64,000 nucleotides of DNA from Methylomicrobium sp. Its GTDB lineage: Bacteria; Pseudomonadota; Gammaproteobacteria; Methylococcales; Methylomonadaceae. The DNA is taken from assembly GCA_018333785.1 (NCBI GenBank), contig JAGXSU010000058.1, forward strand, positions 23,923-87,922, written 5' to 3'. Below, piece by piece: positions 1-64,000 of the stretch. Each line of letters begins with the position of its first letter. Positions within the stretch are counted from its first letter, which is position 1. The translations under genes were made by a program, and so were the position numbers. The notes beneath the pieces are model-generated. The model did not search any database and had not been told where the DNA came from. It was given only the letters and a program-made list of their open reading frames with translations.

Positions 1-78
1 GGATTCCGGCAATCCCTGCCGGAATGACGCGCTCGAATACAGATAAAGAGTTAGAGCTGGATCATCTTTATAATCAGG
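1..78. repeat. Right part of a TIR-bounded repeat with REP core, cut by the window start
   Basis: A palindromic core (CCGGCAATCCCTGCCGG, about 7-23) is followed by sequence ending in AAGATGATC..., read on the minus strand. The right end, CATCTTTATAATCAGG at 63-78, matches the right terminus of the complete copy at 10614-10786. The first 30 bases are nearly identical between the two copies. The left end lies outside the window. An ORF running through it (24-263) is a product of the repeat. Confidence 0.75.
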
Positions 79-171
79 AAATACTTTGTATATGCTCACT
101 CTATTCATTGTTCATTAAATCAGCTTTGTGGACGTCTTCTTTATTTCCAGGGTTCACCCGTTATTATCTGA

Positions 172-1479
172 ATGCAATCAAAATCGATGGAAGACTTGCA
201 CGATCAACAAGACGCCGGCAATCCGGAGCGTCTGAACAAAGAATGTTATTGTGTATCGCTTGATAGGGCGGCTATGCGGGCTCAATTATCAGAACAGGCC
301 AGGGAAGTGGATCTTTATAAAATGATTACCGAAGAAAGGCCGCACCTTTTTGCCGAATCGGCTGTTTTTGTCACCGAATCCTGCCTTTCCAAACAGCAGC
401 AAATTATTGCCGCGATTGAAAACGTGATTGCTTTACCCGCGTTCCAAGCGCTGGCGCTACGTTTTGCGCCTTCGGCTGCACATTTTATCCCTAAAGCCAG
501 CGGTGTTTTTCTGGGTTTTGATTTTCATTTAAGTCCGGAAGGACCCAAGCTGATTGAAATCAACACCAACGCCGGTGGCGCAATGCTCAATGTCATGCTG
601 GCTAAAGCCCAATTATCCTGTTGCGAGCTTGCCGCGGGCAAGCAACCCGGCATCACTTCTTCATGCAAGGCCGAGCAGGCATTTATGGCCATGTTTCTCC
701 AGGAATGGCGGGCAGAAAATACACAAAGATCATTAAAATCCATCGCGATTGTTGATACGCAGCCGCAAACCCAATTCATGCTGCCTGAATTCATTCTTTT
801 TCAAAAACTATTCGAGCGAAACGGCATCACTGCCGTTATTGCCGATCCCTCAGAACTTGATTATAAGGAGGGTCATGTCTGGTATGGTCACTTGCAGATT
901 GACCTTATTTACAACCGGCTCACTGATTTTGGCTTGACGCAACCCGAGCATCATCAGCTTCGGGACGCTTATCTTGATTCGGCCGTTGTCTTGACGCCCC
1001 ATCCCCGAAATCATGCGCTTTATGCCGATAAAAGAAATCTGGCGTTGCTGACGGATGAAACAACACTGCTGGAATTAGACCTTGATGAACCAACCCGTAC
1101 TTTGTTGCTTCAAGGCATCGCACAGACGCGCTTGGTGAAGGCCGATGATGCCGACTGGCTTTGGAAAAACCGTAAACAGTTGTTCTTCAAGCCCGCCAGA
1201 GGTTACGGCAGCAAAGCCGCTTACCGCGGCGACAAAATGACTCTTCGCGTTTTTGATGAAATTCTGCAGCACGATTATGTCGCTCAAAAGCTGGTTCAGC
1301 CAAGTGAGCGGCAACTTGAAATAGGCAACGAAAAGCTGGATTTTAAGGTAGATCTGCGTAATTACGTTTATCAGCGTCAGGTGCAATGGGTCTGCGCTCG
1401 CTTATATCAAGGCCAAACAACCAACTTTAGAACGCCGGGCGGAGGCTTTGCCCAGGTCGTTGCAATTCCGGATGTCTAA
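172..1479 (+). CDS. ATP-grasp-fold protein of unknown function
   Basis: This 435-residue soluble protein has no signal peptide. Its C-terminal third resembles an ATP-grasp ligase domain. There is a glycine-rich loop, RGYGSKAAYRG, after a run ending FFKPA. DFKVDLRNYVY holds an acidic metal-ligand candidate. The end, TNFRTPGGGFAQV, resembles the Asn/Gly-rich nucleotide and magnesium site of glutathione-synthetase-like enzymes. The middle contains LIEINTNAGG, another ligase-like motif. The family normally joins a carboxylate to an amine or thiol with ATP, but the substrate cannot be told from sequence. The gene stands alone, with a repeat upstream and a possible small ORF downstream. The start at 172 is uncertain: no clear Shine-Dalgarno precedes it, and an ATG at 274 is a possible internal alternative. 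Confidence 0.75.
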   Translation: MQSKSMEDLHDQQDAGNPERLNKECYCVSLDRAAMRAQLSEQAREVDLYKMITEERPHLFAESAVFVTESCLSKQQQIIAAIENVIALPAFQALALRFAPSAAHFIPKASGVFLGFDFHLSPEGPKLIEINTNAGGAMLNVMLAKAQLSCCELAAGKQPGITSSCKAEQAFMAMFLQEWRAENTQRSLKSIAIVDTQPQTQFMLPEFILFQKLFERNGITAVIADPSELDYKEGHVWYGHLQIDLIYNRLTDFGLTQPEHHQLRDAYLDSAVVLTPHPRNHALYADKRNLALLTDETTLLELDLDEPTRTLLLQGIAQTRLVKADDADWLWKNRKQLFFKPARGYGSKAAYRGDKMTLRVFDEILQHDYVAQKLVQPSERQLEIGNEKLDFKVDLRNYVYQRQVQWVCARLYQGQTTNFRTPGGGFAQVVAIPDV

Positions 1480-1622
1480 GCGCAAATCAATATCCTGAGT
1501 CCGGATGCGTTCAAAAAACACCCTTCTGAAAGGGGATGGGGCTGTCCGCAGGCCTTTTTAAGATGTCACGAATCTGTCATATCAAACGGCGATAATTCAG
1601 TTTTATTTTTCCGGAATTATTT

Positions 1623-1829
1623 ATGAATGATGGATGCAATGCGTTAACGGCTCAATACACTTTCCCGCTGGATATGGACGAAGTCTGTGTCAGCTTCTTG
1701 CCGGCTATCGACCAGGCCTTACTGCATTTGCTGGTCGACAACAAAAGAAGGGTCTCATCAGCGGGTTCATTTAAAGAGCCATCCCGGTTCTTTGGTCTTG
1801 ATGAACATGAAGTCGCTTTAGGGCGATAA
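1623..1829 (+). CDS. Possible small hypothetical protein, 68 aa
   Basis: The ORF begins MNDGCNALTAQ and ends HEVALGR. It fills the gap between the ATP-grasp gene and the convergent reductase gene, stopping six bases short of the latter. No domain, signal peptide or membrane segment is recognised and no convincing ribosome-binding site is seen. It is kept as a weak call because it sits in an otherwise empty gap and does not shadow a longer frame. Confidence 0.25.
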   Translation: MNDGCNALTAQYTFPLDMDEVCVSFLPAIDQALLHLLVDNKRRVSSAGSFKEPSRFFGLDEHEVALGR

Positions 1830-1834
1830 GGCCA

Positions 1835-2914
1835 TCATTTGAGTGCGGGATAATCGGTGTAACCTTTTTCCCCGCCGCCATAGAAGGTATCAAAGTCCGG
1901 CTCATTCAAGGGTGCGTTGATTTTGAATCGCGCCACCAAATCAGGATTGGCAATGAAGGGCTTGCCGAATGCGACCAGATCGCAGCGCTTCGCGGCAATG
2001 CATTCATTTGCGCTGGCCAAGGTGTAGCCGCCGTTGGCAATATAAACGCCTTTGAAACACTGTCTTAACGCATCAAAATCAAAGGTGGAATGATCCTCTT
2101 CAACCGGAATCATGCGTTCGACGATGTGAAGATAAGCTAAGTTGAATCGGTTTAACTGCTCAACGACATAAACAAAATGCGTTTGAGGATCACTGTCCGT
2201 CATGTCGTTAAAAGGATTGGTCGGAGATAATCGCAAACCTACTTTATCCGATCCTATCGCCTCAGAGACTGCGGCCAACACCTCAAACAAAAAGCGAGCA
2301 CGATTTTCAATCGATCCGCCATAGGCATCGGTCCTTTGGTTGGAGCCATCACGCAGGAACTGATCCAGTAAATAACCATTGGCCGCGTGTACTTCTATAC
2401 CGTCAAATCCTGCTTTAAGCGCATTGATGGCAGCCGATCGATAGTGGTCAATGATGACGGGTATTTCGGAGAGTTCCAGTGCTCTCGGCGTCTCGTAGGG
2501 CTTAAAGCCATCCTCGGTAAAGGCGTTGCCTTCAATTTTAATGGCCGATGGCGCAACCGGCAGTTGATGATCGGGTTGCAAGTCACGGTGTGAAACGCGG
2601 CCTACATGCCAAAGCTGCAACACAATGAGGCCGCCTTCTTCATGAACGGCGGAAGTAACTTTCCGCCAGCCCTCGATCTGTTCATCGCTGTAAATGCCCG
2701 GCGTATAGGCATAGCCTTTTCCTTGCGGCGAGATTTGAGTAGCTTCGGCAATGATTAATCCGGCGGTAGCTCGCTGGCGGTAATACGTGGCATTCAATTC
2801 CCAGGGAATATCGCCAGGTTGTTTTGACCTGCTTCGGGTCAAAGGCGCCATGACGATTCGATTTTTTAATGAGAGACTTCCGGCAATAACCGGCGTGAAT
2901 AAACTAGTTGGCAT
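1835..2914 (-). CDS. nemA: Old yellow enzyme family alkene reductase (NemA-like)
   Basis: This 359-residue FMN-dependent TIM-barrel ene-reductase is expected to use NADPH to reduce activated C=C bonds, such as enones and N-ethylmaleimide, or nitro groups. The start SLFTPVIAGSLSLKNRIVMA is the classic FMN-binding entry strand. The pair HAAN, in GIEVHAANGYLLDQFL at about residue 180, supplies the His/Asn that bind the substrate carbonyl. It is followed by the signature GGSIENRARF. FGKPFIANPDL near the C-terminus is the phosphate-binding end of the barrel. Length is normal for the NemA/OYE class and the gene is monocistronic. The assignment to the family is firm; the physiological substrate is unknown. 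Confidence 0.9.
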   Translation of the reverse strand: MPTSLFTPVIAGSLSLKNRIVMAPLTRSRSKQPGDIPWELNATYYRQRATAGLIIAEATQISPQGKGYAYTPGIYSDEQIEGWRKVTSAVHEEGGLIVLQLWHVGRVSHRDLQPDHQLPVAPSAIKIEGNAFTEDGFKPYETPRALELSEIPVIIDHYRSAAINALKAGFDGIEVHAANGYLLDQFLRDGSNQRTDAYGGSIENRARFLFEVLAAVSEAIGSDKVGLRLSPTNPFNDMTDSDPQTHFVYVVEQLNRFNLAYLHIVERMIPVEEDHSTFDFDALRQCFKGVYIANGGYTLASANECIAAKRCDLVAFGKPFIANPDLVARFKINAPLNEPDFDTFYGGGEKGYTDYPALK

Positions 2915-2990
2915 GGTGCTTCCCGGGTTGAATAAAGCAAAAAGTGCAATTGGCTCTGTTGGAATAATCAGGTAACTTTTTCAATCAATC

Positions 2991-3320
2991 TTAACGAAGG
3001 GTGTGGCGGTGTTCTGACGCGGCAATTTGCGCACGCAGCATCTCCCGTTCTTCCATTAAATCCAGAACCAGGGCGATTCCGGCAAGATTGATGCCCAAAT
3101 CCCGTTGCAGCCTGAGCGCAAAACGCGCGCGGACCAGATTGGCACCTGAAAAACGCCATTCATGAATGTTTTCGCCGCTGGGTTCAATGATACTCTCTTC
3201 CACGAGGCTGATGATCATATCGGCATTGGTGCCGCAGGCTTTGCAAAGCTGGCCCAATGTCAGGCTGTCTTCTTCAATGACGGTGCCGGTATACACTAAT
3301 AACAAATCAGATGATTTCAT
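2991..3320 (-). CDS. cbpM: CbpM, MerR-like modulator of CbpA
   Basis: A 109-residue protein of the CbpM/MerR_2 type. In E. coli CbpM binds the J-domain of CbpA and inhibits both its DNA binding and its co-chaperone activity. The helix-rich segment [21 protein letters not shown] looks like the winged-helix part. [20 protein letters not shown] at about residues 64-83, followed by LVLDLMEE, is the typical CbpM/MerR core. Its ATG overlaps the cbpA stop by four bases (ATGA), so the two are almost certainly translationally coupled in a cbpA-cbpM operon. Confidence 0.88.
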
Positions 3321-4270
3321 AAACTGAGTCCTAGCGATTGACGCGGATTATAATCCAGTTGTGCCTGCATTTGCCGGTAAACCGAGCGAGCCGTTTCAGA
3401 ATCGGCTGGCGGTAGCGTAATTTGCAGCACAACAAAAAAATCGCCCGGTTTTTTCGAGGGTAAGCCTCGGCCTTTTATTCGCAGTTTGCTGCCTTGTCTG
3501 GAATTGGCCGGGATGCTCAGATCGACAGGACCTTCTGGCGTGGGTACCTTGATTTTGGCGCCCAATGCAGCCTCCCAGGGCGTCACCGGTAAATCCAGGT
3601 AAATATCGGTATCGATGACGCGATAGAGCCGATGTGGATTGAATGCGACTTCGAGTAATAAGTCACCGGCTTGGGCGCCACCCAGTCCCGGGCTACCCTG
3701 GCCTGTAAGCCTGATATGCTGGCCCGGTTTGATGCCTTTGGGTATTTTGATATTCAGGGATCTTTGTTTTAGTTGTAAATAACCTTTCGCATCGGTCTCG
3801 GGGATGTTGAAAATAATCGTCTTTGTTGCGCCGGTGATGCTCTCTTCCAGGTCAATTGTGATTTTGGCATGCGTATCCTGGCCTCGGTTATGAACGTTGA
3901 AATGTTCGCGGCCTGCACTTCTGAAACCCGTATGGCCGAATAATTGCTCAAAGAAATCACTGTAGACACCGGCTTCGTCACTGGTAAATCCTCCGCCCTT
4001 GAATTCAAACGCTTGTTCCCAATCGGGCGGCGGATTGAAATCCTGTCCGGCTTTCCAGTTAGCGCCCAATTTATCGTAGGCCGTTCTTTTTTCAGGGTCT
4101 TTTAATACCTCATAGGCTTCGCCTAACTCTTTAAATTTAGCTTCGGCATTTTTTTCCTTGCTGACATCGGGATGATATTTTCGCGCTAATTTACGATAAG
4201 CCCGCTTGATCTCTTCCTGAGTCGCTGAGCGCGGAACGCCCATTATTTGATAGTAATCTTTAAATTTCAT
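3317..4270 (-). CDS. cbpA: CbpA, DnaJ-family co-chaperone / curved-DNA-binding protein
   Basis: A 317-residue Hsp40. The N-terminal J-domain (about 5-70) has the HPD tripeptide at residues 33-35 that stimulates DnaK. A Gly/Phe-rich linker follows, then two DnaJ C-terminal beta domains from about residue 130 ([55 protein letters not shown]). It lacks the zinc-finger repeats of DnaJ, which places it in the CbpA class. The coupled cbpM downstream supports this. It is predicted to act in the cytoplasm with DnaK and to bind curved DNA as a nucleoid protein in stationary phase; that part is family knowledge. Confidence 0.93.
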
Positions 4271-4802
4271 AGTGTGCGGTTAACCAGTGGATAGAGTTAA
4301 ACAGTGATTCTTTGTCAGCAGTTCCCCGCGTGATAAAAATGGGACATCGTAAACTTTGCGCGGATGTCGACAGCAGGGATACTGTGGTCAATCCCTCTTG
4401 AATGGGGTCACGGCGGTCCTGGCAAGGCTTACCACTACCCTCAAGCCGGGAAATGCAGGATTTTAACCATTGGATTAGCTCTGCTGCAAAGTTTAACCAC
4501 TACGGGTAAGCGCTGAAGGTTTCTTGCTACATTGGCAAACCTCGTTTCTTAAGTCAACACAATTGAGACAGACGCATGCCTCACTCAACAAGTTGAAACT
4601 TAAATGGAAAGTCTAACTGCGTCACCGCGAGGGGGTGAGGATTAACAGAAAATGAACTCTTCGTCTTTAGTAAAGCGAACTCGCTTGGCTCAGAGAGCAA
4701 TTCATCACAAGAGTTTTACCGGATCGTGAGGATTTCGTGATTAATCTCCAGGCACAATACATTCGCCATTTAGAACAACATTACTTATTTAGGAGATTAC
4801 TC
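4271..4802. other. Long non-coding region upstream of the PEP-CTERM gene
   Basis: About 530 bases between the divergent cbpA and PEP-CTERM genes. Only a poor in-frame extension of the downstream ORF exists (from 4737). It holds short imperfect repeats (TTTTAACCATTGGATTAGCTC and TTTAACCACTACGGGTAAGC near 4463-4511). No riboswitch class could be matched by eye. The AGGAG at about 4790 belongs to the downstream gene. It could be a long 5' leader. Confidence 0.4.
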
Positions 4803-5624
4803 ATGTCATTCGTTAAAAACTCTTGCCGGCTTTCGGCACTGATATTATCCGGATTGTTATTGCCTTTATCGTCCGTTCAGGCGTCGTCAGTGCCGAATGT
4901 TTCGATCAGCATATCGAATCTATCCCCCGCCAATGGATTGTCATTTACGCCGGTATTTCTAGCTTTTCATGACGGTTCTTTCGACCCATTTGATGTTGGC
5001 ACAAAAGCCTCAAGCGCCATTCAGGTCATTGCTGAAAGAGGTATGTCTGCGGAATTAAGTAATTACTTCAGCAGTAATCATCCTGACGGCCTCAGCCATG
5101 TGCTAACTGCTACCAGTAACGGTTTCGGACCCGGTGTGTTCTTGCCCGGTGCCTCCGGTACAGTGAATTTTGCTTTGGACCCGATAAAACACCGTTATTT
5201 GAGCTATTTTTCCATGTTGCTTCCTTCTAATGACCGTTTTTTAGGCAACGACAATCCAAGGGAAATCGCTTTGTTCGATGACAACGGTCAGTTCGTCGGT
5301 GGCAGTTTTCAGGATAATGCAAACACTATTTGGGATTCAGGCACAGAGCAGGATGGTCGGTTTGGTGCAGCATTTGTGGTAGGCTCAAGTTCTGCAGACC
5401 ACGTTGGGGAAGACGGTGTCATTCAAACCAATTTCGATTTTTCGGTTTACAACGGCTTTACCACACCGGCAGGGTTTGATTTTAGTAATCTACCGGGAGC
5501 GTCTACCCCACTATTAAGAATAGATGTTGCTCCGGTTCCATTACCTGCTGCAATCTGGTTGTTCGGCAGCGCTTTATCATTATTGGGTTTTACTCGCAGA
5601 GTTTCTCGTTCCAGCATAGCTTAA
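4803..5624 (+). CDS. Spondin-domain protein with PEP-CTERM sorting tail
   Basis: The start is set at 4803 because AGGAG lies eight bases upstream and a signal peptide follows directly (MSFVKNSCRL, hydrophobic core LILSGLLLPL, cleavage after VQA). The mature region resembles a bacterial Spondin_N domain: NVSISISNLSPANGLSFTPV, then AFHDGSFDPFDVG. Its middle has VNFALDPIKHRYLSYFSMLL and NDNPREIALFDDNG. The C-terminus is VPLPAAIWLFGSALSLLG plus RR, a VPLPAA-type PEP-CTERM signal with a transmembrane segment and basic end, normally processed by an exosortase. The protein is therefore expected at the cell surface or in the matrix. The ligand is unknown. A strong hairpin follows the gene. Confidence 0.85.
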   Translation: MSFVKNSCRLSALILSGLLLPLSSVQASSVPNVSISISNLSPANGLSFTPVFLAFHDGSFDPFDVGTKASSAIQVIAERGMSAELSNYFSSNHPDGLSHVLTATSNGFGPGVFLPGASGTVNFALDPIKHRYLSYFSMLLPSNDRFLGNDNPREIALFDDNGQFVGGSFQDNANTIWDSGTEQDGRFGAAFVVGSSSADHVGEDGVIQTNFDFSVYNGFTTPAGFDFSNLPGASTPLLRIDVAPVPLPAAIWLFGSALSLLGFTRRVSRSSIA

Positions 5625-5632
5625 GCCGCATT

Positions 5633-5676
5633 TTGGATGAAATCGCCGGTATAACAGTCGGCGATTTCTGATCCAA
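5633..5676 (+). terminator. Strong hairpin after the spondin PEP-CTERM gene
   Basis: TTGGAT plus GAAATCGCCG pairs with CGGCGATTTC plus ATCCAA across a ten-base loop, interrupted by a two-base bulge. It lies nine bases after the stop codon. There is no T-run, so it may protect the 3' end or act with Rho rather than as a classic intrinsic terminator. No gene was recognised in the next 270 bases. Confidence 0.65.
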
Positions 5677-5949
5677 ACCAAATCCTCATCTCTCTCCACA
5701 ATGCTTTCAATACCATTTGTTCATCCATTGGTCTGATTCATCAACAGAAAATCGATCCCTATAGCGTTCAAGGCCTTGAACGGTCATTCAAAACGACTTC
5801 AAGGAAGCCGGCATCAAAGAAGCAATAGCTCAGATTAGCAAGGCTGATTCTCTTTTCCGTGGGGTTGTCTGGTCTATCGGTCAAACAAAACCGGTAAACC
5901 CGATACCAAGATTGCGTGGAATATTCTCTCTAATAACCAACCCGTATGA

Positions 5950-6621
5950 CTAAAATCTTTCTATGTAACCCTGCATTTGCAAAGTGTCCGGTGGTTTTCC
6001 GCTCGCTCGCCAGGCTTTTAGATCGATACTATGTCTTAAGGTTTGCGCCGTCTGGATCTGCTTTATTTCATTCGGTAAAGTGTCAGGCGCAAGCGCATCA
6101 GGGTGCCATAACGAAACCTGGTAGTCGCCTGCCGGGACATCGATAGACCAATGACCTTCAGCATTAGTTTGGGTGAAATAGGGTGTTTCGGTAATCAGGA
6201 TATACCCCAACATCCAGTCATGAATATTACAGCCCAGTGCCACCAAACCCGGTTGGTCAAACACGATGGGTTCAGCAGGCGTGCCTTTATATAATTTGAT
6301 TTCAAAGCGTTTTGCTTTAGAAAAAGAATATACATGGTGCTGAATATCGTCACTGTTGGGAAAATACACCGCAGTGCCTGGCGGGATAACCAGAATATGA
6401 GGAATAAATTCCTTGCCTTTTTGATCTAGGCGCCAACTGACAGGTTTACCGGCTGTTGCAGATAACCTTGGATCATGTGACAGCGGCTTGAGGGTGACCA
6501 CCACATCCGGCAAGGGTTTGCCGTCGCTATGCACCTGACCGCTCAAAGTGACGGCATACAGAGGCCTGGCCATGATCAGGCCACTAAGAATTAGAAAAAC
6601 AGCCGATAAGCAATTTGCCAT
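5950..6621 (-). CDS. Periplasmic cupredoxin-like protein (methylamine-utilization-type)
   Basis: A 223-residue secreted protein with a signal peptide ending around PLYAVTLSG. The central part looks like a type-1 copper site. The first His ligand is in SDDIQHHVYSFS. GCNIHDWMLGY carries Cys, His and Met spaced as in plastocyanin and azurin-like domains. A carboxypeptidase-regulatory-like beta domain follows (TNAEGHWSIDVPAGDYQVSLWHPD). Such proteins are often labelled methylamine utilization protein, without direct evidence. A role in periplasmic electron transfer or copper handling is inferred. It overlaps the upstream beta-barrel gene by 31 bases and is the last gene of the kinase operon. Confidence 0.8.
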   Translation of the reverse strand: MANCLSAVFLILSGLIMARPLYAVTLSGQVHSDGKPLPDVVVTLKPLSHDPRLSATAGKPVSWRLDQKGKEFIPHILVIPPGTAVYFPNSDDIQHHVYSFSKAKRFEIKLYKGTPAEPIVFDQPGLVALGCNIHDWMLGYILITETPYFTQTNAEGHWSIDVPAGDYQVSLWHPDALAPDTLPNEIKQIQTAQTLRHSIDLKAWRASGKPPDTLQMQGYIERF

Positions 6622-7862
6622 AAATTTTCCTCTTGCCGGGTCTGCTGATCCAGGTTGACTCTAGACTGACGATCACTGTCGATATGGGTGAATTCAAAAT
6701 TGATTTGATGCCGCTGAGCCAAAGTCAGATTGTAATTGATTGTCAACGCATGCCCTCTTTCCTCATTCTGATCTAGAGGAAGAAAATCGTTCTCATCGGT
6801 GGCAAAATATTCATGGCGTATACTGAAACGCTGATTACCCATTTTCTTGCTGATCAGAAACGACGCTGACCAAAATCCGTTGTCCACGGCAAAAAGACCC
6901 TGGATGCGCTCTCCCATCCGCGTTTGTCCGCTCATGCCCTGACTGATGAATATCCATTCCCAAGGCAAATGCACCTGTAAACCCAGGCTCCAGAATTGCG
7001 TACGCCAGCTATATTGACCGTTTTCCAGAGCCGTAGGATTACCAAGGTTATCGTAATATAAAACCCGGAAATTGTAAGCTTCGGGCCGATCGATGCTCAC
7101 TCCGCTGTAATAACCCGGTCTACCGTCCACCTCCACAAAAGGTTTTGTAACGCTTGCTTGCAGTGGCAAATGAGTTTGAATGCCAAGCGACTCGGGCAGG
7201 ACGAATTGATCATTCAAGGTAGCCTCATAGTCATGCAGACTCCAGCCGCGCCAGGCCAATAAAACCCCGGCAGTATCGTTATTCGCATAACCGGCGGCAA
7301 ACCATTTCAAACGATCGCCGCCTTCAGTCTGAAACCTTATATGTGCTTCAGCACCAAAAACTTTTAATTCCTCACCCACCCAGGTATTGATTGCCGAAGA
7401 GGTCAGGCTGTAGGGGCTTGTCCAGGCAGTGCCTATGTTTTCCATGGAGACCGGTGGAATAAACATTCCAAGACGAGTGCCGAATTGCCAGGCGGAAGTA
7501 CTGACCGGGCGGTAAACCAAAAACGCTTCGCTAAGGTCAACCGGAGTATGTTGATGGTCGGCATATTTTAAAGTCAATGTACTGGACCAATCCCAATCCA
7601 GTCGGGTTTGCAATACCAGTGCGGCCTCGTTGGCTAAAAAGCGACTGTTGTTTCCGCCATCGCGAAATTTGCCCAGTCCGTTTTCAATTTCTCCGGGTTG
7701 TGAATCCGAATATTGGTACCTAAGATCCAACAAGCCGTTCAGGTTGAATGCGGAAAAATCCGCATCAAACAGATCAGCATGGGAATCGCTGCTGACCAGA
7801 CCAATGACCCATGGGCAAAAGAACCGCAAAACTCCAACATACTTGGAAATCAAGGAGTTCAT
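6591..7862 (-). CDS. Outer-membrane beta-barrel protein, uncharacterised
   Basis: A 423-residue protein with a signal peptide (hydrophobic run FFCPWVIGLVSSDSHA) and alternating beta-strand pattern throughout. It ends in aromatic YRLFF, the terminal-Phe signature of BamA-inserted barrels. Strand-like repeats include NLNGLLDLRYQYSDS and INFEFTHIDSD. The start contains DADFSAFNLNGLLDLRYQY, similar to alginate- or phosphate-selective-type porin openings, but no specific family could be fixed. Its ATG overlaps the histidine-kinase stop by four bases and it overlaps the cupredoxin gene at its 3' end, so it is cotranscribed with both. A surface uptake or sensing role with the cupredoxin is inference. 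Confidence 0.75.
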   Translation of the reverse strand: MNSLISKYVGVLRFFCPWVIGLVSSDSHADLFDADFSAFNLNGLLDLRYQYSDSQPGEIENGLGKFRDGGNNSRFLANEAALVLQTRLDWDWSSTLTLKYADHQHTPVDLSEAFLVYRPVSTSAWQFGTRLGMFIPPVSMENIGTAWTSPYSLTSSAINTWVGEELKVFGAEAHIRFQTEGGDRLKWFAAGYANNDTAGVLLAWRGWSLHDYEATLNDQFVLPESLGIQTHLPLQASVTKPFVEVDGRPGYYSGVSIDRPEAYNFRVLYYDNLGNPTALENGQYSWRTQFWSLGLQVHLPWEWIFISQGMSGQTRMGERIQGLFAVDNGFWSASFLISKKMGNQRFSIRHEYFATDENDFLPLDQNEERGHALTINYNLTLAQRHQINFEFTHIDSDRQSRVNLDQQTRQEENLWQIAYRLFF

Positions 7863-9628
7863 TCGTCATGCTCTTGATCAGCCGTTTTCAACGGGAGGGC
7901 GAAGCAAAAGTTGCTGCCCTTTCCCAATATGCTCTCAACCTGAATAGTGCCACCATGTAAACTGAGTATCTTTGCGACAATGACCAAACCAAAACCACCG
8001 GCGTCAGATCGGGCGCGATGCGATAATGGGGATGACCAATCAAAGAGATTGTTCAAATACTCGGCAGGGATGCCGATTCCTGTATCCTTTAAACTAACCC
8101 TCATCCAGGACGCATCAACCCAAGCATTGACCCTTATTTTTCCTCCGGAAGGCGTATTTCTCAATGCGTTGTCCAGCAAATTAGTCAATAGGCGTTCGAT
8201 CAACCCGATGTCTGCATGAATGGTTGGCAGACCTTGTAACATGGGCATAGACAATTCAACTACTTTCTGCTCAGCGCTGAGTTGAAATTTTTGAACCACA
8301 TCCTGAATTAATTCCGCAATACAAAATGACTCTTTCTGGATACAGGTTTCATCGCATTCCAGTTTAGCCAGTTCGAAAAGCTCCTGAGCCAAGCGACTGA
8401 CTTTTTCACTCTGACGTAACGCAACCTGCAAATAACGCTGTTGCTCATGCTCCGGTAAATGATCCGCCTTGAGTTGCAGTGTTTCCAGAAAGCCATGTAG
8501 CACGGTCAATGGATTGCGTAAATCATGGGAAACGGTCGCTACCATTTCTCGACGCTGTTCATCTTTTTGTTTCAGTTCAAACATTTGTGTAGCCAGCTCA
8601 GCCGCGCGATTGAATGTCCTCGACATACGTCCGAGTTCATCCTGGCTAGTCACCGGGAGGGCTAGATCAAACTGACCATTCATCATGCGTTCCGAAGCGG
8701 TAGCCAGTTCTCGAAGAGGCTGGGAAACCTTTCTGGCAATCAAGATGCAGCCTAGCAAAATGATGATCAATCCGAATAACAACAAGGTTAGACTTGCATA
8801 AAGCATGAACCAATAAGGTTCCAAGGCATTGGCATAGTCTATTTGCAAGACGGCAAAAATCGAACGTTGGTTATCCGCCGATGGCAATAGTCGCCTGTGT
8901 GTCATTAGTTTGGCGCCTTCGATCACCAGCATTTCCAGTTGATCCGTCTGCACCGCATCTACTGCGAGCCATTTCGACACCAGCCATTCTTGCCTGTTCA
9001 GTGATAGCGAACTGCTTAAAATACGTGCTGCGCCTTCCGTGTGTTCGAGCAACGTTACTTCGATAGGCATTGAGCTCAACTGTTTTAAATAATCGGAGCG
9101 CCTATTATCGACCTGAACGGCAACCGCCACCCAGCCGATAGGTATGGGCGCCAAGACAGGGACAATGGCCCATTCATACAGCTGTTCTTCCAAAACGCCA
9201 AAGGCCACTGCTTTGCCCTGCTGCTCCGCTTCCGCTAGGGTTTGCGGAAATATAAAATGAGAGCCTTGAATTTTGCCGGCCGTATCAGCTACAACCCTGC
9301 CCTGTAAATCCACATAAAAGGCTCTTTGTCCGCGAATTCGCAGGGTCAAATTCTCCAAGGCTGATGCGATGGTTTTTGCATCCCCTTCGCTTACAGTCGT
9401 GCGAAAACCGAAATCGGCCACTAGAATCCGGGTTTCGCTGGCCATTCGTTCGCCGCCTTCCGTCAGTATCTGCTTGAAGACCGCTTCGGCATAAATCAGA
9501 TTTTGATGGAGTTGTTTGATGGAATTGTCATAGAAAATTCTATAGGCGCAGTATACAGTCAGGAGTTGCACGCTGATAAACAATATGGAAAAGAACAACA
9601 CTATCCGGGTTTGAAAGCTGAATTTCAT
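7859..9628 (-). CDS. Membrane sensor histidine kinase with extracytoplasmic sensor and HAMP
   Basis: Counting from the ATG at 9628, the order is TM1 (about 8-31), a periplasmic sensor of about 240 residues that looks Cache-like (FYVDLQGRVVADTAG), TM2 (about 272-299), HAMP, HisKA with phospho-His in VATVSHDLRNPLTVLHGF (about H368), and the HATPase boxes LLDNALRNTP, DTGIGIP and GGFGLVIVAKIL. An upstream GTG at 9655 would add nine residues; neither start has a well-placed Shine-Dalgarno. It lies just downstream of its response regulator and overlaps the barrel gene by four bases. It probably reports a small periplasmic ligand and controls the barrel/cupredoxin genes, which is inference from the operon. 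Confidence 0.92.
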   Translation of the reverse strand: MKFSFQTRIVLFFSILFISVQLLTVYCAYRIFYDNSIKQLHQNLIYAEAVFKQILTEGGERMASETRILVADFGFRTTVSEGDAKTIASALENLTLRIRGQRAFYVDLQGRVVADTAGKIQGSHFIFPQTLAEAEQQGKAVAFGVLEEQLYEWAIVPVLAPIPIGWVAVAVQVDNRRSDYLKQLSSMPIEVTLLEHTEGAARILSSSLSLNRQEWLVSKWLAVDAVQTDQLEMLVIEGAKLMTHRRLLPSADNQRSIFAVLQIDYANALEPYWFMLYASLTLLLFGLIIILLGCILIARKVSQPLRELATASERMMNGQFDLALPVTSQDELGRMSRTFNRAAELATQMFELKQKDEQRREMVATVSHDLRNPLTVLHGFLETLQLKADHLPEHEQQRYLQVALRQSEKVSRLAQELFELAKLECDETCIQKESFCIAELIQDVVQKFQLSAEQKVVELSMPMLQGLPTIHADIGLIERLLTNLLDNALRNTPSGGKIRVNAWVDASWMRVSLKDTGIGIPAEYLNNLFDWSSPLSHRARSDAGGFGLVIVAKILSLHGGTIQVESILGKGSNFCFALPLKTADQEHDE

Positions 9629-9661
9629 AGTTGCCAGTAAAGGTTGCCTCCACACTTATGA

Positions 9662-10399
9662 CTACTCTGATTGCGTGGACACCGACTCATCCGGATGGGC
9701 CATTTTGTAGCCCACCCCCCAAACGGTCAAAATCAATTTCGGATGGGCAGGATCTTGTTCGATTTTCGCCCTAAGTCGATTGATATGCGAATTGACCGTG
9801 TGTTCGTAGCCATCATGTGAATATCCCCAAACCTGATTGAGTAACTCTAACCGGGTGAAAATTTTTCCGGGGTGTTTGGCAAAAAAATATAACAGATCAA
9901 ACTCCCTTGAGGTCATTGAAATAGTCTGTCCGTCCAGATTTACTTCATGTGCCAAAGGATCAATGATCAAACGGCCCAGGACGATTTGCGAAGAAACTGG
10001 CTGAGGGTTGGCGATTTTCAAGCTTTCTACTCTGCGGAGCAAGGCACGAACCCTCGCCACCAATTCAAGGACTGAAAATGGTTTGGTGATATAGTCGTCG
10101 GCTCCCATTTCCAGGCCGACTATCCGATGCGTTTCAGCTGCTTTTGAACTGACAATGATGACCGGGGTATAATAAACTTGCTCTCGCAGACGCCGGCACA
10201 CTTCCAATCCGTCTATTCCCGGCAACATTCGGTCAAGGATCAACAAATCGTAAGACTGATCCAAGAGTTTTGCCAAACCGGTTTCGCCATCTGCAGCTAA
10301 TTCCACCGTATAGCCTTCATCAGCCAGGTTTATCTGCAAAATCCGGGCAATTTCCGGGTCGTCTTCAATGACCAATATGCGTTTGCTGATCCTGAGCAT
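9662..10399 (-). CDS. OmpR/PhoB-family response regulator
   Basis: The receiver domain has the acidic pair ED at 12-13 in VIEDDPE, phospho-acceptor Asp56 in LLILDRMLPG, and the conserved Lys in DDYITKPFS. The winged-helix DNA-binding domain follows (MTSREFDLLYFFAKHPGK, then VNSHINRLRAKIE and VWGVGYKM). The start ATG at 10399 is preferred to a TTG at 10456, because the extra 19 residues lie before the first strand of the receiver fold. The gene is the first of a four-gene unit with the histidine kinase, beta-barrel protein and cupredoxin. Upstream lies 215 bp of non-coding DNA, then a MITE-like element. Confidence 0.92.
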   Translation of the reverse strand: MLRISKRILVIEDDPEIARILQINLADEGYTVELAADGETGLAKLLDQSYDLLILDRMLPGIDGLEVCRRLREQVYYTPVIIVSSKAAETHRIVGLEMGADDYITKPFSVLELVARVRALLRRVESLKIANPQPVSSQIVLGRLIIDPLAHEVNLDGQTISMTSREFDLLYFFAKHPGKIFTRLELLNQVWGYSHDGYEHTVNSHINRLRAKIEQDPAHPKLILTVWGVGYKMAHPDESVSTQSE

Positions 10400-10613
10400 G
10401 GGCTTTAAAAATGAGTTTATTGCAGGGATTGTAATGAAACCAAACCCACCAAGCAAATCACAAAAAATTTAATATTTCGTGATGACTTCGTGATAAGTAC
10501 ACGGCTTGAAATACGATATTTATCTGTATTTGTAACAACTCGCAGGCTTGGAGTAGAGAGGGAAGGTAGAAAGCAACAGGGGTGGTTATGCGTCCTTTGA
10601 AGTCAAAAACCTA

Positions 10614-10786
10614 CCTGATTAGCAAGATGTTTCAGCTAAATCTCTAAACGCCCGTCATGCCCGACGGGAAACGGGCATCCAATGCCATGGATGGTAAGCT
10701 TCGAGCTATCCATGTGACCTGGATTCCGGCAATCCCTGCCGGAATGACGCGTCCGAATAGATAGCTGAAACATCTTTATAATCAGG
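10614..10786. mobile_element. Complete 173-bp MITE-like element with REP core
   Basis: The ends are inverted repeats of about 25 bases: CCTGATTAGCAAGATGTTTCAGCTA on the left (10614-10638, given here in two parts: CCTGATTAGC, AAGATGTTTCAGCTA) and its complement at 10762-10786, with two mismatches. Inside are CCCGTCATGCCCGACGGG, CCATGGATGG and the REP palindrome at 10724-10744. No coding frame is present. The same terminus recurs at 63-78 and 63851-63873. It lies between the response-regulator promoter region and the 3' end of trmB. Confidence 0.75.
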
Positions 10787-10848
10787 AAAGCCTGCGCCCA
10801 TTAAAATGGGGATGTGAGTAGATACTTTAGTTTTTGTTTAGCATTCCC

Positions 10849-11535
10849 TTAGTTACGGATAAAAATTAAATCCCATACGCCATGGCCTAAACGCAGCCCA
10901 CGGTTTTCAAACTTGGTTACCGGTCTGTATTCGGGGCGTTCGCAGTAATCACCGGTCAAACTATTGTTGCTGAGCTCAGGCTCGACGTTTAATACCTCCA
11001 GCATATGCTGAGCATAATTTTCCCAATCGGTTGCTGCATGAAAATAGCCGCCGGGTTTCAATTTTTTGACCACCGTGCGGATGAATTCGGGCCTGACGAT
11101 TCTTCTTTTGTGGTGTTTTTTCTTAGGCCAGGGGTCTGCAAAAAAAAGATGAATTCCGTCCAGAGTGTGGTCTTTGATCCGGCGTTCCAGTATCTCAACC
11201 GCATCATGGCAATAAATTCTGAGGTTGGTTAAGCCGAGTTGTTCCGTGAGCATCAATAAATGCCCAACGCCGGGTTTATGTACTTCAATACCCACAAAAT
11301 TGGTATCCGGTGAATCCGCCGCCATTTGTGCCAGACTTTCGCCATTGCCGAAGCCGATTTCAAGAACGGTCGGCGCTTCTCGTCCGAAGGTTTCAGCAAA
11401 ACAGCATTCTGCGTCAGGATCCAGGCAAAAAGTATCCCAATGGTTTGCCAAAGCGAGTTCCTGGCCGGGAGTAATACGCCCTTGTCTGCGAATAAAACTG
11501 CGAATTCTTCGGGGGGCCGTTGGCTCAGATAACAT
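10849..11535 (-). CDS. trmB: TrmB, tRNA (guanine-N7-)-methyltransferase
   Basis: A 228-residue SAM-dependent enzyme expected to methylate N7 of G46 in tRNA. Motif I is VLEIGFGNGESLAQMA. VGIEVHKPGV follows. The TrmB signature is FADPWPKKKHHKRRIV. The end, YRPVTKFENRGLRLGHGVWDL, carries the conserved TKFE..G element of the tRNA-binding and catalytic region. Length is standard. It follows thiSG by 137 bases on the same strand and is probably the distal gene of an aroG-thiSG-trmB unit. Confidence 0.95.
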   Translation of the reverse strand: MLSEPTAPRRIRSFIRRQGRITPGQELALANHWDTFCLDPDAECCFAETFGREAPTVLEIGFGNGESLAQMAADSPDTNFVGIEVHKPGVGHLLMLTEQLGLTNLRIYCHDAVEILERRIKDHTLDGIHLFFADPWPKKKHHKRRIVRPEFIRTVVKKLKPGGYFHAATDWENYAQHMLEVLNVEPELSNNSLTGDYCERPEYRPVTKFENRGLRLGHGVWDLIFIRN

Positions 11536-11672
11536 GATGCGTGTAAAAGTAAAAATAGGTTAATGCTAAAGGCGTAATGCCGAAGTTTTAAGCAATGTGA
11601 AAAGCTTGTGGTACGACGATGTTTTAACCGCAGGCCGGGTAGCGTTCGCTTTACCCGGCAGCGTTAAAAAGT

Positions 11673-12650
11673 TTACAAAAACAAACCGTCTATGGGCGAT
11701 GATGCTGAGGCAAACCGCTTTCTGGGCATTCTGCCAGCCAAAAATGCAAGCCTGCCTGCTTCTATGCCTTTTTTCATCGCTTCGGCCATTAATACAGGAT
11801 TTTGCGCGGCTGCAATCGCGGTGTTCATCAGTACGCCCGCACAACCTAACTCCATGGCAATGGCGGCGTCAGATGCAGTGCCGACGCCGGCATCTACCAG
11901 AATCGGCACTGAGGCGTTTTCAACGATAGTCAATATGTTATAAGGGTTACGAATGCCAAGGCCTGAGCCTATGGGCGCTGCCAGCGGCATGACGGCGACA
12001 CAGCCGATTTCTTCAAGGCGCTTTGCGGCAATGGGATCGTCATTGGTGTATACCATGACGTCAAAGCCATCTTTAACCAGTAATTCTGCAGCTTTATAGG
12101 TTTCAGCGACATCGGGAAACAGCGTTTTTTGATCCGCCAGCACTTCCAGTTTGACCAGATTATGGCCGCCCAGCAATTCCCGGCCCAAACGGCAGGTGCG
12201 CACGGCGTCATCTGCGGTATAACAACCGGCCGTGTTAGGTAAAATCGTATATTTATCGGGCGAAATGACATCCAGCAGATTGGGTTCGCCGGGGTTTTGG
12301 CCGATATTGGTTCGGCGTATCGCAACCGTTACGATCTCTGCGCCGCTGGCCTCGATGGCCAGGCGTGTTTCTTCCATGTCTTTATATTTTCCGGTACCCA
12401 CCAGCAAACGGGAGCGAAAGCTGCGGCCTGCGACGGTAAAAGAATCGTCCTGCCCGCCGCCTATGGCATGAACTATTTCCAGACGGTCCCCTTCTTTTAA
12501 ATGTTGCTTGGCGTAACTGTCAAACGGCAGGATTTCTTTGTTAAATTCAACAGCAATGCGTTTTCCGGTTAAGCCCATCGCCGCAACTACCTGATCAACC
12601 GTCGTTCCATCAGGGTATGTCAGGGTTTCGCCATTTACAAATACATTCAC
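11673..12650 (-). CDS. thiSG: ThiS-ThiG fusion: sulfur carrier plus thiazole synthase
   Basis: Residues 1-66 are a complete ThiS ubiquitin-like carrier ([16 protein letters not shown], ending IGGG). The rest is ThiG ([21 protein letters not shown] with the Schiff-base Lys; [21 protein letters not shown]). ThiG makes the thiazole phosphate moiety of thiamine from DXP, dehydroglycine and ThiS-thiocarboxylate. The start is set at a GTG (12650), because AGGAG sits about eight bases upstream and it begins exactly at the ThiS fold. A longer frame to 12734 runs into aroG. In the fusion the ThiS Gly-Gly is internal. A bifunctional carrier/thiazole synthase class is known, so this is a family trait, not an assembly error. 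Confidence 0.92.
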
Positions 12651-12661
12651 ACTCTTTCTCC

Positions 12662-13738
12662 TCAGTTTTCGATCATTCTGCGTTGCTGAACGGCTTTGGC
12701 CAAATTGTTTAATAGCTGTACTGAGTCGTTCCATCCCAGACAGGCATCGGTAATACTTTGTCCATAGTTCAACGGTTTGCCCGGTACGACATTCTGGCTG
12801 CCCGGTTTAAGGTGGCTTTCTATCATCACGCCGATAATGCGTTTGTCGCCCCCGCTAATCTGCTCGGCGACATCCTCGCCGACCACCATCTGCCGTTGGT
12901 ATTGCTTCAGGCTGTTGGCATGGCTGAAGTCAATCATGATGTTGGGTCTTAACTTTGCATTCTCAAGACCTTCGGCAACTTTGGCAACATTAAAGGCATC
13001 ATAATTCGTGCCCCCATTGCCGCCGCGCAAGATGATATGCGCATCCTCATTACCGCGCGTCGAAAAAATAGCCGAACGGCCTTCTTTGGTTAACGACAGA
13101 AAATGGTGAGGACTCATCGCTGCGCCGATGGCATCGATGGCAATTTTAATGGACCCATCCGTGGCATTTTTAAAGCCGACTGCACACGACAAGCCGGATG
13201 ACAGTTCGCGGTGAACCTGGCTTTCTGTCGTGCGCGCGCCGATTGCGCCCCATGAAATCAAATCGGAAACGTATTGTGGCGTAATCAAGTCAAGGTATTC
13301 AGTCGCTGCCGGCATACCCATATTATTCAAGTCCAGCAACAAACTTCGGGCGATGCGTAAACCCTTGTTGATATCAAAACTGGAGTCCAGATCCGGATCG
13401 TTGATCAAGCCTTTCCAGCCCACAGTTGTTCTGGGTTTTTCAAAATAAACCCGCATGATGATCAGCAAGTCCTTGCTCAGATCGTCCTTAACCGCTTTCA
13501 GACGGTTTCCATATTCAATCGCGGCTTTAGGGTCGTGAATTGAGCAGGGTCCGATCACCACCATGAGCCGATCATCATCCCCGGTTAAAATATCGTGAAT
13601 CTCCGCCCGGGTTTTTACAACGGTTTCTGCTGCAAACTCGGTAATGGGGTATTCATCATGAACCGTAACAGGCGCAATGACTTCTTTGATTTCACTGATT
13701 CTCAAGTCATCGGTGTTATTTTTAATATGCATGGTCAA
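12662..13738 (-). CDS. aroG: AroG-type DAHP synthase, shikimate pathway entry
   Basis: A 358-residue class I 3-deoxy-7-phosphoheptulonate synthase. It condenses phosphoenolpyruvate and erythrose-4-phosphate. The sequence tracks E. coli AroG closely: [10 protein letters not shown] near the N-terminus, [14 protein letters not shown] with the metal-binding Cys, [39 protein letters not shown] and MIDFSHANS. The N-terminal feedback extension is present, so inhibition by an aromatic amino acid is expected; which one is not decided. Start is ATG at 13738 or 13732 (MTM). thiSG follows after eleven bases, so aroG and thiamine thiazole synthesis share a transcript. Confidence 0.95.
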
Positions 13739-13914
13739 ATATCGATCTATTAGATTGGGCGGATTGTTAGCAGGCTATTTTAACCGTTTTTACCTGCATT
13801 TTGTTAGTTTTACTGCTAGACGGTCTTTCTTATAGGTAAAACCCAAGTAAAGAGTTCTTGTATATCATGCGCTCCCGGAAGTAAGCTTGTTACGCAAATA
13901 ACACAGGGAATCTT

Positions 13915-14577
13915 ATGTGCGGAAGATTTTCATTGACGGCAACGCCGGAACAAATCACTGAAGCGTTTCAACTGGAACGTTTGCCGAATTACGGAACCCG
14001 TTACAACATCCCGCCTGGTCAGAAAATTCTGGCGGTCGTCAGGCTGGATGATGGTCGTCATAAAGCCGTCAATCTTTTTTGGGGGCTCATACCGCCCTGG
14101 GCGAAAGACCCCGGCATCGGTCATCGTCTGATTAACGCCAGAGCGGAAACTGTGGCCGAAAAGCCCTCATTCAGAACGGCCTTTCAGCGCAAACGCTGTC
14201 TGATTCCTGCTAACGGATTTTATGAATGGGCCAAAACGGATCAGGGTAAACAGGCTCATCATATTCATCGGATTGATGACGGCTTATTCGCGTTTGCAGG
14301 TCTTTGGGAGCATTGGGAAAAGGATGCGGAAACCCTCTATTCCTGTACCATTATCACAACGGCAGCCAATGTGTTGATTCAACCCATTCACGAGCGTATG
14401 CCCGTCATTATTGGCCGGCAGCACTATGATGACTGGCTGGACAAGCAGCAACCGCAGGACCGGCTTCAGGCCTTATTGGCACACGATGCTTATCAGAAGA
14501 TGGCGGTTACCCCGGTCAGTGATTGGGTCAATAATCCGGTTCATGACGATAAACGCTGTATTGCTGCAGTATCCTGA
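13915..14577 (+). CDS. SRAP/HMCES-type protein (YedK family)
   Basis: A 220-residue SOS-response-associated peptidase domain protein. After removal of the initiator Met, Cys2 (MCGRFSLT) becomes the N-terminal nucleophile that forms a thiazolidine crosslink with abasic sites in single-stranded DNA. The other signature residues are present: RYNIPPGQ, WGLIPPWAKD, NARAETVAEKPSFR, CLIPANGFYEW with its Glu, and HERMPVII with the catalytic His. Length is that of YedK. It shields abasic sites at forks (established for the family). It is a single gene on the plus strand between aroG and a repeat. Confidence 0.93.
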   Translation: MCGRFSLTATPEQITEAFQLERLPNYGTRYNIPPGQKILAVVRLDDGRHKAVNLFWGLIPPWAKDPGIGHRLINARAETVAEKPSFRTAFQRKRCLIPANGFYEWAKTDQGKQAHHIHRIDDGLFAFAGLWEHWEKDAETLYSCTIITTAANVLIQPIHERMPVIIGRQHYDDWLDKQQPQDRLQALLAHDAYQKMAVTPVSDWVNNPVHDDKRCIAAVS

Positions 14578-14584
14578 TAAGTCG

Positions 14585-14633
14585 GCGCCCCCCTTTTTTT
14601 ATCATCAAATTGGTAATTGCTGGTGTTAAGCAC
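14585..14633. repeat. Short dispersed repeat, TATCATCAAA type (copy 1)
   Basis: A pyrimidine tract followed by ATCATCAAATTGGTAATTGC and TGGTGTTAAG. About 80 percent of the 45 bases recur at 22711-22758. It lies between the SRAP gene and the cupin gene and contains no ORF. Confidence 0.5.
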
Positions 14634-14698
14634 TAGCCGGGGGCGGTCGAAAAAATGATAGAATTTCACTTCGAATCATTTTAAGTTTTAGGAATCAT

Positions 14699-14974
14699 AT
14701 GCCGCAAATTACGATTGAACATAAACCCAGTGAAGAACGCTTGGAAGAATTAGGCGTTGCCGGTTGGGCCATTTGGGAAAAAGAAGTGTCTACGTTTACG
14801 ATCGATTTCGACGAAACAGAAACTGCTTATATTCTTGAAGGCGAAATTCTGGTGACTCCCGAAGGCGGTGAGCCGGTTCGTATTTTGCCGGGTGATTTGG
14901 TTGTTTTCCCTGAAGGCCTGAACAGCCATTGGGAAGTGGTTAAGCCATTGCGCAAGCATTACAGTTACGATTAA
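14699..14974 (+). CDS. Small cupin-domain protein
   Basis: A 91-residue single cupin of the Cupin_3 type. WAIWEKEVSTFTIDFDETET, then AYILEGEILVTPEGG, ILPGDLVVFPEGLNSHWEV and KHYSYD cover the two cupin motifs. The usual His of motif 1 is not obvious: the metal-ligand positions here are mostly acidic. Such proteins often bind a metal or a sugar-like ligand and function is unknown. The start has a reasonable purine-rich site (TTTTAGGAATCAT) ahead of it. It stands alone, upstream of the accessory patch. Confidence 0.85.
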   Translation: MPQITIEHKPSEERLEELGVAGWAIWEKEVSTFTIDFDETETAYILEGEILVTPEGGEPVRILPGDLVVFPEGLNSHWEVVKPLRKHYSYD

Positions 14975-15420
14975 TTCAAGATAAGGCGTCAGACCGACCA
15001 GGGATCTAGCGACCGCTTTTTTCCAGGATCTGGCGCCTGCTTTTCCAGGTAGCCATACAATGCTTAAAACAATTGATAGCCAGTCCAACGTTTTCACTGT
15101 TCTAAGAGGCCAATGCAGGGCTGCTTATTTTCTTTGGGTATTCGGAATTGGATGTTGAAAAGTTAAAGTTTGACAGAATGAAAAAATCCATCCCTTGTTG
15201 AAACCAATGAAAAGCCAACTTTAATCTGGGCCTTATCGAATGTTGAAATACTGTATACCTGACATTCGAACCGACAATTTTTCGAGAGGATCGCAGGTAA
15301 CAATCAACCCAAAGGAGACACCGACTTTAGTTATCCAATGACCGGGGGTGAGCCAATTGCCGACAGTAGGATGGGTAGAGCGAAGCGAAACCCATCAAAT
15401 GAAACGCCGATAAATGAGAT
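14975..15420. other. Non-coding stretch before the REP-associated transposase
   Basis: About 445 bases without a supported gene. The last part carries the left REP (15366-15396). Two CAGGATCTGG/CAGGGATCTAG-like segments sit at about 14998-15035. No promoter could be assigned with confidence. Confidence 0.4.
15366..15396 (+). repeat. REP sequence, left of the REP-associated transposase
   Basis: GTAGGATGGGTAGAGCGAAG followed by CGAAACCCATC. GATGGGT and ACCCATC pair to form the REP hairpin. The complementary arrangement lies at 15960-15993, so the transposase gene sits between inverted REPs. Confidence 0.8.
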
Positions 15421-15945
15421 ATGACAGAATATCGCCGACATCGCCTCAAAGGCGGTTGTTATTTTTTCACAGTTAATTTGGCGGAACGAAATCGGACTTT
15501 GCTGACCGATAAGATTGAACTGCTTCGCGAGTCTTTTCGTAACGTAAAAGATCAACACCCGTTTAATATCGACGCGATGGTTGTTTTACCGGAACATCTC
15601 CATACCATTTGGACTTTGCCTGAAGGAGACGATGATTTTAGTTGTCGCTGGCGGCTCATTAAGACCAACTTTACTAAACAGGTCGAAAAAGGCGAACGAA
15701 TTTCCAAAAGCCGTGAACGCAAACAGGAGCGCGGTATTTGGCAAAGACGGTTTTGGGAGCATCGAATTAGAAACGAGGACGACTTCGTCAAGCATGTCGA
15801 CTATATTCATTACAATCCAGTAAAACACGGCTATGTCCGTTGTGTTGCTGATTGGCGATATTCTTCATTTCATGATTTCGTCAAACGCGGCATTCTCCCG
15901 GCAAATTGGGCGGGCGGCATATATCCTGAATTGGATTTGGCGTAA
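15421..15945 (+). CDS. REP-associated tyrosine transposase (RAYT), Y1_Tnp/IS200-like
   Basis: A 174-residue single-domain HUH nuclease. It begins YRRHRLKGGCYFFTVNLAER. The HUH-like motif is in VVLPEHLHTIWTLPEGD. The basic stretch ERISKSRERKQERGIWQRR is typical of RAYTs. The nucleophile Tyr lies in HVDYIHYNPVKHGYV, and WRYSSFHDFVKRG closes the domain. RAYTs bind and cut single-stranded REP sequences and are thought to spread them, being domesticated and usually single copy. Inverted REPs flank the gene on both sides, as expected. All motif residues are intact, so it is probably active. Confidence 0.92.
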   Translation: MTEYRRHRLKGGCYFFTVNLAERNRTLLTDKIELLRESFRNVKDQHPFNIDAMVVLPEHLHTIWTLPEGDDDFSCRWRLIKTNFTKQVEKGERISKSRERKQERGIWQRRFWEHRIRNEDDFVKHVDYIHYNPVKHGYVRCVADWRYSSFHDFVKRGILPANWAGGIYPELDLA

Positions 15946-15959
15946 TCGATGGTGTTTTT

Positions 15960-15993
15960 GATGGGTTTCGGCTAGCGCCTCTACCCATCCTAC
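15960..15993 (-). repeat. REP sequence, right of the REP-associated transposase
   Basis: GATGGGTTTCGGCTAGCGCC followed by TCTACCCATCCTAC. It is the inverted partner of 15366-15396, directly after the transposase stop codon. Confidence 0.8.
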
Positions 15994-16004
15994 GAGCTGC
16001 ATGG

Positions 16005-16370
16005 ATGCAGGAGGTAGGGCAACGCAAGGAGCAGCTACTGAGCATTTGGACATTGCCGCTCGACGACGGTATTTTCTCTGTCAGATGGAATATGTTGAAA
16101 GGAAGATTTTCCAGGGTGATCGACCACGGCGAAAGAATTTCAAAAAGCCGTCAAAAACGCCGTGAACGAGGAATATGGCAACGACGATTATGGGCACATT
16201 TAATCGAAGACCAAGATGATTGCAAGCGACACGTCGATTATATTCATTGGAATCCGGTAAAACATGGGCATGTTCAAAATGTAATCGATTTACCCACAGG
16301 GCATAAAGGCCTTATTCAAGCTTCCACCGTTATTTAAAACAAGGCATTTATCAAAGAAATTGGGGGCATA
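16005..16370 (+). pseudogene. Decayed second RAYT transposase
   Basis: The frame LLSIWTLPLDDGIFSVRWNM through HVDYIHWNPVKHGHVQN matches the middle and end of the neighbouring RAYT. The N-terminal third is absent, and LHTIWTLP has become LLSIWTLP, removing the HUH motif. After VIDLPTGHK the conserved tail continues in another frame as YSSFHRYLKQGIYQRNWG. It is therefore truncated at the 5' end and frameshifted near 16300. It abuts the right REP of the intact gene, and runs up to the ATG of the next gene. Confidence 0.85.
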
Positions 16371-17510
16371 ATGAAAACAACGAGATTGATGGTATTGAGT
16401 GACACGACCGATGCGCCTCCTAACGTCGGCACATCCTATTTGGCGCACCTTATCGCGTTGGTTTTTTTACTCGTCACCACCATACTACAAACGGAACTTT
16501 TGCACGCTTCGTCTGATTCGCTGCAGATAACTCTTGAGCCTCCTGGAATTTATGAAATTGCAACAGGTGCAAATAGCTGGACAGTCTACTTAAACGGCGT
16601 TATCGATCCCGGTGCAGATAAACGTGTAGAGACAGAGTTAAATCAGATTCCTAATTCGCCATTCAATGTGTATCTCAACTCACCAGGCGGCGATTTTTTG
16701 ACGGGTATTAAACTTGGTCGGTTATTGAGAGCCAAATATGCGTGGACGCATATCGGAATACAAAATCACGGGGAGACACTACCTTCGCCAGGAGAGTGCT
16801 ACAGTGCTTGCGCAATGGCGTATCTCGGTGGCTACTATCGATTTTCCACACAGGGTTCTAAATACGGAGTTCACAGGACATGGAAAGAGGGCGCGTTCTC
16901 CGAAGATGATCTTGATGTGGGGCAAATCATTTCTGCTGCAGCGTCAGCGTATATTCGCGAAATGGGGGTTGATGCTGGACTCTTAGATTTAATTGTCAGG
17001 GCTGGCAAAAATGAGCTGTACGTACTTAGCGATACTGAAAAGAATGCTCTACGCATTACCAACGAAGGCAGAGCGCCTGCGGATTGGAGTCTGCAATTAA
17101 ATCAAGGGCTTTACTATCTTCGAGGTGTTCAAGACACCATGTATGGACAGGGCAAATTCCTTCTATTATGCACCGGTCAAAGTCTCGGACTACATTCAAT
17201 TTACGAAGCGGGAGTAGCCAAATCACAATCAATAGTAAAAGGTGATTGGTTTCATTCATTATTGATTGATGGTCGCAATGTTTCACTTGGAGTCCCTTAT
17301 CGAATTTTAGATGATAACGGTTATCTTAATGCGATGTTTGTTTTAACCCCTGAACAAATCAGGCAGATTGTCGGTGCGCGAGAATCTGTTGGTCATGCAA
17401 TGCAAGTTCTGCGGGATGCACCAACATTTGTTGGTTACAGGATGGATTTTAATATTGATACACCCAACAAAATACGTGAATTCATATCAGCATGCTCTTC
17501 AAAAAAATGA
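16371..17510 (+). CDS. Secreted ClpP/crotonase-fold protein (COG3904-like)
   Basis: A 379-residue protein with one N-terminal hydrophobic segment (LIALVFLLVTTILQTELLHA), then a ClpP-like domain. VYLNGVIDPGADKRVE and VYLNSPGGDFLTGIKLGRLL match the ClpP/SppA strand-turn. ECYSACAMAYLGGYYRFS carries the candidate nucleophilic Ser and KYGVHRTW the candidate His. This is the layout of predicted periplasmic ClpP-like serine proteases. The C-terminal 130 residues (from about NQGLYYLRGVQDTMYG) are not recognised. No ribosome-binding site beyond TTGGGGGC is seen at the chosen ATG. It sits next to a HEPN gene, but a functional link is only inferred. Confidence 0.78.
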   Translation: MKTTRLMVLSDTTDAPPNVGTSYLAHLIALVFLLVTTILQTELLHASSDSLQITLEPPGIYEIATGANSWTVYLNGVIDPGADKRVETELNQIPNSPFNVYLNSPGGDFLTGIKLGRLLRAKYAWTHIGIQNHGETLPSPGECYSACAMAYLGGYYRFSTQGSKYGVHRTWKEGAFSEDDLDVGQIISAAASAYIREMGVDAGLLDLIVRAGKNELYVLSDTEKNALRITNEGRAPADWSLQLNQGLYYLRGVQDTMYGQGKFLLLCTGQSLGLHSIYEAGVAKSQSIVKGDWFHSLLIDGRNVSLGVPYRILDDNGYLNAMFVLTPEQIRQIVGARESVGHAMQVLRDAPTFVGYRMDFNIDTPNKIREFISACSSKK

Positions 17511-17577
17511 GGCTAGCTTCCCGCCATATGACCATACTTTACAATGAAGCCACACGACCTCTGCATGTATAGAAGCT

Positions 17578-18159
17578 ATGAATACTTCCCCCAAACTAAT
17601 TGATGTCTTCGAACAGTTAAGGGAATGTTTAATTATCATTCGTCGCGATTACAACACATACAATGCTCTCTATTGCGAAGAAAATAGGGCACTATTGACA
17701 GCAATTGCACCGACATTTTTCACCGACATTGGGGAAATTCTCCAACGCGATTGGATTCTTCAGGTGGGAAAACTAATGGACCCAGCTACCACCAAAGTTC
17801 GCGGGGCTAGCAGAGAGAACTTGACGATTCAATTGGTTATGCAGCAACTCGAAGATGAATCGTTACTAACCGCAGAGATACGCGACAAAGCGAAGGCAAT
17901 TCTTGACTATGGTGAAATCATAAAGCCAGCACGAGACCGAATACTGGCCCATCGAGACCGTATCAGCCACTTTGAAGGTATCGCCATGGGGCAGACAACT
18001 GATGAGCAACTAAATGAATTCATCGAAAATATTCAGCACTTTACCGACTTGGTGGGAAATCAAATCGGTATTGGCCCCTTGGATTTTTCGTCATCGGGTT
18101 GTAAAGGCGATGTGTATGATCTTCTTTGTTGTTTGCGATCATTAGGAAACTTTATATGA
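17578..18159 (+). CDS. HEPN/AbiU2-like protein
   Basis: A 193-residue all-alpha cytoplasmic protein. ARDRILAHRDRISHFEG at about residues 120-136 has the R-x5-H pattern of HEPN domains (R...AHRD), as in AbiU2-type proteins linked to abortive infection. The rest is helical (ILQRDWILQVGKLMDPATT is also seen in this group). AbiU2 proteins are thought to act against phage; enzymatic activity for this one is not shown. It lies between the ClpP-like gene and a toxin-antitoxin remnant, an accessory setting consistent with defence. It could instead be a stand-alone HEPN of another role. Confidence 0.6.
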   Translation: MNTSPKLIDVFEQLRECLIIIRRDYNTYNALYCEENRALLTAIAPTFFTDIGEILQRDWILQVGKLMDPATTKVRGASRENLTIQLVMQQLEDESLLTAEIRDKAKAILDYGEIIKPARDRILAHRDRISHFEGIAMGQTTDEQLNEFIENIQHFTDLVGNQIGIGPLDFSSSGCKGDVYDLLCCLRSLGNFI

Positions 18160-18327
18160 ATATCGAAGGGTTCTCGAACTCGTTCGATCTAAAGCCGGGG
18201 AACGCACCGCGTATCTAAATCTAAATCTGTCAGGCGGCTTTCCATTCAACAACGGTCACTAGCTGTCGAAACTCTGTGGTCCGTAATTGGCCGAAACGAG
18301 CATTGATAAAACAAACTTAACGTCACG

Positions 18328-18658
18328 TCAGGACTTATCGGCCAATTCCACAACCACATGACCTTCATCCAATAATTGCAGGGCTTGTGGAAAAACTTCG
18401 GTGAACAATGCTTGTAACCGCTGGTTAGTAGTATTACCGCTGGTGACCCAAAGTAATTGTGGTGGTGGTTGCTGACGTAGAACTAGTTCGACAAAATCAC
18501 TGTCCTTACTGATTAAAACGACACCCTCTTGTTGAGCGCGCTCGAAAATCTCTAGATCGTTGGCATCACGCAAACCCAGTTCCCGTTGGGCATACGCTTC
18601 AACTTTGAATGTCCAGCGCAGCCAATCGGCCAGATTGGGCGTCAACCCAAAAAATCAT
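18328..18658 (-). pseudogene. DUF5615 PIN-like toxin, apparently frameshifted near its start
   Basis: The long frame (TTG at 18645) gives LADWLRWTFKVEAYAQRELG, LRDANDLEIFERAQ, LISKDSDFVELV and LLWVTSGNTTNQRL, all typical of DUF5615 PIN-like toxins. The expected N-terminus, with its acidic residue, is found in another frame: an ATG at 18658 gives MIFWVDAQ and then shifts. That ATG overlaps the antitoxin stop by four bases (ATGA), as in intact pairs. An eight- or eleven-base deletion between copies of GACGCCCAA would explain the break. As it stands the conserved Asp is lost from the frame. Confidence 0.65.
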
Positions 18659-18882
18659 GCGACCAGTCGTTCAAGGTTGGCTCGTCGGGCTGCGTAAAGA
18701 AGGCAGGCCTGGATGTCAGCGAGTTCTAGGTCCGGGTAGTCGAGCAGAATTCTCTCACTACTAACGCCCTCTGCCAGCATGTGCAAGATATCACTGACCC
18801 GTATTCTCATGCCGCGAATACAAGGCTTGCCGCAGCATTGCAACGGGTTATGGGTGATTCGGCTCTCGACTTGCTCGTTCAT
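18655..18882 (-). CDS. DUF433 antitoxin
   Basis: A 75-residue DUF433 protein with a helix-turn-helix fold. The signature is present: RITHNPLQCCGKPCIRGMRI, then VSDILHMLAEGVSSERIL, DYPDLELADIQACLLYAA. These proteins bind DNA and neutralise a PIN-like DUF5615 partner, encoded just downstream. Its stop overlaps the partner's ATG by four bases. The antitoxin is intact while its toxin is broken, so it may persist as a relic or act as a stand-alone regulator. Confidence 0.88.
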   Translation of the reverse strand: MNEQVESRITHNPLQCCGKPCIRGMRIRVSDILHMLAEGVSSERILLDYPDLELADIQACLLYAARRANLERLVA

Positions 18883-19383
18883 AATGTGACATTTTCCGTG
18901 CTAAATTGACTTTATTTTAACTTCATCAGGCCAGAAAGTACTAACCGCGTACCCTGTATCTGGATTACAAGTCAAACCAAAATGTTGACAGGATCCCTAA
19001 ACTATTGAAAATGGATGGGATACTTGACGGTCGTCTCATGACCGGAATTGTGAATTCGCCATTGAAGCAAACCTATCTTGATAGCTGTGCTTCATATTTT
19101 TACTGCTTCTATAGCTCTGCGGGTAGGCCGTTTGTGCTCGCGTCAATCTGACAATCAGAAATGTGGCAGTCCAACCTTCCTCAATCCAATCTCGGAAGAA
19201 GCAGTTCCGCCTTAAGATAGAAGCCGCTTCGGTTTCCCACCCAGGAAAGTGGGGCTTTATTCTGTAAAAGTGGGGTTAAACAGTTTTTTTAGCGCAGAGC
19301 TGTTTTTAACGCCCGGAAGACTTGGGACGGTGTGATGAATGTGTTACAACAGGCTCATTATTTTCAATAAACAGCAAATAACC
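18883..19383. other. Non-coding stretch, about 500 bases
   Basis: No supported gene. A weak hairpin (CCCACCCAGGAAAGTGGGGC followed by TTTATT, about 19237-19262) could end a transcript. It marks the right edge of the accessory patch. Confidence 0.4.
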
Positions 19384-20406
19384 ATGTTTCAGCCGTTTAA
19401 AAGCCTTTTACCAACCCATTATTCTTATCGTATCCTGAATCGGAATAGTATCAGCGCTGTCTTTTTAGCGCTGCTTTTGTCTTCAGGTTGCGCGAAAACC
19501 GATAGTGAGCCTTTGCGCGCTGCTCTTGCCTCCACTCGATTTGTTGCCTATACACCTACGGATCTGAAAATTATTTATGGTCAGGTCAAGCCGGCCTCCA
19601 AAGATCAGATTACCCGTGATTTAACCGTGTTGCGTAATGATTTTCAGGGCTTGATTACCTATTCCTGCGCAGATGGTCTGGAGCACTTGCCGGCTATTGC
19701 GAAATCGCAGGGCTTTACCGCGATTATCCTCGGCATTTGGGATCCGATGTCCGAGGTGGAGCTAACGTGTGCCAAAAAACTGGTCAATGAATTTCCTGAT
19801 CTGATTGTCGGTATCTCGGTAGGCAATGAAAACTTGCTGGCCAAACGTTATGACTGGGATCAATTGAAACAGGCTATGCGTAAATTCCGCAGTGAATTGC
19901 CCGGCACGCCGGTTGCGACTTCGGAGCCGTTCTATTATTACTTGAATGATGAACCGGCTGATTTTATTGCCGAGCAGGACTTTCTTTTGCCCAGCATTCA
20001 CCCGCTTTTTCAGCCCTGGTTTGAACAAGGTAATACGGCATCCTGGGTGAATTTTGTCGTCGAGGTTATGAATTTACTGATCAAAAAATCCGATAAGCTT
20101 ATTTTGATCAAAGAAAGCGGCTTACCCAGTGGTCCTAAAGGCAGCCGCTTCAGTCCTGAGCAACAAGCCGGATTTTGGGTGGAACTCTATCAAAAAATGC
20201 CCCGTACACCGGGTTTGAATCTGGCGTATTTCGAAGGCTTTGATCATGCCTGGAAAGAGGAAAACGCCAAGGTCGATTTTAAAGGTGCACATCCTGAAGA
20301 GGGGTATTGGGGCTTTTATACTGAAGCCGGTCAGCCCAAGCCGGTGCTCAAAGCGCTCAGAAAGCTTTGGCAGAGCACTGCAAAAAGTCAGGAGGCGCCG
20401 CGTTAG
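19384..20406 (+). CDS. Lipoprotein with GH17-like glucanase/glucanosyl-transferase domain
   Basis: About 340 residues from ATG 19384. A lipobox (LALLLSSGC) predicts an outer-membrane or periplasmic lipoprotein. The domain follows the GH17 TIM-barrel plan: KIIYGQVKPASKDQITRDL, then ISVGNENLLAKR with the candidate acid/base Glu, and LILIKESGLPSG with the candidate nucleophile Glu. FTVEAGQPKP-like text near the end (GFYTEAGQPKPVLKAL) is the usual C-terminal strand. Family members act on beta-1,3-glucans. An alternative TTG/ATG at 19339 would add 15 residues before the lipobox, which would be unusual. It overlaps the convergent photolyase gene by four bases. A second GH17 protein lies at 33491-35197. 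Confidence 0.8.
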   Translation: MFQPFKSLLPTHYSYRILNRNSISAVFLALLLSSGCAKTDSEPLRAALASTRFVAYTPTDLKIIYGQVKPASKDQITRDLTVLRNDFQGLITYSCADGLEHLPAIAKSQGFTAIILGIWDPMSEVELTCAKKLVNEFPDLIVGISVGNENLLAKRYDWDQLKQAMRKFRSELPGTPVATSEPFYYYLNDEPADFIAEQDFLLPSIHPLFQPWFEQGNTASWVNFVVEVMNLLIKKSDKLILIKESGLPSGPKGSRFSPEQQAGFWVELYQKMPRTPGLNLAYFEGFDHAWKEENAKVDFKGAHPEEGYWGFYTEAGQPKPVLKALRKLWQSTAKSQEAPR

Positions 20407-21788
20407 TCCCTGTTTGTTTCGCTACAGTTTTTGAAAAGCTGTTTGGTGATTGTTGTTTCATAAGCGTGATCAATCATTGGCTTGGGATAAGTGCCGGACA
20501 GGTATTTTTTATCCCAGGCATGGATGATTTTGGCGGGTATGGATTTCAGTTCAGGAATCCAGCGGTAGATATAGCGGCAATCCGGGTCGAATTTTTGTTG
20601 TTGCAGCCAGGGATTGAAAATTCTGAAATAAGGCTGGGCGTCACAGCCGGTGGAGGCGGCCCACTGCCAATTGCCGTTATTGACACACGGGTCATAATCA
20701 ACCAGATGCTGGGCGAAATAGCGTTCACCCCACCGCCAGCTGATACGCAAGTCTTTGACCAGAAAGGATGCCGTAATCATCCTGACCCGGTTGTGCATGA
20801 ATCCGGTGTTGTTGAGTTCCCGCATCCCGGCATCGACAATCGGAAAGCCGGTTCTGCCTTCCGCCCACGCTTTAAACTGATCAAGATTGTTTTGCCAGGG
20901 TATCTGGTCAAATTTTGATACGAACGCATGGCCGAATACTTTAGGGTAGTGATGACCGATATGGGTAAAAAAATCACGCCAATATAACTGCCTAATCAGC
21001 GGATGCTCTTCCCCCAATTCGCTGCTGATTGCTTGATGCGCTTCTCTGACCGAACAGGTGCCAAATTTTAAATGAGCCGATAGCAGGCTGGTGCTCTGCA
21101 ATCCTGGATAATCCCGAGTTTCCTGATAGTTTTTTTGAGATGCCAGGTGCGTGAGGATTGACAGGGCCTCTTTTCTGCCGCCCGTTTGAGCCGGACTGGA
21201 AGATGTATCGATCAATGACTCGAATGAATAATGCGGTGGCTTTTCAACAAACTTTGAAAAACAGCCCTGAGCTAAAGCCTTGGGCGAGGGTACCGGGAAT
21301 CGACGGACGTTATTGTAGAAAGGTGTAAATACTTTATACGCGTCCCCATTCTGTTTAACCGCCTCTTCGGGTTCTGTCAGCAAGGCATCGGCCAAGGTAT
21401 GAAGATCAATACCGTTGTTTTGGCAAGTGGTGTAGAGCGTCTCATCCCGTTGACGGCTGAATGGAGAATAATCACGGTTTATAAAAACGGCATCGATGGC
21501 AGCGGTCTGAATCAGTGTTTCAACGATGCTCTGCGGCGAGCCATAAAAAAACGATAATCCGGCCTCTTTTTCACTGAATTGTGCTTGCAAGTCTTTAAGG
21601 CTTTGTAGCATAAATTGCAGGGCAGGCTTGCTTTGGTAAGGGTGAGGCTCAATTTGTGCAGGATCGAAGATAAAACAGGGCAGTACACACGCCGACTGTT
21701 GCAGTGCGGCGTTAAGAGCGGTATTGTCAACCAGTCTTAAATCGCGGCGGAATATAAAAAGCGAATGGCGGTAACGGGTTATTGTCAT
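20403..21788 (-). CDS. phrB: Deoxyribodipyrimidine photolyase
   Basis: A 461-residue CPD photolyase that repairs UV-induced pyrimidine dimers with blue light. The N-terminal antenna (MTHF) domain begins SLFIFRRDLRLVDNTALNAA. The FAD domain shows LSAHLKFGTCSVREAH, LYWRDFFTHIGHHYPKVFG, AWAEGRTGFPIVDAGMREL, MHNRVRMITASFLVKDL, WGERYFAQHLVDYDP, and NNGNWQWAASTGCDAQPYFR, then RIFNPWLQQQKFDPD. All usual FAD-binding stretches are intact. Downstream of it only the convergent GH17 gene is found. CIA30, NDH-2-like and MsrQ-like genes lie on the far side, on the other strand. Confidence 0.96.
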   Translation of the reverse strand: MTITRYRHSLFIFRRDLRLVDNTALNAALQQSACVLPCFIFDPAQIEPHPYQSKPALQFMLQSLKDLQAQFSEKEAGLSFFYGSPQSIVETLIQTAAIDAVFINRDYSPFSRQRDETLYTTCQNNGIDLHTLADALLTEPEEAVKQNGDAYKVFTPFYNNVRRFPVPSPKALAQGCFSKFVEKPPHYSFESLIDTSSSPAQTGGRKEALSILTHLASQKNYQETRDYPGLQSTSLLSAHLKFGTCSVREAHQAISSELGEEHPLIRQLYWRDFFTHIGHHYPKVFGHAFVSKFDQIPWQNNLDQFKAWAEGRTGFPIVDAGMRELNNTGFMHNRVRMITASFLVKDLRISWRWGERYFAQHLVDYDPCVNNGNWQWAASTGCDAQPYFRIFNPWLQQQKFDPDCRYIYRWIPELKSIPAKIIHAWDKKYLSGTYPKPMIDHAYETTITKQLFKNCSETNRD

Positions 21789-21947
21789 AATCGAAAAGTA
21801 GAAAGAGGAGAAGGCTCAGTTTATCGCTGTTTAAAGAACATAAGAACTTACTGCCGAAAATAGCGCCGTCAAGTCAGCTTTGATCCGGCGGGATTAAAAA
21901 ATAAAAGTTAAAACGCTGTAACTACTCGCCCGCTTTTAATTGAGGGC

Positions 21948-22038
21948 GTAGGTGCTTGATTTCAAAGGACGCGTGAATACGTCCCTGTAGCTCTCTGCAA
22001 CATCCCTGTTGCAGAAGCCTTTTCAATCAACCACCTAC
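21948..22038. repeat. Inverted-repeat element, about 90 bp
   Basis: GTAGGTGCTTGATT at 21948-21961 pairs with AATCAACCACCTAC at 22025-22038 with one mismatch. A second hairpin (CTGCAACATCCCTGTTGCAG) lies inside at about 21995-22014, and ACGCGTGAATACGTCC at about 21969. It is non-coding and falls in the gap between the photolyase and CIA30 genes. Confidence 0.65.
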
Positions 22039-22130
22039 ACCCAAAAAAATTGGAGGGGGGTGAGCAGATACAAGACGCAAATGACTACCTGTTTTTCTTC
22101 CTTCTCCGGCTTGTTCACAGGAAAAATAGG

Positions 22131-22619
22131 ATGTTATTGAATTTCAATGATGCTGATGAAAAATACTTTTGGCTGACGATCAATGACGATGTCATGGGCG
22201 GTGTGTCAAAAGGTCGGATAGAGCTTTTGCAAAGCCAGATGCTTTTGTTCAGAGGTTATTTGTCTCTGGATCATAATGGCGGTTTTGTTTCGGTACGCAG
22301 GCAGTTGACTCATGCCGCTTTGGCGGGTTACAGCGGGATTATGCTGCGTGTCAAAGGCGACGGCCGGGCTTATCAATTACGCGTGAGAACGGATGATCAG
22401 TATGACGGTATCGCCTATCGTTCCGTGTTTTCAACCTATGCGAATCAATGGTCAACGCTGACTCAACCCTTCTCGCTGTTTCGAGCCAGCTTCAGGGGGC
22501 GTATTCTGCCAACTGCTCCGGTTTTGGACCCGGCGCAAATCAGGCAGCTGGGTTTTTTGCTGGCCGATAAAAAACAGGGTTTTTTTCATCTTGAGGTCGC
22601 CTGGATACAATCTTATTGA
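22131..22619 (+). CDS. CIA30-family protein
   Basis: A 162-residue protein from ATG 22131, preceded by AGGAAAAATAGG. NDDVMGGVSKGRIEL near the start is the CIA30 signature. RGYLSLDHNGGFVSVRRQ, LRVKGDGRAYQLRVRTDD and LGFLLADKKQGFFHLEV complete the galactose-binding-like beta sandwich. Mitochondrial CIA30 assists complex I assembly; bacterial homologues occur widely and their role is not settled. The TTG start at 22050 was rejected because the added 27 residues are not part of the fold. Upstream of an NDH-2-like gene, which may or may not be linked. Confidence 0.88.
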   Translation: MLLNFNDADEKYFWLTINDDVMGGVSKGRIELLQSQMLLFRGYLSLDHNGGFVSVRRQLTHAALAGYSGIMLRVKGDGRAYQLRVRTDDQYDGIAYRSVFSTYANQWSTLTQPFSLFRASFRGRILPTAPVLDPAQIRQLGFLLADKKQGFFHLEVAWIQSY

Positions 22620-22710
22620 GGCTCAGGAACCTTTCCTGCAACAAAAAGTATAAAGACTGAGTGAGCGGGTTTTTTAATGAGTTGCTTGCTGCCGAATTCC
22701 GGCAAAGCTT

Positions 22711-22758
22711 ACGCCTTCCCTTTTTGTATCATCAAACTGGGAATTGCTGGAGTTTACA
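22711..22758. repeat. Short dispersed repeat, TATCATCAAA type (copy 2)
   Basis: CTTCCCTTTTTGTATCATCA continues AACTGGGAATTGCTGGAG. It shares about 80 percent of 45 bases with 14585-14633. No ORF runs through it. Confidence 0.5.
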
Positions 22759-22828
22759 GCCTTTATCGAATGGCTCAGAATAATCGGATATACTCCCTGA
22801 TGATTATGGATACGGACTGACTCTGGCT

Positions 22829-23983
22829 ATGAAAAAAAATAAGGAACACATCGTTCAACCGCTTAAAGTCGTGATTCTGGGCGGCGGTTATGCGGGTTTA
22901 TCGGCATTGATCACTTTGCGTAAGCAGTCGCCGGATACCGTTATTACGCTGATTGATCCTCGTCCCCATCATCTGATTATCACGCGTTTACACGAAACGG
23001 TTCATCGTCCGCTGGATAGCATTCGCATTGCTTATTCCGAATTGGCAAAACGCTTTAATTTTGAGCATGTACAGCAATCACTGAGTATCAACGAGAGTCT
23101 GTTGCAGCATTGGCAGAATGAGCGAATCATTAAGCTGGAGTCAGGCGAGCTGCCTTTTGATTACCTGATCATTGCAGTGGGTGCGGCGAACTCCGGCACA
23201 GAAAATGATGATCCTGAAATTTTTGATTTGAACAAACTGACTCGGCAGTCTGCCGCACAGCGGTTGGAACAGTTTATTGCTGAACCTTCTGTTGAAAAGC
23301 CGGTTATCAACATTGTGGGGGCCGGACCCACGGGGATTCAGTTTGTATTTGAAATCGATCATATTTTGAAACAAGTGCATGCCGATTATCAGCTGAATAT
23401 AATCGATGGTCATGCCCGCTTATTGAAGGCTTTTCCTCGCGCGGTAGGCGACTATGTGCAAAAACGGCTGGTTGAAAAAAATATCAAATTGTTTAGCAAC
23501 GCTTTTTATTCAGGCATCCAAAGCGGTGCACTCATACTAAAAGACCGCCAAACTGATCAGCCGACTGAATTACCCAAAGGGCTGACTTTTTTGTTTTTAG
23601 GCAAAGCCCCTGACATAATGTTGCATGCCAACAGTTCCGGACAAGTGATATTGAACAAAGCGGTGTTGACGCGCATCTTTACGGCAGGCGATTGCTCTCA
23701 TTTTGATGAGATGGGAACAAACGGAATGACCTCGCAAGCGGCACTCAGAAAAGGCCGGTCTGTTGCTAAAAACTTGTTGTTACATGCCGGACTGATCCGG
23801 TTTTGCTTGCCTTACATGCATCAGGATATCGGCTATTTGCTGAGCTTAGGACCCGGCGATGCGGTCGGTTGGGTCGCGCGAAAAGCAACAATTATCAGCG
23901 GTCTTCCTGCCTATGTGGCAAAAGAAGGGATTGAATTGCAATATGACCTGTTGTTATCAGGAATTGACAGTTATCTGCCTTAA
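22829..23983 (+). CDS. FAD-dependent NAD(P)H oxidoreductase (NDH-2-like)
   Basis: A 384-residue two-dinucleotide-binding flavoprotein. The FAD motif is VVILGGGYAGLSALITLRKQ. The NADH-binding Rossmann motif is INIVGAGPTGIQFVFEI. The FAD-binding end is RIFTAGDCSHFDEMG, with a conserved AALRKGRSVAKN helix. This is the type II NADH:quinone oxidoreductase superfamily. It could also be a sulfide:quinone-oxidoreductase relative, but the paired Cys of SQR are absent. A membrane-associated C-terminal helix is not obvious (LSLGPGDAVGWVARKATI is mildly hydrophobic). It is 97 bases upstream of msrQ on the same strand. Confidence 0.85.
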   Translation: MKKNKEHIVQPLKVVILGGGYAGLSALITLRKQSPDTVITLIDPRPHHLIITRLHETVHRPLDSIRIAYSELAKRFNFEHVQQSLSINESLLQHWQNERIIKLESGELPFDYLIIAVGAANSGTENDDPEIFDLNKLTRQSAAQRLEQFIAEPSVEKPVINIVGAGPTGIQFVFEIDHILKQVHADYQLNIIDGHARLLKAFPRAVGDYVQKRLVEKNIKLFSNAFYSGIQSGALILKDRQTDQPTELPKGLTFLFLGKAPDIMLHANSSGQVILNKAVLTRIFTAGDCSHFDEMGTNGMTSQAALRKGRSVAKNLLLHAGLIRFCLPYMHQDIGYLLSLGPGDAVGWVARKATIISGLPAYVAKEGIELQYDLLLSGIDSYLP

Positions 23984-24080
23984 CAAGAGGCCATAGAGCG
24001 GTAAACTATTAAACAGTGAGTCTTGACGGCCGCAGGCTTAACGGCTGTTTTGTCAACCCATTGAAAGCGTGAAAGGGACG

Positions 24081-24692
24081 ATGAAAGTTTCAACTTTGAC
24101 AGTCAAGTGCATGGTTTTTGGCGTATGTGTGTCGCCTTTCATGGTGATGCTGTGGAATGCTTATAACAATACGCTGGGACCTAACCCTGTCGAAGCAATG
24201 ACGCATTTCAGCGGTTTATGGACGCTGCGTTTTTTGCTGATAACACTGACGCTGACCCCGATCAAAATGATCTATCCCAAGTCGGGGATTATCAAATACC
24301 GTCGGATGTTGGGCTTGTTCACTTTCTTTTATGCCACGCTCCACTTCCTGATTTTTTTGGCATTTGAACACGGCTTCAGTGTTCGTTATATCCTGGAAGA
24401 TATCCTGACCAGTCCTATCGTTGATGTGGGACTGCTCGCTTACATTCTGCTGATTCCTTTGGCGCTGACGTCAACCAACGAGATGATGCGCAAGCTGGGT
24501 AAAGCCTGGAAAAAAATGCACATTTCCGTTTATGTGATCGGGATGTTGAGTATTCTTCATTTTGCCTTGTCCGAAAAAGCGGATATCACTAACCCTCTTT
24601 TCTATGCTTCCATTCTTTTGATTCTATTAACCATCCGAGGCGTTGTGCGAAACCGGACGCAAAAAGGCCCCAAAAAAATCAATGACACCTGA
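24081..24692 (+). CDS. msrQ: MsrQ/YedZ-family haem-binding membrane protein
   Basis: About 203 residues with six predicted transmembrane helices (for example FGVCVSPFMVMLW, LFTFFYATLHFLIFLAFE, ISVYVIGMLSILHFALSE). The domain is ferric-reductase-like. His residues on helices (YATLHFLIF, KKMHISVYV, SILHFAL) are candidate haem ligands. MsrQ passes electrons from the quinone pool to the periplasmic methionine sulfoxide reductase MsrP. No msrP is next to this copy, which usually lies directly upstream. Start ATG 24081 is preferred to GTG 24069. The NDH-2-like gene upstream could supply quinol (inference). Confidence 0.85.
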   Translation: MKVSTLTVKCMVFGVCVSPFMVMLWNAYNNTLGPNPVEAMTHFSGLWTLRFLLITLTLTPIKMIYPKSGIIKYRRMLGLFTFFYATLHFLIFLAFEHGFSVRYILEDILTSPIVDVGLLAYILLIPLALTSTNEMMRKLGKAWKKMHISVYVIGMLSILHFALSEKADITNPLFYASILLILLTIRGVVRNRTQKGPKKINDT

Positions 24693-24915
24693 CTTTTTAC
24701 AAGAACTTACACACAAGTTCTTCAGCCCTAAACCGCCGAATTATTGCTTTCACCTCTGAAAACTTGCGATTCCATGATGCTTGGGTAGACTGAAAAGCCA
24801 GTTCAATGAGTGATCCTTTGATCGGCAATTACGATTTATTGGGATCTATTGGTCACAACGAAGATGTTGTGCCTGTTGATGGGTTTCATCAAGGTTTATC
24901 TTAGAGGAGGTGATT

Positions 24916-25608
24916 ATGCGCGGTTTAGTTCAGATATTTCGCTATCTGCCAGCGCTGTGCGGTATCTATGCCGGTCAGGTACTTGCCATTCAACCCGATG
25001 TTCACTTATCCCTTTCTGTCGTTAAGGTAATAGCCAGTACCCCGGCCGGAAAAAATCACATGGGCTCCGGGGTGATTATTGCGCCCAATAAAATCGCGAC
25101 AAACTGCCATGTTACCCGGGATGCTTCACGCATTTCTGTCACCAAATCCGGAGAAAGTTATAAGGTGATCAAGCAGGCTGCACTGCCTGAATATGATGTC
25201 TGTATTCTGGAGTCAACAGCGCTCCCTTTGCCGAATGCGTCGTTGGCTGACAAGGATTCTCTAACCATTGGCAGTGAAATCTATCTGTACGGATTTCCTT
25301 ATGCATTGGGTATGCGATCAATGCCGGGTTCCGTGGTTGCTCTTCACCGGCACGGCAAAGATCCAGTAATTGAAATAGATGCCGGATTTATGCAGGGTGC
25401 CAGCGGCGGTGGCATATTTAATGGGAAAGGTGAACTTGTGGGTTTAACGACTTTTATGGGGCGGGATGGTAAACAATTTCATTTTTATGCGATTCCGGCT
25501 GAATGGTTAGCCAAAGCCCTGCATGAGCCATTTATGCCTGTTCATGCGTTTCAGCAACTCAGTTTTTGGGAGAACGGCTCCTTTGTTCGGAACCAGAGTT
25601 CTGATTAG
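24916..25608 (+). CDS. Secreted trypsin-like serine protease (S1 family)
   Basis: About 230 residues, from ATG 24916 with AGAGGAGGTGATT directly upstream. A signal peptide (LVQIFRYLPALCGIYAGQVLA) leads to a chymotrypsin-fold protease. The catalytic triad is seen: His in KIATNCHVTRDAS, Asp in EYDVCILES, Ser in MQGASGGGIFNGKGELVGLTT. It lacks a PDZ domain, unlike DegP/DegS. Predicted to be periplasmic; substrate unknown. A strong rho-independent terminator follows. Confidence 0.9.
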   Translation: MRGLVQIFRYLPALCGIYAGQVLAIQPDVHLSLSVVKVIASTPAGKNHMGSGVIIAPNKIATNCHVTRDASRISVTKSGESYKVIKQAALPEYDVCILESTALPLPNASLADKDSLTIGSEIYLYGFPYALGMRSMPGSVVALHRHGKDPVIEIDAGFMQGASGGGIFNGKGELVGLTTFMGRDGKQFHFYAIPAEWLAKALHEPFMPVHAFQQLSFWENGSFVRNQSSD

Positions 25609-25644
25609 GGTTAACACAGGGCAAGTGAATAACTTCAGTTAATA

Positions 25645-25674
25645 AAAAAAGGCCGGTTAAACCGGCCTTTTGTA
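25645..25674 (+). terminator. Rho-independent terminator after the S1 protease
   Basis: GGCCGGTT and AACCGGCC form a perfect stem, with a loop of one or two bases, and TTTTGTATTTTTG follows. A-rich bases precede it, so it may act in both directions. Confidence 0.9.
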
Positions 25675-25698
25675 TTTTTGCGGGGTAATTACAAAATT

Positions 25699-26048
25699 GA
25701 AGTTTCCCAGTTTTTTAGGGGGGTCCACGCTTGTTAGAGAGCGTTGTTTGCACTAATAGTTACCGTCGTTCCGGCAGGGATTGCCGGACCAATCCGCTGG
25801 GAGCGGAATGGCACCCGCCCGAAGGGTGCCGGGCAGGACAGCCCGGCATGAGCCCAGAAGCCATGGATGGCGAGGACTGTAGCACGTCCTTGTGTCCTGG
25901 ATCCCGGCAATCCCTGCCGGGATGACGCCTCAGCCTTACGCGACAGTGCTTTATTTAATAGGTTTGCCACCGTTTATGCAGACGCTTTCGATAATTTCTG
26001 CAGCCCAAGCATAATGGCTGTCCGTTTTTGAAATTTTTGGGAAACTTC
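25699..26048. mobile_element. MITE-like element, copy 1 (350 bp)
   Basis: It is bounded by GAAGTTTCCCA (25699-25709) and TGGGAAACTTC (26038-26048). Inside are two REP palindromes (25769-25788, 25902-25922), a TTGTTAGAGAGCG motif, and the CCATGGATGG unit. It encodes no transposase. ORFs across it (25731-25925, 25734-25970) are shadows of the repeat. The same element, inverted, lies at 35391-35678. The flanks TTACAAAATT and TTACAAAAATT resemble target-site duplications. About 60 extra bases relative to copy 2 lie between the REPs. Confidence 0.8.
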
Positions 26049-26060
26049 AGTTACAAAAAT

Positions 26061-26501
26061 TTAGCGTATCAAATCAAATGTTTTTTCTAACGCTTTTGTC
26101 TTGGTTTTATCTTTTACGGCTTCTGTTGCCGCATCGGTTGATTTAGGCAGACTTTCAACTTGTCCTTTCAATTCTTCAGCTTTACCTGCGCCGCTTTCCA
26201 GTGATTTTATGCCTTCTTTGGCTTCTGTAGGCGCCAATTGCTCAAGGTTTTGCTGGGCAGCGTCTTTGACTTGTTCTGTAGCCTGCTCTTTTAGGACTTC
26301 AGGGGTGCTGCCAATACTGTCTTGCAGTGTTTTAGCTTTATCAAGAGTCTCAGTGGCTTGGGTTGCCTTGTTGACGGCTTCCGGTGCAGCAGATTTGGCG
26401 GCATCGGTGGCAAGTTGTTTAGCCGCATTATCAAACAAGCCCGCCATTGCAGAGCTTGAAGCTAACAAAAGTGAAGTGATCATTATTGCTTTGATTTGCA
26501 T
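26061..26501 (-). CDS. Periplasmic alanine-rich helical protein, unknown
   Basis: About 146 residues from ATG 26501, which has AGGAG at a good distance; the ATG two codons before would be too close. A signal peptide (MQIKAIMITSLLLASSSAMA) is followed by a low-complexity, Ala/Glu/Lys-rich amphipathic helix region (ATDAAKSAAPEAVNKATQA, then QATEQVKDAAQQNLEQL). No domain is recognised. The pattern is like small periplasmic coiled-coil or stress proteins. It stops 13 bases from the MITE-like element. Confidence 0.7.
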   Translation of the reverse strand: MQIKAIMITSLLLASSSAMAGLFDNAAKQLATDAAKSAAPEAVNKATQATETLDKAKTLQDSIGSTPEVLKEQATEQVKDAAQQNLEQLAPTEAKEGIKSLESGAGKAEELKGQVESLPKSTDAATEAVKDKTKTKALEKTFDLIR

Positions 26502-26823
26502 GGGCATCTCCTTGTGGAGTTGTAATGGGAGGCTAAAGTCTAGTCCGGCAAACCTGAATTTTATCTGAAGCGTTTAATCTTTACTGTTTTACTGCGGATA
26601 TATGAATTAATTATGAATTATATGCTCATAATATGGAAACAATAAATCTATATAAAGCGTTATTGTCAATGATATGTGTCTCATATATAGTTGAGTCGTG
26701 ATTTGGAGATGCCCTGATTTAAAATATCGGATGTTATGAAAGGCTAAACTTTCTATTTCACAAAAACCGAACGGCAACCTATAAAGGTTTTAAATTTTTT
26801 CAAATAACTTAGAGGATTTACTC
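26502..26823. other. AT-rich intergenic stretch between divergent small genes
   Basis: About 320 bases, rich in A and T near 26580-26700. It must hold the promoters of the two divergent small genes. No specific operator or promoter hexamer pair was fixed. Confidence 0.4.
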
Positions 26824-26997
26824 ATGAGCGACTTTTATAAAGATGTTTTAACTGGCGCGGTGTTTGTAACAGGTCTGATCGGCTTTATTTCAGGCGAGTT
26901 TATTATTTCATCGACCCTGTTTGCAGCAGCGGCTATTACCAGCAACGTTAACCTAAACCGTAAACGGGGTAATGCCGGTCACCTGTCATGCAAATAG
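26824..26997 (+). CDS. Small membrane protein, 57 aa
   Basis: ATG at 26824 with GAGG eight bases upstream. It translates MSDFYKDVLTGAVFVTGLIG and continues FISGEFIISSTLFAAAAI to NLNRKRGNAGHLSCK. The first 40 residues are largely hydrophobic, with a basic tail, consistent with one or two membrane segments. A rho-independent terminator follows 40 bases later. No family is recognised. Good signals at both ends argue that it is real. Confidence 0.6.
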   Translation: MSDFYKDVLTGAVFVTGLIGFISGEFIISSTLFAAAAITSNVNLNRKRGNAGHLSCK

Positions 26998-27036
26998 CCT
27001 CATCAACTCAAAGGCTGATTGAAGCCATCTCTTAAG

Positions 27037-27072
27037 AAACGTCCAAGGACTTAAACCTTGGGCGTTTTTTTT
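27037..27072. terminator. Rho-independent terminator
   Basis: ACGTCCAAGG pairs with CCTTGGGCGT (one mismatch) around a short ACTTAAA-type loop, followed by a T-run (27065-27072). It ends the small membrane gene on the plus strand and lies 3' of thyA on the minus strand. Confidence 0.8.
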
Positions 27073-27136
27073 CGTCCGTATCTTCCTCTCTCACCCTTTT
27101 ATCCGCAAATCGCGGAACTGTTCTTTAGGCAACACT

Positions 27137-27970
27137 TTAAATGGCTATTGGGGCTTTTATGGGGTCTTGTGGCGCATATCCGATGAGTTCAAAGTCCTCA
27201 AGCCGGTAATTAAAAATGGATTCGGGCCTGCGATTGATTTTCAAAATCGGAAGCTGCCCCGGCGTTCTTGATAATTGCAGTTTTGCCTGTTCGGTATGGT
27301 TAAGATAGAGATGCACGTCACCACCGGTCCAGATGAACTCGCCCACTTCCAGATCGCATTGCTGCGCAACCATATGGGTCAATAAGGCGTAGCTGGCAAT
27401 ATTGAAGGGCAAGCCCAGAAAGGTATCGCAACTGCGCTGATAAAGCTGGCAAGAAAGCTTGCCGTCGGCAACATAAAATTGGAACAGGGCATGGCAGGGC
27501 GCTAACGCCATTTTGCCGTTCGCGACGTTTTGCTGCGGACTCATTGATTCATCAGGCAAGTCCGCCACGTTCCATGCGGAAACAATAATGCGCCGGCTGT
27601 TGGGCATAGCTCGTAATTGCTTGATCACGGTTTGAATCTGATCGATTTGTCGGCCGTCTTTAGCGGGCCATGAGCGCCATTGATGTCCGTAGATCGGTCC
27701 TAAATCGCCTGATGCGTCAGCCCATTCATTCCAGATTGTGACATGATGCTGATGCAGGTAGTCCAGCTGCGTATCGCCGTTGAGAAACCATAACAACTCG
27801 TGAACAATTGATTTGAAATGCACTTTTTTTGTCGTTACCAGCGGAAATCCAGTGGCTAGGTCAAATCTTAACTGATGTCCAAAGATCGAACGCGTACCGC
27901 TGCCGGTTCTATCGCCTTTCAGGGCGCCTTCTTTGAGAATTTTCTCCAATAATGCCAAATACTGTTTCAT
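27137..27970 (-). CDS. thyA: Thymidylate synthase
   Basis: A 277-residue enzyme that makes dTMP from dUMP with methylene-tetrahydrofolate. [16 protein letters not shown] binds the substrate phosphate. [12 protein letters not shown] and [11 protein letters not shown] follow. The catalytic Cys159 is in [13 protein letters not shown], and [20 protein letters not shown] completes the dUMP site. It is about 13 residues longer than the E. coli enzyme, through an insertion before the catalytic Cys ([10 protein letters not shown]). It overlaps lgt by four bases, as in many gammaproteobacteria. Confidence 0.96.
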
Positions 27971-28749
27971 GCGTCTCGTTTATAGGCAAAGTAAACCATG
28001 AGGCCACCTATCAATATCATGGGGGTGGATAAAATTTGCCCCATTGTCACCCAATCCAGAGCCAGGTAGCCCAGGTGAGCGTCGGGCATGCGGAAAAATT
28101 CGACAAAAAACCGGAAGCATCCGTACAGCATGACCGCGAGACCAGTCGGCGCCATGACCGGCCTGGGTTTTTGGGTAAACCACCATAAAATGATAAACAG
28201 CACGATGCCTTCCAAAAACGCTTCGTACAGCTGAGAAGGATGACGCGGCAAAGGACCGCCGCCAGGGAATATCATCGACCAGGGTACATCCGTGGTGCGG
28301 CCCCATAATTCACCGTTGATAAAGTTGCCGAGACGGCCGGCGCCCAAGCCGATAGGCGCTAATGGCGCAATAATATCGGTCAGTTGCAGCATGGTGCATT
28401 GTTGTTTGCGGGCAAATAACCACATGGCAATAAAAACGCCCAGCATGCCGCCATGGAATGACATGCCGCCTTGCCAGATTTTATAAATGACGGACGGATC
28501 ATTGAGAAATTCGTTGAAATTATAAAACAGGATATAACCCAAACGGCCACCCAAAATCACCCCAAGTGCGCCATAGGTAACCAAGTCTTCTATGGCTTCA
28601 GGTGTTACCGGTGAACCGGGCTTTTCGGCTCTTTTTTTGCCCAAAATCCAGACCCCGGCAAAGCCGATCAGATACATCAAGCCGTACCAGTGTATATTGA
28701 CGGGTCCTAAGCTGATAGCGACAGGGTCTATAGCAGGGTAATTCAGCAT
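27967..28749 (-). CDS. lgt: Prolipoprotein diacylglyceryl transferase
   Basis: A 260-residue inner-membrane enzyme with about seven membrane helices. It transfers diacylglycerol to the lipobox Cys of prolipoproteins. The Lgt signature [14 protein letters not shown] is present. The catalytic/binding stretch [11 protein letters not shown] with its conserved His is near the N-terminus. [20 protein letters not shown] and [17 protein letters not shown] complete the family pattern. It supports the many lipoproteins in this window. Translationally coupled to thyA. Confidence 0.96.
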
Positions 28750-28791
28750 GTTTTTCTCTTCAAAATAAAAAATCCGGTTACGTCGAAAGCA

Positions 28792-29466
28792 TTAACTTTC
28801 GAAAGATAATAGATTGCCAAATGCGCAATGCCAATCAACATCAAATTGATCGACTGCCGGTTGAACAGCAGGATGAGCAAGTAATTGCGCAGTCACATCG
28901 ACAGGCAGGGTGATTGCCGCTACGCCTAATTTCAAAACCTCAACCACTTGTGCTGAGTTTTTAAAGCTGGCCGGTAGCAGTTTGGTTTTCAGTCCGTATT
29001 GATTGATCAGTAATTGCAGATCAGCTACGACTTTGATGCCGTCAGCACCCATCACGTCAATGCGGTTGACATAAGGAGCCAAATAATCTGCTCCTGATAA
29101 AGCGGCTAAAAAACCTTGATGGGTGGTGTAGATCGCGGTGGCCAGGACCTGAATATTTTCAGCCTTAATGAGTTTGATCGCGGTAAGGCCCGTTTCTGTA
29201 GCGGGCACCTTTACCACCAGATCATAAGGCAGGGCCGCTATGTTTCTGGCTTCTTCGACCATCCCATCAACCGTTTGACTGACTACCTGAACAAAAAAAC
29301 GGGCATCACCCGCTAAAATTGAAGCAAGTTCGGGCAAAATCCGGCTGATGCCTATACCGGCTTTAGCGAGGATTGACGGATTAGTCGTTACCCCTCTTAT
29401 CGGCAGGCAGGAGTTGAAGCGGGCAACTGCATCCACATCGGCGGTATCCAGATAAAACTCAAGCAT
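28792..29466 (-). CDS. fsa: Fructose-6-phosphate-aldolase-type transaldolase
   Basis: A 224-residue class I aldolase of the FSA/TalC clade. It is shorter than true transaldolases. The sequence follows E. coli FSA: FYLDTADVDAVAR, GVTTNPSILAKAG, LVVKVPATETGLTAIKLI with the Schiff-base Lys, ATAIYTTHQGFLAALSGADY, APYVNRIDVMG and LLPASFKNSAQ. It probably cleaves fructose-6-phosphate to dihydroxyacetone and glyceraldehyde-3-phosphate or does related C-C chemistry; small FSA-type enzymes can also act as transaldolases. In a ribulose-monophosphate methanotroph it would touch sugar-phosphate rearrangement (inference). Confidence 0.87.
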   Translation of the reverse strand: MLEFYLDTADVDAVARFNSCLPIRGVTTNPSILAKAGIGISRILPELASILAGDARFFVQVVSQTVDGMVEEARNIAALPYDLVVKVPATETGLTAIKLIKAENIQVLATAIYTTHQGFLAALSGADYLAPYVNRIDVMGADGIKVVADLQLLINQYGLKTKLLPASFKNSAQVVEVLKLGVAAITLPVDVTAQLLAHPAVQPAVDQFDVDWHCAFGNLLSFES

Positions 29467-29639
29467 ATTTTGAACCGTTTTTTAAAATTGCAGATATTTT
29501 ATCATCAGTGTCTCTTTATAATGGAAAATTCAGCCAACAAATGTTGACTGTGGTAGTATGGATTTCGTAAAGTCCCATGCAATACATTATTGATAAAGGA
29601 TTTCACATTCAAATTTTCAAAGACAAGGTATCTAAAGCA

Positions 29640-30020
29640 ATGAACTTAAAAAAATTAATTATTACTGTGATCGTTATGTTCTCTATGGGGACTTTATCCA
29701 CTGCATTTGCAGCAGGAAAAATTGAGAACGCTACTCCCGCTCAAGTAAAAGAATCAATTGCAAGCGCATTAAAAAACTCTGAAGATGCATTAGCCGCTCT
29801 TAAAAATGGCGATAGCAAAGAAACTATTATGGATTTGATTGGTGCTGCACGTCAGGATTCAAAAAGAATTGAAGTAGGCAGACTTGATGTTCAACGTAAC
29901 AAAGCCTCAGCAAAATTAAAAAATGCGCGTATAGCGATTAACAAAGGCGACAACGCAGCAGCTGAAGCGGCTTTAGTTGACGCAATTAAAGGTTACCAAG
30001 AAATCAAAGCCGGGTTTTAA
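29640..30020 (+). CDS. Small secreted helical protein, unknown
   Basis: About 126 residues from ATG 29640. It has a signal peptide (MNLKKLIITVIVMFSMGTLS, cleaving after AFA) and a helical mature part with two short repeated motifs (SALKNSEDALAALKNGDSKE and KNARIAINKGDNAAAEAALV), perhaps helical-hairpin like. No enzymatic motif. Start 29577 was rejected as it puts 21 residues ahead of the signal peptide. No ribosome site is clear. Confidence 0.65.
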   Translation: MNLKKLIITVIVMFSMGTLSTAFAAGKIENATPAQVKESIASALKNSEDALAALKNGDSKETIMDLIGAARQDSKRIEVGRLDVQRNKASAKLKNARIAINKGDNAAAEAALVDAIKGYQEIKAGF

Positions 30021-30283
30021 TTATTGGCAAATCCAAGGAACAGCAGTTTTATAGGGAATTATCCGATTGAATGGATATAGACAAACAGTGATGACCATCA
30101 AGTATCTGATTTGTTGAGTTAACGGTAAACCCCGTTTGCCGTTAACATCCAATCAATAGTTCAGCAGTACGAACACTCCGCACGTAAGCTAACTTTTCAT
30201 GGGGTTATAAAATTTATTAACACACTTGACATAAGCGTTGATTTTTCGGATTTTGTATTCTCGGACAAGCCCCTAGGAATACT

Positions 30284-31117
30284 ATGAAAAAGTTTGATTT
30301 GCTCTGTCAACTCAGCTGCAACCTGCTGGAACCGGCCGCTTTGGTGTTTAATATTCAGCCAGTTGATAATAAAGTTCAGAAGGTTCTGAATGAAAATCTT
30401 CAGATTGAGCCCTTTATTCGGCCCGAAAAATTCTTAGATCCGTTAGAAGGCAATCGCTGCTTTAGAGTCAATCCTTCTGAAGGTGAAATACAAATTCAAT
30501 ACAGTGCCACTGTGGCAGTTTCCCCTGCCTGGTTTGACCCCTTCGAGATTCACGAAACACCCACCACAAAGCTTCCTGTAGAAACGTTGCGATATCTTTA
30601 TCCCAGCCGTTATTGTCAGTCGGATTTGCTGTTTGGATTGGCAATGTCCGAATTTGGCAATTTGGCATGGGACTATTCTCGGGTTACAGCCATTTGCAAT
30701 TGGATTTATGACAAAGTCAGGTACATATCCGGTAGCAGTGACTCCCAGACTTCAGCCTATGATACCGCTACCCAGAGGGCAGGCGTTTGCCGTGATTTCG
30801 CTCATTTGGCGATTGCTTTCTGCCGTGCTTTAAACATTCCCGCCCGTTTTGTTTCGGCTTATGCCTATCAGTTGGAACCACCTGATTTTCACGCTTGTTT
30901 TGAAGCCTATCTTGGTAATCGCTGGTATTTATTTGATCCCACGAGGCGTGCGCCATTGGACGGTATCATCAGAATCAGTTCAGGTCGAGATGCTGCCGAT
31001 GTTTCCTTTGTCACTTTCTTTGGTGCAGTGCAACTAAACCGGATGAATATATCGGTGGTCCTGACGGAGGAATCCGAAGACCATCCGTTAAAAGACACCG
31101 GGGCGATTGCGATTTGA
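30284..31117 (+). CDS. Transglutaminase-like cysteine protease-fold protein
   Basis: A 277-residue protein with an N-terminal Bact_transglu_N-like beta domain (FRVNPSEGEIQIQYSATVAV) and a transglutaminase core. The triad is visible: Cys in GVCRDFAHLAIAFCRAL, His in DFHACFEAYL, Asp in WYLFDPTRR. No signal peptide is seen, so it is cytoplasmic. Such proteins usually hydrolyse or rearrange peptide bonds and are often found beside circularly permuted ATP-grasp or alpha-E genes; none is next to it here. Its 3' end faces the Wzz-like gene, 28 bases away. Confidence 0.88.
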   Translation: MKKFDLLCQLSCNLLEPAALVFNIQPVDNKVQKVLNENLQIEPFIRPEKFLDPLEGNRCFRVNPSEGEIQIQYSATVAVSPAWFDPFEIHETPTTKLPVETLRYLYPSRYCQSDLLFGLAMSEFGNLAWDYSRVTAICNWIYDKVRYISGSSDSQTSAYDTATQRAGVCRDFAHLAIAFCRALNIPARFVSAYAYQLEPPDFHACFEAYLGNRWYLFDPTRRAPLDGIIRISSGRDAADVSFVTFFGAVQLNRMNISVVLTEESEDHPLKDTGAIAI

Positions 31118-31145
31118 TCAACGAATCACCCACCGTTTTTGCAAT

Positions 31146-33131
31146 CTAAACAGACTGTATTTTGAAGGTGTTGATAAATTCTGCCAGGACAGGGTGAACT
31201 GTTTCGATTTGGTCAATGCCACAACCAGGCCGAGGCGGAGAATATCTGGCGTAATTCAGTAAATCGGAGGTCGGAAGATAACCTACCAGGTTCACTAATT
31301 CACCTAGCCGCAAACCTTGTTTTACCAGGTAGACAATATAAGTATGTCTTATTGATTGGGCGGATATTTCCTCGGGATGGGACAGGCCTGCATCAATAGC
31401 CGCCAGTGATATTAATGCGGACAATTCATGGTTGCTTGACGATTGCTGTTCTTCAAACACTGGGGATTTATCGAGTTTTTCTACCAGGTCTTTCGTTGCT
31501 TTACTGAGTTTAAGGGTGCGCGGAATAGAGCCCCTCAAGGCCATTGTGTTTTTGTCGTAGTCAATATCATCAGGTTTAAGGTTAGCCGTCTCATCCAGAG
31601 AAAGTCCGCAAAGCAACAGACAGATTAACCTTTGGGTTACGCTATTGGCGTTGACAAGTAACCCCCTTAAATCACTATCGGTAAGCTCTCGATCATGCGT
31701 CATCATCAGCGCCGGATTTTGATGTTGTTGCAGCGAGGGTAGCGGTGATTGTTGATAGTCCAGATGATTCAAACGACCATCCTGAGGAATACCGAAGCCG
31801 GATATCATGACGCTGGGTTGATGCTGTTGCGTCCGGCTTAAATAGTCAAAAAGCCAGACACTGATCAGGCCCAACAGCAAAGAGCCTGACACCGCTATCA
31901 GGGCATCGCGGTGATAATCGGGACTGATGGGTTGTAGCGGTAACCGCGCGCGTTCGACGATTTCAACTTGCGGGTATTTTTCATACTGCTGCGTCTCAAT
32001 TTGTACATACCGTTCCTGAGTTTCCCGGTAAATTTTTTCCAAACCTTCCAGATCGGATTTAAGTCTTTCGTGTTCCGTGAAACGGGTACTGAAATCGGCA
32101 GCTAACTTTTTATGAGCATTGAGTTGCTCCTTAATGGCATTCACTGTTTGACGGGCCGCGGCATATTCCTGTTCGGCCTCTGAATGGACTATCTGTTTGC
32201 CAAAATGACTTTTACTTTCTATTTCATTTTCAAGCTTTTTGATTTCTTCGGGAAGTTGTTTGATGGCAGGTTGCAAGGCCATAAATCCTGGGGTATAGCG
32301 CTGTTGGAATTCGGCCAGTTTTTCTTTAAGTTGCTGCAAGCGAAGCTCAAGCGCTGCCAGATTGGCTTGGTCTTGTTTGGGTACAACGACCTTTCCTTCG
32401 GCGATCGCTTTGTTAATGGCTTCAAGTTTGGCTTTGGCTTTAACTTCTTCTTCACTCGCGTTATTTAGAGAGGTCGTCAATCCTTTCAGTCTGGCTAAGA
32501 CATCGTTTTCATCGCGCCCGGTTGAGATAATGTCATGCTGATGACTGAATTGAGTCAATTCCGAACGGGTCTCTTCGATTTTTTGTTCTAAAGCCAGTAG
32601 TTCCTCCTTAAGCTTTTGCGTGGTACCGCTTTTGTTTTTTTCAATCTCCTCTGCACGCGCATCGCTATAAACATCGATCCATGTATTAATCAGTAAAGGC
32701 AGGAGTCCAGGTTCAGTGCTTTCTGCCAGCATCCTGACCAGATTCGTTTCCGGAATGGGCTGTACCTGCAAGATCTGATGAACCTGGGACATGTCCATCT
32801 GTATTTCGGGGCGTGTCAGTTTAAGCCGCCTGATGGTTTCAGTCAGTAATTCCTGGCTCAACAAAACTTGCCGTTGAATGGCGACATGCTCTACATCAGG
32901 GACCTTGCTCGCTTGATCGATAGCCGTCATTGCCGAGGTAAGTAAGGTTGCTGTGCTTTGAAAAATGGCGGGGCGGCTGTAACTGAAAATCAGGCTGATT
33001 GAGGCCGAACAAACAAAGACCATCAAAAAAATAATCAACCTGGGCGAGCGGTACCAAGGCGGTTGATTTACGGTTGGAATGCCGGACGGGTTTTTTTCAA
33101 TGATCTCTATGTGTGGGGGGTAAATGTTCAC
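31146..33131 (-). CDS. Wzz/GumC-type chain-length protein fused to a degenerate tyrosine-recombinase domain
   Basis: A 661-residue inner-membrane protein. TM1 (about 31-51) and TM2 (about 410-430) bracket a long periplasmic coiled coil (about 165-400). This is the plan of GumC/Wzz polysaccharide co-polymerases, which set polymer length. The cytoplasmic C-terminus (about 475-640) aligns with the catalytic domain of phage integrases: LICLLLCGLSLDETANLKPD, then SIRHTYIVYLVKQGLRLGEL, LVGYLP and LLNYARY. Against XerD the box-I Arg is Ser511, the H-x-x-R His is Gln592 (Arg595 kept), the LGH His is Tyr618, and the nucleophile Tyr627 is kept at the exact spacing. A tyrosine kinase would be more usual here. 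Recombinase activity is therefore unlikely; DNA binding, protein binding or a regulatory role is inference. It lies by a membrane GH17 gene. Confidence 0.75.
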   Translation of the reverse strand: MNIYPPHIEIIEKNPSGIPTVNQPPWYRSPRLIIFLMVFVCSASISLIFSYSRPAIFQSTATLLTSAMTAIDQASKVPDVEHVAIQRQVLLSQELLTETIRRLKLTRPEIQMDMSQVHQILQVQPIPETNLVRMLAESTEPGLLPLLINTWIDVYSDARAEEIEKNKSGTTQKLKEELLALEQKIEETRSELTQFSHQHDIISTGRDENDVLARLKGLTTSLNNASEEEVKAKAKLEAINKAIAEGKVVVPKQDQANLAALELRLQQLKEKLAEFQQRYTPGFMALQPAIKQLPEEIKKLENEIESKSHFGKQIVHSEAEQEYAAARQTVNAIKEQLNAHKKLAADFSTRFTEHERLKSDLEGLEKIYRETQERYVQIETQQYEKYPQVEIVERARLPLQPISPDYHRDALIAVSGSLLLGLISVWLFDYLSRTQQHQPSVMISGFGIPQDGRLNHLDYQQSPLPSLQQHQNPALMMTHDRELTDSDLRGLLVNANSVTQRLICLLLCGLSLDETANLKPDDIDYDKNTMALRGSIPRTLKLSKATKDLVEKLDKSPVFEEQQSSSNHELSALISLAAIDAGLSHPEEISAQSIRHTYIVYLVKQGLRLGELVNLVGYLPTSDLLNYARYSPPRPGCGIDQIETVHPVLAEFINTFKIQSV

Positions 33132-33176
33132 CGTTGACCTCCTCCTGTCATAAATGCGTGGTTGAGCAGATACTTT

Positions 33177-33304
33177 GATTATTCAGCGTAGGTTGGGTAG
33201 CATGCTTTTCGCAACCCAACAATTAACGCCATGGCCTTGAATTGTTGGGTTGACTATCGCCAACCGCAACCTACACAGTGCATCACCTTTGTTTTGTGGC
33301 GCTG
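33177..33304. repeat. TAGGTTGGG-type repeat, copy 1, in a gene-free gap
   Basis: ATTATTCAGCGTAGGTTGGG opens it, with two nested inverted segments (CGCAACCCAACAATT / AATTGTTGGGTTG; GTAGGTTGG / CCGCAACCTAC). CAACCTACACAGTGCATCAC and TTTGTTTTGTGGC close it. The same repeat is inverted at 44217-44296. The rest of the gap (33132-33490) has no gene; TGCAGCTAAGCAAGTG at about 33391 is unremarkable. Confidence 0.75.
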
Positions 33305-33490
33305 CTGAACAGTTTCAATCCATTTATCTTTTTTAAGCCGCTTGGCTTTATAGATTAAAAAGTGTGTGTTTGATCATGCTCTTTTTTTTTGCAGCTAAGC
33401 AAGTGATTTTTCCCCTGCAGATGGCTAAAGACAGCCACTTATTTTTAAAATCGGGTCATACCCAAATCAAACACACTCATAAGGCCGTCT

Positions 33491-35197
33491 TTATGGTTGA
33501 GTAATCTCCTCTTTTGCGCTGTTCGGCCGATACAAAAAGGGCAGTGCCATAATCAGCAGGCAAATTAGCCAAATGACCAACTGTTGATTGCCCAGAGTGA
33601 AAGACAGGGCAACCCGGATACGTTCAGCATTGCCTGGATAAGCTTGGATTAAGTCCCGTGCGACGACAAACGCATAGGTTTCGCCAATGACCAAAATAGG
33701 GGCCATGACAAGCAAGGCGTAGCCTAACCTAGTGTCATGATTTATTCGATTGATGCCCGTGCCGATCAGATTTTCGATAGACACTGATTTAATGGAAAGC
33801 TGTTTTGACGCTAAAAAATGGGTAAAAATCAGAGCTATTAAGCTGATGACAGGGATTGCAGCCAATTCGACCGGAAAGCTGATATAGCGGCCATTAATGG
33901 CCAGGCCCAAGGTTTTGTATAAAGCAAATGCGCCAAATACAAAGAAGATACGGTACAGCCAAGTGCCTAATTTAGGATGGATGGCGTTTTGTGTTAACTG
34001 ATTAATCAGCTTGAATAAGATTAAACCGCTGAGCGCAGCATTGAATAACGCGCCGGTTAAAGTAATAAATCGTTGCCAATGGCTATAGCTGGTGTAAAAC
34101 AGCTCGTCGATCTGAACGATCAGCAATACGCCAAGCAGCTGGGTAAAAACCAAATAACCCAAGGCGATTTGCCAGTTTACAGTGAGCAGCTGTTTACGAA
34201 AGGCAAACGCGACCATCAGCAAAAAGAGTGACGAAAAAATACAGCGTTCATACCAGTCATCATTTTCATAGACGGGCCCGGTAAGCGGGAATACTTCCTT
34301 GCGTTCAGATGAATACAAGCCCCAGTTGGCGCCGACCACGCCTTCCAGGTTGCTCTTCCACGGCTGATTGAAAGCCTCCACAATGTTGTAGTCGAAACCG
34401 TTTTCCGTTGCGACTTTAATCAGTCCCCGGATAAACATGGCTTCATTGACAATACTGGGCACTGCCGATCCGCGTTGCCGTCCTTTGCCCGGCCAGCCGG
34501 ATTCGCCAATTAGAATGGGTTTTCCGGGGCTGATTTGATCGGCTTCTGCGCGAACTTGCTTGTAAATCCGGTCAATATGTCCGGGTGCCTCTTCGACAGG
34601 AATAGGCTCGTCTTCCCAATAAGGCAGAATATGAATGGTGATAAAGTCGACTTCTTTGATCAGTTCCGGATGTTTAAGATACATGGACCAAACATCGGCA
34701 TACGAGACGGGCTGCTTGACCGCTTGTTTGACGCGGCGGATATAGTCCAGCAGTTGTTCCGGTTTCAAATCACCCCGCAACAACACTTCATTACCGACAA
34801 TGACGCGCTTAATGACATCGGGATACGTGTTTGCGGCGTGGATAAGCGCCTCAATTTCCTCATTGTTGTCTTTTTTGCCATATCCCAGCCAGGCCCCCTG
34901 TATCATGTTGAGGCCGTATTTCCCGGCAAGCTTGGGCGTGACGCGCATATTTTCAGCGCTGGAATAAGTTCTGATGGTATGCGTTTTATCAGCCAGTAAG
35001 CGTAAGTCTTCATCTATTTGCGCTTCGGTAGCAAATTTTTCTTCAAGAGGACTTTGGCCTTCCCTGAACGGGGCGAACGATAAACTGTTCAATTTGCCCT
35101 CGGGAACGTCTTCGCCAACGTTCTGAGGCTGATTGAATAGCCAGCTGATGCCAATATTGGACAGGATGACTAAGACGGCAATGACTATAAATCTCAT
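33491..35197 (-). CDS. Membrane-bound GH17-family glucan hydrolase/transglycosylase
   Basis: A 568-residue inner-membrane protein. After one N-terminal helix (FIVIAVLVILSNIGISWLF), a GH17 barrel of about 280 residues faces the periplasm. The candidate acid/base is in RVIVGNEVLLRGDL, and the nucleophile in PILIGESGWPGKGRQRG. About eight transmembrane helices form the C-terminal half (for example SSLFLLMVAFAF, IALGYLVFTQLLGVLLIV, LLVMAPILVIGETYAFVVA). Such proteins modify or elongate beta-1,3- or mixed glucans during export. It lies 360 bases upstream of the Wzz-like gene on the same strand, consistent with an exopolysaccharide function, though glycosyltransferases are not in the window. Confidence 0.83.
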   Translation of the reverse strand: MRFIVIAVLVILSNIGISWLFNQPQNVGEDVPEGKLNSLSFAPFREGQSPLEEKFATEAQIDEDLRLLADKTHTIRTYSSAENMRVTPKLAGKYGLNMIQGAWLGYGKKDNNEEIEALIHAANTYPDVIKRVIVGNEVLLRGDLKPEQLLDYIRRVKQAVKQPVSYADVWSMYLKHPELIKEVDFITIHILPYWEDEPIPVEEAPGHIDRIYKQVRAEADQISPGKPILIGESGWPGKGRQRGSAVPSIVNEAMFIRGLIKVATENGFDYNIVEAFNQPWKSNLEGVVGANWGLYSSERKEVFPLTGPVYENDDWYERCIFSSLFLLMVAFAFRKQLLTVNWQIALGYLVFTQLLGVLLIVQIDELFYTSYSHWQRFITLTGALFNAALSGLILFKLINQLTQNAIHPKLGTWLYRIFFVFGAFALYKTLGLAINGRYISFPVELAAIPVISLIALIFTHFLASKQLSIKSVSIENLIGTGINRINHDTRLGYALLVMAPILVIGETYAFVVARDLIQAYPGNAERIRVALSFTLGNQQLVIWLICLLIMALPFLYRPNSAKEEITQP

Positions 35198-35390
35198 AAA
35201 TGCGGTATATAAAAGGAACTGTGAGTTGAAAAATCAGCAACTGGGTGATTTTTAATGGAAGACAGATTTTCCGGCCAAATGGTTTTGCCTTCAAACAAGA
35301 AACGATATTATCCCTTTTTAACGTGTTGATGTCTGCAGAAGACAAAAGCATATGATCAAGTTTTCTTATAACAGCGGGAATAAAATTATT

Positions 35391-35678
35391 GAAGTTTCCC
35401 AATAATTTCAAAAACGGACAGCCATCATGCTTGGGCTGCAGGAATTATCGATAGAGTCTGCGTAAAAGGTAGCAAACCTATTTAATAAAGCACTATCGCG
35501 CGAGGCTGAGGCGTCATCCCGGCAGGGATTGCCGGGATCTAGGACACAAGGACGTGCTACAGCTCTCGCCATCCATGGCTTCTGGTTTCCGGCAATCCAT
35601 GCCGGAACGACGGTAACTATTAATGCAAACAACGCTCTCTAACAAGCGAGGACAGTCCTAAAAAAACTGGGAAACTTC
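35391..35678. mobile_element. MITE-like element, copy 2 (288 bp), inverted relative to copy 1
   Basis: The ends GAAGTTTCCCA (35391-35401) and TGGGAAACTTC (35668-35678) match those of 25699-26048. Its complement tracks copy 1 closely from TTGTTAGAGAGCGTTG through the REPs to the terminus. REP palindromes lie at 35517-35537 and 35587-35607. ORFs at 35043-35411 and 35408-35632 are shadows. The flanks share TAAAATT. No transposase. Confidence 0.8.
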
Positions 35679-35758
35679 ACTAAAATTTTTTTCTCTATTT
35701 TAACGAGTCGGCAGTACACTTTGCGAACGTGAACAAATGGAAAATAGTAGCTCTTATT

Positions 35759-36406
35759 ATGAATCGTGACTTACCTGTTTTATACAGTTTTCGCCGGTGC
35801 CCCTATGCCATGCGCGCCCGTCTGTCCATTCGTCATGCCATGATCAAGGTTGAATTACGAGAGATCGAATTGCGCAGTAAGCCGACACAGATGCTTGCAG
35901 CCTCGCCCAAAGGCACCGTTCCTGTTCTGGTTTTAGCTGATGGCGCTGTCATTGATGAAAGTCTGGATATCATGCGTTGGGCTCTGCTGCAAAATGATCC
36001 GGGTAAGTGGTTGCAAGTTAATGATTTTGAAACATTGATTCATACCAATGACAGTAGCTTTAAATATAATTTGGACCGTTACAAATATGCGGACCGTTAC
36101 CCTGAACATCCTGCCGGATTTTATCGCCAACAAGGCGAATTGTTTTTGGCTGAGCTGGAAAGCCGTTTGATGCGGACACAGTATCTCTGTGGCAGCTATT
36201 TTTCAATTGCCGATGCCGCCATTGCACCGTTTATCAGGCAATTTGCTGCAGTAGATGAACGCGTATTTCAGGCATTGCCTTATCCGGCCTTAAAGCGCTG
36301 GTTGGCGGTATTTTTAAGCCTGCCTTTGTTCGATGATGTTATGTCCAAATACGCAGTCTGGGAGCCCGGTTCCTCGTTAGTGGTGTTTGGCGGCGATACG
36401 GTTTAA
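35759..36406 (+). CDS. Glutathione S-transferase family protein
   Basis: About 215 residues from ATG 35759. The thioredoxin-fold N-domain has the glutaredoxin-like motif RRCPYAMRARLSIRHA and the cis-proline GTVPVL, followed by DGAVIDESLDIMRWAL that contacts glutathione. An all-helical C-domain follows (LESRLMRTQYLCGSYFSIAD, AAIAPFIRQFA). The CPYA motif suggests glutathione-dependent thiol or deglutathionylation chemistry rather than classic conjugation. A GTG at 35729 would add ten residues. Its end overlaps the convergent hydrolase gene by about 30 bases. Confidence 0.86.
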   Translation: MNRDLPVLYSFRRCPYAMRARLSIRHAMIKVELREIELRSKPTQMLAASPKGTVPVLVLADGAVIDESLDIMRWALLQNDPGKWLQVNDFETLIHTNDSSFKYNLDRYKYADRYPEHPAGFYRQQGELFLAELESRLMRTQYLCGSYFSIADAAIAPFIRQFAAVDERVFQALPYPALKRWLAVFLSLPLFDDVMSKYAVWEPGSSLVVFGGDTV

Positions 36407-37255
36407 AAACGCTAATACTATTAGCCGGTGCTCCGGCCGCATGAACGTTTGAATATGACCGTCACCGGTCTTCAGAAGCTGTTTAGGTTCGCCTGCCTTG
36501 TCATAGAGCTGTTGAGCGTGCTCAAACGGAATGAGGGTGTCAGCGGTGCCGTGTACGATTAATAATGGCGTAGGTGCGATCCGGTCTATGACATCAATGG
36601 GGTCATAAGGATAAGTCATCAGCCAGCTGGCAGGATATTGAAAAGGCCAGGTTAGCCAGGTCGTTGATACGGCGTGCCGGACAATGTCTTTGTAGCGGGT
36701 AAACGAGGAATCACTGATGACGCCATCCAGCTGGTTTTTGACGGCTGGCCGGGTGCCCGCAAAAAATAAACCCAGACTCGCGCCTAAACTTTGGCCTAAT
36801 AAAAAGACCGGTTTATTCCGTGATCGGGCTAAAAGCCAGTCAAATCCTGTTTCAATGTCCATAAAAATGTCCGGCAAACCGGGCTCGCCATCAGATAAGC
36901 CAAAGCCCCGGTAATCAATCATGAACACCTGATAGCCTTGTTCGGGAAGCCATGCAACACTCTTGATATGGGTGCTGACGTTTTCGGCATTGCCGTGCAG
37001 AAAATAAATACTGCCTTTCAACCGGCCTTCTGCGGGCAGGAACCAGCCGTGAATCTGGATGCCGTCGCAGGTTGTGAGGCTTATGTCTTTATAGGCCAGG
37101 CCCAACTGTTCAGGCGTTCGTACATGGGTTTTGTAAGGGTAGAAGAGCAAACGGCTGCATCCGCTAACCAGGCTAATTATGACCAACAGCAATAAGATCC
37201 GGTTTGTTTTTATCCCTATAAAATATCCGGTATAGGATCGAGGAAAAGCCTTCAT
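36377..37255 (-). CDS. Lipoprotein alpha/beta hydrolase
   Basis: A 292-residue serine hydrolase with a lipobox (LLLLVIISLVSGC), so anchored in the envelope. The oxyanion strand is IYFLHGNAENVS. The nucleophile elbow is LLGQSLGASLGLF. The acid residue lies in IVHGTADTLIPFEHA and the catalytic His in TGDGHIQTF. It belongs to the BEM46/YfhR-like group. The substrate is unknown. Confidence 0.9.
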   Translation of the reverse strand: MKAFPRSYTGYFIGIKTNRILLLLVIISLVSGCSRLLFYPYKTHVRTPEQLGLAYKDISLTTCDGIQIHGWFLPAEGRLKGSIYFLHGNAENVSTHIKSVAWLPEQGYQVFMIDYRGFGLSDGEPGLPDIFMDIETGFDWLLARSRNKPVFLLGQSLGASLGLFFAGTRPAVKNQLDGVISDSSFTRYKDIVRHAVSTTWLTWPFQYPASWLMTYPYDPIDVIDRIAPTPLLIVHGTADTLIPFEHAQQLYDKAGEPKQLLKTGDGHIQTFMRPEHRLIVLAFLNRIAAKHH

Positions 37256-37332
37256 TCATGATGCTCAGTCTGATCAGGCAGAGTGCTCTTCATTCTACAG
37301 TCGTGGACCTTACTGCAAGTCCGGATTTACGC

Positions 37333-37872
37333 TTAACAAAGCACGAAAAGTAAAATCAGTCCTGGAATGATACCTAAAATCAAGCCCACCACGATGGCGA
37401 TGACCTCGCCTGATGAATAATTACAAGAGGTACTGCCGGCACTGGCATGAACTGCACTGTCATCATCCAGTCCGGCTAGCATCATTCCGGAGAATTCATC
37501 GGCGACTTGTTCCTGGGATGAGGCTACTAAAATGCGTGTGCGGGCATCGCTTAGCCGGGTTTCGGCGATAAGAAGATCATCGCTGAAGGGCATGATAGAG
37601 CGCGCGTTTTTTAATGCATCAATGGCCTCATTGGTAGGTACGAGCGCTATTGCCTGGGCCTGAGTAAGCGATTTGGCCGAGGCAATTGTTTTTTGCAGAT
37701 GGTTGAGTTCCTGATTTTGTTCTGCTCCGGTTGGGCAGGCAGACTCAATCAAACCCAAAGCATCAGACCAAGGCCGGGTATTTGCGGATACTGAATTCGA
37801 TAGGGTAATGCAAGTGATCAATGTGAAAATCGAATAAATCAACACTGACATAGAGTTCGTATTTTTTGACAT
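37333..37872 (-). CDS. Secreted or membrane-anchored hypothetical protein
   Basis: About 179 residues from ATG 37872, which has GGAGAAGG directly upstream. It has a signal peptide (FTLITCITLSNSVSA), a helical middle (LQKTIASAKSLTQAQAIALV) and a C-terminal hydrophobic helix (VIAIVVGLILGIIPGLILLF) that probably anchors it. Two Cys (SACPTG, TSCNY) may pair. No family recognised. The nine residues upstream in the longer frame are probably not translated. Confidence 0.65.
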   Translation of the reverse strand: MSKNTNSMSVLIYSIFTLITCITLSNSVSANTRPWSDALGLIESACPTGAEQNQELNHLQKTIASAKSLTQAQAIALVPTNEAIDALKNARSIMPFSDDLLIAETRLSDARTRILVASSQEQVADEFSGMMLAGLDDDSAVHASAGSTSCNYSSGEVIAIVVGLILGIIPGLILLFVLC

Positions 37873-37985
37873 AGTCCTTCTCCTCAAGAGTGGAAACAAT
37901 AAATTATGCGATTAAATCTTACCTGATTATTAAGAGGCTTCAGTTAAACCAAAATGCTTTTTGTGTCCTTAGGGTAAGCTTGGCC

Positions 37986-38729
37986 TCATTGATGAATGTC
38001 GCGCTCTTCATCCACTGCGCGACCGTGAATAATTTTTTGTCCTGTGAACATTGCGGAAATAATATTGCCGCCTTCTTTCAACTCGGTAATGATTACCGAG
38101 GCAATGTGCAGTGCCACAACCGAAATCAGTGCATAAAAGTTGTACTGATGGATGGTGACAAAGGGTTTCCTTAATGCGCGCATGCTCTCGTAGGCTGCCG
38201 AGTCATACATTTCGGGTGAATAAGGTTTCAATGAATCCGGAGCAATCCCGGGTGCTGCAACCCACTCAGCGATCCAGTGACCGAGCGGCGGGTAGAAGAG
38301 GTCCGTACCCGCCAGAAGGAGACCGGTAACCGCTTGTATCGCCATAAGAAGAAACAATAAGCTTACCCCCAAACGCCCAAGCGGGTTATGGCCCAGGTAG
38401 TGTTCGGGGTGACCGGCCAAGAACGCGGCAATATAGCTGCGTACCGCTAGTAAATAACCCTTGCCTCCTGGAAGGATAGCCCTCCATCGGGCATGGCGGT
38501 TGCCGAAAAAGGCCCAGATGATTCGCCAGAGCAAGTTCAACGCAAAGAGGTAACCGGCTAGTACGTGGATAGTTTTAAGTGTCAATTTGCCAGCGGTGGG
38601 CAATTCCAGCGCATCGGCATTCAGAATTATAAGTCCGATAATGGCCAGGGCTGAGAAACAGAGCACATTGATCCAGTGAAACCATCGGGTCCCGGCATCC
38701 CAAACAGAATGGGTTTTCAGTACAGACAT
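37986..38729 (-). CDS. Cytochrome b561-type membrane electron carrier
   Basis: A 247-residue four-helix cytochrome b of the Ni-Fe hydrogenase/b561 superfamily. Haem-ligand His candidates lie in TRWFHWINVLCFSALAII, TLKTIHVLAGYLFALNLLWR, and VTIHQYNFYALISVVALHIA. The GxxxxxNPLGR loop (HYLGHNPLGRLGVSLLF) is common in this family. It probably passes electrons between quinone and a periplasmic partner. It stands alone here, with no hydrogenase or c-type cytochrome next to it. Confidence 0.88.
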   Translation of the reverse strand: MSVLKTHSVWDAGTRWFHWINVLCFSALAIIGLIILNADALELPTAGKLTLKTIHVLAGYLFALNLLWRIIWAFFGNRHARWRAILPGGKGYLLAVRSYIAAFLAGHPEHYLGHNPLGRLGVSLLFLLMAIQAVTGLLLAGTDLFYPPLGHWIAEWVAAPGIAPDSLKPYSPEMYDSAAYESMRALRKPFVTIHQYNFYALISVVALHIASVIITELKEGGNIISAMFTGQKIIHGRAVDEERDIHQ

Positions 38730-39164
38730 AGCTATTCTCCATTGTTATCAGCACTATATTTTTTATAAGTTTAAGAAGATGCATTCTGCTGTGTTCGCAG
38801 CGGAGTGTTTAGCAATCCGCCAGTTGATCGGTCTATTACTGAGTAATAGCGTTTTATAATGCAACTGATATCGCCCGCAGTCTGTTCGTAAACTCACATA
38901 GAGTCAGGGAATTTGCAAAGTTCAACAATAAGCTGTGAAAGCAGCACTGGTGATGCATCACGAAGCATTTTCCAGGATCACCGCTAATAAACAAGTTCTA
39001 AATAGGTACGCAATACTTACCCGGTCCGGCAGGATTTCAGAAAGTATTATCAGTTTCTGCCTGTTTCATGTGGGTCGGATTGGGCGTTAGTCGACTCATC
39101 ATGCACACAATGTCGGGTTATGCTGTCGCTAATTTGGCCCCCATCGTTTAAGCGAGGCTGACGG
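38730..39164. other. Non-coding gap, about 435 bases
   Basis: No supported gene. A 12-base perfect palindrome, GTGATGCATCAC, lies at 38950-38961, possibly a dyad operator. The gap separates the cytochrome gene's start from the sulfotransferase gene's end, so it should contain the cytochrome promoter. Confidence 0.4.
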
Positions 39165-40184
39165 TTAAACGCGTTTGGCTTGAGTTTGGTTACGGGCGTT
39201 TTCCAGATCCCGATAAACCGGCATTACCCACTCCTCAGCGGCATCCATCAAGACCTGATTAGCTTCCTGTTGTTTTGAGTCATTGTCGGGAACAAATGAA
39301 AATCCAGGGTTTTTGGCATCTGAACGAGCAGAATTCCGCATGCTAATGAGTTCGGAAGCATCCCAGGAAATATTGAAATGTTTGGCTATCGATGTCCATG
39401 CTGCTTTAGGCAGTTCCGAGTAGTTGACAAGCAACCCATTGCCTAAGGCTTGATGTTTTAGTGCCGCATGAAGGATGCAACCTAAGACATGTGCGCAATA
39501 AGCTTCCGTTGTCATGAGTGAGGTCTGGTCTTGAGTTAAACCAAACATTTCCGGTTCCAGCATGCCTGCCACCATGTGCAGGCCTCGTCGGCGTTTATGC
39601 GAAACCAGTACTTCCAGAGGGTGACGATATATAAACACCCATGGCACATCGGGAAACGCGGCTTTGATTAACGGTAATTCAAGCATGTGCCAAGCATCGA
39701 ATTTGATAAAGAATCTGGCTTCCTCGGCATGCCGACGCTGACTAAAAACACTGACTAAGCTTTTCAAAATTTCAGTACGCCGGGCTTCATCAGCGAATGC
39801 CCGACCTCGATAGTGCGACCGTATAATCGTATCTAAAGGGTCCGCTTCAGCTATGACGATATTTCGGCCGCAACTTGAGAGCATCTGCGTCAACAACGTA
39901 GAACCGCAACGGGAACTATGAAAAATAAATCCTGTCGGCTTCATTCCAGGTTGTAATCCATGTAGTTCTCGCAGCGCATCCAAAGAGGTTTGCCTACAGA
40001 ATAATTGATTGAACGGCTGGCGCAGGAGATGCGCGATCGTTTCCTCGAAAAATGGCTCCACGAACCGTTTTTCGCCCAATCGGCACCAATGAACTAAAGA
40101 ATCCTCACCCTTTTGTTCTATTCGAACGGGTATCCATTCCAGTAGTTCATGGGCTCTTATCTTGTCGTCCATCGAAATAGGCAT
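39165..40184 (-). CDS. Sulfotransferase-family protein
   Basis: A 339-residue P-loop-like sulfotransferase. The PAPS 5'-phosphosulfate loop is GFIFHSSRCGSTLLTQML. The 3'-phosphate-binding strand is VPWVFIYRHPLEVLVSHKRR, with DAWHMLELPLIKAAFPD before it. It is expected to move a sulfo group to a hydroxyl or amine; the acceptor is unknown. It overlaps the hydroxylase gene by 28 bases, so the two are cotranscribed and may act on one substrate. A hydroxylase next to a sulfotransferase suggests that a new hydroxyl is then sulfated (inference). Confidence 0.82.
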   Translation of the reverse strand: MPISMDDKIRAHELLEWIPVRIEQKGEDSLVHWCRLGEKRFVEPFFEETIAHLLRQPFNQLFCRQTSLDALRELHGLQPGMKPTGFIFHSSRCGSTLLTQMLSSCGRNIVIAEADPLDTIIRSHYRGRAFADEARRTEILKSLVSVFSQRRHAEEARFFIKFDAWHMLELPLIKAAFPDVPWVFIYRHPLEVLVSHKRRRGLHMVAGMLEPEMFGLTQDQTSLMTTEAYCAHVLGCILHAALKHQALGNGLLVNYSELPKAAWTSIAKHFNISWDASELISMRNSARSDAKNPGFSFVPDNDSKQQEANQVLMDAAEEWVMPVYRDLENARNQTQAKRV

Positions 40185-40987
40185 TCGTTTCGGTTTTTAC
40201 GCATTACGGCCCGGAGATCTTCTTCGGTAAAAGCAAAGCGCCGATCTAGCGCTTCCTTTCTGACCAGTTGCATAAACGCTTCGAAATCCTCAATTTTCCA
40301 AAAGAGTCCGGCTAGTTCCGCATCCCGTGCGACCAGTTCTCTGAATGCGTGTAAATTTTGTACAGATTCGCCGGTACTAGCCAGTGGCAAATGGCCTTGA
40401 CTTGGTAATTCAGTAGATTTTGATGCGGCTCCGGATCTGAATAGATCAGCAAGCCAATCATTTACTTTACAATCGACAACGAGATGAATACGGTCCTCCC
40501 TACCCAGATTTTGGACGCGATGCGGAAAGTTGACATTGACATACCAGACCTCTCCCTCAGCCATGATAATCCGCTCGCCGTCCAGATAAAATTCTACTTG
40601 CGGATTGGTTATTATAGGAATATGTAGCCGCACCTCGCCGTCTTCATACCCCAGCATGTAATCTCGATGTTCGCGAATCACCGAACCGGCGCGCAATTTG
40701 AGCAGTCTGACTGATAATAAGGTGCAATCGAAACTGCGCAACACTGAACTGATATAAGGGCAGTTTCCTAGCGCGTCAGTATCGTTGAATTGCTGCTGCT
40801 CAGGATCAGGATAAAGCGGATGGCCGAAACCCTCCGCGTTGCGCAAGGAAACGCCCATCCACCCACCGTCATGGTAATCACTGTTGAAATGGCCAAGCCA
40901 TTTTTGTTCCTGAATTCGAACGAGATCCTCACGTAACTTGTCAGGACTGAATTTGATGGCTAATTTAAAGGCTTTAGGGATATTCAA
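40157..40987 (-). CDS. Aspartyl/asparaginyl beta-hydroxylase-type 2OG oxygenase
   Basis: A 276-residue non-haem iron, 2-oxoglutarate-dependent oxygenase. AGSVIREHRDYMLGYEDG supplies His-x-Asp. The second His is in YVNVNFPHRVQNLG. RIHLVVDCKVNDWLADLF has the 2OG-binding region. RLHIPIITNPQVEFYLDG is the core double-stranded beta helix. Members hydroxylate Asp/Asn of peptides or free amino acids. A C-terminal segment of about 80 residues is not recognised. The sulfotransferase gene overlaps its end. Confidence 0.86.
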   Translation of the reverse strand: MNIPKAFKLAIKFSPDKLREDLVRIQEQKWLGHFNSDYHDGGWMGVSLRNAEGFGHPLYPDPEQQQFNDTDALGNCPYISSVLRSFDCTLLSVRLLKLRAGSVIREHRDYMLGYEDGEVRLHIPIITNPQVEFYLDGERIIMAEGEVWYVNVNFPHRVQNLGREDRIHLVVDCKVNDWLADLFRSGAASKSTELPSQGHLPLASTGESVQNLHAFRELVARDAELAGLFWKIEDFEAFMQLVRKEALDRRFAFTEEDLRAVMRKNRNECLFRWTTR

Positions 40988-41126
40988 GCGAGGTTTTCAC
41001 TAATAATTTTTGGATTTGGCTCTGAAAAACTTCCCGATTTTAATGTCGGAAATAGGGTTTCGGTTGCTCATTAGACAAGTGTCGCCGGGCGGGATAGCTG
41101 CCGTCAAGCTTATTAACGGCTTCCTG

Positions 41127-41654
41127 TCAGGAAAGTAAGCCACCAGCTTCGTTGTTTGAGGAAGAATGCCATTCCATTAAGGTATAAAAATAATCCTCGC
41201 TAGCCACTCTAAAGCCCAATCGTTCATAAAGTCTTTTTGCCGGGTTGTGTTCTGTCACATGCAAACTGACGAATCGGCCGGTGGCTTCAGCTTCGTGAAT
41301 CAGTATTCTTATCAACTCGCTACCTATACCCCGATTACGAAACGGAGGTAGTAAGGCGATATCGATTATACGGATTTCGCTTTCCATATAAGCAACATAA
41401 AAGCGGCCTATTTTTTCGCCATCCAATTCAATCACATCAAAGCTAGCGTCATGATAGTTTTGATGATAAGCCGCGTGTTGGGCCAGAAACTGTCCACGAA
41501 AAAATATTTCTTTCTGTTCGTCGGACCAGTCGATCAGCATGTCCAGTTCTTCTGCCCGGGTGCTCAAATAGACCCGGTATAGAAAATCCGTGTCAAATGA
41601 TGCGGGTGGACGGAGCAAAGGACTGGATGACGTGGGTTTTATCAATGACTTCAT
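41127..41654 (-). CDS. GNAT-family N-acetyltransferase
   Basis: A 175-residue acetyl-CoA-dependent transferase. The pyrophosphate loop is in LLPPFRNRGIGSELIRILIHEAE (R-x-x-G-I-G). Strand beta-5 and the tail, VSLHVTEHNPAKRLYERLGFR, are typical. EKIGRFYVAYMESEIRIIDIA precedes it. The acceptor is unknown. It sits 139 bases upstream of the hydroxylase on the same strand, and is divergent from the tail-collar protein gene. Confidence 0.88.
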   Translation of the reverse strand: MKSLIKPTSSSPLLRPPASFDTDFLYRVYLSTRAEELDMLIDWSDEQKEIFFRGQFLAQHAAYHQNYHDASFDVIELDGEKIGRFYVAYMESEIRIIDIALLPPFRNRGIGSELIRILIHEAEATGRFVSLHVTEHNPAKRLYERLGFRVASEDYFYTLMEWHSSSNNEAGGLLS

Positions 41655-41965
41655 CGGGTTAGATGGTTGAATAACGGATAAGGGCCGTGGTCCATTTCGT
41701 TGATCAGCTATTTCATTTCAGGCGACCATTAATGTACGGTCCAGAGTGTCAGCAATTTTTACAAGTCCTGTTGGAAGTAAATTTGCGCTTTAGGATAGCG
41801 AGCTGACTTTATGCTACATTAATCACCGCTGAACGCCAATCGGCAAATAAATTGCCAAAGTTTCAAATGTCGCCTCAGCTAATCTTTTTCAGGTTTTCAG
41901 TCGGCCCCGAGGGCCCATCGTTAACCATTTGCATCAATCCACTTCAACTTAAGCAGGAAATTACC
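41655..41965. other. Divergent intergenic region, GNAT / tail-collar gene
   Basis: About 310 bases with no gene. The downstream frame extends upstream to a TTG at 41852, without signal. AAGCAGGAAATTACC before 41966 is the ribosome site of the tail-collar gene. Promoters for both directions are expected here. Confidence 0.4.
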
Positions 41966-42487
41966 ATGGATCCATTTATTGCTGAAATCAAGATGTTCGC
42001 AGGTAACTTTGCACCACGGGGCTATGCTTTTTGTAACGGTCAGTTATTACCCATTGCCCAAAACAGTGCGTTATTTGCCGTGATTGGTACCACCTATGGC
42101 GGCGATGGCGTTACGAATTTTGCGCTGCCCAATCTTCAAGGACGCATACCGATGCATGCTGGCACCGGAGCAGGATTGTCATCGCGGCATTTGGGTGAGC
42201 AGGGTGGCGAAGAAAACGTTACCTTGAATGCTGCGCAGCTACCCGCTCATAACCATTCTCTATCCGGTTTCAACGGGCCCGGAAATCAAAGCACCGTTTC
42301 CGGCAACAGTTTGTCGAATGATGGCGGGAACCAGTCGGCCACCTATAATTCAACGTCACCGAATGCGCCCATGGCAGCAAATTCCATTGGAATGGCGGGC
42401 GGGAATCAGCCGCATACCAACCTACAACCGTTTCTGTGTGTCAATTTCATTATCGCCCTTCAAGGTATATTTCCGTCAAGGAACTAA
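41966..42487 (+). CDS. Phage tail-collar domain protein (MdpB-like)
   Basis: A 173-residue protein from ATG 41966. The collar domain is canonical: IAEIKMFAGNFAPRGYAFCNG, QLLPIAQNSALFAVIGTTYGG, FALPNLQGRIPMHAGTGAG, GGEENVTLNAAQLPAHNHSL, and an end HTNLQPFLCVNFIIALQGI. The Gly/Asn/Ser-rich centre (SGFNGPGNQSTVSGNSLSND) is low complexity. No other tail genes are present, so it is not an obvious prophage. Related microcystin-related/tail-collar proteins are common in bacteria as stand-alone genes of unknown role, perhaps secreted or surface proteins. Confidence 0.88.
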   Translation: MDPFIAEIKMFAGNFAPRGYAFCNGQLLPIAQNSALFAVIGTTYGGDGVTNFALPNLQGRIPMHAGTGAGLSSRHLGEQGGEENVTLNAAQLPAHNHSLSGFNGPGNQSTVSGNSLSNDGGNQSATYNSTSPNAPMAANSIGMAGGNQPHTNLQPFLCVNFIIALQGIFPSRN

Positions 42488-42507
42488 CGATTAAATCGAA
42501 CCAAATC

Positions 42508-42538
42508 GTCTGCCCTGGCCGCAGGTTCCAGGGCAGAC
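42508..42538. terminator. Strong hairpin between convergent genes
   Basis: GTCTGCCCTGG and CCAGGGCAGAC form a perfect 11-pair stem with a nine-base loop. It follows the tail-collar stop by 20 bases. A T-rich tract (CTTTTTGTTCTTCTTTT) lies about 20 bases further on. It likely serves both convergent genes. Confidence 0.75.
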
Positions 42539-42575
42539 TGTTCCAAGGCTTGCCTCAGACCTTTTTGTTCTTCTT

Positions 42576-43307
42576 TTAAGAAAAGCGGGCGTTGCGTGCT
42601 TTAAAGCCGAAAACACTCAGCAAACCGGACATCATCAAAAGCAAAACGGAAGGCTCCGGAACGTTATTATTTGTGGTTTGGGTCTGAATACTGAGCGTTG
42701 AATAAATCAATGCGGCTCCGTTGAAATTAACTGTTTGATCTTGTGTAACCCCGGGAATTCCCCGGTTAACAACCGGTCCTTTCAAGCCAAGAGCTACGGT
42801 TACGGAACCATCGGTAAGATTTGAGAATATCGAATTGAGCGATAACGTGAAAACATCATAAACACCGGTAGCACTGGCCGATGCCTCGAACAATGAATTC
42901 AGTGAAGCGGTTAAATCAACGCCGTCAACACTAAAAAAGTCAATCTGGTCGCCGGGTGAGCCGGAATCGGTATCGACGATGCCGAATGCAATCTGGGCAG
43001 ACTGAATAGGATCGTTGATGGCTGCAAAATTGAATGTCCAGGATTGATTGAAGTTTGAAAGTAGGTCATTTCCGTAACCTTGATCGAACGGCGCTGGCTG
43101 GCCGCTTTGAGCTGAGCTCACTTGAGAAAAAGAAGTACTCGAGCCCGCTGCAAATCCCGGGTTGTTATTTCCCAGGGTAGTCTCTATCAAGGCAGCTTGA
43201 GCGACATTGCCGGCAAAAAGTAATGCCGCCAATGAAAGTCCAAGGGCACAGTGTTTGCCGGATTTAGATTGTTCGATGCGTGAACAGCTTGTTAGTGCTT
43301 TCTTCAT
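42576..43307 (-). CDS. PEP-CTERM sorting-domain protein
   Basis: About 243 residues from ATG 43307, with GGAGA upstream. The signal peptide (ALGLSLAALLFAGNVAQA) is followed by a beta-rich exported domain (TLGNNNPGFAAGSSTSFS, FNQSWTFNFAAINDPIQSA) and a C-terminal tail VPEPSVLLLMMSGLLSVFGF plus KARNARFS. This is a classical PEP-CTERM signal, expected to be cleaved by an exosortase. The function of the mature protein is unknown. It is the second such protein, besides 4803-5624. Confidence 0.88.
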   Translation of the reverse strand: MKKALTSCSRIEQSKSGKHCALGLSLAALLFAGNVAQAALIETTLGNNNPGFAAGSSTSFSQVSSAQSGQPAPFDQGYGNDLLSNFNQSWTFNFAAINDPIQSAQIAFGIVDTDSGSPGDQIDFFSVDGVDLTASLNSLFEASASATGVYDVFTLSLNSIFSNLTDGSVTVALGLKGPVVNRGIPGVTQDQTVNFNGAALIYSTLSIQTQTTNNNVPEPSVLLLMMSGLLSVFGFKARNARFS

Positions 43308-43656
43308 GGATGATCTCCAAAATTTTCGTTGCGTGTTTAAAAGCATAAAGATGGGTTCCAGGCATCCAAAGACATCATGACGAGCTTATTTCGTCAATCT
43401 ATATGCCGACTTGACTCTCTGGCAGATGGCAACCACTATAAAGTCTATCATAGCGGCCCTCTTTTCTTAGAAGCAATTAGTTTGCCCATTAAAAATTAGT
43501 ACTTTAATTTCAATTAAGTAAAAATCTAATCAGCTACATTAAAACTCAGTATGATCGTGAATTGTAAAGATTACTGACACTCTTACTTTATTATCGAACG
43601 TATGGATTCAGTTGAAACATCTTGCTGATGAGGTTATTTTTAAAAAAGAGGGGGAG

Positions 43657-44115
43657 ATGACGATGAAAACGTGTCGAAATAATCGAGCGCTGATGGTTTT
43701 AGTGTTTTCCGCGATTGCGGGGTGCGGAACGCTGAGCTCTGTTTCTACAACGAAACCGGTGCCAACAGCGGAGTTTTTAAAGGGGCGGGAATGGCTGCTG
43801 GAAGATCTGGGCGGGCACGGTGTGCTGGACCGCGTTCAGGTGACGCTAAAATTCCACGAAAAAAATAAAATTTCAGGCCGGGCTTCCTGTAATCAATACA
43901 GTGGTCAGGTAGAGATCGATGAAAAAGGAGGATTTAGGGTTCAAAACTACGGCACGATTGCCTCAACAAAAATGAGGTGTCCTGCTGCATTATCTTTGCA
44001 AGAAGGCCGTTATCTGGAAGCTTTGGGAGTCGCGGAAAGGATAGAATTGAATGAGCCTTATCTGTTCATTTATTCACCCAATCTGAGTAAGCCATTAAAG
44101 TTCATTCAAAAGTAA
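43657..44115 (+). CDS. META/HslJ-domain lipoprotein
   Basis: About 152 residues with a lipobox (LMVLVFSAIAGC) and an HslJ/META domain. WLLEDLGGHGVLDRVQVTLK, RASCNQYSGQVEID and STKMRCPAALSLQEGRYLEAL match the family's conserved Asn/Cys pattern. META proteins occur in heat- or stress-linked envelope settings; the molecular role is unknown. GGGGAG precedes ATG 43657; the ATG at 43663 is an equally good start. Confidence 0.86.
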   Translation: MTMKTCRNNRALMVLVFSAIAGCGTLSSVSTTKPVPTAEFLKGREWLLEDLGGHGVLDRVQVTLKFHEKNKISGRASCNQYSGQVEIDEKGGFRVQNYGTIASTKMRCPAALSLQEGRYLEALGVAERIELNEPYLFIYSPNLSKPLKFIQK

Positions 44116-44150
44116 TGGGTGCTTGGCTTTATAAAGTGGGCCTATTTTAC

Positions 44151-44190
44151 GGCAAAAAAAAATGGAAACTCCTGAATAAAAGAAGTTTCC
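44151..44190 (-). terminator. Rho-independent terminator of the vWA-OmpA gene
   Basis: On the minus strand GGAAACTTCTTTTATTCAGG and AGTTTCC form a hairpin (GGAAACT/AGTTTCC), followed by ATTTTTTTTTGCC. It lies between the META gene (plus) and the vWA-OmpA gene (minus). Confidence 0.75.
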
Positions 44191-44216
44191 AGTTCATGTA
44201 ACTGCGTATCTATTCA

Positions 44217-44296
44217 GTGGCACAACAACGCAAAGGCGATGAACTGTGTAGGTTGGGTTGCGAAAAGCAGCCAACCCAACCAACGCTGAATAATTA
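44217..44296. repeat. TAGGTTGGG-type repeat, copy 2
   Basis: GTGTAGGTTGGGTTGCGAAA, then GCAGCCAACCCAACCAACGC and TGAATAATTA. It is the inverted counterpart of 33177-33304: shared parts include the TTCGCAACCCAACC segment and the outer TTATTCAGCG. It lies 10 bases before the stop of the vWA-OmpA gene. Confidence 0.75.
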
Positions 44297-44305
44297 CGTT
44301 ACAAC

Positions 44306-45490
44306 TTATTTACTGATAATTTCCAATTGTACGCGACGGTTTTTGGCGCGGCCTTCTTCCGTTGCATTACTGTACATGGGGTTATTCAAGCCATAGCCCC
44401 TGGACGTAATATTGGATGAATTGGATTTTTCTACCAGGAAGTTTTTAACTGCTTCCGCTCTTCTGATCGATAAGCCCATGTTATGTTGAGCCGACCCGGT
44501 GCTGCTGGTATGGCCTTGAACTTCTATTTTGACATTCGGATGCTGCTGAATGGCGGCCGCAATATCTTCAAGTTCATGGAAATACTGGCGCTTGATTACC
44601 GCTGAATCGTTATCAAATTTGATATCGACTATCCAGCAGCCGTATTCGTTGACATGAGTACCGGGTAAGGTATTGGGACATTTATCATCGCAATCGTTGA
44701 TGCCGTCTGAATCGGAATCAAGTGTGGTACAAACCGGAACCGGGTTACCTTGCTTCAGGAAAACCTGTTTGACAAAGTCAGCCATGCCGTCGGCGCTGGC
44801 AATGGTTTCTGCATTAGTACTGAATCCGCAACCGGCAATATCGGAGAGTTGTTGCAACACCTGTTGCCCTGATTTCTCTTTATGATTGCCAACCCAAATT
44901 GAGTAGACGCAAAGCCTGTCGCCATAACGTTGTTTCATCGCTTTGACTTCGGCGACGCCGTTTGAATCCAGATTATGGCCGTCACTGAGTATGACAACGG
45001 CGATATCGCCGGATGTGCCCGCCAGATCTTCTGTTGTGCCGCTTAATCCGCTGGAAATGGGCGTACCACCGCTGGCGCATTTCAACGTATTGATGCCTGA
45101 ATCAAAAGTTGACTGGGAATAATCGGTAGGCGGGTAGTTGAGTTGGGTAAATCCCCAGGATAAACAATCGCCATAACCAAAGCTTCGAATGCTGGTGGTC
45201 ATCTTCAGGTTAGGAATCGTCAAATTCATCCGGTTCAGGATTTCCTTTTCGACGGAAAACTTGTTAGGAGTTGGCTGAGCGACATAGATAGAGCCGTGAT
45301 AGTCATCATTCATCGAAGAAGATGAATCATTGATAACAAAGAAATTATCGGCTTTTTGTATGTATTGCCCTGATGCTACCATCGGATTTAGATCTTGAGC
45401 CTGAAATGCCTCAAATGTACTGGTATGAGTCGCACATCCCGAAGCCAAGAGGCTTATGAATGCGGCTGTAAAAAGATTTTTCTTTTTCAT
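44306..45490 (-). CDS. vWA - thrombospondin-type-3 - OmpA lipoprotein
   Basis: A 394-residue lipoprotein (lipobox FISLLASGC). After about 50 residues a von Willebrand A domain has a MIDAS-like DSSSSM and a later IAVVILSDGHNLDSNG (about residues 50-250). A TSP3/calcium-type repeat follows (DSDSDGINDCDDKC, about 265-285). Then an OmpA-C domain with KIEVQGHTSSTGSAQHN, LSIRRAEAVKNFL and GRAKNRRVQLEI, which binds peptidoglycan. The combination suggests a wall-anchored protein with a ligand-binding head. Its genetic context shows no partner. Confidence 0.87.
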   Translation of the reverse strand: MKKKNLFTAAFISLLASGCATHTSTFEAFQAQDLNPMVASGQYIQKADNFFVINDSSSSMNDDYHGSIYVAQPTPNKFSVEKEILNRMNLTIPNLKMTTSIRSFGYGDCLSWGFTQLNYPPTDYSQSTFDSGINTLKCASGGTPISSGLSGTTEDLAGTSGDIAVVILSDGHNLDSNGVAEVKAMKQRYGDRLCVYSIWVGNHKEKSGQQVLQQLSDIAGCGFSTNAETIASADGMADFVKQVFLKQGNPVPVCTTLDSDSDGINDCDDKCPNTLPGTHVNEYGCWIVDIKFDNDSAVIKRQYFHELEDIAAAIQQHPNVKIEVQGHTSSTGSAQHNMGLSIRRAEAVKNFLVEKSNSSNITSRGYGLNNPMYSNATEEGRAKNRRVQLEIISK

Positions 45491-45916
45491 TATCGTATCT
45501 CTTTAGTTAACTACAACATTTAAAATGATGTCGTAACACTTCAAATACATAACATCACCCTACGTTGGTTATGAATTTATCGGGATTTATCAAACCTTCC
45601 ATAGCTAACAATGCCGCATTGCAGTAAAAGATAACCCAGTAAATTGATAACCTCCCCCTTGATGAAATTTCTGAAATCTTACGAAATGTCCTACATATAC
45701 CATGAGTCAAATTGAGGATTAAGGCTCATGAGGACTCGATTGTCGCATAAAAAAAGACCGTCTGAAAGTATGTATTATCGAGTAGGAAACTATTTAAAAT
45801 AATCGTTTAAAACGCTCAAAATATGCACTTTATTAGTGCGCAAATGTTCATTTTTGGCGCATTAAATTGCAAGGATGTGTGGCTTATGATTTTGTCATGA
45901 TGACCCAATCGCTCAA
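45491..45916. other. Non-coding gap, about 425 bases
   Basis: No supported gene. It should hold the promoter of the vWA-OmpA gene and the 3' end signals of the DUF4105 gene. AT-rich stretches (TTTAAAATAATCGTTTAAAA, about 45791) are present. Confidence 0.4.
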
Positions 45917-47794
45917 TCAAAAATACAGTCGATAACTGAATTGCGCCTGGTTGAAATCGTCATGATTATTCCAGCAGTGTTTTACCGAGAACCGTAAACC
46001 CTGATTTTGGCTCAGAACGAAATTGTGCTCCAGGCCGGCATGATAGAGATAGGAGCCGTCGATAAAAATTTTAGAATCAAATTCCAGTTGGCTGGTGCCC
46101 CATTTTGAGTAATACAGCTGACCCAGACTGATGCCCGTGCCCGGTTGAAGAGGATGATCGAAGTGCTCATTATGTTCCAGATGGGCATTGATGAAGCCGT
46201 AGCTCAGGCCGTTATCCAACCATGCATAACTCAATCCGGCACCGCCGTTAAGATAGCCTGACAATTTATCCTCTCCGTAATTTTGATAAGCCAGGCCAGT
46301 TGCTACTCGCCAGGAGATGGGCTGAAAAAAAAGATCACGGAGGCTGAGTGAAGTAATGCTGAGCAGTTCCAGTTTTTGCAAGCGATAACGGTTGTCTTCG
46401 TATGCGCGTGCGGTCAGATCAAAAAAGTTGATGGCTGCGCCTTTAAAATAACCGTCCGGGTTATCGAGCAGGTCATGGTAATTAAGCCGGTAACCGAGCT
46501 CAGCATAGGCTTTACCGTCATCAAAGCCGCCGCCCAGCATTAAGCGCTGCGAATTATGGCCGGTTTGCGGGGCGCTTGGGGCGACTATTTCCGGCTCAGT
46601 CTGGATTTCTTGAGGGTAACGGTTCAAGAGATTCAGCATGCTATAGCGGCGTTTGGCCGATTCCGCCGTTCTCTCTTTACCAATGGCTCGTTGGCTCATC
46701 AGTTGATAGGCGGCAGAGACCATTGTTTTCTGAAGGCTGATGGGCGCTTGAGTGAAGCTAAGGTTATCGGCAGCAGCAATATCATGCGATAGCTGTTCTA
46801 CGAGGGGTTGGTAATGCTGCGGTATGGACTTCAAAAGGCTTTTCAGTTTACCGGTTTGGGAGGGCCGGTAATGAACGGATTGAATAAATCCCCGGTCATG
46901 AATGGCTTGCACAATTTCCGAAGGTATTGCCGTGAGTGAGAATGATCCGGTTAATTGGCTGCCGGGCCTTGCGACTTCCAATAGTTCCAGCAAACGAAAG
47001 GAACAGTTTTCGGAGATATAAAAATAATCGAATTCGATGTCCTGGAGTTCCCAAAGGTGATTCAGTAAACGTTGCGTTTCTTCAGGTCTTAAATTCAGAT
47101 GGTATTCCCATAAATCCCTGTTTTCCATGAAGCTGTATTCTTTGATTTTTTGATAAAAAGGCATCAGCTGGAACAAGCCGGTGTAGCCTCCCGCCAAACC
47201 TTTGAACGCATAAAAAAGAGAATTATCGGTTTCATCGACAAGTGCGCCAAAGTTCAGCGCGTAAGCCAGCCAATCGGTATCGTTTTCATTTTCCGGCGGG
47301 TCCAGTCTCATCAAGGTATGTCCGAACATTGATGAGGGGCTGTTCAAATACGCTGATGCAAAGATCAGGCTGATGCTTTCGGTGTTCATTTCCTTACGCC
47401 ACTTTTCAAAGTTTGGGCAGTTAGTTTTTGCGAAATCGTGTGCTTCCTGCGTCAGTACTTTGGATAGCCATTGCAGTCGGGCCGGAAAGCGGCAGCTGGC
47501 GTGTTGATCGCCTTGTGTCGCAGCATCGGTTAATGCGGAAAGAGTAGCCGAAAGTTCAGCGGCAGGATTGTGTTTACCATCCGGTGCCAGGAAAAAACCG
47601 GGATCATCGACATAGCTTTGCCATTGGCCGCTTAATGGTTTGCGTTGATAATGGATCAGTGCCAGCCATTCCGGGCTTTCGGCCAATTGTTTTAGCGATG
47701 GGGAGGCATTTGTTTCTGCGTCGGCTTGTGAGTGAGCGCAGAAACAAAGGCATGCCGCAGCAGATAAGACGAGTGGGTTTAAATAATGAGACAT
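45917..47794 (-). CDS. DUF4105 (Lnb N-terminal-type) outer-membrane protein
   Basis: A 625-residue protein with a signal peptide (LVLSAAACLCFCAHSQA) and a DUF4105 domain at about 60-330. ISLIFASAYLNSPSSMFGHT holds a conserved His. FDYFYISENCSFRLLELLEV has a conserved Cys. These are the candidates for an NlpC-like Cys/His site. The C-terminal 230 residues are beta-rich (YAELGYRLNYHDLLDNPDGY) and end FSYRLYF, indicating a membrane barrel. The domain is related to the N-terminal part of Lnb, a lipoprotein N-acyltransferase, but activity here is unproven. Confidence 0.83.
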   Translation of the reverse strand: MSHYLNPLVLSAAACLCFCAHSQADAETNASPSLKQLAESPEWLALIHYQRKPLSGQWQSYVDDPGFFLAPDGKHNPAAELSATLSALTDAATQGDQHASCRFPARLQWLSKVLTQEAHDFAKTNCPNFEKWRKEMNTESISLIFASAYLNSPSSMFGHTLMRLDPPENENDTDWLAYALNFGALVDETDNSLFYAFKGLAGGYTGLFQLMPFYQKIKEYSFMENRDLWEYHLNLRPEETQRLLNHLWELQDIEFDYFYISENCSFRLLELLEVARPGSQLTGSFSLTAIPSEIVQAIHDRGFIQSVHYRPSQTGKLKSLLKSIPQHYQPLVEQLSHDIAAADNLSFTQAPISLQKTMVSAAYQLMSQRAIGKERTAESAKRRYSMLNLLNRYPQEIQTEPEIVAPSAPQTGHNSQRLMLGGGFDDGKAYAELGYRLNYHDLLDNPDGYFKGAAINFFDLTARAYEDNRYRLQKLELLSITSLSLRDLFFQPISWRVATGLAYQNYGEDKLSGYLNGGAGLSYAWLDNGLSYGFINAHLEHNEHFDHPLQPGTGISLGQLYYSKWGTSQLEFDSKIFIDGSYLYHAGLEHNFVLSQNQGLRFSVKHCWNNHDDFNQAQFSYRLYF

Positions 47795-47866
47795 GCCAGG
47801 CTTTACAGCTTCTCAGTTAACCCTGGGCTGGTAATTGACTTCATGGCGTAAGAGCCTTGCGTCAGA

Positions 47867-47897
47867 CAGCCGGGTTATTCGGTGAATAGCCCGGCTG
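47867..47897. other. Long hairpin between envelope genes
   Basis: CAGCCGGGTTATTC and GAATAGCCCGGCTG form a 14-pair stem (one G-U) with a three-base loop. It lies between the start of the DUF4105 gene and the end of the DUF3015 gene. No T-run follows on either side, so an mRNA-end structure or attenuator is possible. Confidence 0.6.
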
Positions 47898-47961
47898 ATC
47901 TGGTCTGTAAGCGGTCTAAAAACGAGTCCTGGATCTATGCCTGAGGAATGCGTGATTCAGG

Positions 47962-48444
47962 TTAAACCGCGTATTTAGCTAAGCGGGCATCGTTTTTCAT
48001 CAGGACGAAGAGGGTGTCAACAACGTGCTCTGCAGTTACGTTTTCAGACGGGAATAATTTTTCAAAATTAGCATGAGCCATTTCAGCGAAAACAGTACGA
48101 TCCTGTTTTTCTATGCCGAATACGACCGCTACAGTATCCAGCGCTTCACCGTTGCCTTTGGCGACATCTTCGGAGAACTCGGTCATGATTTGCGACACGG
48201 TCATCGCATTCTTGCCTGAATAAGTGAGCCGTCCACGGGTTGAACAGCCGTTCGTACCGCTGGTCATGCCGAAGGTGTTGTTGCCAAGCGAACTGTTAAA
48301 TGTCGAGGCCATAAAGTGGTAGCCTGCGCCCGCTTTGCCTTCAAAAAGCATATTTCCCCAGCCGCAGTTGGGTCCGCCGGGTGCGTCAGCGAATGCGGAT
48401 GAAGACACGCTTATCAAAATAGTTACCAGGGCTAGTTTTTTCAT
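47962..48444 (-). CDS. DUF3015 periplasmic protein
   Basis: A 160-residue protein with a signal peptide (MKKLALVTILISVSSSAFA). GGPNCGWGNMLFEGKAG and TFGMTSGTNGCSTRG are signatures of DUF3015, including the two conserved Cys that may form a disulfide. The C-terminal half is helical. Function unknown. It begins about 80 bases from the lipA end, facing the same way. Confidence 0.88.
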   Translation of the reverse strand: MKKLALVTILISVSSSAFADAPGGPNCGWGNMLFEGKAGAGYHFMASTFNSSLGNNTFGMTSGTNGCSTRGRLTYSGKNAMTVSQIMTEFSEDVAKGNGEALDTVAVVFGIEKQDRTVFAEMAHANFEKLFPSENVTAEHVVDTLFVLMKNDARLAKYAV

Positions 48445-48524
48445 AATCTACTCCGTGTTTGAAAGAAAATTGCAACAATAAATAAAACGCTTCAGATTTA
48501 TCGTTAAACAACGCTAGCTTAGCG

Positions 48525-49493
48525 CTAGACAGAATTCTCGACAATAGTTTTCGCTTGTTGATCTGCATGATAAGACGAGCGAACCAATGGCGCACTGGCG
48601 ACATTTTTGAATCCCAGTGATTTTGCATGCTCACCCAGTTCATCGAATTCCTGAGGGGTCAAATACCGTTGCACAGGAAGATGTGATTTGCTGGGAGGCA
48701 GGTATTGACCAAGTGTCAGCATGCTGCAATTGTGATCGATCAAGTCCTGCATGACCTGAATCACCTCGTCTTTCGTTTCGCCAATGCCCAGCATCAGTCC
48801 CGATTTGGTGGGAGTGTTTGGCGCGGCCTCTCTGTAATCTTTGAGCAATTGCAGGGAGCCTGCATAGTCGGCACCGGGACGTGCTTGTTTGTAAAGTCGA
48901 GGTACGGTTTCCAGATTATGGTTAAACACATCGCAGGGTTGTTCGCTCAAAATGCCGATGGCTTTAGCAATACGCCCGCGAAAATCCGGCACCAGAATTT
49001 CAATTTTGGTGTGCGGGGTCTGCTCTCTAATGGCTTTGATGCAGTTCGCAAAATGACCCGCGCCGCCATCACGTAAATCATCTCTGTCCACGGACGTAAT
49101 GACCACATATTTTAAGGCCATGGCTTTGATTGTTTTAGCCAGATGCTGCGGTTCATCCTGGTCCAGCGGCAACGGCTTGCCGTGCGCGACATCGCAGAAC
49201 GGACAGCGGCGTGTGCAAAGATCGCCCATGATCATGAAGGTAGCCGTACCGTGTTTAAAACATTCGGCAAGATTTGGGCAGGCGGCCTCTTCGCATACCG
49301 TGTGCAGATTGTTTTCTCTGAGCAGCTGTTTGATGCGATTGACCTCTTCGCCAGCCGATAACGAGACTCTGATCCAGTCTGGTTTGCGCAAGGTTATTTC
49401 AGCCGGTTCGACTTTAATGGGGATTCTCGATAACTTTTCTACATTGCGTTGATGAGATTCCGGAGTAAGCCGGGAGGGGGCTTGATACGTCAT
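48525..49493 (-). CDS. lipA: Lipoyl synthase
   Basis: A 322-residue radical-SAM enzyme that inserts two sulfurs into protein-bound octanoyl groups. The auxiliary cluster Cys lie in [13 protein letters not shown]. The radical-SAM motif is [36 protein letters not shown] and an end [14 protein letters not shown] complete the family. The start is fixed by a four-base ATGA overlap with lipB at 49490-49493; the longer frame to 49670 is rejected. It is the last gene of the wall/lipoylation block. Confidence 0.97.
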
Positions 49494-50098
49494 GATGTCA
49501 GTGCCTCTGAAATGAAGTGGGCAACGGGTATGGCAAGTTCCTGCGTGGTGATGTCTACGCCGAAATCTGCTAGCTGGGTTACGGTCAATCCGGCATAGCC
49601 GCATGGATTGATCCGTGTGAAAGGACTTAAGTCCATCCGGTTGTTCAGGCTGAGTCCGTGGTAACTGCAATTGTTTTTGATGCGCAGGCCGATTGAGCCG
49701 ATTTTTTTGTCATCAATATAAACGCCTGGCGCTTCGGGTTTGGCGCAAGCGCTTATGCCGTACTGGGCGAGCGTATGGATGATTGCCTGCTCTAATAGCG
49801 TCACCATCTGGCGAGCGGCCATAGAATGATGTTTTGTATCAATCAAAGCATAGAGAACGAGCTGACCGGGTCCGTGATAAGTGACTTGGCCGCCCCGGTC
49901 AGTGCGGATGACCGGGATATCGCCCGGGTCTAGCACATGTTCCTGTTTGCCGTTAAGACCTAAGGTATAAACGGGGGAATGCTCGACAATCCAAAGCTCA
50001 TCCGTTGCTAGCGGGTTCCGGTTCAAAGCGAATGCCTGCATGGCCTTAAAAACCTCTTCATAAGGCTGTTGACCCAGAAAACGGAGTATGGGCTGCAT
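49490..50098 (-). CDS. lipB: Octanoyl-ACP:protein octanoyltransferase
   Basis: A 202-residue enzyme that moves octanoyl from ACP to lipoyl domains. [20 protein letters not shown] is the LipB signature. Catalytic Lys lies in [14 protein letters not shown] and Cys in [24 protein letters not shown] is also conserved. It overlaps lipA by four bases and follows the YbeD gene by 13 bases. Confidence 0.96.
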
Positions 50099-50111
50099 GC
50101 AGGGTCGCGAA

Positions 50112-50378
50112 TCAGAGTGCCATCAACACATGAGGCGAGTCAGTGAGGTCTTGATAGATCGCATCCAGTTGTTGTTTACTGGTTGCGGTAATCGTAACCG
50201 TGACAGCGGTGTATTTTCCACCTTTACTCGGACGCGATTGAACCGAATTTTCGTGAATATTTTCTACATGCCTGCGTACAATTTCCACGACATGCAAATC
50301 CAGTTCAATAGTGCTAGTCCCCATCGCTTTAATGGGAAATTGACAGGGGAATTGTAATACGGACTCTTGTTCGCTCAT
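50112..50378 (-). CDS. ybeD: YbeD/DUF493 family protein
   Basis: An 88-residue cytoplasmic protein of the YbeD family, with an ACT-like alpha-beta fold. QFPCQFPIKAMGTS, SKGGKYTAVTVTITA and LDAIYQDLTDSPHVLMAL match. It usually lies between dacA and lipB, as here. The start is set by a TAATG overlap with the transaminase gene at 50376-50380; the 16-residue upstream extension is rejected. Function is not settled, possibly allosteric. Confidence 0.92.
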   Translation of the reverse strand: MSEQESVLQFPCQFPIKAMGTSTIELDLHVVEIVRRHVENIHENSVQSRPSKGGKYTAVTVTITATSKQQLDAIYQDLTDSPHVLMAL

Positions 50379-51223
50379 TATTGTGCTTTTTTGAATGCTT
50401 GATAAAGTTGATTCATTTTGTACCACAGCGGGCCGGGTTTACCGTCGGCAATATCAGCGCCATCCAGATTGACAACAGGAATAATTTCCCGGGTCGAGCT
50501 GGTGAGCCAAATTTCACTGGCTGATTTCAACGCTTCGAATGCAATGATGTCTTCACAGTATGATATGGCGTTGGCTTCGGCAATTTCAAGAATCAAATCA
50601 CGGGTGATGCCTGGTAAAATTTCAGGGCCTTTAGGAGGGGTGACTAAAACCCCGTCCAGCACGATAAAAATATTACTGGCCGCACCTTCAGTCACATAAT
50701 CTTCTTTGACCAGGATCGCTTCAGCGCAGCCTTGGTCGACAGCGGCCTGTCTTTGCAGAATGTTGGCCAGCAATGTAATTGCTTTGATGTTGCAGTGTCC
50801 CCAACGACTGTCTTTAACGGTGATTGCTTTGACACCTTGTTCCAGATTAGGTAAAGGAACAATCGGTGAACTCATCGCAAAAACGGTAGGGACAGTAGGA
50901 TTGGGGAACGCATGGTCGCGTTTGGGCGCTACACCCCGTGTCACCTGAAGGTAGATGTATTGGTCCTGATCCGGCGTCAGTAACGGTTGTAATAGTTCTG
51001 ACCATTGCTCACGGCTGTGCGGGTTGGCCAGACGGATGCTGGAAAGACTGTTTTCCAGTCTTTCCAGATGCTCCTGCATACGGAACAAGCGACCGGAATA
51101 GGCCGGGATGACTTCGTATATACCGTCTCCGAATAAAAAACCACGGTCAAGAACCGAGACTTTTGCTTCGTTCAGCGGCAGATATTCACCGTTCAAATAG
51201 ACAGTTTTAGTATCAATTATCAT
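50378..51223 (-). CDS. dat: D-amino-acid transaminase (class IV PLP enzyme)
   Basis: A 281-residue fold-type IV aminotransferase. SVLDRGFLFGDGIYEVI marks the class. The PLP Lys is in HCNIKAITLLANIL. TEGAASNIFIV and ASEIWLTSSTREIIPV complete the site. Its position between dacA and ybeD, and the four-base overlap with dacA, point to D-alanine/D-glutamate supply for peptidoglycan rather than branched-chain metabolism. This is inference from context. Confidence 0.88.
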   Translation of the reverse strand: MIIDTKTVYLNGEYLPLNEAKVSVLDRGFLFGDGIYEVIPAYSGRLFRMQEHLERLENSLSSIRLANPHSREQWSELLQPLLTPDQDQYIYLQVTRGVAPKRDHAFPNPTVPTVFAMSSPIVPLPNLEQGVKAITVKDSRWGHCNIKAITLLANILQRQAAVDQGCAEAILVKEDYVTEGAASNIFIVLDGVLVTPPKGPEILPGITRDLILEIAEANAISYCEDIIAFEALKSASEIWLTSSTREIIPVVNLDGADIADGKPGPLWYKMNQLYQAFKKAQ

Positions 51224-52404
51224 TTTTTTACCAATAAGATAGCGGCATCATAAATTCTTCGGAACAGGTTGCCTTTTTCGATGGTAGACAAGGCGATCAG
51301 TTTTTGGTCTGCTATCACTTCGCCCGCCAGGCTCACGTTGACTGATCCCAGTGCGTCCCCGGCTTTTACAGGTGCAAAAATTTTCTGGTCGAAGTTCATG
51401 ACCGCTTTCAGGTCTTTGTATTGGCGGCGCGGAATGGTGACATACAAATCATCAGCCAGTCCAAGTTGCAGTAATTTTTCGTCACCTTTCCAAACGCGTG
51501 TCTCTTTGAGAGGTTCATGGTCCTTATAAAGGTGATGAGTCTCGTAAAAGCGAAAGCCGTAATTCAGTAATGTGCGGTTTTCAGCCGTGCGTGCGCGCTC
51601 ACTTTGCGTTCCCATAGCGACCGATATCAAACGCATATTGTCGCGGACTGCGGATGCAACCAGACAAAATCCGGCCTCTTCGGTATGGCCTGTTTTAACA
51701 CCATCAACCGTTTCATCGGACCACAGCAATTTATTCCGGTTACGTTGCGTGATTTTGTTATAGGTGAATTCCTTCAAAGAGAACCATTTGTAATATTCAG
51801 GATATTCTTTGATGAGCGCGCGGGTCAAAATCCCCAGGTCACGGGCGCTGGTATAGTGCTCCGGGTTGGGGAGTCCCATGCTGTTGGTGAAATGAGAATT
51901 GGTCATGCCGAGTCTTGCCGCTTGCTGGTTCATCATTTCCGCAAAGGTGGACTCATCACCGGCGATATGTTCCGCCAACGCCACGCTGGCATCATTACCG
52001 GATTGAATGATCACACCATGCAGAAGCTCACTGACCGTGACTTGTTTATTGACTTCGATAAACATGCGTGAACCCGGAGTGCGCCAGGCATTAGGGCTGA
52101 CATTGACATTTTCTTCCAGCTGCAGATGGCCCTTAGCTAACTCATTGAACGCGACATAGACCGCCATGATTTTGGTCAGGCTCGCCGGTGGCAGTCTGCT
52201 GTCGGCGTTATTTTCGGCCAGAACACGTCCGCTGTTGGCATCAAGGAGAATATGCGCAGTTGCCGCAATTGCCGGTGGAGGCGGAATCAGGATTTTATCT
52301 TCACCTTGCCCTTCGGCGGCGGCTAATGTCAGAGGTGGAAAGGCCATCATGAAGGCGACAACGATAAATAAATACAGGGCTCGGTCTATCTGTAAAAGTG
52401 TCAT
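51220..52404 (-). CDS. dacA: D-alanyl-D-alanine carboxypeptidase (PBP5-like)
   Basis: A 394-residue penicillin-binding protein that trims the terminal D-Ala. SxxK is in RLPPASLTKIMAVYV, SxN in GVIIQSGNDASVALAE, and KTG in DGVKTGHTEEAGFCLVASA. A signal peptide (FIVVAFMMAFPPLTLAAA) precedes it. A C-terminal beta domain and an amphipathic end (LFRRIYDAAILLVKK) match PBP5 membrane attachment. Overlaps dat by four bases. Confidence 0.95.
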   Translation of the reverse strand: MTLLQIDRALYLFIVVAFMMAFPPLTLAAAEGQGEDKILIPPPPAIAATAHILLDANSGRVLAENNADSRLPPASLTKIMAVYVAFNELAKGHLQLEENVNVSPNAWRTPGSRMFIEVNKQVTVSELLHGVIIQSGNDASVALAEHIAGDESTFAEMMNQQAARLGMTNSHFTNSMGLPNPEHYTSARDLGILTRALIKEYPEYYKWFSLKEFTYNKITQRNRNKLLWSDETVDGVKTGHTEEAGFCLVASAVRDNMRLISVAMGTQSERARTAENRTLLNYGFRFYETHHLYKDHEPLKETRVWKGDEKLLQLGLADDLYVTIPRRQYKDLKAVMNFDQKIFAPVKAGDALGSVNVSLAGEVIADQKLIALSTIEKGNLFRRIYDAAILLVKK

Positions 52405-52534
52405 CTTTTTAAAAACTTAAGCTATTGGAAAGGTTGCGTTATTGTACCAGTGATTGGCCTGAAATGACGGGTCAAGTTTCATTTCGGCAATTCCCGGATT
52501 GATGTTAAAAAGGCTATGTCCGCGTTAATAGTAG

Positions 52535-52857
52535 ACGTCGCCCCGGCAGGGATTGCCGGGGTCCAGAAGCCATGGATGGGTTTACGGCTTTCCCTACAAG
52601 GCTTGCATCTCCCCTCAAAACTTCATTAAAAGCTCAAACAGGGAATTTCTGTTCATTGGGTCTGGCCGATGCGGCATTTTGCCGCGCTCAATAGCCTCTA
52701 AATAATCAAAGTATACCCATCGCAGATTGAAATTCGGCACCGGGGTGCCCGTCAAAGGGCGCTGTAAAACCATCCATGTAGAAGGCTCTATGCCAGCATC
52801 CATGCTGACAAAGCCTTTGCCGAGCAACCCGTTGCCTCCTTAGGCGCTGCCGAAATT
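52535..52857. repeat. REP palindrome plus ORF-like repeat in the dacA-mltB gap
   Basis: CCCCGGCAGGGATTGCCGGGG (52541-52561 in this order) is a REP core, followed by AGAAGCCATGGATGG. From 52615 to 52857 a second repeat runs on the minus strand. Its 5' part (52728-52857) matches 63872-64000 and both copies keep a frame reading GKGFVSMDAGIEP... and RPLTGTPVPNF. The frame continues only here as NLRWVYFDYLEAIERGKMPH. Whether the 70-residue ORF is expressed is unknown; repeat origin is more likely. No gene otherwise lies in the 537-base gap between dacA and mltB. Confidence 0.7.
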
Positions 52858-52941
52858 TGAAGTGAGAAAGGTTTATTTCTTTTCAGTCAAAGGTTAATGA
52901 TCATGACGTTATCAATTCACGAATCTTAACCCTTTCATTTA

Positions 52942-54066
52942 TCAGAGCGGTTGGGTCCGGGTCACCTGTTGGCGATTGGTCAGCGCCTCACTCAGCTGAA
53001 AGACGGCCATGGCATAAAGCGGACTGTGATTGTAGCGGGTAATGACAAAGAAATTTTCAAGGCCCAGCCATAAATCGTCGCCATGAGTTTGCTCGAACGC
53101 CAGGAGCTTGACCGGAAGACTGGCGGGTAAACTGGCTAGCGGCTGAACTTGGTACGCTTTAAGTTTGCCGACTGTGGTATCGGTTTTGAGTGCGCTGTTT
53201 AACAAGGTTCTGTGTTTTTGACCATCAGCCGTTGCCTGATAAGCAATAGCTTGGCCTTCTTTCCATTTGTGTTTGGCAAAATAATTGGCGACGCTGGCAA
53301 TGGCATCAGCCGGGTTATTCCATATATCCCTCCGACGGTCATTTTCAAAGTCGGCTGCAAAAGACCGGTAACTGCTGGGCATGAACTGGGGTAAGCCCAT
53401 CGCGCCGGCGTAAGAACCCACGGGCTTTAGCGGATCCATGTTTTCTTCGCGGCACAGCAGTAAAAACTGTTCCAGCTCGCCGGTAAAAAAGGGGCTGCGC
53501 TTTGGGTAGTGGAAAGCCAAAGTTGATAACGCATCAATAACCCGGTAACTGCCTTTGTTGCTGCCGTATTGGGTTTCGACACCGATAATGGCAACAATGA
53601 CTTCTGCAGGCACCCCGGTTTGTTGTTCAACTCTTCTCAATGTCTCGCTATTAGCCTGCCAAAACTTCAGACCACCATCAATGCGGGCTTCGGTCATAAA
53701 AATCTTGCGGTATTTGTGCCAAGGCATCGCCTCGGCGGGCCGGTTCATGGCATCGATAATCTTGGATTGCATGGACACGGAGTTAAACAATTGATTTAAA
53801 GCCGGTTCATCAAAGTGATGTTTTGTTACCATTTTTTTGATGAAGGCGTTGACTTGCTCCGGATTGCCAAGAGGAGTGACAGTGGCCGGTTCGGGTTGAT
53901 CTGCCAGAGGTTTGGCTGCGGAGGCTTTTTGTTCAACCGGCGCCGGTTCCTGAATAGGCGTTGCTGCCGCTGATTTTGTCCGGTCTGGGAGAGTTGAACA
54001 GCTGCACAGAATTAAACCGGTAATACCTATCAGTGAGGATGCTTTTATTTTATTTATCATGGTCAA
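52942..54066 (-). CDS. mltB: Membrane-bound lytic murein transglycosylase B
   Basis: A 374-residue lipoprotein (GITGLILCSC). The SLT-like domain has the catalytic Glu in VAIIGVETQYGSNKG, then YRVIDALSTLAFHYP, GAMGLPQFMPSSYRSFAADF, DIWNNPADAIASVANYF. It cleaves glycan strands with 1,6-anhydro product (family knowledge). It overlaps rodA by four bases, an arrangement usual for mrdB-mltB. Confidence 0.94.
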   Translation of the reverse strand: MTMINKIKASSLIGITGLILCSCSTLPDRTKSAAATPIQEPAPVEQKASAAKPLADQPEPATVTPLGNPEQVNAFIKKMVTKHHFDEPALNQLFNSVSMQSKIIDAMNRPAEAMPWHKYRKIFMTEARIDGGLKFWQANSETLRRVEQQTGVPAEVIVAIIGVETQYGSNKGSYRVIDALSTLAFHYPKRSPFFTGELEQFLLLCREENMDPLKPVGSYAGAMGLPQFMPSSYRSFAADFENDRRRDIWNNPADAIASVANYFAKHKWKEGQAIAYQATADGQKHRTLLNSALKTDTTVGKLKAYQVQPLASLPASLPVKLLAFEQTHGDDLWLGLENFFVITRYNHSPLYAMAVFQLSEALTNRQQVTRTQPL

Positions 54067-55193
54067 GAGGCTAAAAATTTTTTATGAGTGTGAATGGACA
54101 TGAGAATACCAAATCCCGCCAGCAGTGTAATCATCGATGTACCGCCGTAACTGACGAGCGGGAGAGGGACGCCGACAACAGGCAATATGCCGATTACCAT
54201 GCCCATATTAACGAAAACATAGACAAAAAAGGTAAATGACAAACTGCCCGCTAACAGTCGGCAATAGGTGTCTTGGGCTTGCAAGGCAATATAAAGACAG
54301 CGGCAGATAATCGCAAGGTAGATCAGCAGCAAAACGATACAGCCGATTAAACCGAATTCTTCGGCAAACACGGCAAAAATAAAATCGGTGGAGCTTTCGG
54401 GCAGAAAATCAAGCTGGGATTGCGTACTTCCCTGCCAGCCTTTGCCATAGAGGCCGCCGGAACCGATGGCAATTTTTGACTGGATGATATGGTAGCCTCT
54501 GCCCATGGGATCGGCTTCAGGATTTAGAAATGTCAAAACACGATCCCTTTGGTAATCACGCATGAAATGCCATATTACCGGTGTTAACGAGGCCAATACT
54601 ATGCTAACCGAGATGATGAACTTCCAGGAAAGACCCGCAAAATAAATGACGGCAGCGCCGGAACTGGCGACCAGAATAGACGTACCCAGATCGGGCTGTT
54701 TGGCTATCAGCAATGTTGGAATAAGAATATACAAACCGGCTATGCCCAGTTGTTTCCATCTGGGCGGTAGCGCCGTTTCGGAAAGATACCAGGCGATCAT
54801 CATGGGCGTTGTGATTTTTAACATTTCCGAGGGCTGAAACCGGAAAAAACCCAGGTCCAGCCAGCGTTGTGCGCCTTTGCCTATCTCGCCCATTATCAAA
54901 ACGGCGATCAGAAGGGCGACACCCATACCGTAGAGTAAGAGCGAATGACGTTTGAATTGATAAGGGTTAATGTGAGCCAGAACCGTCATTAGCACAAAAG
55001 CCGCACCAATGCGGGCGCCTTGGCGGACGAGAACCTGAATGTCCTGGCCGCTGGCGCTATAAAGTACCAGAAAGCTAAGGCCGGTGACCATCAGCAGTCC
55101 GGCAAGCAAAGGCACGTCAATATGAAGCTTTCTAAGAATATCGCCGATCAGGGAAGGCGGGTCCAGCTGTTCGCTGCGTAGTTCAATTTTCAT
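54063..55193 (-). CDS. rodA: RodA, SEDS peptidoglycan glycosyltransferase
   Basis: A 376-residue inner-membrane protein with about ten membrane helices. It is the SEDS-family polymerase of the elongasome. LTFLNPEADPMGRGYHIIQS and KIAIGSGGLYGKGWQGSTQS are SEDS signatures; LPESSTDFIFAVFAEEFGL and GVPLPLVSYGGTSMITLLAG close the catalytic half. It works with MrdA (encoded just upstream, overlapping by 11 bases). Confidence 0.96.
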   Translation of the reverse strand: MKIELRSEQLDPPSLIGDILRKLHIDVPLLAGLLMVTGLSFLVLYSASGQDIQVLVRQGARIGAAFVLMTVLAHINPYQFKRHSLLLYGMGVALLIAVLIMGEIGKGAQRWLDLGFFRFQPSEMLKITTPMMIAWYLSETALPPRWKQLGIAGLYILIPTLLIAKQPDLGTSILVASSGAAVIYFAGLSWKFIISVSIVLASLTPVIWHFMRDYQRDRVLTFLNPEADPMGRGYHIIQSKIAIGSGGLYGKGWQGSTQSQLDFLPESSTDFIFAVFAEEFGLIGCIVLLLIYLAIICRCLYIALQAQDTYCRLLAGSLSFTFFVYVFVNMGMVIGILPVVGVPLPLVSYGGTSMITLLAGFGILMSIHTHKKFLAS

Positions 55194-57030
55194 TGGCTTT
55201 ATCCTCCAAATACTGGCGAATCACTTGTCCGGCAATGGGCGCCGCAACGGTGCCTCCATGGCCGCCATTTTCGACAACAACGGCGACTGCGATCTGCGGG
55301 TCGTGCGCTGGTGCAAACGATATAAACAAAGCGTGGTCGCGGAGTTTAAAGTCAATTTGATTTTCATTGTATTTGGCGTCCTGTTTAACGGTAAAAACCT
55401 GAGCGGTTCCGGTTTTTCCGGCAATTTGATAATCAATGCCTCGGCTGATGACTTTGGCTGTGCCTCGGGCGCTATGCACAACGCTGACCATGGCTGAAGT
55501 GACCGTGTCTACATTTTGCGGTTTCAACGGCAATATTTTTGGTTCAGGTGCAGGTGGCAGCGAAGTGACGCCGTTTGTCACCAAATGGTCGACTAAATGA
55601 GGATTGACCACATTGCCTTTATTGGCAAGCGTTGCCGTTCCTCTGGCCAGTTGCAGCGGTGTAAATTGCGTATAGCCTTGGCCTATTCCGGTTATGACCG
55701 TTTCGCCGGGGTACCAGGACTGATTTCGGACTTTGCGTTTCCATTGTTTGGAAGGGAGTAGGCCGGGTTTTTCACCCACCAGATCGATGCCGGACATTTC
55801 ACCAAAACCAAATTCGGTCAGAAACGAATGAATCTTGTCTATGCTCAACGCTAACGCAAGCTCATAAAAATAAACGTCGCAAGATTGAACGATTGCTGCG
55901 TTCATGTCAATTGTGCCATGCCCGCCTTTTTTCCAGTCACGGTACTTATGCTTCACATTCGGTAATTGAAAGTAGCCAGGGCAGAATTTTCTTTGTGTCG
56001 GTGTGATTGCCTGGTGTTCTAGACCGGCAAGCGCCATAAAAGGCTTGATGGTCGATCCGGGAGGATATTGTCCACGCAGTGCCCGGTTGAACATGGGTCT
56101 TGCATCTGAGGTTTGCAGTTCGTTATAGCTGGTGCTGTCAATGCCATAGACAAAGGGATTGGGATCGAATCCGGGGCGGCTGGCAAATACCAGAACACCG
56201 CCTGTTTTAATATCGATCGCAACCACCGCGCCGTTGTAGATATCCAGTGCGTCATAAGCGGTTTTTTGTAAATCAATATCCAGGCTTAAGTACAGATTGG
56301 AACCGGCAATCGGGTCGATTGTTTTGATCGTGCTAATGGGGCGCGATTGGGCATTGGTTTCAATTTCAGCATAGCCTGATTTGCCATGCAGAGCTGTTTC
56401 ATAGGCCAGTTCAATACCCGCCTTACCAATGTGGTGACTGCCCCGGTATTCCGAAGCCGGCAAGCTTTTCAGTTCTTCTTCATTAATACGGCCGACATAA
56501 CCGATCACATGGGATGTCAAGACATCGTAAGGGTAATTTCTGACCAGCCGCGCTTGTATGTCAACGCCCGGAAAATAGGGTCTGACCGTTGCAAATCGGG
56601 CAATTTCCTCTTCGGACATGCGCAATAATAAAGGAATGCTGGTGAAGCGCTTTTCACGTTTTCTGAGTTTCTGGAAAAGCTCTATCTTTTCGTCCGGAAT
56701 TTCAAGCAGCTTTTGAAGGCGGGCAAGTGTGTCATCCATGTCTTTAATTTGTTCGGGAATCAATTCCAGGCTGAATGTCGGGGTGTTTTCGGCAAGCACT
56801 CGTCCTTTTCTATCGAAAATAATGCCGCGAGTGGGGGGTAGCGGCGCTATCTTGATGTGGTTGTTATTGGCCAGTGTCGAGTAATGATCGTGACCGATGA
56901 TTTGCAGGTAGATTAATCGGACGATGAGTCCGGTGCTTAACAAGCCGATAAAAATTAACGCAATTGCCGCCCGGCGGACAAAAATGCGATTTTCTTCATG
57001 GGTGTTTTTTAGGGTGTGCGATCTCGACAT
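55183..57030 (-). CDS. mrdA: Penicillin-binding protein 2 (elongation transpeptidase)
   Basis: A 615-residue class B PBP. One N-terminal membrane anchor (AAIALIFIGLLSTGLIVRLIY). TRGIIFDRKGRVLAENTPTF is the dimerisation region. Active-site motifs: PPGSTIKPFM (SxxK), SCDVYFYELA (SxD/N position), and AGKTGTAQVF (KTG). It makes the cross-links of the lateral wall with RodA. The gene sits six bases after mreD. Confidence 0.96.
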   Translation of the reverse strand: MSRSHTLKNTHEENRIFVRRAAIALIFIGLLSTGLIVRLIYLQIIGHDHYSTLANNNHIKIAPLPPTRGIIFDRKGRVLAENTPTFSLELIPEQIKDMDDTLARLQKLLEIPDEKIELFQKLRKREKRFTSIPLLLRMSEEEIARFATVRPYFPGVDIQARLVRNYPYDVLTSHVIGYVGRINEEELKSLPASEYRGSHHIGKAGIELAYETALHGKSGYAEIETNAQSRPISTIKTIDPIAGSNLYLSLDIDLQKTAYDALDIYNGAVVAIDIKTGGVLVFASRPGFDPNPFVYGIDSTSYNELQTSDARPMFNRALRGQYPPGSTIKPFMALAGLEHQAITPTQRKFCPGYFQLPNVKHKYRDWKKGGHGTIDMNAAIVQSCDVYFYELALALSIDKIHSFLTEFGFGEMSGIDLVGEKPGLLPSKQWKRKVRNQSWYPGETVITGIGQGYTQFTPLQLARGTATLANKGNVVNPHLVDHLVTNGVTSLPPAPEPKILPLKPQNVDTVTSAMVSVVHSARGTAKVISRGIDYQIAGKTGTAQVFTVKQDAKYNENQIDFKLRDHALFISFAPAHDPQIAVAVVVENGGHGGTVAAPIAGQVIRQYLEDKANEN

Positions 57031-57035
57031 GGCGC

Positions 57036-57518
57036 TTATCGGGAGCGATTATGGAGTCTAACTACCCGAAGAAAGGAGTAAACCAATGGCCAGCAAACAG
57101 TTCCTGTTAATACTGGCAGCCAGAACGATGCCTGAAATCTGAGAGGCGCATGCAGATTTTCCAGCCAAAAAGTCAGAAATTGTGAACAGAACAGGCATAG
57201 CATAATAAACAAACCTTGCTGCGGCAGAGGGTATTGGCGCAACCGTTTGTGCAGTTTAAGGCTGAAAAAAGCGGCCAGTGAATAAGTCAGCGCATGTAAT
57301 CCCAACATTCGCCCGGTCAATACATCGGTGAGGATGCCAACCGCCAGTCCAGTAAAAATGCCACGCCGTTCGGGCGAAGCTAAAGACCAGTAAATGACAG
57401 TCAGGAGTATCCAGTCAGGATTATAGGCCGTTAAGGGTTCCTGCCAGGGCGCAATTCTCAGGCACATTGCGAGAATAATGGAGAGGACGAACCGGAGCAG
57501 GCTGGATGGGCTATTCAT
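57036..57518 (-). CDS. mreD: MreD, rod-shape membrane protein
   Basis: A 160-residue membrane protein with about five helices (LRFVLSIILAMCLRIAPW, PDWILLTVIYWSLASPERRG, GLAVGILTDVLTGRMLGLHA). PDWILLTVIYW is typical of MreD. It acts with MreC and MreB. It overlaps mreC by eight bases. Confidence 0.95.
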   Translation of the reverse strand: MNSPSSLLRFVLSIILAMCLRIAPWQEPLTAYNPDWILLTVIYWSLASPERRGIFTGLAVGILTDVLTGRMLGLHALTYSLAAFFSLKLHKRLRQYPLPQQGLFIMLCLFCSQFLTFWLENLHAPLRFQASFWLPVLTGTVCWPLVYSFLRVVRLHNRSR

Positions 57519-58425
57519 GGTTTGGCTCGATACTTATTTCGGGCGTTTCCTGGCTGAATAAGGGCACGGGTTCTCTGTTGCTCCATACAATCAGTAATTC
57601 ACGGCTTTTGTTGAGTTGCGCCTTGGGAGTTGCAAAAATTTCTGCAAACGGTTTATTGGGTTGATAATTGATTTCGTCAACCACAGCTACCGGATAGCCT
57701 TGAGGAAACGCTCCGCCCAATCCTGACGTTATCAGTAAGTCGCCTTTTTTGATATCCGAATTGTTGGGTAAAAAAGGCAGTTTGATGCGGTTGATTTGAC
57801 CGCTGCCCACAGCGATCGTTCGCAGTCCGTTCCGGTTGACTTGAACCGGTATTGCATGGCTGGGGTCAGTGATAAGCATAACCTCAGAACTAAAGGGTAA
57901 AGCCCGGATGATTTGTCCGACAACCCCGTAGGCATCGAGCACCGGTTGTTCCGGATGGACGCCGAAGCGTGAGCCTTTATTAACCAGCACCACATGTTCG
58001 TAAGGTGCCAGATTGACCGAGAGCAGTTCGGCTACCAATACCTGTTCACCCAGCTTGAAAGATTTTTCCAGTAAAGCGCGCAAACGGATATTTTCACGTT
58101 CCAGTGCAGCAAATTTCAATAATTGAGTTTTATAAATCAACTCATCCTGTTTGAGTTTTTCGTTCTCTTCTTTTAGCTTGTGCATATTCATCACGGTTTC
58201 AACTGACGAAGAAATCAGATGGATAGGCGTATCTACCAGGTTGTGTATAGGGTACACCAGGAGTGACAGAGCGGCGCGAGCGCTCTCAAGGCGCGTTCCT
58301 CTGTGCTCTGTAATCAAGAGCGTCAAGGATAACAATACCGCGACCAGCAGGCGTGTGTTAAGCGATGGGCCGGTGGCAAATAGTGGGTTGATAGCGAAAT
58401 GCCTCTGGGAGCAAAAACAGGACAA
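57511..58425 (-). CDS. mreC: MreC, rod-shape periplasmic protein
   Basis: About 304 residues: a membrane anchor (LLVAVLLSLTLLITEHR), a coiled coil (MHKLKEENEKLKQDELIYKT), and a beta-domain (VVLVNKGSRFGVHPEQPV; GDLLITSGLGGAFPQGYPVA). MreC links the wall synthases to MreB. The start is uncertain. The only canonical candidate in frame upstream of the anchor is TTG 58425. Family members usually begin right at the NPLF-like segment, and an SD-like AGAGG precedes an ATC codon there (near 58392). A non-standard start is possible. Confidence 0.93.
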   Translation of the reverse strand: MSCFCSQRHFAINPLFATGPSLNTRLLVAVLLSLTLLITEHRGTRLESARAALSLLVYPIHNLVDTPIHLISSSVETVMNMHKLKEENEKLKQDELIYKTQLLKFAALERENIRLRALLEKSFKLGEQVLVAELLSVNLAPYEHVVLVNKGSRFGVHPEQPVLDAYGVVGQIIRALPFSSEVMLITDPSHAIPVQVNRNGLRTIAVGSGQINRIKLPFLPNNSDIKKGDLLITSGLGGAFPQGYPVAVVDEINYQPNKPFAEIFATPKAQLNKSRELLIVWSNREPVPLFSQETPEISIEPNHE

Positions 58426-58599
58426 TAAGCAAGACCAGTAGCGGCCGCTTTAATTATTTATTAGAAAAACGCATATTAGAATGTTCATTTCAAAATCCGG
58501 CAACTAAATTTTTCCGCTCCGCTATCTTCTGGAGCGAAGTAAATAGTAAGCCGGATTTTGATGTGTAACGCTTCTTTTATTAGATTGCCGGGTTGCCGG

Positions 58600-59679
<1,080 letters not shown>

Positions 59680-59752
59680 TTATCAATCATGCGGGTATTT
59701 GAGCAAGATATAAAGTATCATATTGTTATTAAATGTTAATGGAGTGAGCAAA

Positions 59753-60040
59753 GTGTCGTTAACGGCTGATGATGTAAAAAAAATCGCGCATTTGGCGCGT
59801 TTGGGGATTAACCCTCAAGATGAAGGCAACTATGCCCAGGATCTATCCGGTATTCTGGATTTGATGGTGCAAATGGGGTCGCTTGATACCAGCGAAGTAC
59901 TTCCCATGGCGCACCCGATGGATCAATCGCAACGTTTGCGTCCTGATAAAGTGACCGAACATAATCAACGGGAAAAGTTTCAGGCCATTGCGCCTCAGGT
60001 TGAGGAAGGTCTTTACCTGGTTCCCAAAGTCATTGAATAA
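59753..60040 (+). CDS. gatC: Aspartyl/glutamyl-tRNA amidotransferase subunit C
   Basis: A 95-residue protein from GTG 59753, with GGAG at the right spacing; the upstream ten residues of the longer frame are rejected. SLTADDVKKIAHLARLGI, EVLPMAHPMDQSQRLRPD and EEGLYLVPKVIE are GatC signatures. It stabilises GatA in the GatCAB complex that makes Gln-tRNA(Gln) or Asn-tRNA(Asn). A −35/−10-like pair (TTGAGC...TATTGT, about 59699-59726) is plausible but unproven. Confidence 0.95.
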   Translation: MSLTADDVKKIAHLARLGINPQDEGNYAQDLSGILDLMVQMGSLDTSEVLPMAHPMDQSQRLRPDKVTEHNQREKFQAIAPQVEEGLYLVPKVIE

Positions 60041-60215
60041 CAGGATTTAAAAGTGTTGTCCGAAATAGTGCAGACGGGACTCTTTATATCCATTTCAAAT
60101 ACAATCTAACTTGCATTCAACGCGTAAGCAGTTTCTCTCCTTATAGAAAGGATGGTGAAACCTTTACGCTGAACAGTGACAAAATTAATCAAAAATAACC
60201 GAGATTATATTGACC

Positions 60216-61667
60216 ATGCATAATAAAACCATCGCCGAACTGGCTAGAGGGTTACGCAGCGGCGAATTTTCGAGTGTCGAACTGACCCGGATTTTTCTTG
60301 ACAGAATTACCCAACACCAAAATCTCAATGCGTTTGTCACGGTAACTCCCGATCAAGCTTTGGCACAAGCGGAAGCGGCTGATAAAAGGTTAGCGGAAGG
60401 TTCCTCCGGATTGCTGACCGGTATACCCATCGCGCAAAAAGACATATTTTGCACGGATGGAGTTAAAACCAGTTGCGGTTCAAAAATGCTGGATAACTTT
60501 ATTGCTCCCTATGATGCGACCGTCGTAACTAAATTCAATGAAGCCGGGGCAGTGATGCTGGGCAAATTAAACATGGATGAATTTGCAATGGGTTCCTCCA
60601 ATGAAACCAGTTATTACGGTCCTGTTCTTAATCCCTGGGATACCAAGACAGTGCCGGGAGGTTCATCCGGTGGTTCTGCCGCTGCTGTCGCCGCTCGTCT
60701 GGTCCCCGGCGTAACAGGCACCGATACCGGTGGTTCGATCCGACAACCCGCTGCATTGTGCGGGATAACCGGATTGAAACCAACCTATGGCCGGGTATCA
60801 CGCTACGGCATGATCGCCTATGCCTCCAGTCTGGATCAGGGCGGTCCTATGACCAGAACCGCTGAAGATGCGGCCATGCTGTTGCAAACCATGGCCGGAT
60901 TTGATGAAAAAGATTCCACCAGCGTTGATAAGCCGGTACCGGATTATCTGGCAAGTATTAATCAGAAATTGGAAGGACTGACCATAGGCTTGCCCAAAGA
61001 ATTTTTTGGCGAAGGTCTTGATGCCGGGATTGCGGCTATTATCGAAACTGCTGTTGAAGAATACCGTCGGCTTGGGGCAACCGTCAAAGAAGTGTCCATG
61101 CCCAACCTGAAATATGCGATTCCGGCTTATTACATCATTGCGCCTGCAGAATGTTCGGCTAATTTATCCCGTTTTGACGGGGTCAGATTCGGTTATCGCT
61201 GTGAAAATCCGTCAGACCTGACTGATCTTTACACTCGATCAAGGGGCGAAGCCTTTGGCAAGGAAGTTAAACGGCGGATATTGATAGGCACTTATGCGTT
61301 ATCAGCCGGGTATTACGATGCTTATTATCTAAAAGCCCAAAAGGTGCGAAGGCTCATCAGCGAAGATTTTAAAAAGGCCTTATCAGAAGTCGACGTCATC
61401 ATGGGGCCGGTTACCCCGTCTACCGCGTTTGGCTTAGGCGAAAAAACCGGTGATCCGATTCAGATGTATTTGTCTGACATTTACACCATTGCGATTAATT
61501 TGGCCGGTCTTCCCGCCATTTCTATTCCGGCAGGGTTTTTAAATGCGATGCCGGTAGGTTTGCAAATCATAGGCCAGTATTTCGCTGAAGATCGTTTGCT
61601 GAATGTGGCGCATCAGTATCAGCAAGTCACCGATTGGCATCAGCGGTCCCCTAAAGGTTTTGAGTAA
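60216..61667 (+). CDS. gatA: Asp/Glu-tRNA amidotransferase subunit A
   Basis: A 483-residue amidase-signature enzyme that releases ammonia from Gln. The Ser-Ser-Lys triad lies in [16 protein letters not shown] (Lys), [18 protein letters not shown] (Ser) and [17 protein letters not shown] (Ser). [19 protein letters not shown] is also typical. ATG 60216 is chosen over TTG 60210. 175 bases separate it from gatC; gatB follows. Confidence 0.97.
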
Positions 61668-61676
61668 GGAGAACAC

Positions 61677-63119
61677 ATGGACAATCAAAAATGGGAAGTT
61701 GTGATCGGTCTGGAAATTCATACCCAGCTGGCGACCCAATCCAAAATTTTTTCAGGAGCGCCTACCGCTTATGGCGCCGAGCCCAATGTTCAAGCCTGTG
61801 CCGTCGATTTGGGCTTGCCCGGTGTGCTTCCGGTTTTAAATGAAGAAGCGGTCAGGATGGCCGTTAAATTCGGTCTGGCCATTGAAGCCGAGATCGCGCC
61901 TTATTCAGTGTTCGCCCGGAAAAATTATTTTTACCCGGATTTACCCAAAGGCTATCAGATCAGTCAGTTCGAACTGCCTATCGTCGGCAAGGGCTATCTG
62001 GATATTGAGGTCGACGGTGTCAAAAAACGCATCGGAGTAACCCGCGCGCATTTGGAAGAAGATGCCGGTAAATCGCTGCATGAGGATTTTCATGGTTTGA
62101 CCGGAATCGATTTGAATCGCGCCGGTACACCGCTGCTGGAAATCGTTTCCGAGCCGGACATGCGCTCAGCCAAAGAGGCTGTGGCTTATATGCGGCAATT
62201 GCATGAATTGGTGCGTTATCTGGAAATTTGTGACGGTAACATGCAGGAAGGTTCTTTCCGCTGCGATGCCAATGTCTCGGTAAGGCCAAAAGGTCAAAGT
62301 GAATTCGGAACCCGTGCTGAAATCAAAAATATCAACTCGTTTAAATTTGTCGAAAAAGCCATCAACCATGAAATTGAAAGGCAGATTGATTTGATAGAGA
62401 TGGGCGGCAGAGTCGTCCAGGAAACCCGGCTATACGATGCCAATAAAGATGAAACGCGGTCCATGCGTAGCAAGGAAGAAGCCAACGATTACCGTTATTT
62501 TCCGGATCCCGATTTGCTGCCGGTGTCTATTTCCGAAGCATTAAAAGCACAAATCAAAGCCACTCTGCCGGAATTGCCGGGTGCTAAAAAGTTACGCTTT
62601 ATCGAGCAATACGGCCAGGATGATGAAAGCGCCACCACGCTGACTTCATCGCGCGAGTTAGCCGATTTTTACGAACAAGTGGTTCAGCAATCAGGTGGAC
62701 AAGCCAAACTGGCTACCAACTGGATGACCGGCGATGTGCTGGGTGCGCTCAACAAAGCCGGTTTGGATATCAGTCATTGCCCGGTCCGCCCTGAGCGCTT
62801 GTCCGGTCTGATCAAACGCATTGCCGATAACACCATTTCAGGCAAAATCGCCAAACAGGTATTCGATAAATTGTGGAACGGCACCGCCACGGCCGATGAA
62901 ATCATCGAGCAGGACGGTCTGGTGCAAATCACCGACATGGGGGCGATCGAAGCTATTATTGATACCATCATTGCCAATAACCAGGGCCAGGTCGAACAAT
63001 TCCGCAGTGGCAAAGATAAGGTGTTTGGCTTTTTCGTCGGGCAGGTGATGAAGGAGACCCAGGGTAAGGCTAATCCTGCCGAGGTCAATAAGATGCTGAT
63101 GGCGAAGTTAAAGGGTTAA
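61677..63119 (+). CDS. gatB: Asp/Glu-tRNA amidotransferase subunit B
   Basis: A 480-residue subunit that activates the tRNA-bound Asp/Glu and amidates it. [71 protein letters not shown] and [13 protein letters not shown] are signatures. The C-terminal helical YqeY-like domain ends [28 protein letters not shown] precedes ATG 61677. No glutaminyl- or asparaginyl-tRNA synthetase gene is nearby to say which tRNA is used. Confidence 0.97.
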
Positions 63120-63155
63120 TTTGTCTTTTTGCAGGTAATCATTTTGTATCAGCCG

Positions 63156-63205
63156 GGTAGGTTGGGGTTAAGTCGGAGAGCCTGCCTCAACCTACACTGA
63201 ATAAT
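63156..63205. repeat. TAGGTTGGG-type repeat, copy 3 (short)
   Basis: GGTAGGTTGGGGTTAAGTCG and CCTCAACCTACACTGAATAA form an inverted pair. It shares the arms of 33177-33304 and 44217-44296, with a different centre. It lies between gatB and the convergent HdeD-like gene. Confidence 0.65.
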
Positions 63206-63217
63206 AACCGCTAACGA

Positions 63218-63817
63218 TCAGGAGTTCACGGGCTCCTGGGTTTTGTGGGCTTTAACCCAATAAGCAAACATTATGCCCGCCCATCCTCGCAACCCGATTT
63301 CGGAGCTAAGGCATAAGGCAAGAAACCAGACGGCTGATGAGGGCCATTCCAGCCAGATAAGCAGGCCGAGGAAAATAGATATTCCGGCGCCTACCGATGT
63401 CGATATCATATTGGGTAACTGTGTGGCATAGGCCAGAGTCAGTCGAAATATCCCTTTGATCATTAAAAATGCTGCAATCAAAAGACTCAGTCTGATGGGG
63501 TCGTCTCCGATGCTGAATATGATCAAGCCGGAAACCACGACATCCAATACACCGTTTTGCAAGTTAAGAAAAAAACTTCTCAAATCCTTAGTAATAGCTG
63601 CATCGAAACATTCCAGGCAACCGACAATAAAAATAACTACGCCACAAACAGGCAGCCAGGAGAAATCCCTTATATCCATGATGATTACATCAGGTTTAAA
63701 TAAGGTGGAGAATGCCAAAAGTGTTCCGGCAATTAACATGACTATTCCCCGAAACAGCAGCCTGCGCCAATCAGTTCCGGCATATTCCAAATTGGAAAAG
63801 TTCTCACGCAGTTTCAT
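63218..63817 (-). CDS. HdeD-like (DUF308) membrane protein
   Basis: A 199-residue protein with about six membrane helices (LFRGIVMLIAGTLLAFSTLF, WLPVCGVVIFIVGCLECFDA, LSLLIAAFLMIKGIFRLTLA). GIVMLIAGTLLAF and LLIAAFLMIKGIFRLTLAY fit the DUF308 repeat pattern. E. coli HdeD is linked to acid resistance, but homologues are broadly distributed and their role is unknown. Confidence 0.82.
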   Translation of the reverse strand: MKLRENFSNLEYAGTDWRRLLFRGIVMLIAGTLLAFSTLFKPDVIIMDIRDFSWLPVCGVVIFIVGCLECFDAAITKDLRSFFLNLQNGVLDVVVSGLIIFSIGDDPIRLSLLIAAFLMIKGIFRLTLAYATQLPNMISTSVGAGISIFLGLLIWLEWPSSAVWFLALCLSSEIGLRGWAGIMFAYWVKAHKTQEPVNS

Positions 63818-63850
63818 TTTTCCTCCACTTTTTTATTAAACAAAAAATAA

Positions 63851-64000
63851 CCTGGTTATAAAGTTGTTTCAGCCCTTTCGGCAGTGCCTAAGGAGGCAAC
63901 GGGTTGTTCGGCAAAGGCTTTGTCAGCATGGATGCTGGCATAGAGCCTATAGGGATGTATTTACGGCGTCCTTTGACGGGCACCCCGGTGCCGAATTTCG
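63851..64000. repeat. TIR-like end plus ORF-like repeat at the window end
   Basis: CCTGGTTATAAAGTTGTTTC, then AGCC (63851-63874), resembles the left terminus of the 10614-10786 element. From 63872 the sequence matches 52728-52857 reversed (GGCAGTGCCTAAGGAGGCAA, then CGGGTTGTTCGGCAAAGG). It keeps the frame LFGKGFVSMDAGIEPIGMYL. The repeat runs off the window. Confidence 0.7.

Follow-up and report, generated by a model that had tools for sequence, protein, structure and literature searches.

The window, a 64,000-nucleotide stretch of Methylomicrobium sp. DNA, carries on its minus strand an open reading frame (ORF) in which a part resembling polysaccharide co-polymerases (PCPs) is followed by a domain resembling tyrosine recombinases. 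The fused gene, its neighbours on either side and the main features of its product are as follows.

30284-31117: transglutaminase-like gene, flanking the fused gene
31146-33131 (minus strand): whole fused gene, 661 aa, a single ORF; intact fused relatives exist
32976-33044 (minus strand): helix 30-52 of the AlphaFold model, taken as membrane helix 1 from the match to Wzc
31917-32975 (minus strand): residues 53-405, the presumed periplasmic PCP part (TIGR03007, Wzc profile and fold matches)
31836-31916 (minus strand): helix 406-432 of the AlphaFold model, taken as membrane helix 2
31701-31835 (minus strand): linker, residues 433-477, low model confidence
31167-31700 (minus strand): residues 478-655, tyrosine-recombinase catalytic fold without most catalytic residues (profile and fold matches, alignment)
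31599-31601 (minus strand): Ser511, the box-I Arg position (this and the next four from the alignment of 101 domains)
31356-31358 (minus strand): Gln592, the HxxR His position
31347-31349 (minus strand): Arg595, the kept box-II Arg
31278-31280 (minus strand): Tyr618, the LGH His position
31251-31253 (minus strand): Tyr627, the nucleophile position
33491-35197 (minus strand): GH17-family gene, flanking the fused gene here and adjoining it in four other loci

The protein would sit in the inner membrane with its recombinase-like domain in the cytoplasm. Between the two parts, the linker (residues 434-477) has pLDDT values below 50 in the AlphaFold model and a mean identity to the window sequence of 21% among relatives. 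Both parts lie in one protein in this order, and the fused gene described in the initial annotation is confirmed as a real observation. Of 121 genomes, made up of 120 relatives and that of the window, 37 from families f1, f4 and f6 have both parts in a single ORF, several of them in assemblies of 1-3 contigs; in a few others the copies are incomplete, split or cut by a contig end. A scan of named genomes gave 74 loci, at 70 of which one ORF covers both parts; the exceptions are L157 and L158, L161 (which a contig end cuts) and L164 (which is split). An artefact of assembly or gene calling that joined two genes was rejected on these counts; finished relatives already show one gene, no supporting points were found, and the probability of such an artefact is negligible. 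Several family members are named integrase or GumC family protein in public sources.

A PCP-like membrane part, which had been proposed from the sequence, is borne out by profile and predicted-fold matches. The chain-length determinant profile of the XrtA system, TIGR03007, matches residues 34-438 at E 8.2e-22, although its score of 77 bits lies below the curated cut-off of 278.85. EpsF and exopolysaccharide-transport profiles match this part more weakly, all below their curated cut-offs; NCBIfam cut-offs define subgroups, not the fold. In Pfam, Wzz (PF02706) reaches E 0.49, which is not significant, and PF13807 reaches E 0.033. A profile of 34 relatives compared with the PDB finds Wzc chains at E 6.8e-10, with residues 288-514 as the best stretch, and the AlphaFold model matches Wzc chains over about residues 21-434, several of these alignments having an rmsd of 18-20 Å. 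Fold families missing from the fold-match lists were not counted as excluded. The modelled part consists of an alpha/beta base and a long helical hairpin (coiled coil) flanked by helices 30-52 and 406-432. The predicted arrangement, two membrane helices around an alpha/beta and coiled-coil part, is that of the PCP superfamily.

The C-terminal part matches XerA/XerD-type recombinase profiles. A profile of 41 domain relatives matches the archaeal Xer recombinase 4a8e at E 4.3e-11 and, more weakly, integron, P2 and XerD enzymes, while PF00589 is matched by 36 of the 41 domains at E <= 0.1. Together with the fold search of the predicted model, which agrees, these matches assign the domain to the tyrosine-recombinase catalytic-domain fold, as had been claimed. 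In the AlphaFold model, no N-terminal core-binding domain precedes the fold, only the linker and, before it, helix 406-432. A search for stand-alone versions of the domain gave 23 candidate proteins; of ten that were read, several of about 190 aa resemble fragments or internal starts of fused genes.

Catalytic positions were compared in an alignment of 104 rows, from which 21 rows with identical ends had first been removed. The domain is present in 101 rows; it is missing from L157 and L158, and L161 is cut by the contig end. Close relatives remain among these 101 members, as do five fragments or pieces of genes; 96 of the members exceed 600 aa. Box-I Arg is found in none, the position being taken by T (56), S (28), D (10), L (2), N (2), A, G or K (one each), and the HxxR His is likewise absent from all 101. 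At the LGH position, His occurs in 15 members and Tyr in 40, and no Lys is seen at the aligned hairpin columns 536-537 in any of the 101 domains. In the window protein, the domain lacks four of the six residues of the catalytic set R-K-H-R-H-Y; box-I Arg and the HxxR His are lost in every member. Arg595 (Arg-II) is kept in 95 of the 101 and replaced in six; position 627 is Tyr in 95, Phe in three and Leu in three, among them L047. G509, E514, R538 and G617 are invariant. The initial annotation had read the window protein alone as a catalytically dead domain recruited as a non-enzymatic module and had called for a check on Arg595 and Tyr627; the family-wide losses, and the conservation of these two residues, agree with it.

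These residues bear on two other explanations. An active recombinase or integrase anchored in the membrane, which the database names and the PF00589 match would suggest, was rejected on the residues: XerA, XerC, XerD and the integron and phage integrases of PF00589 are unlike this domain, which has no box-I Arg, hairpin Lys or HxxR His, rarely has the LGH His, lacks the core-binding domain, is acidic and is fused to a membrane part. Such activity is therefore extremely improbable. A remnant active site formed by E514, R538, R595 and Tyr627 might instead bind a phosphate-bearing ligand, for example a nucleotide sugar, so that the domain would be a sensor regulating the co-polymerase. Those four positions are 94-100% kept while other catalytic positions vary, but the residues may simply hold the fold together, and both Tyr627 and Arg595 are exchanged in six of the 101 members each; this explanation is considered unlikely.

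The initial annotation had also allowed for DNA binding, a branch that fared less well. All 101 domains are acidic, with net charges from -13 to -1. The putative DNA-reading helix segment has a mean net charge of -2.5 and no Lys or Arg in 54 of the 101. The same segment averages +2.2 in 13 rows of control recombinases, some of which are mis-registered because of inserts. The controls had passed a catalytic-signature filter; their 13 rows include P0036 twice and so represent 12 proteins, ten of them from the window's genome, where those of the 27 PF00589 matches that failed the filter were dropped. With domains cut by a similar, not identical, rule, 11 of the 12 controls are positive and one, from the same genome as the window, is at -3. 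For phage phi3T, the MrpR homologue carries +5 over the comparable C-terminal part and the integrase 0. Charge alone is not decisive, because of the same-genome recombinase at -3 and the phi3T integrase at 0; nevertheless, the acidic charge and the lost basic residues of the putative helix disfavour DNA binding. Three consecutive tyrosine-recombinase matches were observed elsewhere in the window's genome (G000:C49:807-3258, L076-L078).

A related proposal would make the protein a membrane-anchored DNA tether or sensor, in which the dead domain still binds DNA and links an envelope protein to the chromosome. There is precedent in MrpR, which lacks the recombinase residues yet binds DNA and in which a kept Tyr304 seems crucial for this binding (PMC10516654). 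The dead phage repressors MrpR/YopR and SroF (8a0a, 8bpz, 9rgl), which appear among the fold matches, likewise have a recombinase fold without its function. The conservation of Arg595 and Tyr627 would fit such a role, as would an SNF2 helicase gene that adjoins the fused gene at 14 loci, a count that includes repeat records from three genomes. However, the domain here is an acidic part of a membrane protein without a preceding core-binding domain, it is net negative in every member, and both the helix segment (some control rows being mis-registered) and the positively charged phi3T homologue point the other way. A DNA tether is therefore improbable.

The fusion had been expected across Methylococcales, where it is indeed found, and it extends to betaproteobacterial ammonia oxidisers and Chromatiaceae. 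Hosts of the 74 loci comprise Methylococcales, Nitrosospira, Nitrosovibrio, Nitrosomonas, Thiohalocapsa, another Chromatiaceae, Plasticicumulans and Sedimenticola; the number is an undercount, because the scan used a single-peptide pattern. Methylotuvimicrobium buryatense, for example, carries the fusion (L098). In the window's genus, each of the three genomes searched has two fused copies. The second copy in the window's genome (G000:C62:28902-30803; L031:8894-10846) is 43% identical to the window copy; some 8.5 kb separate it from a gene of the pmoA family (C62:19710-20423), a distance of 8.6-9.1 kb in the genus's two other genomes. In Plasticicumulans, the ORF (L155:2658-5720) is 1020 aa long with a long N-terminal extension.

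In a class sample of 369 genomes, a full match was found in six, and a further two matches (E <= 1e-15) are confined to the PCP part. The PCP part also occurs without the domain in Seongchinamella (L157), a gammaproteobacterium (L158) and genus g11 (L055-L057). Within Nitrosomonadaceae, 38 of 91 genomes have the fusion, namely 22 of 23 in g314, 16 of 51 in g286 and none of 17 in g313 and g315, and PF02461 is found in 55 of the 91. A link to methane or ammonia monooxygenase, tested with PF02461, was rejected, as the monooxygenase does not predict the fusion: of the 121 genomes in the relatives set, 100 hold PF02461 and 37 the full fusion; a minority of g286 genomes carry the fusion although PF02461 occurs in many members; and five g313/g315 genomes hold PF02461. 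Draft assemblies seem to drop PF02461.

As judged from dN/dS, the gene is under purifying selection. Among three window-type orthologues, the domain has ratios of 0.25-0.34 and evolves faster than the PCP part, which has 0.12-0.14; between two paralogues, the values are about 0.10 for the domain and 0.08 for the PCP part. Quick trees of the two parts (94 rows each, leaving out L155, L147 and PCP-only rows) have 56 of 91 splits in common, and six of eight tested groups are clades in both. All ammonia oxidisers together form a clade in neither tree, and Nitrosospira with two Methylobacter-like rows does so in the PCP tree only. The two parts have a common history. Over L102-L168, copies from Nitrosospira/Nitrosovibrio group apart from those of Nitrosomonas, each set as a clade of its own among methanotroph copies, a pattern that suggests horizontal transfer to ammonia oxidisers on at least two occasions. 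Genus g11, which has the PCP part alone, falls together with the fused L047, a placement suggestive of loss of the domain; the absence of the domain from L055-L057, L157 and L158 indicates that it is dispensable in some lineages.

These patterns also raise the question of whether the domain is a decaying passenger, captured by chance and left without activity or function. Its higher dN/dS than that of the PCP part would fit, as would its absence from g11 and from L157 and L158, and the breakage of the gene into two overlapping ORFs in L059 (7983-9993) and L164 (4228-6385). Decay is nevertheless quite unlikely, since dN/dS is still 0.10-0.34, E514, R538 and G617 do not vary across the 101 members, and the fused gene is present in nearly all sampled g314 genomes.

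The exopolysaccharide link drawn in the initial annotation is weakly visible in the neighbourhood. In its favour are the GH17-family gene and, at 11 loci (a number that includes repeat records of some genomes), a family-2 glycosyltransferase gene immediately following the fused one; against it, and unlike Wzc and other PCP-2a proteins, no Wzx/Wzy locus was seen among the ten neighbour families scanned across relatives and the ten window neighbours scanned. The polysaccharide role therefore rests mainly on homology. The ten families (ABC exporter, SNF2/SWIM helicase, family-2 glycosyltransferase, fatty-acid hydroxylase, DUF3047, PHP domain, FAD oxidoreductase, saccharopine dehydrogenase, phosphoenolpyruvate carboxylase and succinate dehydrogenase flavoprotein) are mostly housekeeping, and neighbourhoods are kept only within groups of relatives. 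Other window neighbours are aldolase-, hydrolase-, glutathione-transferase- and sulfotransferase-like; the sulfotransferase-like gene overlaps an aspartyl/asparaginyl hydroxylase-like gene (39165-40987, minus strand). Of the 17 loci with the ABC exporter, again with some genomes repeated, 15 have it immediately after the fused gene; in L155 it precedes that gene, and in L046 it is unplaced. Neither the glycosyltransferase nor the exporter is a general neighbour.

Several further features of these neighbourhoods were observed. The glycosyltransferase (L036:10565-11254 and similar loci) is often followed by a fatty-acid hydroxylase gene. Exporter loci belong mostly to families f4 and f6, and in L044 (fused gene 11010-12905) the longest ORFs overlap. 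The SNF2/SWIM helicase gene (L036:4902-8219 and similar) lies upstream in 13 loci and downstream in L068, repeats counted, and is also found beside the second copy of the window's genus.

Elsewhere in the window's genome there are three OPX matches, two BY-kinase-like matches over the cut-off with a third below it, and Wzz-like matches on C40, C86, C106 and C62 (the second fused copy), of which only C40 exceeds the cut-off; the window copy itself is unmatched in this Wzz-like scan. Ordinary co-polymerase sets thus exist elsewhere in the genome, as matches lie near each other by coordinates on C86, C106 and C40. The polysaccharide concerned would be made by a locus outside the gene's neighbourhood.

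PCP-type chain-length regulators usually carry a kinase at the position that the recombinase-like domain occupies here. Wzc and other PCP-2a proteins share the alpha/beta base, the helical hairpin and the two predicted membrane helices followed by a C-terminal domain, but here a recombinase fold replaces the BY-kinase and its Tyr-rich tail. The preferred reading is that the domain likely serves as a protein-binding scaffold. In full, the protein would be a Wzc-like co-polymerase whose dead recombinase domain, in place of the kinase, is a protein-to-protein scaffold controlling ring assembly without phosphorylation, to which we assign a probability of roughly 0.5. Phosphorylation independence is inferred because the domain, conserved and acidic, stands where the kinase would be and has lost the residues needed for recombination.

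Such a scaffold may form or stabilise the co-polymerase ring or, alternatively, dock a partner such as Wzy or a glycosyltransferase, with the C-terminal segment beyond Tyr627 as the most likely contact element. In Xer-type recombinases, the C-terminal segment packs against the adjacent subunit. It is not obvious, however, that the same contacts would build a ring here, because Xer-type rings are tetramers and Wzc is an octamer. For comparison, Wzc alternates between an octamer and a monomer that is phosphorylated, and its tail extends into the adjacent kinase (PMC8285477). Contacts could be direct, as proposed for the pseudokinase EcpK of Myxococcus xanthus, which is suggested to act on its PCP by binding and not by phosphorylation (PMC12004946). 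The EcpK/EpsV system (PCP-2 with BY pseudokinase) thus resembles the present case in having a dead enzyme domain and a proposed phosphorylation-independent control of the PCP; EcpK is a separate protein with a BY-kinase fold, whereas here the domain is fused and of a different fold.

A bolder version of the scaffold reading, possible but doubtful, is that methane oxidisers, ammonia oxidisers and certain purple sulphur bacteria have a new PCP subfamily whose pseudo-recombinase domain, standing in the kinase's place, drives ring assembly via contacts inherited from Xer synapses and thereby regulates export without phosphorylation. By its catalytic set the family falls outside the tyrosine recombinases, and by the kinase outside PCP-2a; the most fitting place for it is a PCP-like subfamily that has a new cytoplasmic module. 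Open-licence PMC papers yielded no description of a PCP-recombinase fusion of this kind.

The way in which Wzc-type proteins use their cytoplasmic part to control assembly is under active study; the present picture is built on tyrosine phosphorylation, with a pseudokinase as a recent exception. A widespread domain unrelated to the kinase, yet standing in its position, would test whether phosphorylation is needed or just a contact surface, and would show the tyrosine-recombinase fold in use inside a membrane protein. The public names integrase and GumC mislead the annotation of mobile elements and polysaccharide genes. If the bolder version is true, a DNA-breaking fold would now regulate the export of surface polymers without phosphorylation.
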